A DNA stretch of 35,821 nt. Origin: Verrucomicrobiota bacterium. Its GTDB lineage: Bacteria > Verrucomicrobiota > Verrucomicrobiia > Chthoniobacterales > JAFAMB01. Of this stretch, positions 1 to 35,821 are shown in pieces (position 1 is the first letter of the stretch; every line of letters begins with the position of its first letter). Made by a program: the position numbers and the translations under genes. The stretch is from contig JAFAKL010000391.1 in NCBI GenBank assembly GCA_019235445.1, positions 1-35,821 of the forward strand. Reading direction: 5' to 3'. Below the pieces are notes generated by a model. That model made no database searches. It was given only the letters and a program-made list of their open reading frames with translations, and was not told the DNA's origin.

Positions 1-48
1 GACGAACTGACGTTCTGGAGCATCTAGGATCGGCAACTAAATCGGACA

Positions 49-276
49 CTACCCGCCCCCGCTGAGCGCACGGAAAGCGACCATTTGCATGACCCACCCG
101 CTGGCATTCGAGAGGGGCGCGCCGGCGCTGTACAAGGGTTGGGCGTATACCTGTCCGTCCACGGGCAGATTTCCTATCAGCCCAAGGCCGTTTGCGTTGA
201 CATTCTGCAGCGTTAGAATGGTTTCGGCAGGGTCTAACCCGGTTCGCGCGTTTGTCATTATGATAAGTGAGCACAT
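49..276 (-). pseudogene. Fragment of a PQQ/beta-propeller-like secreted protein (N-terminal motif plus a short unrelated-looking tail)
   Basis: The minus ORF contains TARTGLDPAETILTLQNVNANGLGLIGNLPVDGQVYAQPLY, which resembles the start of PQQ-like beta-propeller proteins ('NVNANxFGxLGxLPVDGQVYAQPLY'). The ORF then stops after only 75 aa (TAG at 49-51). Confidence 0.45.
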
Positions 277-366
277 CCGCAGCGAAACCCCGGGAACTCA
301 AGAGGTAGCATGCAATAGCAAGCGGCAACTGGCGATTAAGGAGGTTTAAGAATCTTTCAATTGTAA

Positions 367-3579
<3,213 letters not shown>

Positions 3580-3628
3580 TCTGTGAGATAGGTCACATCA
3601 TTCGAGTGTGCAGTCGACATGACTGGCC

Positions 3629-3662
3629 CCGCCTAAGGCGGTAAAGCCTCCGACAGTTTTTT
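3629..3662 (+). terminator. Possible intrinsic terminator after the beta-galactosidase gene
   Basis: CCGCC-taa-GGCGG stem (3629-3641), followed about 15 nt later by TTTTTT (3657-3662). The separation weakens the call. Confidence 0.3.
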
Positions 3663-3792
3663 CAGCTTGCCTTCCTTGTGTAGCCCCTGGAAAGCGTGTT
3701 ATTATAGTGGATGCTAAAATTATAGATATGATGGACGCGTTCTCTTTGGGGGCACGCAGCTCCGTGGGCCAGAGCGCGCAACGAATTCAGCA

Positions 3793-6195
3793 ATGCTCTC
3801 CAAAGACGAATTACTTTTCATGCTGCAGTCGGCGGGTATTGGAACCTATCGTTGGGACGTACCTGAGGGGATCATGCAATGGGACACCCAGATGTGTGTC
3901 CTTTTCGGTTTGCTGCCAGGTGGATTCTCCGGGAAGTACAGCGACTTCCTGTCGCTGATCGATGCGAGCGATCGTGCCAGGCTGAGCCAGGAGATTGCTG
4001 TCGCATTGCAGGAGGAAAGCGCCGAATTCTGCAGCGAGTTTCGGGTTGTCACCCTTTCTTCGGCCGCAACGGCACGCTTTCTGGAAATGCGTTTCAAAGT
4101 TCGGCGTGTTGCGGAGGGGGTCTTGCGCGTAACCGGTCTTTGCCTGGACGTCACAGAGCGGCACCGTGTCACAGTGGAACTGGCCAGCGAGCGAGATCTT
4201 TTTTCAACGCTGATGAACAACCTCCCTGATAATATTTACTTCAAGGATCGCGACAGCCGTTTTGTGGCAGTCAACCCGGCGGTGCTCGCCCGAGTCGGTT
4301 TCAAGGATCAATCGGGAATTATTGGAAAAACTGATCGAGACATCTTCCAGGGCGATCATGCCCTCAAAGCACTGGCGGATGAACAAAGAATTATTGCCAC
4401 CGGTCAGCCGATGATCGGCATTGAGGAAAAGGAAATCTGGGCGGACGGAAAAGAATCATGGGCTCTAACCACAAAGTTTCCTTGGCGCAATGCAACGGGC
4501 GAGGTGATTGGGACCTTTGGATTGTCACGCGACATTACTGCTCTCAAGAAATATGAAGAGAAGCTGAAGGCAGCCAATGAGGCTGCTGAGAGAGCTGGAC
4601 GGGCCAAGAGCGAGTTCCTCGCCAATATGAGCCACGAAATCCGGACGCCCATGAATGGGGTCCTCGGCATGACGGACCTGTTACTCGACAGCGGCTTGAA
4701 TTCGGAACGGCGCGAGTACGCGGAGAGCATCCGAACGAGTGCCGAGGCCCTGCTGAAAATCATCAACGATATTCTCGATTTTTCCAAACTGGAGGCGGGC
4801 AAACTCTCCTTTGAAGTCCTCGATTTTGATCTCATCGAAACGGTTGAAAACGCTTTAGGCATGTTGGCCGAACCAGCACAAGGCAAAGAACTTGAGTTAG
4901 CCTGCAGTATCCTGCCAGAGACGCCCGTAACGCTGCGCGGCGATCCGGGTCGGTTGCGGCAAATTCTCACTAACCTGATTGCTAACGCCGTCAAATTTAC
5001 CGCGAGGGGAGAGGTCATCGTTCGTGTTTGCCCGGAACGCGAAACCAGGACACACGCTCTGTTGCGTTTTGAAGTTCAAGACACCGGGATAGGCATTCCG
5101 GACGAAGCGCAGGGTCTGCTCTTTGAGGCATTTAAACAGGCTGATTCGTCGACCACTCGCAAATACGGCGGGACAGGTTTAGGACTGGCCATCGCCAAGC
5201 AATTGGTGACCATGATGGAGGGTCAAATTGGAGTCCAAAGTCAACCGGGAAAAGGCTCAACCTTCTGGTTCACGGCGCGATTCGAGAAGCAGGCTACTGC
5301 CAGGGAACATCCGGAAAGATCCTTTGGCGAATTAGGCCATGTACGAGCGCTCATCGTCGTCGACAATGCGACCAATCGCGAAATTCTCGCACGCCAATTT
5401 CTTGGATGGGAAATAGAGGCGAACCGAGCGGCTACTGGCGCTGAAGCTTTGCAGATGCTGCGAGCCGCTGCCACAGAGGAGAAACCCTACGACTTGGCCC
5501 TGTTAGACGTCCAGATGCCCGAGATGGACGGTTTGACTCTCGCAAGCGCGATCAAGGCCGACCCCGCCATCGCCCGCACCCGACTGATCGTCTTGACCCC
5601 CTTAGGATACGCAATAAGCGCAGCAGAATTCAAAAGAATGGGAATTGAGGCGTACCTCGTCAAACCGGCCAGACAAGCGCGTCTGTTTGACTGTTTGTTC
5701 GACGTCATGACCAGACCTGTGCCGGAAAGAGAGCTCGCATCATCTGTTCTTGCTGCGTCTTCCTCTATTTTCCTGGAGCCTGCATCAGAGCTTGACGAAG
5801 TGCGAATACTTCTCGCGGAGGACAACCTCATTAACCAGAAAGTGGCTTTAGCCCAACTCAAAAAGCTCGGATTCAAAGCAGATCCTGTGGCCAATGGCTT
5901 GGAGGTACTGAGAGCGGTGAGCCAAAAACGCTATAACATCATTCTCATGGATTGTCTGATGCCTGAGATTGATGGATACGAGGCGACACGCGTGATTCGC
6001 GAAGAAGAGAAACGTGCGGATCACCGCTCGAACCGGAAGACGCCCATTTACATCATCGCCATGACCGCAAATGCCATGGAAGGCGACAGAGATCGCTGCT
6101 TCGCGGCAGGAATGGACGACTATATCTCTAAGCCCGTGCGATCTTGTGAACTTGAACAAGCGCTGGAACGCGCGAAAATGGCCAAAGCCACTTAA
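3793..6195 (+). CDS. Hybrid sensor histidine kinase/response regulator (PAS-PAS-HisKA-HATPase-REC-REC)
   Basis: His[28 protein letters not shown]; HATPase DTGIGIP and [17 protein letters not shown]1 [14 protein letters not shown]2 [13 protein letters not shown] and [19 protein letters not shown]. Confidence 0.95.
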
Positions 6196-6312
6196 AGCAA
6201 AATACTGTAAGCTCGGCGTCGTACCCTCCTCAGCTTTGATGAGGAACACTTGTCCGGTCTACGCGGACCCTTTAGTTTTCCTCTTTGGTTCGTCTCAGGT
6301 GGAAATACGTTT

Positions 6313-9300
6313 ATGGCTCTGCCGCCGGCAAAACTGCTGTTTGTGTTCTTAGCACTTGCTCTCTTGATTCTCGCCAGCCCGGTATCATTGGCCGAGGACG
6401 ACGACCTGAACGCACTAGGCCAACAGGTAGATCAACTGATTGGGCAAGGAAAATATGAGGAGGCTATCCCCATTGCTGAAAAAGCGCTGGAAGCAACAAA
6501 GCGAATTCGTGGCCCGGGAGACCCCGGGACCGTCAGCGCCCTGAATACCCTGGGGTTCCTTTTGCTTAAGATTGGGCATGACAAGAAGGCCCTTTCGTAT
6601 TTCAAACAGGCTGATCATCTGAGACCTGACGATCCCAAGACTAAATGGCGCCTGGCTGAAGCTTACACCGCTCTTAAACGCCGCGCTGAAGCTGATCGCG
6701 CGTTCCAGGAATTAGTGCGTTTGGAGCCGATCTGGGAAAATTACTATGCTTACGCCGAATTCAAATACGGATCCTTGAATTTGCGCGAGGCGGAAAAGTT
6801 GTTTCATCTCGTTCTTGAACATATAGGTCCCGGAGGTCTCGCCAGATCGCCCGAAGCTGCGGCCTTAACTCGTCTCGCCTTTATCTGCTACTTGCGGGGG
6901 ACGAATCAAGAGGCCGAAAATTATTTTTCCAGTGCAGAGCAGCTGGATCCCGATGACCCAATTTTGCAGCAAAAAGAAGCGATCTATTGGGAGAGCCGGG
7001 ACCAGGTCGAAAAAGCCGAAGCCGCCTTTAAACGCTGCTTGAAGCTTAAGCCGGCGCTTGTTTACGAAGATTACGGCAAGTTTCTTCTGAAGCATCAGCG
7101 GTACCTCGACGCCGAGGGCATATTTCGCGAGGCAATGAAAAACGATCCCAAATCGTCCTGGTTCCGTATGTGCCTCGTCGAGACTTTACAACAACAAAAC
7201 AAGAATGCCGAAGCGGTCGAACTGCTGAAAGTCAGCACGCAGATCCTGGATGTTTCGGAAGAACTTTATTGGCGACTGGGCAAATCTCTCGCTGCGATGG
7301 GACAAAACGGCGAGGCTGAAGCAGCTCTCCAGCACTCACTCCGCCTGGGACCAACCTACACGGGGTACTATTCTTACGCCGAGTTGCTTCAATCCCTGGG
7401 GAGGAAGGCAGAGGCAAGCGAGATGTTTGCTAAAGCCGCTCAACTCGGTCCTCCTCCGGATGCTGCTTCGGCGGAGTTCTCCAAGGTCCGGACTTTGCAA
7501 GATTCATCCGGCGATTATAAGGGAGTACTGGAGGATCTCCGTGGTGTTGAGATGGCCCTCAAGACGAATCCGGAGTTTTTCTGGCGACTCGCCCTGTCGC
7601 TGCAGGCCGTAGGTTATTCGGATGAGGCGGGGGCCGCGTTTCAACAATCTCTGGAGATACGGACAACGTTTTCAGGCTGCTATTATTTCGCCAAGCTCCT
7701 CTTCGAGCAAAACCGCAGCCAGGAGGCGGAGGATCTCCTGGTTCGGGCCGGTGATCCGAAGAAAGAGGACGTCCCTGCCATCCTCACCGTTGCTACCGTC
7801 CGGCAGGATGCCGGCGAGTACGCTGAAGCTGTTCCAATGCTATCTCGTGCCTCCGAGCTGTCGCCGGAAAACAGTGCGGTTTTTGGCAAACTGGCGGTCT
7901 CTCTTGAATTCAGCGGACACCCTGATGACGCCGATGTCGCCTTTGCGAAAGCGGTCGAGCTTGAGCCTAACTCCTTCGCTACCTATTATCATAGCTGCTT
8001 CGCGTCACGGCGCCCTCCCGGTTTTTACGAGAAGCTTTGTCGCCGGGCGCTGCGTGCCAATCCGGAGAATGCCGATCTATTAGACGACCTTGCGATCATC
8101 GTTGAGGCGGTCGATCGATGGGAAGAAGCGGCGGACCTGGCTAGCAGAGCTCTTCAACTGAGAGACAAGAGGAAAGAGGATCCATGGATAGAACTCGCTA
8201 TCCTCATCGGAGCCGATTCGGTGACGGGAAAACAGGAGGATGCCATTCGCATGGTTAGCGCGCTGGCAGATTGTGCTCAGCCCAATGCCCAATCAGCAGA
8301 TCTTGGGGTGACCCCGTTTTTGTACCACACGGTAATAGCCCTACTCCGACTTCAGCAGGATGCCTACGAAAAAGCGATGGAAAGTGCCGCGCAGGCGCTG
8401 ACCGACTACAATTCTCCAGAGTTTAGCGCCGATATGGAAGCGAGCGCGCCCCGGGATAACGATTCAGCCGGCGACCAACGCGCGGATTTTAAATTGCTTC
8501 ACGCCAGGCTAATCATCTTGGAAGGGAAGGCGGCATTTCACCTCCGCCAGTTTGAAGACGCAATCCGATCTTATCAAGGAGCAGTTGACGAATTGCAACG
8601 TCTCCCAAATCCGTTGGTCTCCCAGCCGCAGATCATTGATTTCTCGATCCAGCCATACGATTCGAAGATCGACGCTTTGAGAGGTATCGCGAAGGTGTAT
8701 GAGGCGGAGAATGACTATACCGCGGCGATCGCAACCTATGAGAGGGCATTAACAACCGCGGAAAAAAATAGCGCGTTCCGGCAACAGCTCGAAAACATCC
8801 TGTCACTGCTTTATGCTTTCAGGCATACGGGTCAATATGATAGAGCGTCCCAGGCGTTAGGGCAATATGCTCTGGTTGTTGGTAAGCTTGAGGATGAAGA
8901 AAGCCGCAATAAGTATCAAGCCGCACTGGCGAAATATCGTGGCGAATATAACGAGATAATCGATTATTCCCGGAAAAGGCTGGAGGTGGCGGAGAGCAAG
9001 GGTCGCCCGCTGCCGGTGGCCGAGAGTTTGGCAGACCTCGCGGAGGCTCTGAAGGAGGTCGGCCAATACGAGGAAGCACTGCGTGCCTACAATCAGGCCA
9101 TTCAGATCCGAGAAGAACCACAGCATCGTTCTCCCTTCTGGGTTGCCTTTTGTCAGCGGAAAGTGGCGGAGATTTACCAGAGTATCGGAGACTATAAAAA
9201 GGCCCGCCAGTGGCTGCAGCAATCCTCCACCACCTGGGACCAGATCGGGAGAAAAGAGAGTGTCGCCGAAACCCTGACTCATCAGGCTGCGCTGGAAAAT

Positions 9301-11355
9301 CAACTTGGCAACTTCGATCAGGCGCTGACCTACCTCGAAACCGCCAGGGGCCTCTATCGGGCTCTGAAGGACCCTGTTGGAGAAGCCGAGACATTAAATT
9401 GGCAGGGCCAGATTCTGGAGGGACAGAGACGTTACCAGGAAGCGCTACAAACCTTTACCGATGCCCTGAAACAGGAACGCATGACAGACGATACGCTCAG
9501 CACAGCGCAGTCGCTTCGCCTGATTGGCCGGGAGCACATGCTGCTCGGCGAGAGCGCAAACGGCGAGCAGAAACGCCAGGAGTTTGCCGAGGCAGAGCGC
9601 AAGATGCAGGAAGCTCTCGCGATCGAGCAAAGCGCGAATTTAAATGGAAGGGAGGTACAGCAATCCATGGCGGAGCTCCGTTTGCAGGAGGGAAGGTTTT
9701 CGGAGGCCGAACAGTTTCTCATCGAAATCGTGAATCAGGACGCTAAAACCGAATACCCGTCGAACTGGGAGGCCTGGCATCTCCTGGGGTCGGCGGAGCA
9801 AGGTTTGGGCAAGAACGATGAAGCGCTTAAGCATTTTAAGCAGAGCATCGATATCATCGAGAAAAGGCGTCAGGTAACCGCCGGAACTCCAGGCGAACTG
9901 AATTTTCTCCAGCGATATCACGAGGCCTATCAGAGCCTGATTGAACTGCTCATTAAAACGGAGAACCTGCCCGAAGCCTACGATTACATTGAGCTCGAGA
10001 AAGTCACTGAGCTTCAGCAGGGTACTTTACCGCCTGGCCTTTCAGAAGATTCCCAGGGCGCAGCTTACCGCAAAGGTCGCAGTCTTCAATTCAGCGAGAC
10101 TGCGATCGAACGCGAAATCGCGGAGGAGGGAAAAAAGGATTCACCCGACGTGATGCGGATTGCCAATCTTGAGAAGCTCAGGAGAGTCATCAATCAGGAG
10201 TTTATCCAGTTCCTGCATGGACTTGAAGCTGGGCAGAACTATGCACAAATTCGGCAGCAACTCTTGGCGAATCCACGGGAACTGTATCGCAGCATCCACG
10301 ATCTCCCGGAAGACGTTTTCGTCCTTCAGCCCGTGCTACTTCCGCGTCAGAAAAAGATCGTTATCCTGGTCTATCACCGCGGTATACCGATCAAAAGAGA
10401 AGTATCGATTCCGGACGATGCCAAAGTCCGGGAGCTGATAGATAAGTTTCTAAACTTCCTGAGCGAGGAGCCTTCGACCAGTTCCAGGGAAGAAGCGTTT
10501 CATCGTCTAACTCGCATCAAAGAAATTGGCAATCAGCTGTACCAGTGGTTCATCGCTCCAATTGCGGACCAGCTGCGGTCGGCCAAACTGCTGGTGATCT
10601 CTCCGTCTGGCAACCTGCGCAAAATCCCCTTTCAGGCGCTTTACGATGGTAACCATTTTTTGATTGAGGCTTATCCCATCGTGACCTTAGGGCTAGGGTC
10701 GGGACCGGCCGGATCCCTCCCAAAGAAGTTAGATATTTTTGCCGTCGCCGATCCGGACGGGACCTTGCCGGGTACTGAAGATCAGGTGCTGAAGCTAAAG
10801 GAAATGTTTCCGGATGCACAGGTTCTTCGTCAACAGGATGCGACCAAAGCTTCACTGGAGTGGGACGAAACGGAAAAAAAATATAACGTCCTGGTTTTTG
10901 CCACCCATTGCGCGATTGATGATGATAAGCCTACGGCATCTTTCATCCAGCTGGCCGGCAAAGGAGAGGACAAAAAGCTAACCTACGACGAAATTGGGGG
11001 GTTTGGATCAGTCTGGGAACCGGGTCCCTATCCCTCTAACAGCGAGTGGAGAGGGGTTCGCCTGGCCGTACTCAGCGCCTGCAGCACTGCGGTGGATTTA
11101 ACGACGGAAGACTGGGCGGTGCAGGGATTTGCTGCCCAATTTGAATTAATCGGGATATCCTGGGTGGCTGCCAGTCTCTGGCCTGTCGAAGACCACTCTA
11201 CCACCGAGCTCATGAACGACTTTTTTCAAAACCTGCAAAACGGCAAGTCCATGGCAAATTCTTTGCAGGCAGCACAAGTTTCGCTGATTCATTCGAGCAA
11301 TTATTCAGATCCCTTTTACTGGTCACCGTTTATCCTGATTGGCGGCTGGCGCTAA
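6313..11355 (+). CDS. Exported TPR-repeat protein with C-terminal CHAT (caspase-like) domain
   Basis: ATG 6313 gives a signal-peptide-like N-terminus (MALPPAKLLFVFLALALLILASPVSLAEDDD); the supplied ORF starts at TTG 6250. Many TPR units follow (e.g. ALSYFKQADHLRPDDPKTKWRLAEAYTAL). The C-terminus has CHAT hallmarks: LLVISPSGNLRKIPFQALYDG, VLVFATHCAID, RLAVLSACSTA, VAASLWPVEDHSTTELMNDFFQNL. Confidence 0.9.
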   Translation: MALPPAKLLFVFLALALLILASPVSLAEDDDLNALGQQVDQLIGQGKYEEAIPIAEKALEATKRIRGPGDPGTVSALNTLGFLLLKIGHDKKALSYFKQADHLRPDDPKTKWRLAEAYTALKRRAEADRAFQELVRLEPIWENYYAYAEFKYGSLNLREAEKLFHLVLEHIGPGGLARSPEAAALTRLAFICYLRGTNQEAENYFSSAEQLDPDDPILQQKEAIYWESRDQVEKAEAAFKRCLKLKPALVYEDYGKFLLKHQRYLDAEGIFREAMKNDPKSSWFRMCLVETLQQQNKNAEAVELLKVSTQILDVSEELYWRLGKSLAAMGQNGEAEAALQHSLRLGPTYTGYYSYAELLQSLGRKAEASEMFAKAAQLGPPPDAASAEFSKVRTLQDSSGDYKGVLEDLRGVEMALKTNPEFFWRLALSLQAVGYSDEAGAAFQQSLEIRTTFSGCYYFAKLLFEQNRSQEAEDLLVRAGDPKKEDVPAILTVATVRQDAGEYAEAVPMLSRASELSPENSAVFGKLAVSLEFSGHPDDADVAFAKAVELEPNSFATYYHSCFASRRPPGFYEKLCRRALRANPENADLLDDLAIIVEAVDRWEEAADLASRALQLRDKRKEDPWIELAILIGADSVTGKQEDAIRMVSALADCAQPNAQSADLGVTPFLYHTVIALLRLQQDAYEKAMESAAQALTDYNSPEFSADMEASAPRDNDSAGDQRADFKLLHARLIILEGKAAFHLRQFEDAIRSYQGAVDELQRLPNPLVSQPQIIDFSIQPYDSKIDALRGIAKVYEAENDYTAAIATYERALTTAEKNSAFRQQLENILSLLYAFRHTGQYDRASQALGQYALVVGKLEDEESRNKYQAALAKYRGEYNEIIDYSRKRLEVAESKGRPLPVAESLADLAEALKEVGQYEEALRAYNQAIQIREEPQHRSPFWVAFCQRKVAEIYQSIGDYKKARQWLQQSSTTWDQIGRKESVAETLTHQAALENQLGNFDQALTYLETARGLYRALKDPVGEAETLNWQGQILEGQRRYQEALQTFTDALKQERMTDDTLSTAQSLRLIGREHMLLGESANGEQKRQEFAEAERKMQEALAIEQSANLNGREVQQSMAELRLQEGRFSEAEQFLIEIVNQDAKTEYPSNWEAWHLLGSAEQGLGKNDEALKHFKQSIDIIEKRRQVTAGTPGELNFLQRYHEAYQSLIELLIKTENLPEAYDYIELEKVTELQQGTLPPGLSEDSQGAAYRKGRSLQFSETAIEREIAEEGKKDSPDVMRIANLEKLRRVINQEFIQFLHGLEAGQNYAQIRQQLLANPRELYRSIHDLPEDVFVLQPVLLPRQKKIVILVYHRGIPIKREVSIPDDAKVRELIDKFLNFLSEEPSTSSREEAFHRLTRIKEIGNQLYQWFIAPIADQLRSAKLLVISPSGNLRKIPFQALYDGNHFLIEAYPIVTLGLGSGPAGSLPKKLDIFAVADPDGTLPGTEDQVLKLKEMFPDAQVLRQQDATKASLEWDETEKKYNVLVFATHCAIDDDKPTASFIQLAGKGEDKKLTYDEIGGFGSVWEPGPYPSNSEWRGVRLAVLSACSTAVDLTTEDWAVQGFAAQFELIGISWVAASLWPVEDHSTTELMNDFFQNLQNGKSMANSLQAAQVSLIHSSNYSDPFYWSPFILIGGWR

Positions 11356-11409
11356 GCACTTAAAAACGAAAGAGGAAGCCAAACGCCTGGTTGAACGAGG
11401 GCAGCTACA

Positions 11410-12579
11410 TCACCAATCAAGAATTGCTCCATCAATGGCTCGGATGGTTGTCGAATGCATGACTTCAGGTTGAAACGGATGTTGCCTGGCCTTTGCTTCG
11501 TTTACTTCGATGCCGAGTCCAGCCTGGGTCGTTGGCAACCAATAACCTGATTCTGTCTGCAACGAGCTGTTGACCACCTCCCAACGCCACGGCACGTCGG
11601 TGAGCATGTCTTCCTGAATCAGGAAGTTGGGCGTGGACAAAGCAAAGTGCAAGGCCACGGCATTTGCTATTGGCCCCAGAGGGTTATGCGGCGCCACCCC
11701 CATTTGATACGTCTCGGCTGCAGCGGCTATTTTCTTGGCTTCCGACAGACCGCCGCAATGGCAGATGTCCGGCTGAATGACGTGGCAGGCTCGCTGTTCG
11801 AAAACCGGCCGGAATTGGCTGCGACCGATCAGTCGTTCACCGGTGGCAATTGGAACTCGTACCGCTCGACTGACCTCCACCAGGGCCTCGACGTTTTCCG
11901 GGGGAACAGGTTCTTCACAAAAATAGGGACGGAATTCTTCCACCGCGTGGATGTACTGGATCGCCATGGCGGGATAGGTACGCCCATGAAAATCGATCAT
12001 GATATCGATCGACTCCCCGATTGCAGCACGCAACTTTTGCATCAATAACGCAAACCGCCGGATTTTCGGGATTCCCTCCAGCGGTTCCGAGTAAGGCACA
12101 AAAACTACTTTGATCGCCGTATAGCCCTGGGCAACTACGCTTTGGGCCAGGTCGATCAGCGGCTCGACGGCAAACGTTTCATAGACCGCACGCATATCGC
12201 CCCCGCCCAGGTGGGTGTACATTCGCACCCGCTCGCGGACCAGGCCCCCAAGCAGCTCAAAGACGGGCACTCCCAAAACTTTCCCCTTGATATCCCAGAG
12301 CGCTTGGTCAACGGCGGACAACGCGCTCATCCCGATGACCCCCAGCCGCCAGAATGATTGTCTATATACCTTTTGATAAATGTGTTCGATCCGGCGAGGA
12401 TCCTCCCCAACTATCATCGGAGCGATATCTTCGATCGCCCCGACCACCGATCGCGTCTTCCATTCCAACGATCCTTCGCCCCACCCGAAAAGCCCGGCCT
12501 GGTCCGTCTCTACCTTACAGAAAACCCAATTACGCATCTCTGCGTTGACCACCAGCGTCTTGATTCCGGTTATCTTCAT
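11410..12579 (-). CDS. Mandelate racemase/muconate lactonizing enzyme family protein, D-galactonate dehydratase (DgoD)-like
   Basis: 389 aa with enolase-superfamily motifs IDFHGRTYPAMA, CEEPVPPENVEAL, IATGERLIGR, IQPDICHCGGLSEAKKIAA and APHNPLGPIA. These resemble DgoD DFHGR / EEP / GER / QPDxxHxGG / APHxPLGPIA. Confidence 0.88.
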   Translation of the reverse strand: MKITGIKTLVVNAEMRNWVFCKVETDQAGLFGWGEGSLEWKTRSVVGAIEDIAPMIVGEDPRRIEHIYQKVYRQSFWRLGVIGMSALSAVDQALWDIKGKVLGVPVFELLGGLVRERVRMYTHLGGGDMRAVYETFAVEPLIDLAQSVVAQGYTAIKVVFVPYSEPLEGIPKIRRFALLMQKLRAAIGESIDIMIDFHGRTYPAMAIQYIHAVEEFRPYFCEEPVPPENVEALVEVSRAVRVPIATGERLIGRSQFRPVFEQRACHVIQPDICHCGGLSEAKKIAAAAETYQMGVAPHNPLGPIANAVALHFALSTPNFLIQEDMLTDVPWRWEVVNSSLQTESGYWLPTTQAGLGIEVNEAKARQHPFQPEVMHSTTIRAIDGAILDW

Positions 12580-12594
12580 AGACTGTCGTAAGCG

Positions 12595-12642
12595 AAGCGT
12601 CCTCGCTTTGCTGGACGCTTAAGAAGCCAAGCGAGGACGCTT
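12595..12642. repeat. 14-bp perfect inverted repeat (hairpin/REP-like or terminator element)
   Basis: AAGCGTCCTCGCTT (12595-12608) and its exact reverse complement AAGCGAGGACGCTT (12629-12642), with a 20-bp spacer, in the intergenic gap. Confidence 0.8.
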
Positions 12643-12658
12643 TACCTACATCAAACCA

Positions 12659-13546
12659 TCATTGTAATTTGAGGTGTCCTGCCAATGCGTAGGCAAGTTC
12701 CCGGTGGACTTGTTCGGGCCATTCACCCAATTGGGGTCCCAGCCGGTCGCACAATTCCCCGAGGTTGTCGGTCCCGGCCGATCGCACCAGGATTTCCGCA
12801 CGTTCAACGAACTCGCGAGTCTCTCGACAGAACTCGGCGATTTCCGATCCCTTCTTTAGGGGCCAGTGACAGCTGACGTAAAGGTCGATATCCAGATGTT
12901 CAATGAACTGGCTGGTAAGAAGATAAGTCTCCGGATAGAGGTAGGTCGGACATAAGGTGGGCTGACCTTCGAGGCTTCGATAGAGAGCACCTTGAATTGC
13001 GTCTCCGCCCAACAAAGTACGGTGTTTGTGATCAAGAATCCCAAGGTGGCCTTTGCTATGGCCGGGAAGGGAAAGGATTTCCAGATCCCAATCCGGGCCC
13101 AAGCGAAGGCGCTCTCCTCCGCGAAACGTAAGTTCGACCGGTTGAGCTTCGCCGAGATCCTTCAAAATACCGCTTTTAACATCTTCAGGATAAAACACGC
13201 CATGCGGTCTGTAGGCATCGTACCTCGTAGCGAAAAGTGTTTCCGGATGGTCAATCTGAGATCGGTCCGCATCGCCACAGCAAAGGGTGGCTCTTGGAGA
13301 CCAACGCTTCATTCCCGCGTTTCCACCCACATGATCTGAATCGGGATGAGTGTTTACGATGTAGCGTAACTGCTCGGGCCGAAATTGCAGCCGCTCGAGC
13401 GCCGGCAGAATAAGGTCGTTGACGTGGTATGAGCAGCCGGTATCGAGCAGGAGGCTGGCCCACTCGCCGACCAGCAACGGCAGATAGATCGGTCGCTTTC
13501 CGACGGCGCCATCCAGGAGATAGACGGAATCGAAGAGTTGAATCAT
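12659..13546 (-). CDS. MBL-fold metallohydrolase
   Basis: 295 aa with IVNTHPDSDHVGGNAG, LSLPGHSKGHLGIL, LLGGDAI and VSCHWPL, typical metallo-beta-lactamase-fold motifs. Confidence 0.88.
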   Translation of the reverse strand: MIQLFDSVYLLDGAVGKRPIYLPLLVGEWASLLLDTGCSYHVNDLILPALERLQFRPEQLRYIVNTHPDSDHVGGNAGMKRWSPRATLCCGDADRSQIDHPETLFATRYDAYRPHGVFYPEDVKSGILKDLGEAQPVELTFRGGERLRLGPDWDLEILSLPGHSKGHLGILDHKHRTLLGGDAIQGALYRSLEGQPTLCPTYLYPETYLLTSQFIEHLDIDLYVSCHWPLKKGSEIAEFCRETREFVERAEILVRSAGTDNLGELCDRLGPQLGEWPEQVHRELAYALAGHLKLQ

Positions 13547-13726
13547 TTCGGCCCTTCCGAAGGCTCCGAGATCCCTCTAAATACAGTGTTAAGCGACAAT
13601 GTTTGCATTCCACGACGTTATGCTTGACGTTAAGAAAAATGGCAAGCCTTAACAAGATCCGCGCGGGCGATCGCTCAATTGTTAGCCGCTTAACTAAGAT
13701 TGCGCTAGTAGCACAAGCTCCCTATC

Positions 13727-16225
13727 TTAATCTAAAAGATCGCGGACCTTTTTCGCCAATGCGTGGATGGTGAAGGGTTTTTGCAGGAACGCAACTTCGG
13801 CGTTAAATACACCGTGACGTACCACGATATCGTCTGTATGGCCACTCTGAAAGAGTACCTTTATACCCGGGTCGCGGCCCCCAATCGCTTCGACCAACTC
13901 CCGACCGCTCAGTCCCGGCATAACCACATCGGTTAAGAGCAGATCGATCTTCGCTCGGGTACTACTTACCAGATTTAATGCCTCCTCCGCATCGGAGGCT
14001 TGTACCACCTGGTAACCCAGGGATTCTAAAAGCAAAGCCGTAACTTCACGAACGGAAGCCTCGTCTTCGACTAACAGGATAGTTTCATTGCCTTTAACCG
14101 GCTTAGAGGATGGCTTGAGCGCCAATCCTTCCGAGGACCCTGCGAATGCGGGTAAGTAGATGGTGAATGTGGTGCCGACCTCCGGTCGGCTTTCCACGGT
14201 CAGGTGCCCCCCGCATTGCTTGACGATACCGTCCACGACCGAAAGGCCAAGTCCCGTGCTGTCTTTTTTCGTGCTAAAGAAAGGCTCAAAGATTTGCCCC
14301 TGTATTCCCGGCGTCATGCCGCACCCGGTGTCTGTGACAGCCAAGCGCACGTAACCCCCCGGCCGCCGTTCCAGGCGGATACTTGGGAAAGCGGCTTCGA
14401 ACTCTACATTGCGTGCTTCGATCAATATCTCACCGCCCTGGGGCATGGCGTCGCGGGAGTTCAGAGCTAGGTTCATTAAAATCTGATTGATTTGCCCGGG
14501 GTCGACCTTCACTCGGCGCAGACCAGGCGATACAATCATTGTCAAGCGCACGTCCTCACCGATAAGTCGACGCAAAAGACTCTGTGATTCGGTCATCACC
14601 GACCCCAAGTCCAAAACCCTGGGCTCAACCACTTGTCTGCGTCCGAAAGCCAGCAATTGCGTGGTCAAAGCGGCGGCTCGCTCAGCGGCCTGGTTGATCT
14701 CAGCAACCGATGCTCGCAGTCGTTCTGGCGACGGGGAAGATGATGCAAGTAGCTCGCTGTGACCGAAGATGATCGAAAGCAGGTTGTTAAAGTCGTGAGC
14801 CACCCCGCCTGCCAACCTCCCTATGGCCTCCATCTTTTGCGACTGCTGCAGCTGCGTCTCAAGCCGACGCTTTTCGGTAATGTCCTCCGCCACGCCCGCA
14901 AGCCGAATCACCAGACCCGCAGCGTCGCGCACAGGAAATGCCCGGTCGCGAATCCATCGCTCGGAAAAATCTGGCCGAACGATGCGGTATTCGAGCTCAT
15001 AGGGAACGCCCGCCTGCGCCTGGAGGGTAGCAAGAACCTGCGGGCGATCGTCCGGATGGATGGCGTCAAGAAAAGATTGAGGTTGTTCCATCAGGCTTGT
15101 ACAGGTGCGGCCCCAAATCGTTTCGTAAGCGGGACTAATGTATAGCACCTCTTTTTTGGCCAAATCGGTCATCCAGAAGACTTCGCTGATGTTTTCCGCC
15201 AACTGGCGGAAACGCTCTTCGCTTTCGCGCAAATTCATCTCTGCCCATTTGCTCTGGATACCCAACGCCAGTGAGTCAGCAATGGCCGCTAGCGTCCTGA
15301 TCGTCGCTTCAGGCAATTCCTTGCGGGTAAAGACTGCCATAACACCCACCAACCGCTCTTCGACGATTAACGGGTAGCCCGCAAATGCCGCGACGCCTTC
15401 GCGCCGCGCCCAATCATGTTCTCGCCTGCTCAGCTCACTTTCGATCGCATGGGTTCGATAAGGCCTAAGTACTGTCGCGATGTGCCCAACGATTGCCAGG
15501 CCAGGCTCAACTCCTTGCGGGAGCATCTCTGGAGCGGCGCTAGCTCGCAGCTCCAAAGCAGTGCGGTTGCGCTCCTTCACGCTCCAGATGCGCGCCAAAG
15601 CAGCGTCGAGCTGCTTCACCATCGACTCAGCGCATGATTGAAGCATCTCACCTAAGCCACAGCGGCGCGTCAAGGCCACGCCTACCGCGCCTGCTAACTC
15701 CGCTAGCCGGCTCTTCTCGTTAAGTTCAAAATTCTTATTCGCCAGCTCGTCGACTAAAGGCTGGCTGTATTCATGTAACACATCCAATTCCGCATGGGCC
15801 GCGTTGCGCCGGGGCGGCCCGGTCCGGGCGCGGGCTCTGTCAACCGTCGTGCGTAGGGTGCCTAAAATAGTGCCTCCGGAGGATGGCTTGCGCAGGTAGG
15901 CATCCGCCCCCAGATCAAGCGCCAGCTTCTCGTCCTTTCGGGAGCAATAAATCGCGGTGTAACAGATAAAAGGTATTTTGTCCCAGCGGTTATCCCGGCG
16001 GATCTCCCGGCAAAGCCTGAAACCGTCCAAATTGGGCATAAGCAGGTCGGAGATTATGGCGTCCACCGGACCGTCCTTCAAAACCTCAAGAGCTTGGTGG
16101 CCATCTCCGGCGACAAGAACCGCATGACCTTCGGCTTCCAGGACTGCGCGCAGAAGCTTGCAGCTGGAGGCGTTGTCGTCCGCGATCAGAATTTTAATAG
16201 GAACCATAATCAATATATATAACAC
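13727..16225 (-). CDS. Hybrid histidine kinase (REC-GAF-PAS-HisKA-HATPase-REC)
   Basis: N-terminal REC KILIADDNASSCKLLRAVLEAEGHAV...DAIISDLLMPNLDGF; HisKA GRLAGGVAHDFNNLLSIIFGHSELL; HATPase DTGCGM and TGLGLSVVDGIVKQ; C-terminal REC ILLVEDEASVREV...LLLTDVVMPGLSGREL. Confidence 0.94.
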   Translation of the reverse strand: MLYILIMVPIKILIADDNASSCKLLRAVLEAEGHAVLVAGDGHQALEVLKDGPVDAIISDLLMPNLDGFRLCREIRRDNRWDKIPFICYTAIYCSRKDEKLALDLGADAYLRKPSSGGTILGTLRTTVDRARARTGPPRRNAAHAELDVLHEYSQPLVDELANKNFELNEKSRLAELAGAVGVALTRRCGLGEMLQSCAESMVKQLDAALARIWSVKERNRTALELRASAAPEMLPQGVEPGLAIVGHIATVLRPYRTHAIESELSRREHDWARREGVAAFAGYPLIVEERLVGVMAVFTRKELPEATIRTLAAIADSLALGIQSKWAEMNLRESEERFRQLAENISEVFWMTDLAKKEVLYISPAYETIWGRTCTSLMEQPQSFLDAIHPDDRPQVLATLQAQAGVPYELEYRIVRPDFSERWIRDRAFPVRDAAGLVIRLAGVAEDITEKRRLETQLQQSQKMEAIGRLAGGVAHDFNNLLSIIFGHSELLASSSPSPERLRASVAEINQAAERAAALTTQLLAFGRRQVVEPRVLDLGSVMTESQSLLRRLIGEDVRLTMIVSPGLRRVKVDPGQINQILMNLALNSRDAMPQGGEILIEARNVEFEAAFPSIRLERRPGGYVRLAVTDTGCGMTPGIQGQIFEPFFSTKKDSTGLGLSVVDGIVKQCGGHLTVESRPEVGTTFTIYLPAFAGSSEGLALKPSSKPVKGNETILLVEDEASVREVTALLLESLGYQVVQASDAEEALNLVSSTRAKIDLLLTDVVMPGLSGRELVEAIGGRDPGIKVLFQSGHTDDIVVRHGVFNAEVAFLQKPFTIHALAKKVRDLLD

Positions 16226-16551
16226 TCTTCCAATAGCTCACGAGGTGCAACCACCTTAAACTCAAAATTCCGAAATAGCGCCGGAACCGTGACTTGGGGA
16301 GGAAAAGACGCTTGGTTACTGAAAGTGGTAATTCCACAAATCGTTGATCGTCAACATCTTACGTCACAAACTGATGAGACGGGGCACTAGTTCCTGGAGA
16401 TTCAGCCAGCGTACTTGCGACTTGGCAAGCGCCACGGCGAAGGCTAACCTGATCGTATCAGTGCATGGATTGACATTCTCTGGATCACTGCGGGCCTGGG
16501 ATGCCAAGGGTGAGTCTCATTGGCGCCCAAGTTAAGGTATAACAGAAAAGA

Positions 16552-17808
16552 TTGCGGGAAGTGATAGATTCGGAAATTCCTCCTGAAGACGCTATTGCCG
16601 CGCTCGTCGCGTTGGCCAACTCGTTCCTGCCCAGGTCAAACCTTTCAAGACTCTCTGCTCCTCCGACGGGCGCAGAAACAAAGGCGAGCAGCGCCCTCAC
16701 TCAAGAGCATTACCGACTCCTGATTGATCAACTTCCGGTGGCCACTTTCATGGCGTGGTTTAAAAACGGGCGCTGCGAGCTTTACGTAAGCTCCTACATT
16801 GAGACGCTGCTAGGATACACAGCGGCCGAATGGTCCGAAAATCCGATACTCTGGTATCAACGGCTGCACCCCGATGACCGGCAACGGTGGAACGAGGAAT
16901 TCGCATGGACGGTCGCATCTGCGCAGCCATTCCGGGGCGACTACCGATTCCTCGCCAGGGACGGCCGCCTTGTTTGGATTCACGGCGAAGTAAAGGTAAT
17001 CTATGACGAAACGGGCCTGCCTTTTATGCACGGCATAGGCTATGACATTACCGAACTAAAACTCATCGAAGATGGCTTGCGTGAGTCGCGCGAAGAAGCG
17101 CAGCGTGCCAGCCGCGCTAAGAGCGAATTCCTTACCCGTGCCAGTCATGAGTTGAGGACACCCCTCAACATTATCATGGGCTTCGCCGAATTCTTGCTTG
17201 AGGTCCAGTTGGATCCTCTTGACCCCAAACGCGAGGAGTACCTCCAGGAGATCTATAGTAGCGGCAAACAGCTGCTCGGATTGATCGATGACCTCCTTGA
17301 TCTGGCACAAGTCGAGGCAGGTAAGATGGATTTGAGGCTCGACAAATTCTTCGTTGGGGTGGCCGTAGAGAACGTCTGTGCCGGAGCCAAGACTGTTGCT
17401 CTCAAGCGCAAAATCAACATCGACGTCGCTGTTTCGCCAGAGATCGGGGAAGTTACTCTCGACCAGCAAAAGTTTAAGCAGATCCTCTACAACCTGCTAT
17501 CCAACGCCATTAAATTTACCGAGGCGGGGGGCCTGGTGACAATCCGCGTTCTGCCCCAAGACGCCCAGCACTTTAAGTTGGTGGTCAAGGACAATGGCAT
17601 CGGGATCAAATCAGAGGACATGCCACGGCTCTTCCAGTATTTTGAACAGCTGGACTGCGGCCCCTCACGGCGTTACGAGGGTTCTGGCTTAGGTTTGGCT
17701 CTCACGAAAGGGTTGGCCGAACTCCAGGGCGGAACCATCTCGATCGACAGCCATCACGGGGTCGGCACAACGGTTTCGGTTGTGCTTCCCAAACAGATTC
17801 CGGATTGA
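16552..17808 (+). CDS. PAS-domain sensor histidine kinase
   Basis: PAS (YVSSYIETLLGYTAAEWSENPILWYQRLHPDDRQRW...GIGYDITELK); HisKA SEFLTRASHELRTPLNIIMGFAEFLLE; HATPase DNGIGIK and GSGLGLALTKGLAELQGG. TTG start; the exact start is uncertain. Confidence 0.9.
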   Translation: MREVIDSEIPPEDAIAALVALANSFLPRSNLSRLSAPPTGAETKASSALTQEHYRLLIDQLPVATFMAWFKNGRCELYVSSYIETLLGYTAAEWSENPILWYQRLHPDDRQRWNEEFAWTVASAQPFRGDYRFLARDGRLVWIHGEVKVIYDETGLPFMHGIGYDITELKLIEDGLRESREEAQRASRAKSEFLTRASHELRTPLNIIMGFAEFLLEVQLDPLDPKREEYLQEIYSSGKQLLGLIDDLLDLAQVEAGKMDLRLDKFFVGVAVENVCAGAKTVALKRKINIDVAVSPEIGEVTLDQQKFKQILYNLLSNAIKFTEAGGLVTIRVLPQDAQHFKLVVKDNGIGIKSEDMPRLFQYFEQLDCGPSRRYEGSGLGLALTKGLAELQGGTISIDSHHGVGTTVSVVLPKQIPD

Positions 17809-17813
17809 TGGTA

Positions 17814-18497
17814 TCAGCCAAAGATCGAGGGGCCGCAATCGAGCAGCGCTGGGTCGAGTTCCCGCTCCATCGCATCGAACATCTGGTCAACGAAATCGGT
17901 CAACGCATCGGAGGCGGCCATCGCCGCATTGATACGGCGACTGCTAATCGCATCGAGCACAGCAAGGTGGCAGTCGATGGTCGGTTCAAAGTCAGCGCCG
18001 CTCTGGACCTGGGTGTGGTAAATCCAACCGATCCGTCGAAAAATGGTGTGCAACGGCCGAAGCGTGTGCTCGAGAAATGTCTCTCCGGCAGCGTTCAGGA
18101 TGATCTGGTCTATCCGCTGGTCGAAAAGATTGAAGTCGGAGATAGTCATTTTTTCGCGCTGATCCCGCAGAGCACGAGTGAGATGGATGATCTGATTGCG
18201 GTGAGAGGGCCCGGCGTGCTCAGCCGCGAGTCGAACCACGAAACGCTCTATGTCGCGCCTCAGCTGCAACAGGACGCGCTCTCGGGTAAGATCGATTGGC
18301 GCGATCTGGAGTCCATGTCGCGGGCGAACAACGATCAGCGTATCGGCCGCCAGCCGGCTGACTGCCTGATGCACTGGTGTTCGCCCGAACCCGGTCATTT
18401 CTTGCAAATCCTGCAGGGCGAGAAAGCTTCCGGGCTTGAGTTCGCACCTGACGATCAGATCTTCGATTCGCTCGCAGGCGAGATCGAAAAGGTTCAC
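17814..18497 (-). CDS. GntR family transcriptional regulator, FCD type (start uncertain)
   Basis: wHTH region LFDLACERIEDLIVRCELKPGSFLALQDLQEMTGFGRTPVHQAVSRLAADTLIVVRPRHGLQIAPI followed by an FCD-like helical domain. The annotated start is GTG 18497, but the frame is open upstream to 18647. Confidence 0.87.
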   Translation of the reverse strand: MNLFDLACERIEDLIVRCELKPGSFLALQDLQEMTGFGRTPVHQAVSRLAADTLIVVRPRHGLQIAPIDLTRERVLLQLRRDIERFVVRLAAEHAGPSHRNQIIHLTRALRDQREKMTISDFNLFDQRIDQIILNAAGETFLEHTLRPLHTIFRRIGWIYHTQVQSGADFEPTIDCHLAVLDAISSRRINAAMAASDALTDFVDQMFDAMERELDPALLDCGPSIFG

Positions 18498-18673
18498 TCG
18501 ATTACGCCGGAGCGATGGCGGCGAGGCGTTCTCTGCAACACGGCGGCTCTGTTGCGACTGTTTCCGGCGCGCTTTGGGCGGCTTTCCTTTGTTCGACGTT
18601 CTGGCATGCTCAACTTCAACTCTCGTTGCCAGGCTGGGTTTGCCACTTTAATTAAACAGGTTGGATGGCATTT

Positions 18674-19873
18674 TTAGAGGGAGCTCCTACGAACATGGAG
18701 GTCTGAACGTTTAAAAACGGCAGGCTGGAGATCGAGGCACAGACCGACTCCTTCCATGGGATAGACAAACCCGCCCTCGATCTGCGGAACGGCTGTGACA
18801 AGTTCCCGATACCAGCCGGTGTAGAAAGCGCGGACCGACTCTTGGATCAGAGTATTGGGTTGGCTGAACGATGCGTGGACCCCAGCGGCGAATCCGACCG
18901 GACCGGTGCAATCATGAGGCGCGAATGGCCGATGCCACGTTTCTGCCAAGGCCGCGATCTTGCGACCTTCGGTCAGCCCTCCGGTCCAGCATAGATCCAC
19001 CATGGCGACATGAATGGCGTCGCGCTCGAAAAACTCCTTATACGCCCATCGAGAGCCGAGCGTTTCGCTGGCGTAGACCCAGACGTCCGTCGAGCTGGCG
19101 TATTCGGCCAGTGATTGGGGTGAGTTCATCCGGATCGGGTCCTCGAACCAGGCAGGGGTGTAGGGCGCCAGTGCTTTGGCGATCTTTTTGGCCGTGGGCA
19201 GATTCCACAGACTGTGAAATTCGACCATGATTTCCATACGATCGCCCACCGCGTGGCGAATCTTTTCGAAAGGCGCGATTCCTGCCTTCATCTGTTCGGC
19301 GGTGATATGCAGGCCGCCGGTTTCTTGCGCTGCCGGATCAAATGGCCAGATTTTCATGGCCGTAATTCCTTCCTCGAGGAGGTTCTCAGCTAATACGTCC
19401 GCCCGGTTCATAAAGGCAAAGAGGTCTTCATACGGGCCTTCCTGCTCAGAATAATTCCAGGTGTCGACCGGACGGATGTTTCTCCCGCGAACGTAACGAT
19501 ATCCAGCGCAAGTGTTGTAGACCCGCACCTTGTCGTGGCAGAGCCCGCCGAGCAGTTGATGAACTGGCTGGCTGGCGACTTTCCCGAACAAGTCCCACAG
19601 GGCGAGATCGATAGCGGAGGCGGCACGATATTCCACCCCGGTCGAGGACTGGGCTACCGGCAGATTTACCAACTCCCTATTAAGGCGCTCGATCTGCAAC
19701 GGATCGTGCTCGAGGAGGCGTTCTGCCAGCGTTTCATGAATATGGGCCTCCACCGCTGCGGCGCCATAGAAGGTCTCACCGAGACCAATGATCCCGGCGT
19801 CGGTGCAGACTCTTACCCACAAGAGGTTGTAGAACTGGTCGAGCCTTATCGTTTCCAGGGAGGTGATCTTCAT
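18674..19873 (-). CDS. Mandelate racemase/muconate lactonizing enzyme family protein
   Basis: 399 aa: ASAIDLALWDLFGKVASQPVHQLLGG, MVEFHSLWNLPTAKKIAKAL, WFEDPIRMNS, VYASETLGSRWAYKEF, MVDLCWTGGLTEGRKIAALAE, FAPHDCTGPVGFAAGVH. Confidence 0.88.
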   Translation of the reverse strand: MKITSLETIRLDQFYNLLWVRVCTDAGIIGLGETFYGAAAVEAHIHETLAERLLEHDPLQIERLNRELVNLPVAQSSTGVEYRAASAIDLALWDLFGKVASQPVHQLLGGLCHDKVRVYNTCAGYRYVRGRNIRPVDTWNYSEQEGPYEDLFAFMNRADVLAENLLEEGITAMKIWPFDPAAQETGGLHITAEQMKAGIAPFEKIRHAVGDRMEIMVEFHSLWNLPTAKKIAKALAPYTPAWFEDPIRMNSPQSLAEYASSTDVWVYASETLGSRWAYKEFFERDAIHVAMVDLCWTGGLTEGRKIAALAETWHRPFAPHDCTGPVGFAAGVHASFSQPNTLIQESVRAFYTGWYRELVTAVPQIEGGFVYPMEGVGLCLDLQPAVFKRSDLHVRRSSL

Positions 19874-19930
19874 AAGGGGGACTGGGGCCGCTCACGATTT
19901 TATCCATGTTTTTGCTTGCGGCGCAAAAAA

Positions 19931-19949
19931 ATATATCACGATATATCAC
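19931..19949. promoter_or_regulatory. Palindrome/direct repeat in the divergent promoter region (candidate GntR operator)
   Basis: ATATATC-AC-GATATAT (19931-19946) is a perfect 7-2-7 palindrome. ATATATCAC is also directly repeated (19931-19939, 19941-19949). It lies between the minus-strand enolase gene and the plus-strand ABC operon. Confidence 0.5.
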
Positions 19950-19987
19950 CTAGATTTTTCGGCCGCTCCCCTCAAAGCGATTCGATC

Positions 19988-20956
19988 ATGAGCTCCCCAG
20001 ACCGCTTCTCCCACGCGCTCCGATTCCTCCACCATCTAGGGGCCGTCTGGATTGCTGTGATCCTGCTTTACGTCGTCTCGGGACTGATTTCTCCAGGTAT
20101 GTTTCAGGTCAGTCAGGCCCTGAACATCTTGCAGATCGCCGCCTTTCTCGGGATTGTGGCCATCGGACAGACTCTGGCTCTGTTGGTCGGCGGTATCGAT
20201 CTCTCCGTGGCCGGAGTTGTCACCATGTCCAACATCGTTGTCACCAGCCTCATGGTAGGCCGGTCTGAAACCATGGTACCGGCCCTCTTAATTTCTCTTC
20301 TCCTGGCCGCGGCTGTTGGATTTATCAATGGATCACTAATCACCCTGGCCCGCGTGACGCCGCTGGTGGCTACCTTAGGAACGAATTCGATCCTTTTCGG
20401 CGCCGCCTTAGTGTACACCGGCGGTGCGCCCCATGGGTCGATCTCGCCGGGGTTCGCGGTCTTTGGGCAGGGGCATCTCCTGGGCTTGCCGGTCAGCACG
20501 ATCTGCTGGCTGACCATCGGCGTGGCGATGGCTTGGGTGACACGCCAGACCACCTTCGGGCGCAGACTTTATGCGGTCGGAGCGAATCCGGCCGCCGCCC
20601 GACTGATGGGGATTCCCGTTTCTGCTATATTAATTTCTACCTACGTTCTGAGTAGTGTGATGGCCTGCCTGGGAGGACTCTTGCTTACTTCCTACATCGG
20701 TTCGCCTAGTCTCGGAATCGGGGATCAATTCCTGCTGACATCGGTCGCTGCCGTAGTGGTTGGCGGAACCGCCTTAAGCGGCGGGTTGGGCAGCGTCCTC
20801 GGAACAATCGGAGGCGCCATCTTTATTACCGAACTTAATAGTTTTACTAACATCGTGCGCGTCTCGACAGGCACCCAATTTGTCCTTCAAGGCGCAGTCA
20901 TAGCTTTGAGCGTCTTGATATACCACCTGGTCGGCAGCAAAAGAATCAGCAGTTAA
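19988..20956 (+). CDS. Sugar ABC transporter permease (RbsC-like)
   Basis: ATG 19988 gives MSSPDRFSHALRFLHHLGAVWIAVILLYVVSGLISPGMF...GQTLALLVGGIDLSVAGVVTMSN...AVVVGGTALSGGLGSVLGTIGGAIFI. The longer supplied ORF (19535) runs antisense through the divergent enolase gene and is unlikely to be the true start. Confidence 0.92.
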   Translation: MSSPDRFSHALRFLHHLGAVWIAVILLYVVSGLISPGMFQVSQALNILQIAAFLGIVAIGQTLALLVGGIDLSVAGVVTMSNIVVTSLMVGRSETMVPALLISLLLAAAVGFINGSLITLARVTPLVATLGTNSILFGAALVYTGGAPHGSISPGFAVFGQGHLLGLPVSTICWLTIGVAMAWVTRQTTFGRRLYAVGANPAAARLMGIPVSAILISTYVLSSVMACLGGLLLTSYIGSPSLGIGDQFLLTSVAAVVVGGTALSGGLGSVLGTIGGAIFITELNSFTNIVRVSTGTQFVLQGAVIALSVLIYHLVGSKRISS

Positions 20957-20983
20957 CAAACCCCAACAAACAGAGATCGAATT

Positions 20984-22093
20984 ATGGCAATCAAAAAAAA
21001 TGTCTATGTGGTGACCCGGCGGCAGGCTATCCGCCTGAGCGCGGGCGCGCTTGGATTTGCGGCGTTCTCCCGAGTCTTCCCGGCGTACGGAGCGGATGCG
21101 ATCAGCAGTGCCAAAATCACCGCAGCCGGTGAAACAGTGAGCGGTAGCAAATACAAGAAAAAGGGTCCGTATCGAATTGGTTTCAGCAACGGGTTTTCCG
21201 GCAACACTTGGCGAACGGAAATGTTGCATTCGATGAAACAGGAAGCCTCCCAGCACCAGGATCTGGCTGATTTAATTATTGTCGACGGGCAGGGCGATAT
21301 TTCCAAACAGGTCAACGACGTCGAGAATCTCATCTCCCAGAATGTTGACGCGATCCTATGTATTGCGAACTCCAGTTCGGCGGTGGCGCCCGTGCTACGC
21401 GATGTCACCAAGCAGGGGGTCGTGACCATCCCGTTTAACCTGCCCGTGGAAGGCGAAGCTTGGACGGCCTATATCGGCACCGATCCAGAGAAAAAAGGGT
21501 TCACTCTCGGAAAATGGCTGCGACAGGCATCGGGTGACTCCGGGAAGATCGTGGCCTTAGGTGGACTACCAGGTAACTCCTATACGGCCAGCGCATGGGC
21601 CGGCGCGCAGAAGGCGTTCGAGGGTGGCCAAATCCAGGTCCTGGCCTTTCGGGACGCCTACTGGGAGGAAGATCGAGCCAAAGTTGTCATGGCGGACCTG
21701 ATCGCCGCCTATCCGCAAATCGACGGCGTTTGGTGTGACGGTTCTCAGGACGCCGCCGGCGCGATGAAGGCCTTGCTGGCGGCTAAAAGGCCTTTAGTAC
21801 CGGTGACCGGAGACGATTACAATGGGCTGTTGAAGCTTTATCAGGAACAGAGCGGCAACTATCCGAAATTCAAAATTGGACTCTTGTCCGAACCAACTTG
21901 GGAAGGTGTCGTCGCGCTACGGACAACCCTCAAGTTGCTGAACGGCGAGGATGTTCCCAAACGCCAGATCATTGAGCCCCGACTTATTACTTCGGAAAAT
22001 TATAAGGACTATATCCGCCCGGGCTTGCCTGATGGAGTCTTTGTCGATACGGATTTGTCAGATGACGAGCTGAAAACGTTGTTCAAATCGTGA
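20984..22093 (+). CDS. Sugar ABC transporter substrate-binding protein (RbsB-like) with twin-arginine-like signal
   Basis: N-terminus TRRQAIRLSAGALGFAAFSRVFPAYG; periplasmic-binding motifs YRIGFSNGFSGNTWRTEMLHSMKQEA, ISQNVDAILCIANSSSAVAPVLRDVTKQGVVTIPFN and DGVWCDGSQDAAGAMKAL. Confidence 0.9.
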   Translation: MAIKKNVYVVTRRQAIRLSAGALGFAAFSRVFPAYGADAISSAKITAAGETVSGSKYKKKGPYRIGFSNGFSGNTWRTEMLHSMKQEASQHQDLADLIIVDGQGDISKQVNDVENLISQNVDAILCIANSSSAVAPVLRDVTKQGVVTIPFNLPVEGEAWTAYIGTDPEKKGFTLGKWLRQASGDSGKIVALGGLPGNSYTASAWAGAQKAFEGGQIQVLAFRDAYWEEDRAKVVMADLIAAYPQIDGVWCDGSQDAAGAMKALLAAKRPLVPVTGDDYNGLLKLYQEQSGNYPKFKIGLLSEPTWEGVVALRTTLKLLNGEDVPKRQIIEPRLITSENYKDYIRPGLPDGVFVDTDLSDDELKTLFKS

Positions 22094-24660
22094 GCGACGA
22101 GCCACGGCACCCGCTCCTTGAGACCCCGGGACCCGTCTTGGCGGTCACCAGGGTGGACAAATCGTTTCCTGGCGTGCGCGCCCTGGTAAAAGTATCTTTT
22201 GAATGCCGCGCGGGCGAGATCCACGGGCTCGTAGGGGAAAATGGTGCCGGTAAATCGACGCTGATGCGGATTTTGGCCGGGGTCCTTCGCCCGGACTCCG
22301 GAAGTATCCAGATCAGTGGCAAGGGGGTGACACTCAACTCGCCACGGCATGCGCATGACCTGGGTATTGCGATGGTTTACCAGGACACGCGATTAGTCGA
22401 TGAGCTTGACGTTGCCCAGAATATCTGGCTGGAGCGAGAGCCGGGCTGGTCCTTTTTCGTCGACCGCAGCGAGATGGAACGCCGTTCGGCGGCGATTCTC
22501 CTGCGGCTTGGAATTCAGATCGATTTACGAAGAAGGGTGGGAGAGCTGAGTGTCGGGGAGCGGCAAATTGTCGAGATCGCGCGCGGGCTGACGGCCGACC
22601 CGGCCGCGTTAATCCTCGATGAACCAACTTCTTCGCTTGATCCCGCAGAGTCGAAACAGCTCGGCAAGATTTTGGCCGGGCTGCGATCGGCTGGAACGGG
22701 AATCGTGTTTATCTCCCATCGTCTTCCAGAGGTGCTGGAGTTCGCCGACCGGATTACGGTGATGAAGGACGGCGAAATAGTTTCCACCCTTGAAAACAAA
22801 GGACTGACGGTAGACACCCTCGTCAGCCTGATGGTTGGCCGCACATTGTCGCTGGCGTTTCCGTCCAAGACAGCAAAGCCGGGAGCAGCCCGCCTGGAAG
22901 TGGAGGATCTCTCGAGCCTGGGCCACTTTCAGAATGTCTCCTTTTCACTTGCTGCCGGCGAGATTGTGGGCCTTGGTGGAATACAGGGCAACGGACAGCG
23001 GCAAATCGCGCGCGCTCTCTACGGGCTTCTGCCAGCCACCGGGCGAGTCCGCCTGAATGGATCCAGGATATCTCTTCGTTCTCCGGGGCACGCCATCCAC
23101 TCCGGGGTAGTCTATGTGCCGGCCGACCGTCGAGGGGAAGGCTTATTTGTTGCCCACTCGATTCGCGAGAATATTGCCGTTCCGCATCTCTCCGCCTGGA
23201 GCAACTTCGGGATGATGTCTAATCGACAGGAGGCGGGGGCGGTTCGGGAGACGATTGACCGCCTGAAGATACGCACTCCTTCTGCGGAACAGCCAGTGGG
23301 ATTGCTGAGCGGCGGGAATCAGCAGAAAGTAGTATTCGGGCGATGGCTTCTGGCAAAACCAATACTTTACCTGTTTGAAGAACCAACCGTGGGTGTGGAC
23401 GTCGGAACCAAGCTGGAGCTCTATCGAGTGATCCGACGACTGGCGGACGAAGGCGCCGCAGTTCTGGTATTGAGCTCGGATCTGATTGAGTTGATCGGGC
23501 TGTGTGATCGCATCTTAGTGGTGGCGCATGGCAGGATTGTGGACTCAGTGCCCGCTGCCGAAGCGACGGAAGAACGAATTATCGGAAGCGCGGTCCGGAA
23601 TAAACGGGAGAATGCCCTCACTCGGGACTTCTCTGGGAAGGAGGCGGGCCAAAATGCCCGTCGGGTAAGCATCAGAGAAGTCCTTCTCCGGCGGTATGCC
23701 GGCGCAGGTTTGTTGTCGCTCCTCATTCTGTCGCTCGGCGTCTACACCACTTTGCGTTCTCCTTATTTCCTGACCGAACGCAATCTGGGGAATCTCGTGA
23801 TTCAGATCGCTCCCCTGGCTCTCGTCTCGGTCGGCCAGATGGCGGCAATTTTGATTGGCGGCATTGATCTTTCTGTCGGGCCTTCTATGAGTCTAACTAC
23901 CGCGCTGGCTTCGTATGTCATCGTCGGTAGCGCACCGGCTAACATTGTGGGGGGCATCGCTCTCTGTCTGTTTTCCGGCATTCTGATCGGCGCCTTAAAC
24001 GGGTTAACCATCCTCTACTTGCGCATCCCGGATTTGATTACGACACTTTCAACGTTTTCTGTCGTCTCGGGTCTCGCTCTAATCGTTCGACCAAGTCCGG
24101 GCGGCAATGTCAGCGAGGTTTTTTCAGACACGGTCACGACGCGAATCGGTTGGTTCCCGATCATCGGATTGGCCTTGATTCTTCTAGCCATCGCGGGAGA
24201 AAGCTTACAGCTGCGCGGTCGAGTTGGGACCCAATGGTATGCGATCGGATCGAACCCGGAAGCGGCTTTTGTGGCCGGGATTCCAGTCCGCCGGGTGCGG
24301 CTTTGCGCCTATTTATTTTCCGGTCTGATGGCCGTGTTGGCGGGGTTAGTAATTGCCGCTCGGATCGGGAGTGGAGATCCTCAGGCCGGAAGCCAGTTTA
24401 CTTTAGCATCGGTTACCGCCGTGGTTGTCGGAGGGACCAGCATCTTTGGCGGGCGCGGTACGGTCATAGGCACCTTGCTTGGGGCAATCTTGCTGGTTCT
24501 GATGCAGAATTCACTGAACCAATTGCATGTGAGCGCCTATTATCAGTACGTCTGGACCGGGGCGCTGATGCTCTTGGCGGTGGCGTCCTATTCTATGCAC
24601 GAATATGCAAATCTGGGGGCTAAGTTTAACGCCGGGCTGCAGAAACGGGCAAGGTTATAG
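22090..24660 (+). CDS. Fused sugar ABC transporter ATPase (two NBDs, RbsA-like) and permease (RbsC-like)
   Basis: NBD1 GENGAGKSTLMRILAG / LSVGERQIVEIARGL / ALILDEPTSSLD; NBD2 LSGGNQQKVVFGRWL / LYLFEEPTVGVDVGTK; then permease domain GQMAAILIGGIDLSVGPSMSLT...VVVGGTSIFGGRGTVIGTLLGAILL. The GTG start overlaps the upstream stop (GTGA). Confidence 0.93.
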   Translation: MSDEPRHPLLETPGPVLAVTRVDKSFPGVRALVKVSFECRAGEIHGLVGENGAGKSTLMRILAGVLRPDSGSIQISGKGVTLNSPRHAHDLGIAMVYQDTRLVDELDVAQNIWLEREPGWSFFVDRSEMERRSAAILLRLGIQIDLRRRVGELSVGERQIVEIARGLTADPAALILDEPTSSLDPAESKQLGKILAGLRSAGTGIVFISHRLPEVLEFADRITVMKDGEIVSTLENKGLTVDTLVSLMVGRTLSLAFPSKTAKPGAARLEVEDLSSLGHFQNVSFSLAAGEIVGLGGIQGNGQRQIARALYGLLPATGRVRLNGSRISLRSPGHAIHSGVVYVPADRRGEGLFVAHSIRENIAVPHLSAWSNFGMMSNRQEAGAVRETIDRLKIRTPSAEQPVGLLSGGNQQKVVFGRWLLAKPILYLFEEPTVGVDVGTKLELYRVIRRLADEGAAVLVLSSDLIELIGLCDRILVVAHGRIVDSVPAAEATEERIIGSAVRNKRENALTRDFSGKEAGQNARRVSIREVLLRRYAGAGLLSLLILSLGVYTTLRSPYFLTERNLGNLVIQIAPLALVSVGQMAAILIGGIDLSVGPSMSLTTALASYVIVGSAPANIVGGIALCLFSGILIGALNGLTILYLRIPDLITTLSTFSVVSGLALIVRPSPGGNVSEVFSDTVTTRIGWFPIIGLALILLAIAGESLQLRGRVGTQWYAIGSNPEAAFVAGIPVRRVRLCAYLFSGLMAVLAGLVIAARIGSGDPQAGSQFTLASVTAVVVGGTSIFGGRGTVIGTLLGAILLVLMQNSLNQLHVSAYYQYVWTGALMLLAVASYSMHEYANLGAKFNAGLQKRARL

Positions 24661-24709
24661 TTCCCCCACCGCTCGGCGCCTCGACAATTCTTTGGTCGCC
24701 GATTCACGG

Positions 24710-24730
24710 TGACTCGCGAAAAACGAGTCA
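24710..24730 (+). promoter_or_regulatory. Candidate bEBP enhancer (UAS) site 1
   Basis: TGACTCG-CGAAAAA-CGAGTCA, a perfect 7-7-7 dyad. Core is ACTCGC-GAAAA-ACGAGT (24712-24728). Confidence 0.65.
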
Positions 24731-24743
24731 TCTCTCCTGGAAA

Positions 24744-24760
24744 GCTCGCGAATTGCGAGT
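24744..24760 (+). promoter_or_regulatory. Candidate bEBP enhancer (UAS) site 2
   Basis: GCTCGC-GAATT-GCGAGT, a 17-bp dyad sharing CTCGCGAA-N3-CGAGT with site 1 at identical spacing; centre-to-centre distance 32 bp. Confidence 0.65.
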
Positions 24761-24834
24761 GTCAGAAGCTGGAGGAAAGAGGAGTTCTATGTCTAAGGCC
24801 TTGAAAATGAAGCGATTCCACTATCTGTACCTTT

Positions 24835-24850
24835 TGGCACGAGTCTCGCT
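24835..24850 (+). promoter_or_regulatory. Sigma54 (RpoN) -24/-12 promoter upstream of the kdp regulatory/structural block
   Basis: TGGCACG-AGTC-TCGCT compared with consensus TGGCACG-N4-TTGC(A/T): one mismatch, with correct GG/GC spacing. Confidence 0.7.
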
Positions 24851-24940
24851 AAGGCAATAAGCGTTGCATCTCATTGTCCAAATGGTGGCGTCGGAAGAAA
24901 CCTGGGCGGTTCGAGGGCTTCTGGGCAAAGAAACGGAGTG

Positions 24941-26761
24941 ATGAAAAGGAAAATCCTTCTTTGGCTCTGCCCGATCCTCATCCTTTTCCTTGGGGTAGGT
25001 CTGTACGCAGTCCTGTTGTTCAATCGGCTCGGCGGTTCGATCAATGTGATTCTGCGGGAGAACTATGACAGCGTGCTGGCCGGCCAGCAGATGAAAGAAA
25101 CCGCTGAGCGGATGGATTCCGGGCTCTCATTTGCCCTGGCCGGTGAAGAGAAGAGGGGGCGCGACCTTTTCGAGCAAAATTTTCCCCTTTTTCAAAAGAG
25201 TCTTAAGAAGGAGTTGGGCAATATCACCCTCCCTGGGGAAGGGGAGGTCGCCGATAAGATCAAGGAGGCCGAAGATCGTTACCAGGCGTTAGCTCGAACC
25301 TTTTGGGGCACGTCCGACCCGGACACCCGGCGGGAAATGTATTTCTCCCAGCTTTTGCCGCTGTTCACGGAGATCAAAAACAACGCTCAGGAAGTCATTC
25401 GCCTCAACCAGGATAACATGGTGGAGGCGGATCACCGTGCCAAATCCCTGAGCGCCGATTCCACGCGGGCCATGGTGGTCCTGCTGGCCTTTGGCGTGGC
25501 TTTGGCCATCTCGCTTGGATACGGATTGCAGCGAGCCATTCTCGGTCCGATCCAGACCTTGACCAGGGTTTCTAAAGAATTGGGTCAAGGCAAGCTGGAT
25601 CAGGTTGTTCCAGTGGCGTCGAACGACGAGCTCGGCCAACTCGCGGACGCATTCAATAAACTGGCGGCACGTTTGCGAGTTTATCGGCAGGCCACCACCG
25701 ATCAAATCTTGCAGGCCCGCCACATGACCGAGATTACTTTCTCCGCCTTCCCGGACTCAATTCTTGCCTTCTCGCTGGATGGAAAGATCAATTTTACCAA
25801 TCCTGCAGCCGTAAAGCTTCTCCAGAAACTGAACGGAAACCATGAACTCCCGCTGGCGATCCAGGAGGAAGTCGGAAAGGTATTAAAGGGAGCCCCGGAC
25901 AGTGTGCCGACAAGTTTTGAAAAGGCGATCCCGGTCCGGATTGATGAGCACGAGGCTTTTCTGCTGCCGAGGGTCATCGGAATGCGCGACGAGCCTGGCA
26001 ACCTGTTCGGGGCTGCCCTGGTTCTGCAGGATGTCACCCGATTCCGTCTCCTGGACGAGGTGAAGACGAACCTGGTTTCGACCGTCAGCCACGAACTGAA
26101 AACCCCGCTGACCAGTATTCGCATGGGTCTTCACCTGTTGCTGGAGGAAAGAATAGGCCCGCTCAACCCCAAGCAGCTCGAGTTGTTAGTGGCGGCGCGC
26201 GAGGACTCCGAACGTCTGCTGCGGATGATCAATGATCTCCTGGACCTGGCGCACCTCGAATCGGGCCAGACGCGACAGCAATTCGAGGTTATCTCACCGC
26301 GGACGCTCATTGAGGAGGCATTGCCAAACCTGCGCTCATTGACTGAGGCGCACGATTCACGTTTGGTGGCGGATGTCGCGCCGGACCTCCCTGACGTTAC
26401 GGTTGATCCCCGCCAGATTAATCACGTCTTTTCCAATTTTGTCTCGAACGCGGCCAGATTCTCCAAGCCGGGGGAGGAGGTCCTGTTGTCAGCCAAAAAA
26501 GTGGGCAAAGCAGTTCGCTTTTCGGTCTCAGATCACGGACCGGGGATTTCTATCGATTTTCAACCACGCGTTTTCGAACGGTTTTTCCGAATTCCCGGGA
26601 CTGAAGATTCGAATGGCGTCGGCCTTGGCTTGGCGATTGCCAAGCAGATCGTCGTTTCACACGGCGGAAGTATCGGGCTTCATAGCGCGCCGGGTGCCGG
26701 GAGCGAATTTTACTTCGATCTGCCATCAGGCGGAAAGAGCAACGAAGGAACAATCAGGTGA
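24941..26761 (+). CDS. Membrane sensor histidine kinase (TM-HAMP-PAS-HisKA-HATPase), KinB-like, associated with kdp
   Basis: N-terminal TM ILLWLCPILILFLGVGLYAVLL; second TM MVVLLAFGVALAISLGYGL plus HAMP; PAS FSAFPDSILAFSLDGKINFTNPAA; HisKA LVSTVSHELKTPLTSIRMGLHLLLEE; HATPase SDHGPGI and [18 protein letters not shown]. Start is ATG 24941 or GTG 24938. Confidence 0.93.
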   Translation: MKRKILLWLCPILILFLGVGLYAVLLFNRLGGSINVILRENYDSVLAGQQMKETAERMDSGLSFALAGEEKRGRDLFEQNFPLFQKSLKKELGNITLPGEGEVADKIKEAEDRYQALARTFWGTSDPDTRREMYFSQLLPLFTEIKNNAQEVIRLNQDNMVEADHRAKSLSADSTRAMVVLLAFGVALAISLGYGLQRAILGPIQTLTRVSKELGQGKLDQVVPVASNDELGQLADAFNKLAARLRVYRQATTDQILQARHMTEITFSAFPDSILAFSLDGKINFTNPAAVKLLQKLNGNHELPLAIQEEVGKVLKGAPDSVPTSFEKAIPVRIDEHEAFLLPRVIGMRDEPGNLFGAALVLQDVTRFRLLDEVKTNLVSTVSHELKTPLTSIRMGLHLLLEERIGPLNPKQLELLVAAREDSERLLRMINDLLDLAHLESGQTRQQFEVISPRTLIEEALPNLRSLTEAHDSRLVADVAPDLPDVTVDPRQINHVFSNFVSNAARFSKPGEEVLLSAKKVGKAVRFSVSDHGPGISIDFQPRVFERFFRIPGTEDSNGVGLGLAIAKQIVVSHGGSIGLHSAPGAGSEFYFDLPSGGKSNEGTIR

Positions 26762-27441
26762 GTGCGAACATTCTCATCGTCGACGACGAGACGAACGTGC
26801 GGTTGAACTATCGGATTACCCTTGAAACAGAGGGCTACGAAATCTTCGAAGCGACCTCGGGTGAAAAAGCGTTGGAGGCGCTGGCCGAGCGCTCGTTTCA
26901 CCTTGCGATCCTTGATATGCGGCTTCCGGCAATGGACGGTCTGCAACTGCTGGGCAAGATGCGGGAAGTAGGAATCACGGTCCCTGCGATGATCGTTACG
27001 GCCTACAGCGATGTGCCGCACGCGGTGCAGGCAATGAAGCTCGGGGCGATTGACTTCTTGCAAAAGCCTCTCAGGCCTGGGGACCTCCGCCGCATTGTGG
27101 CGGAGATCCTGACCCGTCACACCCCGCAGAAAGAGCACACGGCTGAAAGCTACAACTCCCACATCGTCGCGGCGAAACGTTTTCTGAATTTGCGCTCGTT
27201 CGCGAAGGCCAGAATGCATCTCATCAAGGCGTCGGAGTTAAACAACAAATCCGTCGAAGCCTTTAACCTGGCTGGGGTGCTCGCGGAGATGCTCGACGAC
27301 ATCGACAAAGCAAGAAAGTACTACGGCCAGGCGATCAGAATAGACAAGAACTATGAGCCGGCCCAACAGAACATGCGCCGGCTCTTTGAACTACAACATT
27401 TCGGATCTACCTCGGAGCCCCTCAATTTGGGAGAAACGTAA
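26758..27441 (+). CDS. Response regulator with REC domain and C-terminal TPR-like region, no DNA-binding domain
   Basis: REC ILIVDDETNVRLNYRITLETEGYEIFEA...LAILDMRLPAMDGLQLL...VTAYSD...FLQKPL, then helical repeats ARMHLIKASELNNKSVEAFNLAGVLAEMLDDIDKARKYYGQAIRIDKNYEPAQQNMRRL. GTG start overlaps the kinase stop (GTGA). Confidence 0.9.
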   Translation: MSANILIVDDETNVRLNYRITLETEGYEIFEATSGEKALEALAERSFHLAILDMRLPAMDGLQLLGKMREVGITVPAMIVTAYSDVPHAVQAMKLGAIDFLQKPLRPGDLRRIVAEILTRHTPQKEHTAESYNSHIVAAKRFLNLRSFAKARMHLIKASELNNKSVEAFNLAGVLAEMLDDIDKARKYYGQAIRIDKNYEPAQQNMRRLFELQHFGSTSEPLNLGET

Positions 27442-27454
27442 CGGTTAAAACCTT

Positions 27455-27538
27455 ATGACTGACATCATTTATATCGGAGTAAGCATACTTTCGGCTGGGA
27501 TCCTCATTTTATTTACCTGGTCCTGCAGCAGAATCTAA
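27455..27538 (+). CDS. Small single-TM protein (27 aa) upstream of kdpF
   Basis: MTDIIYIGVSILSAGILILFTWSCSRI*: one hydrophobic helix with a W-x-C tail, in-operon position just before kdpF. Read directly from the sequence because it is below the ORF-track length. Confidence 0.6.
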   Translation: MTDIIYIGVSILSAGILILFTWSCSRI

Positions 27539-27551
27539 ACACACACGAACT

Positions 27552-27635
27552 ATGGCAACCCTAATCGTCGGTATCATATCCGTTGGTCTCATCATCTATC
27601 TCCTTTTTAGTATCCTGCGACCGGAAATGTTTTAA
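27552..27635 (+). CDS. kdpF: KdpF-like small membrane subunit (27 aa)
   Basis: MATLIVGIISVGLIIYLLFSILRPEMF*, with the KdpF-typical pattern (hydrophobic, Y-L-x-x-x-L-RPE-x-F) immediately upstream of kdpA. Confidence 0.85.
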   Translation: MATLIVGIISVGLIIYLLFSILRPEMF

Positions 27636-27670
27636 CTCAGGTTTTGGGTACGTATCCACCACTAAATATT

Positions 27671-29482
27671 ATGAACACATCAGGCTGGCTTCAGCTGGCA
27701 CTCTATATTGTCGTGCTCCTTTTGATCACCAAGCCCCTCGGTATTTATCTATTTCGGGTGCTGGATGCCAACGGGAAAACATTCCTCGATCCGGTGGTTA
27801 AGCCGGTTGAACTGTTAACTTACCGGATTTTCGGGGTGGATCCCGAAAAAGAGCAAGGGTGGATTCTATACACTATGGCGATGCTCATTTTCGAGTTAGT
27901 TACCGTGCTTTTTACCTATCTGGTTCTGCGTTTCCAGAACTTCCTGCCGCTCAATCCCCAAGGTATGGCCGGAGTAACTGACCACCTTGCTTTCAACACC
28001 GCCTGGAGTTTCGCCACTAACACCAACTGGCAAAGCTATGGCGGCGAATCGACCATGAGTTACCTGTCGCAGATGCTGGCCCTGGCCTCGCACAACTTTT
28101 TCTCGGCGGCCATCGGTATCGCGATCGCCGCGGCAGTGGTCCGCGGGATTGTGCGCCACTCCACAAAAACGCTAGGCAACTTTTGGGTGGACCTGGTGCG
28201 AATAAATTACTATTTGCTGCTTCCGATTAGCATTGTTTACGCAGTCTTCCTGGTAGCCCAGGGTGTTCCGCAGAATTTTAAGCCGTACGACACGGCAAAG
28301 GTCGTGGAGGTACAAACGGTCCAGGTGCCCAAAAAAGACGACGCCGGCAACCCGGTCAAAGATGCGAAAGGGAACGCGGTCATGGTCGACCAAAAGGTAG
28401 ATTCCCAGAGCATCGTGGAGGGACCAATTGCATCGCAAATGGCAATCAAGATGCTTGGCACCAACGGCGGTGGGTATACCAACGCGAACGCAGCGCACCC
28501 CTTTGAAAACCCGACCCCGCTCTCCAATTTTATTCAGATGCTCTCAATCTTTGCGATTCCAAGCGCATTAACTTACTATCTTGGAAGGATGGTCAAGAAC
28601 CAGGGCCATGGATGGTCCGTATGGGCAGCGATGGCAATTGTATTTGTCGCTGGAGTCCTTGTTTGCTGGGGAGCGGAGGCGGCGGGGAATCCGATCATGA
28701 ACCATGTCGGGGTCGATCGCGCCGGCGGCAACATGGAAGGGAAGGAAGTCCGGTTCGGCATCTTTAACTCTGCTTTGTTTGCCACCATCACGACCGACGC
28801 TTCTTGCGGTGCAGTCAACTCGATGCATGACTCCTTTACTCCGCTCGGTGGGTTCGTACCCCTGTTTAACATCCAAATGGGAGAGATTATCTTTGGCGGG
28901 GTGGGCTCCGGATTGTACGGAATGATTCTGTTTATCGTGCTGGCGGTTTTCATCGCCGGGCTGATGGTGGGACGGACGCCGGAGTATCTCGGAAAAAAGA
29001 TTGAGTCGTATGATGTAAAGGTTGCTTCCATCGCGATCCTGCTGATGGCTTTTTCGATCCTGGGCTTTGCGGGTTGGGCCGCCTTGACGCCGTGGGGCCA
29101 GGCCGGAGAGAACAACAGCGGACCCCATGGTCTGAGCGAAATCTTTTATGCCTACAGCTCATGCACCGGGAACAATGGCAGCGCGTTCGCTGGGCTGACG
29201 GCAAACCCGACTAACAATGATCCTCATTACGATATCACCTTGGCCTTCGCGACGATCATTGGCCGATTTGGAATGATTATCCCGGTGATGGCCTTGGCCG
29301 GTTCTCTGGGGCGAAAGAAACTGATCGCCACCGGCGCCGGGACCTTCCCGGTGACTGGCGGCTTGTTTGTGACTTTGCTGATCGGAACGATCCTGCTGGT
29401 CGGTGCCCTGACCTTCCTGCCGGCCTTAACACTGACGCCGATTCTGGAACATTTCCTGATGCTAAACGGAAAACTCTTTTGA
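27671..29482 (+). CDS. kdpA: Potassium-transporting ATPase subunit KdpA
   Basis: Conserved KdpA motifs: NTAWSFATNTNWQSYGGESTMSYLSQM, QMAIKMLGTNGGGYTNANAAHPFENPTPLSNF, TTDASCGAVNSMHDSFTPLGG, AYSSCTGNNGSAFAGL. ATG 27671 preferred over the upstream 27644 start. Confidence 0.96.
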   Translation: MNTSGWLQLALYIVVLLLITKPLGIYLFRVLDANGKTFLDPVVKPVELLTYRIFGVDPEKEQGWILYTMAMLIFELVTVLFTYLVLRFQNFLPLNPQGMAGVTDHLAFNTAWSFATNTNWQSYGGESTMSYLSQMLALASHNFFSAAIGIAIAAAVVRGIVRHSTKTLGNFWVDLVRINYYLLLPISIVYAVFLVAQGVPQNFKPYDTAKVVEVQTVQVPKKDDAGNPVKDAKGNAVMVDQKVDSQSIVEGPIASQMAIKMLGTNGGGYTNANAAHPFENPTPLSNFIQMLSIFAIPSALTYYLGRMVKNQGHGWSVWAAMAIVFVAGVLVCWGAEAAGNPIMNHVGVDRAGGNMEGKEVRFGIFNSALFATITTDASCGAVNSMHDSFTPLGGFVPLFNIQMGEIIFGGVGSGLYGMILFIVLAVFIAGLMVGRTPEYLGKKIESYDVKVASIAILLMAFSILGFAGWAALTPWGQAGENNSGPHGLSEIFYAYSSCTGNNGSAFAGLTANPTNNDPHYDITLAFATIIGRFGMIIPVMALAGSLGRKKLIATGAGTFPVTGGLFVTLLIGTILLVGALTFLPALTLTPILEHFLMLNGKLF

Positions 29483-29523
29483 ACGACCGACTAACAACTG
29501 ACACTGACCACTAATCACTAATT

Positions 29524-31542
29524 ATGCCTGCTCAAGCTCAATCTATTTTTGATCCGGCGATTATTGTGCCGGCCATCGGGGATTCGTTCAAAAAACTGAA
29601 CCCGGTCACCCTGGCCAAGAACCCGGTGATGTTCGTGACGGAGGTGGGAGCTCTGATCACCACCGTGCTGCTGGTTACAGGGCACGGCTCTAATTTCGGA
29701 TTCCAACTGCAGATCGCCCTCTGGCTCTGGTTTACTGTCCTGTTTGCAAACTTTGCCGAAGCGATGGCCGAGGGACGAGGCAAGGCTCAGGCGAAAGCGT
29801 TGCGTGCCACCCGAACAGAAACGTTTGGAAATCGCCTGAAGCCGGACGGAACCGTGGAAAAAATCGCCGCGAACTTGTTACGGAAAGGGGACATCGTGGT
29901 GGTTTCAGCCGGCGAACTTATTCCTGGGGACGGTGAAGTGATCGAAGGAGCCGCCACTGTCGACGAGTCAGCAATTACGGGTGAGTCTGCGCCAGTGATC
30001 CGCGAGTCCGGCGGCGACCGCAGTGCGGTCACCGGCGGGACCAAGGTCTTATCTGACGTGATAAAGATCGAGATCACGTCGAACCCAGGTGAGACGTTCC
30101 TGGATCACATGATTGCCCTGGTCGAGGGCGCTTCGCGCCAAAAAACGCCGAACGAGATTGCTCTCACCATTCTCCTCTCGGCCCTGACCTTAATCTTTTT
30201 GATCGCCATGATGTCGTTGAAAGCCTTCGGCATCGCCTCATCGGTCGATTTTACGATTCCGGTTCTGGTTGCCTTGTTGGTCTGTCTGATTCCCACCACC
30301 ATTGGGGGATTACTCAGCGCGATCGGGATTGCGGGTATTGATCGCCTCGTCCAGAAGAATGTTCTCGCCATGAGCGGACGTTCGGTCGAGGCGGCGGGAG
30401 ATGTAGATGTGCTGTTTCTCGACAAGACAGGCACAATTACGATCGGTAACCGGCAGGCGACCGAATTTCTTCCTGCGCCCGGAGTGACGAAAGAGCAATT
30501 GGCGGATGCTGCTCAACTGGCCTCCCTTGCCGACGAGACGCCAGAGGGGCGCTCGATTGTTGTGCTGGCCAAAAACTTCGGTATTCGAGCCCGGGAATTG
30601 AGCGAGATGCCTAAAGTGATCTTCGTTCCGTTTACTGCTCAAACGCGGATGAGCGGTGTTGACATGGATGGCACGAGCTACCGGAAAGGGGCTGCGGAGG
30701 CGATTCGCAACTACGTGGGCGGCCACATGCCGGAAGCGGTCGAGAAGGATGTCAAGGCGGTTTCCAGTTCTGGCGGCACGCCTCTGGTGGTGGCAACCCG
30801 CGAACGAGTGCTCGGCACGATTCAGCTCAAGGACATCGTCAAAGGCGGCTTGGCAGACCGGTTTGAGCGGTTCCGCGCCATGGGAATCCGCACCGTGATG
30901 ATCACGGGCGACAACCCATTGACGGCTGCCGCGATCGCCCATGAGGCCGGGGTAGACGACTTCCTGGCGGAAGCGAAACCGGAAGACAAACTGGCGCTCT
31001 GCCGGAAGGAACAACAAATCGGCCACCTGGTGGCCATGACGGGCGACGGGACAAACGATGCTCCCGCTTTAGCTCAAGCTGATGTCGGCGTGGCGATGAA
31101 CACCGGCACTCAAGCGGCGAAAGAGGCGGGGAACATGGTCGATCTCGATTCGAATCCGACCAAGCTGATCGAAATTGTTGAGATCGGGAAACAACTGCTG
31201 ATCACACGCGGAGCGCTGACCACCTTCAGCATCGCAAATGACGTGGCGAAATATTTTGCCATTCTGCCGGCCATGCTGGTCGGCACGTTCAAAGAAATAG
31301 CACCACTGAACATCATGTTCCTGAAATCGCCGGAGAGCGCGATTTTAAGCGCCGTCATTTTCAACGCGGTAATCATCATCGCCTTGATCCCCCTCGCGCT
31401 GAAGGGGGTCAGATTCCGGCCGCTCGGCGCCGCAAAAATCCTGGCGCGCAATCTCCTGATTTACGGCTTGGGAGGCATCCTCCTGCCGTTTGTCGGGATC
31501 AAGTTGATCGACATGTTTATCACCACCATTGGACTGGCCTGA
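29524..31542 (+). CDS. kdpB: Potassium-transporting ATPase ATP-binding subunit KdpB
   Basis: P-type ATPase motifs: [91 protein letters not shown]. Confidence 0.97.
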
Positions 31543-31556
31543 TCTGAGAAAATCTT

Positions 31557-32168
31557 ATGAAAACCTTTGTGAAAGAACTTTACACCTCGGTCGCTGCAAC
31601 AGTCGTCCTTTGTGCAGTGGTGAGCGGTTTGTATCCGGTTTTGATTTGGGGAATCGGGCAGGTTTTATTTTCGCATCAGGCCAATGGCAGCCTGGTCGAG
31701 AATAACGGTCAGATTGTCGGCTCTGAGCTCTTAGCTCAGGGATTTAGTGGGGCGAAGTACTTTCATCCCAGGCCGTCTGCAGCGGGAACCGGATACGATC
31801 CACTTAACTCCGGCGGGTCGAACCTGGGACCGACTTCGCAGAAATTGATTGACGGAATTAAAGCGAATGTCGCTCAGTACCGGCAGGAAAACGGTTTGTC
31901 CGGCGATGCGGTCGTTCCTGCGGACGCCGTCACGGCGTCCGGGAGCGGGTTGGATCCTCATATCAGTCTACAAAACGCTCGGATACAGGTTCCGCGTGTC
32001 GCTAAGGAGCGGGGTTTCAGCGAAGATGTCGTCCGGGGCGAAGTTAGCAAAGCCACAGATAACCCTTTGTTCGGTCTCGGCGGTGAGCCCGGGGTGAACG
32101 TGTTGAAGGTAAACCTTGCTCTCGACTCGCTCGCGCCGAAAGGCAGACTGGCAGAAAAGAAGCCTTAA
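31557..32168 (+). CDS. kdpC: Potassium-transporting ATPase subunit KdpC
   Basis: N-terminal TM, YFHPRPSAAGTGYDPLNSGGSNLGPTSQKL, PADAVTASGSGLDPHISLQNARIQVPRVAKERG, LFGLGGEPGVNVLKVNLALD. Confidence 0.96.
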   Translation: MKTFVKELYTSVAATVVLCAVVSGLYPVLIWGIGQVLFSHQANGSLVENNGQIVGSELLAQGFSGAKYFHPRPSAAGTGYDPLNSGGSNLGPTSQKLIDGIKANVAQYRQENGLSGDAVVPADAVTASGSGLDPHISLQNARIQVPRVAKERGFSEDVVRGEVSKATDNPLFGLGGEPGVNVLKVNLALDSLAPKGRLAEKKP

Positions 32169-32197
32169 CTTTCGCGCATGCGGCGCGGTCGGCCTGT

Positions 32198-32221
32198 TCG
32201 GTCCGGCGGTTTCCGGACCGA
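32198..32221 (+). repeat. GC-rich hairpin between kdpC and the short kdpD
   Basis: TCGGTCCGG-cggttt-CCGGACCGA: perfect 9-bp stem, 6-nt loop, no T-tract. Confidence 0.75.
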
Positions 32222-32279
32222 CGGGCCGAACTAGTTCATAAAGAACGTGGAGTGAAACGGAGTAAGATTGTCTTGCGCG

Positions 32280-33440
32280 ATGAAGCCGAAGCATGCACCG
32301 GCCGATGTTATGTCAGTCGCCGATAATTCTAACCTGAATCCTACGCCCGATGATTTTTTAACCATCATCCGCCGGCAACAGCTCGGCAAGCTGAAGATTT
32401 ACCTGGGACCCTGTCCTGGAGTGGGCAAGACCTATCAAATGTTAATTGAAGGAAACCGGCTCCGCACCCAGGGCGTGGACGTGGTGATCGGCTATGTCGA
32501 ACCTCACAACCGTCCTGAAACCACTGCGCAGATCGGCCGGCTGGAGATTGTTCCCCCTCTGGTGGCGAAGTATCACGGGATCGCTTTGAAAGAGATGGAT
32601 CTGGACGGGGTCCTGGCCAGGAAGCCGACGGTTGCGCTGGTCGACGAACTCGCGCATACCAACGCGCCCCAGAGCCGGAATCGCAAGCGCTACGAGGATG
32701 TGCAAGACTTGCTGCGGGCGGGAATCAACGTTATCGCCACCGCGAACATCCAACATTTCGAGTCGCTCTATAACATTGTCCAAGACGCGACCGGAGTGAA
32801 GGTAAAGGAGCGTGTACCCGACGAAATAATTACGCAGGCAGACCAGGTGATAAACATTGACCTGCCGGCGGAAGATCTTCTCGAGCGGCTTCAGGCCGGC
32901 AAGATTTATCCCAAAGAAAGGGTGGAGGCGGCCCTGAAAAATTTTTTCACCTCCAAAAACCTGACCCGGCTGCGCGAAATGACGCTAAGCGAGACGGCGA
33001 ATATTCTTGATCGCAAGAACCGTGAGGGTACCGAAACAGAGAGCAACATCGGCGGTCTTGGCCAGGTCATGGTGGCCATCAGCAGCCAGGGACCTGATCC
33101 CGGCCGGTTGCTTCGCAAGACCGCTCGCCTTGCCGAGCGGCTGAATGCGCAATGGTACGCCGTCTACGTTCGGACGCCCAGCGAGTCGGCGGTAAAGATA
33201 GATGCGACAGTCCAACGCCAAGTCGCCGAGACCCTGGAAGCAGCGCAAAAAATGGGCGGATTAGTCATTTCTCTCAAGCATGAAAACGTAGCCCAGGCGT
33301 TGATCTCTTTCGCCAAGGAATACGGCATTACCCACGTTGTGCTCGGACGCCCCGGCAAAAAAGCCTTCCGTTTGTTTAGCCGGGCGCTGCACGATGAATT
33401 AATTCAGGAGTTACCCGGAATAGATCTGGTGATCGTTTGA
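32280..33440 (+). CDS. kdpD: Short KdpD: KdpD N-terminal sensor domain plus universal-stress-protein domain only, no histidine kinase module
   Basis: LKIYLGPCPGVGKTYQMLIEGNRLRTQGVDVVIGYVEPHNRPET...LVDELAHTNAPQSRNRKRYEDVQDLLRAGINVIATANIQHFESLYNIV, then a USP-like domain VMVAISSQGPDPGRLLRKTARLAERL...HVVLGRPGKKAFRLFSRALHDELIQELPGIDLVIV*. Start is ATG 32280 or TTG 32268. Confidence 0.93.
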   Translation: MKPKHAPADVMSVADNSNLNPTPDDFLTIIRRQQLGKLKIYLGPCPGVGKTYQMLIEGNRLRTQGVDVVIGYVEPHNRPETTAQIGRLEIVPPLVAKYHGIALKEMDLDGVLARKPTVALVDELAHTNAPQSRNRKRYEDVQDLLRAGINVIATANIQHFESLYNIVQDATGVKVKERVPDEIITQADQVINIDLPAEDLLERLQAGKIYPKERVEAALKNFFTSKNLTRLREMTLSETANILDRKNREGTETESNIGGLGQVMVAISSQGPDPGRLLRKTARLAERLNAQWYAVYVRTPSESAVKIDATVQRQVAETLEAAQKMGGLVISLKHENVAQALISFAKEYGITHVVLGRPGKKAFRLFSRALHDELIQELPGIDLVIV

Positions 33441-33501
33441 TCCCGGCGCCGCCGTGTCTGCTTGCGCGCCGGCGCCGCTTTAGGCCATATTCTTCGCGGC
33501 C

Positions 33502-34824
33502 ATGCGGATCCTGGTGGTGGATGACGAGAAGAACATTCGGCGGGCAATGTCCCTTGCGCTGGAGTCGATGGATCACGAAGTCGCCACGGCTTCGACCCGT
33601 CAAGAAGCTCTCGAAGCGCTCCGGCAAACGGCCTTTTCGGTTATTTTTCTCGACCTGAAACTCGGACAGGAAAACGGCCTGAAAATGTTGCATGCAATTC
33701 ACCAGGTTGCCCCGTCTACAGCCGTGGTCATGATTACGGCTTACGCGTCCATCGAAACGGCAGTCGAAGCAATCCGCCAAGGTGCCTATGATTACCTGCC
33801 AAAGCCCTGTACCCCGGAACAGATTCGGCAGATTTTGTCGCGGATCTTTCATACCCGTAAGCTGGAAAATCGGGTTCTGGAACTGGAATCGCGGCTGCAG
33901 TCGCAGGTTCCCGAGCTGGAGTTGCCATCAGAAAATCCTGCCATGCAGAAAACGCTGGAAGTGGCCTGGAAGGCATCCGCCAGTGAAGCGACGGTATTGC
34001 TCCTGGGCGAAAGTGGAACTGGCAAAAGCATGCTGGCCAGAGCAATGCACGAACGCAGCGGCCGGCGCGAAAGCGCGTTTGTCACCGTGAGTTGTCCGAG
34101 CCTGTCTCGGGACTTGTTAGAGAGCGAGCTTTTCGGGCACGTCAAAGGGTCGTTTACAGGTGCGCACCAGGAAGTAGCCGGCAAGGTGGCCGTAGCCCAG
34201 GGCGGCACGCTTTTGCTTGACGAGATTGGCGAATTGCCTCTTGAGATCCAGGCAAAGTTGCTCAGGCTTCTGCAAGAGCGAGAGTACGAGCGGGTAGGCG
34301 ACCCCAGTCCTCAAAGAGCGGACGCACGCGTGATTGCGGCCACCAACCGTGACCTGAATCAGGCGGTCGCGGCAGGCCGTTTTCGAGAAGACCTCTTTTA
34401 TCGGCTCAACGTGATCAGCATTACCTTGCCGCCCTTACGCGAGCGCGCTGCGGATATACCCCCCTTAGCCCACAGGTACTTGACGTTTTTTGCCAGGCAA
34501 GCGGGCAAGCGGCTGGATGGTTTCTCAGAAGAGGCGCTCGCTAAACTGCAGAGTTACGCCTGGCCCGGTAATTTACGCGAATTGCGCAACGTGGTTGAGC
34601 GCGCCATTATTCTTGGCAGCGGACCGGTTATCCAGGCCGCTGACCTGGCGATTTTGCCTGGACGCGAGGAGCCGCAGGCGCGGTTGGGCGCGCGCGTTTC
34701 TCTTGAGACCATTGAGAACGAGCACATCCGCCAGGTGCTGGCACAATCCCGGACCGTGGACGAAGCTGCTGAAATCCTCGGGATCGACCCCGCAACACTC
34801 TACCGGAGGAAAAAGCGGCTTTAA
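33502..34824 (+). CDS. Sigma54-dependent response regulator (NtrC family: REC-AAA+-Fis HTH)
   Basis: REC ILVVDDEKNIRRAMSLALE...FLDLKLGQENGL...ITAYAS...LPKPC; AAA+ LLGESGTGKSMLARAMHERSG, ELFGHVKGSFTGAHQ, GGTLLLDEIGELPLEIQAKLLRLLQEREYERVG, RFREDLFYRLNVISITLPPLRER; C-terminal HTH TVDEAAEILGIDPATLYRRKKRL. Confidence 0.97.
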   Translation: MRILVVDDEKNIRRAMSLALESMDHEVATASTRQEALEALRQTAFSVIFLDLKLGQENGLKMLHAIHQVAPSTAVVMITAYASIETAVEAIRQGAYDYLPKPCTPEQIRQILSRIFHTRKLENRVLELESRLQSQVPELELPSENPAMQKTLEVAWKASASEATVLLLGESGTGKSMLARAMHERSGRRESAFVTVSCPSLSRDLLESELFGHVKGSFTGAHQEVAGKVAVAQGGTLLLDEIGELPLEIQAKLLRLLQEREYERVGDPSPQRADARVIAATNRDLNQAVAAGRFREDLFYRLNVISITLPPLRERAADIPPLAHRYLTFFARQAGKRLDGFSEEALAKLQSYAWPGNLRELRNVVERAIILGSGPVIQAADLAILPGREEPQARLGARVSLETIENEHIRQVLAQSRTVDEAAEILGIDPATLYRRKKRL

Positions 34825-34880
34825 GAGGCGGAAAGATAGGTGGCGCTTGCTTGGTACCCTGTTTAGCGCCTGTCCAGAAA

Positions 34881-34934
34881 GAGCGAGGACGAGGACGATT
34901 TAAGAACGAGCGGACGAGGAGAGATTGACGAGCG
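34881..34934. repeat. Degenerate short repeat of CGAGGA/CGAGCG units in a non-coding stretch
   Basis: gagcgaggacgaggacgatttaagaacgagcggacgaggagagattgacgagcg: repeated (A/G)(A/C)GAGGAC / CGAGCG words. Confidence 0.4.
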
Positions 34935-35244
34935 ATCAGGACTCTACTTTGTCTCACCATCCCGGTGGTGGGGTTACGTTGAAGTCAGCATCCGAATCTT
35001 CCAGGTCTCGCCCTCACGAACATCAATCTATCCCCAATAACCCTATGGCAAATATCGATTCAACGTAGACGGCGAATTCCATCGCAAAGGTCTTCGCCTG
35101 CTAAGACGGCCCGATTCGGGTTTGGCTTAGCGTTGTTTTTTGGCCGCTTCGCTAGCGGAACCCCACTTACCGTGGTTCGAACGATGCCCCGCTCCTCGAC
35201 CCTTTTCAAATAGTGCATCTTCGAACGTATCCAACAATCGCGGG

Positions 35245-35403
35245 CTCGGGCACATCGGCGGCGGAGCCGAGTATCGGTTTACTCCCCATATCGGGATCTT
35301 CGGCGAGGCCGACTATAACTGGGTCAGCGGCGGGAATCACAACTTCAATTCCGGAGTAAAAGACTTTGTCCAGGTCAATTTCGGCCTCAGATTCGCTTTC
35401 TAA
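35245..35403 (+). pseudogene. C-terminal remnant of an outer-membrane beta-barrel protein
   Basis: GLGHIGGGAEYRFTPHIGIFGEADYNWVSGGNHNFNSGVKDFVQVNFGLRFAF* looks like amphipathic beta-strands with a terminal aromatic residue. Upstream sequence in frame (ORF from 35140) lacks a plausible barrel or signal peptide. Confidence 0.45.
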
Positions 35404-35520
35404 GCGAATGAGCGAGTTCCTGTGACCTGGTGACCGGTGAAACAACCAGTCTTAGAACAGGAAGGACCATCCTCTATTCGAGCCCTCCGTCCTGACGGAG
35501 CCGGCGAGATAAGGATCTGG

Positions 35521-35658
35521 TTGCGGCGGGTCCTACTCACAGTAGGATCCGCCCTTCTTTTCAGCTTGGCCGCCTGCGCCAATCAGAGCTCCACCAACCA
35601 ACGGACGGAGCCTCTGTCTGTTACGAACGCCCCGGTCGCGGCTCCGCCTGGGCGGTAA
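35521..35658 (+). CDS. Small putative lipoprotein
   Basis: From TTG 35521 (in frame within ORF 35437-35658): LRRVLLTVGSALLFSLAACANQSSTNQRTEPLSVTNAPVAAPPGR*, a lipobox-like LAAC after a hydrophobic stretch, with upstream AAGGA. Confidence 0.4.
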   Translation: MRRVLLTVGSALLFSLAACANQSSTNQRTEPLSVTNAPVAAPPGR

Positions 35659-35821
35659 TGCCGGCAACACCACCCCGCGGTTGGCGGGTACTCTCGCCAT
35701 TGGGGGAGCGGGAATAAAGGCTCTCGCGCGTCTCGAACTGCCAGTGCATCGTCTCACAAATGGGAGGCATACCGCCGTTGGCGATTTGGCCGATTTTCAA
35801 TGCGCTATTATAGCGACGAGC

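Follow-up and report, generated by a model that had tools for sequence, protein, structure and literature searches.

A predicted sigma54-dependent promoter with paired enhancer sites ahead of a kdp operon in Verrucomicrobiota

Regulation of Kdp, an emergency potassium pump, is usually taught as the work of KdpD and KdpE, the switch known from E. coli. Paired sigma54 enhancers are known from E. coli glnAp2, where NtrC has two sites at about -140 and -108, about 32 bp apart, in addition to a -24/-12 promoter. In Desulfovibrio vulgaris, the sigma54 regulator DVU3334 was reported to control its own kdpFABC operon, in a study that mapped regulators of its class by in vitro DNA binding (PMC3333781, Rajeev et al. 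2011). That study also describes a KdpD split in two, with the sensor/UspA part and the kinase as separate proteins, and, of the genomes examined there, names only D. vulgaris Miyazaki and S. fumaroxidans as having DVU3334 orthologs with a conserved motif (PMC3333781). A later report counts DVU3334 among the sigma54 regulators (GAFTGA) and assigns it potassium uptake (PMC4641369, Kazakov et al. 2015). Sigma54 control of kdp thus has an experimental precedent in the form of in vitro binding. An earlier note on the DNA studied here was aware of no experimental description of such control; DVU3334 provides one of the same kind (PMC3333781, PMC4641369). Among sigma54 surveys, PMC3162934 mentions kdp only through PTS-Ntr, and kdp goes unmentioned in PMC2725144 and PMC12316311. 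In the open-access literature, we found no report of sigma54-controlled kdp in Verrucomicrobiota.

The stretch of DNA analysed here (35,821 nucleotides, hereafter the window) carries a kdp locus on its forward strand. The first gene of the apparent operon encodes a sensor histidine kinase (HK; 24938..26761, starting at GTG 24938 or ATG 24941) with an N-terminal membrane/extracytoplasmic part, HAMP, HisKA and HATPase_c. Its stop codon is overlapped by the gene for a REC-TPR response regulator (26758..27441), a protein that has TPR repeats, lacks a DNA-binding domain and is conserved in most loci of the host order. The REC-TPR stop and kdpF (27552..27635; NCBIfam TIGR02115 above cut-off) are separated by about 110 nt that contain a 27-codon ORF. 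There follow kdpA (27671..29482; Pfam KdpA 4e-224), whose ORF runs from TTG 27644 and whose likely start is ATG 27671, kdpB (29524..31542; Pfam E1-E2 ATPase and hydrolase domains, and placement in a KdpB tree), kdpC (31557..32168; Pfam KdpC) and a truncated KdpD of 390 aa (KdpD-N; 32268..33440) that has the Pfam KdpD and Usp domains only and no kinase. The best NCBIfam match of this last protein was KdpD_non_kinase, below cut-off. Because the HK and REC-TPR genes overlap and only about 110 nt precede kdpF, the genes from HK through REC-TPR, kdpF-A-B-C and kdpD-N are likely to form one operon. No full-length KdpD was found, the truncated copy being the only strong KdpD-N match genome-wide. An OmpR-type KdpE is absent from the locus, whose regulators are REC-TPR and a REC-AAA+-Fis protein. 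The locus therefore has neither the kinase-bearing KdpD nor the adjoining OmpR-type KdpE of canonical kdp systems.

Three further features of the locus were recorded. The 27-codon ORF, hydrophobic and without an NCBIfam match (MTDIIYIGVSILSAGILILFTWSCSRI, 27455-27538), lies just 5' of kdpF, and L204 and L091 seem to have comparable small ORFs in this position. The REC-TPR gene is present as two tandem copies in L147, L149, L150 and L152 and was not detected in L144, L145 and L051. The kdpD-N/activator gap (33440-33502) holds a GC-rich inverted repeat (GGCGCCG ... CGGCGCC) that a scan did not class as a typical terminator.

The promoter element lies ahead of the HK gene and not immediately ahead of kdpF. 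It reads TGGCACG-AGTC-TCGCT (24835..24850, forward strand) and matches 11/12 positions of TGGCACG-N4-TTGCT, with GG at -24 and GC at -12 in a YTGGCACG-N4-TTGCW context, as expected of a sigma54 promoter; the one deviation, TCGCT instead of TTGCT at -12, counts against this assignment. Transcription is predicted to start at 24861 on the same strand, 12 nt past the -12 GC. Upstream lie two predicted enhancer dyads on the forward strand, a distal one, ACTCGC-GAAAA-ACGAGT (24712..24728, centre 24720, about -141), and a proximal one, GCTCGC-GAATT-GCGAGT (24744..24760, centre 24752, about -109). Their symmetry is imperfect in the innermost pair of the distal dyad (C/A) and the outermost pair of the proximal one (G/T). 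Their centres are 32 bp apart, so that two dyads at integral helical spacing stand about 100-150 bp before the start, as in paired enhancers of the glnAp2 type. The earlier note had drawn attention to these three elements; its sequences proved correct base for base, and recomputing the dyad centres for a start at 24861 again gave -141 and -109. The gap that holds the elements contains no sigma70-type promoter or terminator, and the dyad/promoter region has no Rfam match. The -24/-12 element is overlapped by a 23-codon ORF (MSKALKMKRFHYLYLLARVSLRQ, 24789-24860) that has a good ribosome-binding site, AGGAG, and starts upstream of the predicted +1.

These sequences are rare. The pattern CTCGCGAA-N3-CGAGT occurred twice in the window against 0.07 expected, a count reached in 0/100 shuffles, and TGGCACG-N6-GCT occurred once against 0.10 expected. 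In the 4.05 Mb genome the only perfect dyad matches were the two window sites; the dyad-pair pattern occurred once genome-wide, and its reversed control not at all. As tools for finding a wider regulon, the single-site pattern gave no genome-wide excess (150 matches vs 165 in the control), and a loose pair pattern was swamped in GC-rich genomes.

We then compared the window with kdp loci retrieved after a KdpA search of the host order. The regions upstream of HK yielded 26 usable orthologs, 25 from Verrucomicrobiota and one labelled deltaproteobacterial (L051). Most of the close kdp loci have the order activator, HK, REC-TPR, kdpABC, kdpD-N; in the window the activator gene is instead at the far end. 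Since the activator is directly upstream of HK in most relatives, the dyads there sit between the activator and HK genes. TGGCAY-N7-GC was found ahead of HK in 24 of the 26 loci, where shuffles predict 0.33, and the other two keep a weaker, recognisable form (CGGCACATCCTAAGCT in G048, TGGTATCCCTCCAGCT in G038). The same motif was found in none of six kdp loci of the KdpDE type from that order. For the dyads we relied on an alignment anchored on the promoter, a free search for palindrome pairs plus promoter being too noisy. In 18 anchored loci there were two palindromy peaks, one 84-88 bp ahead of the -24 GG (z about 6 vs shuffles) and one 117-118 bp ahead of it (z about 3.8), and in most relatives the counterpart of the distal dyad lies 116-122 bp ahead of the first G. 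These offsets are conserved though the half-site letters differ between families. The best site-pair spacing was 31 or 32 bp in about 15.5/26 loci vs about 1.2 expected; the consensus strings behind this count, though not the spacing, were picked after viewing the sites. Since the genomes are related and the strings were chosen post hoc, the conservation figures are guides and not independent probabilities.

Conservation has its exceptions. The distance from sites to promoter is less constant, the proximal centre lying at 70 bp in L051 and about 50 bp in G159. In G038, G042 and G119 the sites are weak, and in G154 the pair is spaced by 23 bp. Linkage to the activator is not universal either, its gene lying on a separate contig in G005, G001 and G002. 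Two Bacteroidota kdp loci with a nearby activator (L091, L094) gave no convincing -24/-12 element by regular expression, and G223 (L204), which has a short KdpD-N and neither activator nor HK nearby, showed no clear promoter. Conservation of the dyads and the -24/-12 element in orthologous intergenic regions, which the earlier note had set as a test that could refute its reading, was borne out.

The half-sites themselves fall into types. Distant Verrucomicrobiota and L051 have TTGCA-N3-TGCAA operators (TTGCATTTTGCAA occurs twice in G159, 32 bp apart), several order-level relatives have GTGCA-N3-TGCAC, and in the window's family the form is CTCGC-N5-GCGAG or close to it. As both halves of the palindrome changed in concert, binding by a dimer is supported. 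Read across these loci, the operator has drifted from TTGCA-N3-TGCAA to CTCGC-N5-GCGAG while the architecture stayed. The recognition helix of the activator ends in RRKK in the window's family and mostly in RKRK elsewhere; the apparent tracking of operator type by this helix end is only suggestive, resting as it does on about one evolutionary split.

The putative ligand of both dyads is the NtrC-class activator encoded at 33502..34824 on the forward strand, 61 bp after kdpD-N. A domain search gave REC, sigma54 AAA+ and Fis HTH, the composition of an NtrC-class enhancer-binding response regulator, in agreement with the gene call of the earlier note, whose calls for the neighbouring genes were right too. 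Its GSFTGA (GAFTGA in most orthologs), Walker A and B motifs and phospho-acceptor Asp of REC are intact. It is not NtrC itself, scoring 376.4 bits against the NtrC equivalog cut-off of 558.6, and its named relatives are from Verrucomicrobiota MAGs. RpoN is encoded in the genome (Sigma54_DBD 1.1e-57 at G000:C244). By eye, neither dyads nor a sigma54 site were apparent ahead of the activator gene itself in relatives. The genome also encodes a paralogous activator-HK pair (L179:4649-7849, G000:C295). Its two members show about 51% and 36% identity to their kdp-linked counterparts, and in the family the pair has conserved neighbours of its own, without kdp.

Was an ordinary KdpDE system replaced at this locus? 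Other kdp loci of the order have a full-length KdpD (883-897 aa) and an OmpR-type KdpE. In a KdpB tree, whose rooting is arbitrary, the sigma54-type loci including L051 formed one group and the KdpDE-type loci another, with one label change each; three loci without visible regulators fell on the KdpDE side. More distant Verrucomicrobiota have the activator-HK-KdpD-N cassette beside a divergent pump, with a KdpA identity of only 37-39%. From the KdpB grouping and these distant cassettes, we infer an old cassette with its pump and no recent swap in the window's ancestor. The sigma54-type arrangement of kdp looks real and old. The regulatory replacement proposed in the earlier note stands insofar as the KdpD kinase and KdpE are absent; it fails as a recent event, the tree pointing to a kdp lineage that has long been separate and has regulators of its own. 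Somewhat short of an even chance, in our estimate, is a wider history in which an old portable cassette (NtrC-class activator, HK, KdpD-N and twin 32-bp operators) joined at least two distantly related Kdp pumps, operator and activator specificity changed together in the window's family (TTGCA-N3-TGCAA to CTCGC-N5-GCGAG; RKRK to RRKK), and REC-TPR was added as a third signalling component. We also observed, at L207:4154-8804 and L209:7605-12789, an activator-HK-KdpD-N cassette that has both TTGCA-N3-TGCAA sites and a -24/-12 promoter, with no kdpABC detected adjoining, and a second, divergent KdpA-like gene (44-45% identical) alone between activator and HK at L143:11645-13312 and L149:5742-7409.

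Taken together, the conserved -24/-12 element and site pair, the uniqueness of the pair in the genome, the presence of RpoN and the six KdpDE-type loci without such a promoter make sigma54/enhancer control of kdp very likely. Phylogenetic footprinting, rpoN, the complete activator and the fact that most relatives encode it next to the HK-kdp operon all uphold the central proposal of the earlier note, a sigma54 promoter with paired enhancers controlling the kdp block. The region 24710-24850 is thus, with high probability, the sigma54-dependent, enhancer-activated promoter of the HK/REC-TPR/kdpFABC/kdpD-N operon. In the mechanism that we propose, K+ shortage, or another signal read by HK, would lead HK to phosphorylate the 33502-34824 activator; gene content is what points to K+. 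KdpD-N/Usp possibly tunes the signal that HK reads. Two activator dimers would bind the dyads on one helix face, 32 bp being about three turns, and assemble into an AAA+ ring; by looping, this ring would reach sigma54-RNA polymerase at 24835-24850 and drive promoter opening. A transcript that runs from HK and REC-TPR on into kdpFABC would constitute positive feedback and possibly extend to the activator gene past kdpD-N. REC-TPR, having no DNA-binding domain, may serve as a phosphate sink or scaffold.

The position of the promoter before HK would also suit an autoregulatory element that serves HK and REC-TPR only, kdpFABC having a separate promoter, and several relatives do have 1.5-3 kb with other genes between REC-TPR and kdpA. 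We consider this unlikely: the window genes are tightly packed, with the HK/REC overlap and the short gap before kdpF, and a strict -24/-12 search (TGGCAY-N7-GC, hence sigma54 type only) found no site in 26758-27644, nor in the 1.5 kb before kdpA in four long-gap relatives. It is somewhat less probable still that promoter and dyads are real and bound by another activator, such as the paralogous REC-AAA+-Fis protein, which the window's genome shares with family members and whose Fis helix (TLYRKRKRL) is similar. The kdp-linked activator, however, flanks these sites in most relatives, whereas the paralog keeps its own neighbourhood, and the paralog helix carries RKRK, as in orthologs with GTGCA sites, not the RRKK found with CTCGC-type sites.

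Control at the RNA level, with the dyads as hairpins or attenuator parts, the 24789-24860 ORF as leader peptide and the -24/-12 match as chance, is very improbable. The ORF with its AGGAG does overlap the -24/-12 element and the dyads could fold as short hairpins, but neither a terminator-like site nor an Rfam family was found there, the dyad-to-dyad spacing is fixed, the -24/-12 element recurs across the orthologous loci, and the ORF had no counterpart by eye in aligned relatives. If the sigma54 reading holds, many members of a largely uncultured phylum would use sigma54 and paired enhancers for Kdp in place of KdpD/KdpE, a tight, ATP-driven switch. Such an arrangement would offer a reason for the truncation of KdpD in these genomes, and the operators and activators, matched across the phylum, would be a test bed for co-change of a Fis-type recognition helix and its operator.

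Among known systems, glnAp2 is matched in architecture, with two 6-N5-6 dyads about 32 bp apart at similar positions and a -24/-12 promoter; the operator sequence differs and the target is kdp, not nitrogen genes. With KdpD/KdpE-type control the locus shares the pump and the KdpD sensor/Usp domain, but it lacks the KdpD kinase and an OmpR-type KdpE. Deinococcus radiodurans, like the window, has a naturally truncated KdpD-N with kinase and regulator in separate genes; its regulator binds directly to a T-rich intergenic region of 38 bp, and the available text describes no sigma54 promoter (PMC5716572). Another is the DVU3334-3339 kdp operon of Desulfovibrio vulgaris Hildenborough, where, according to the published descriptions, a sigma54 response regulator and a split KdpD are linked to kdp as in the window, a likeness of described gene content. 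There, by the same descriptions, the genes stand in another order (regulator DVU3334, kinase DVU3335, sensor DVU3336), the operon is also bound by DVU0596 and DVU3305, and REC-TPR, part of the window locus, is not mentioned. New here are the phylum-wide pairing of sites at 31-32 bp, REC-TPR as a partner, and the drift of the operator.
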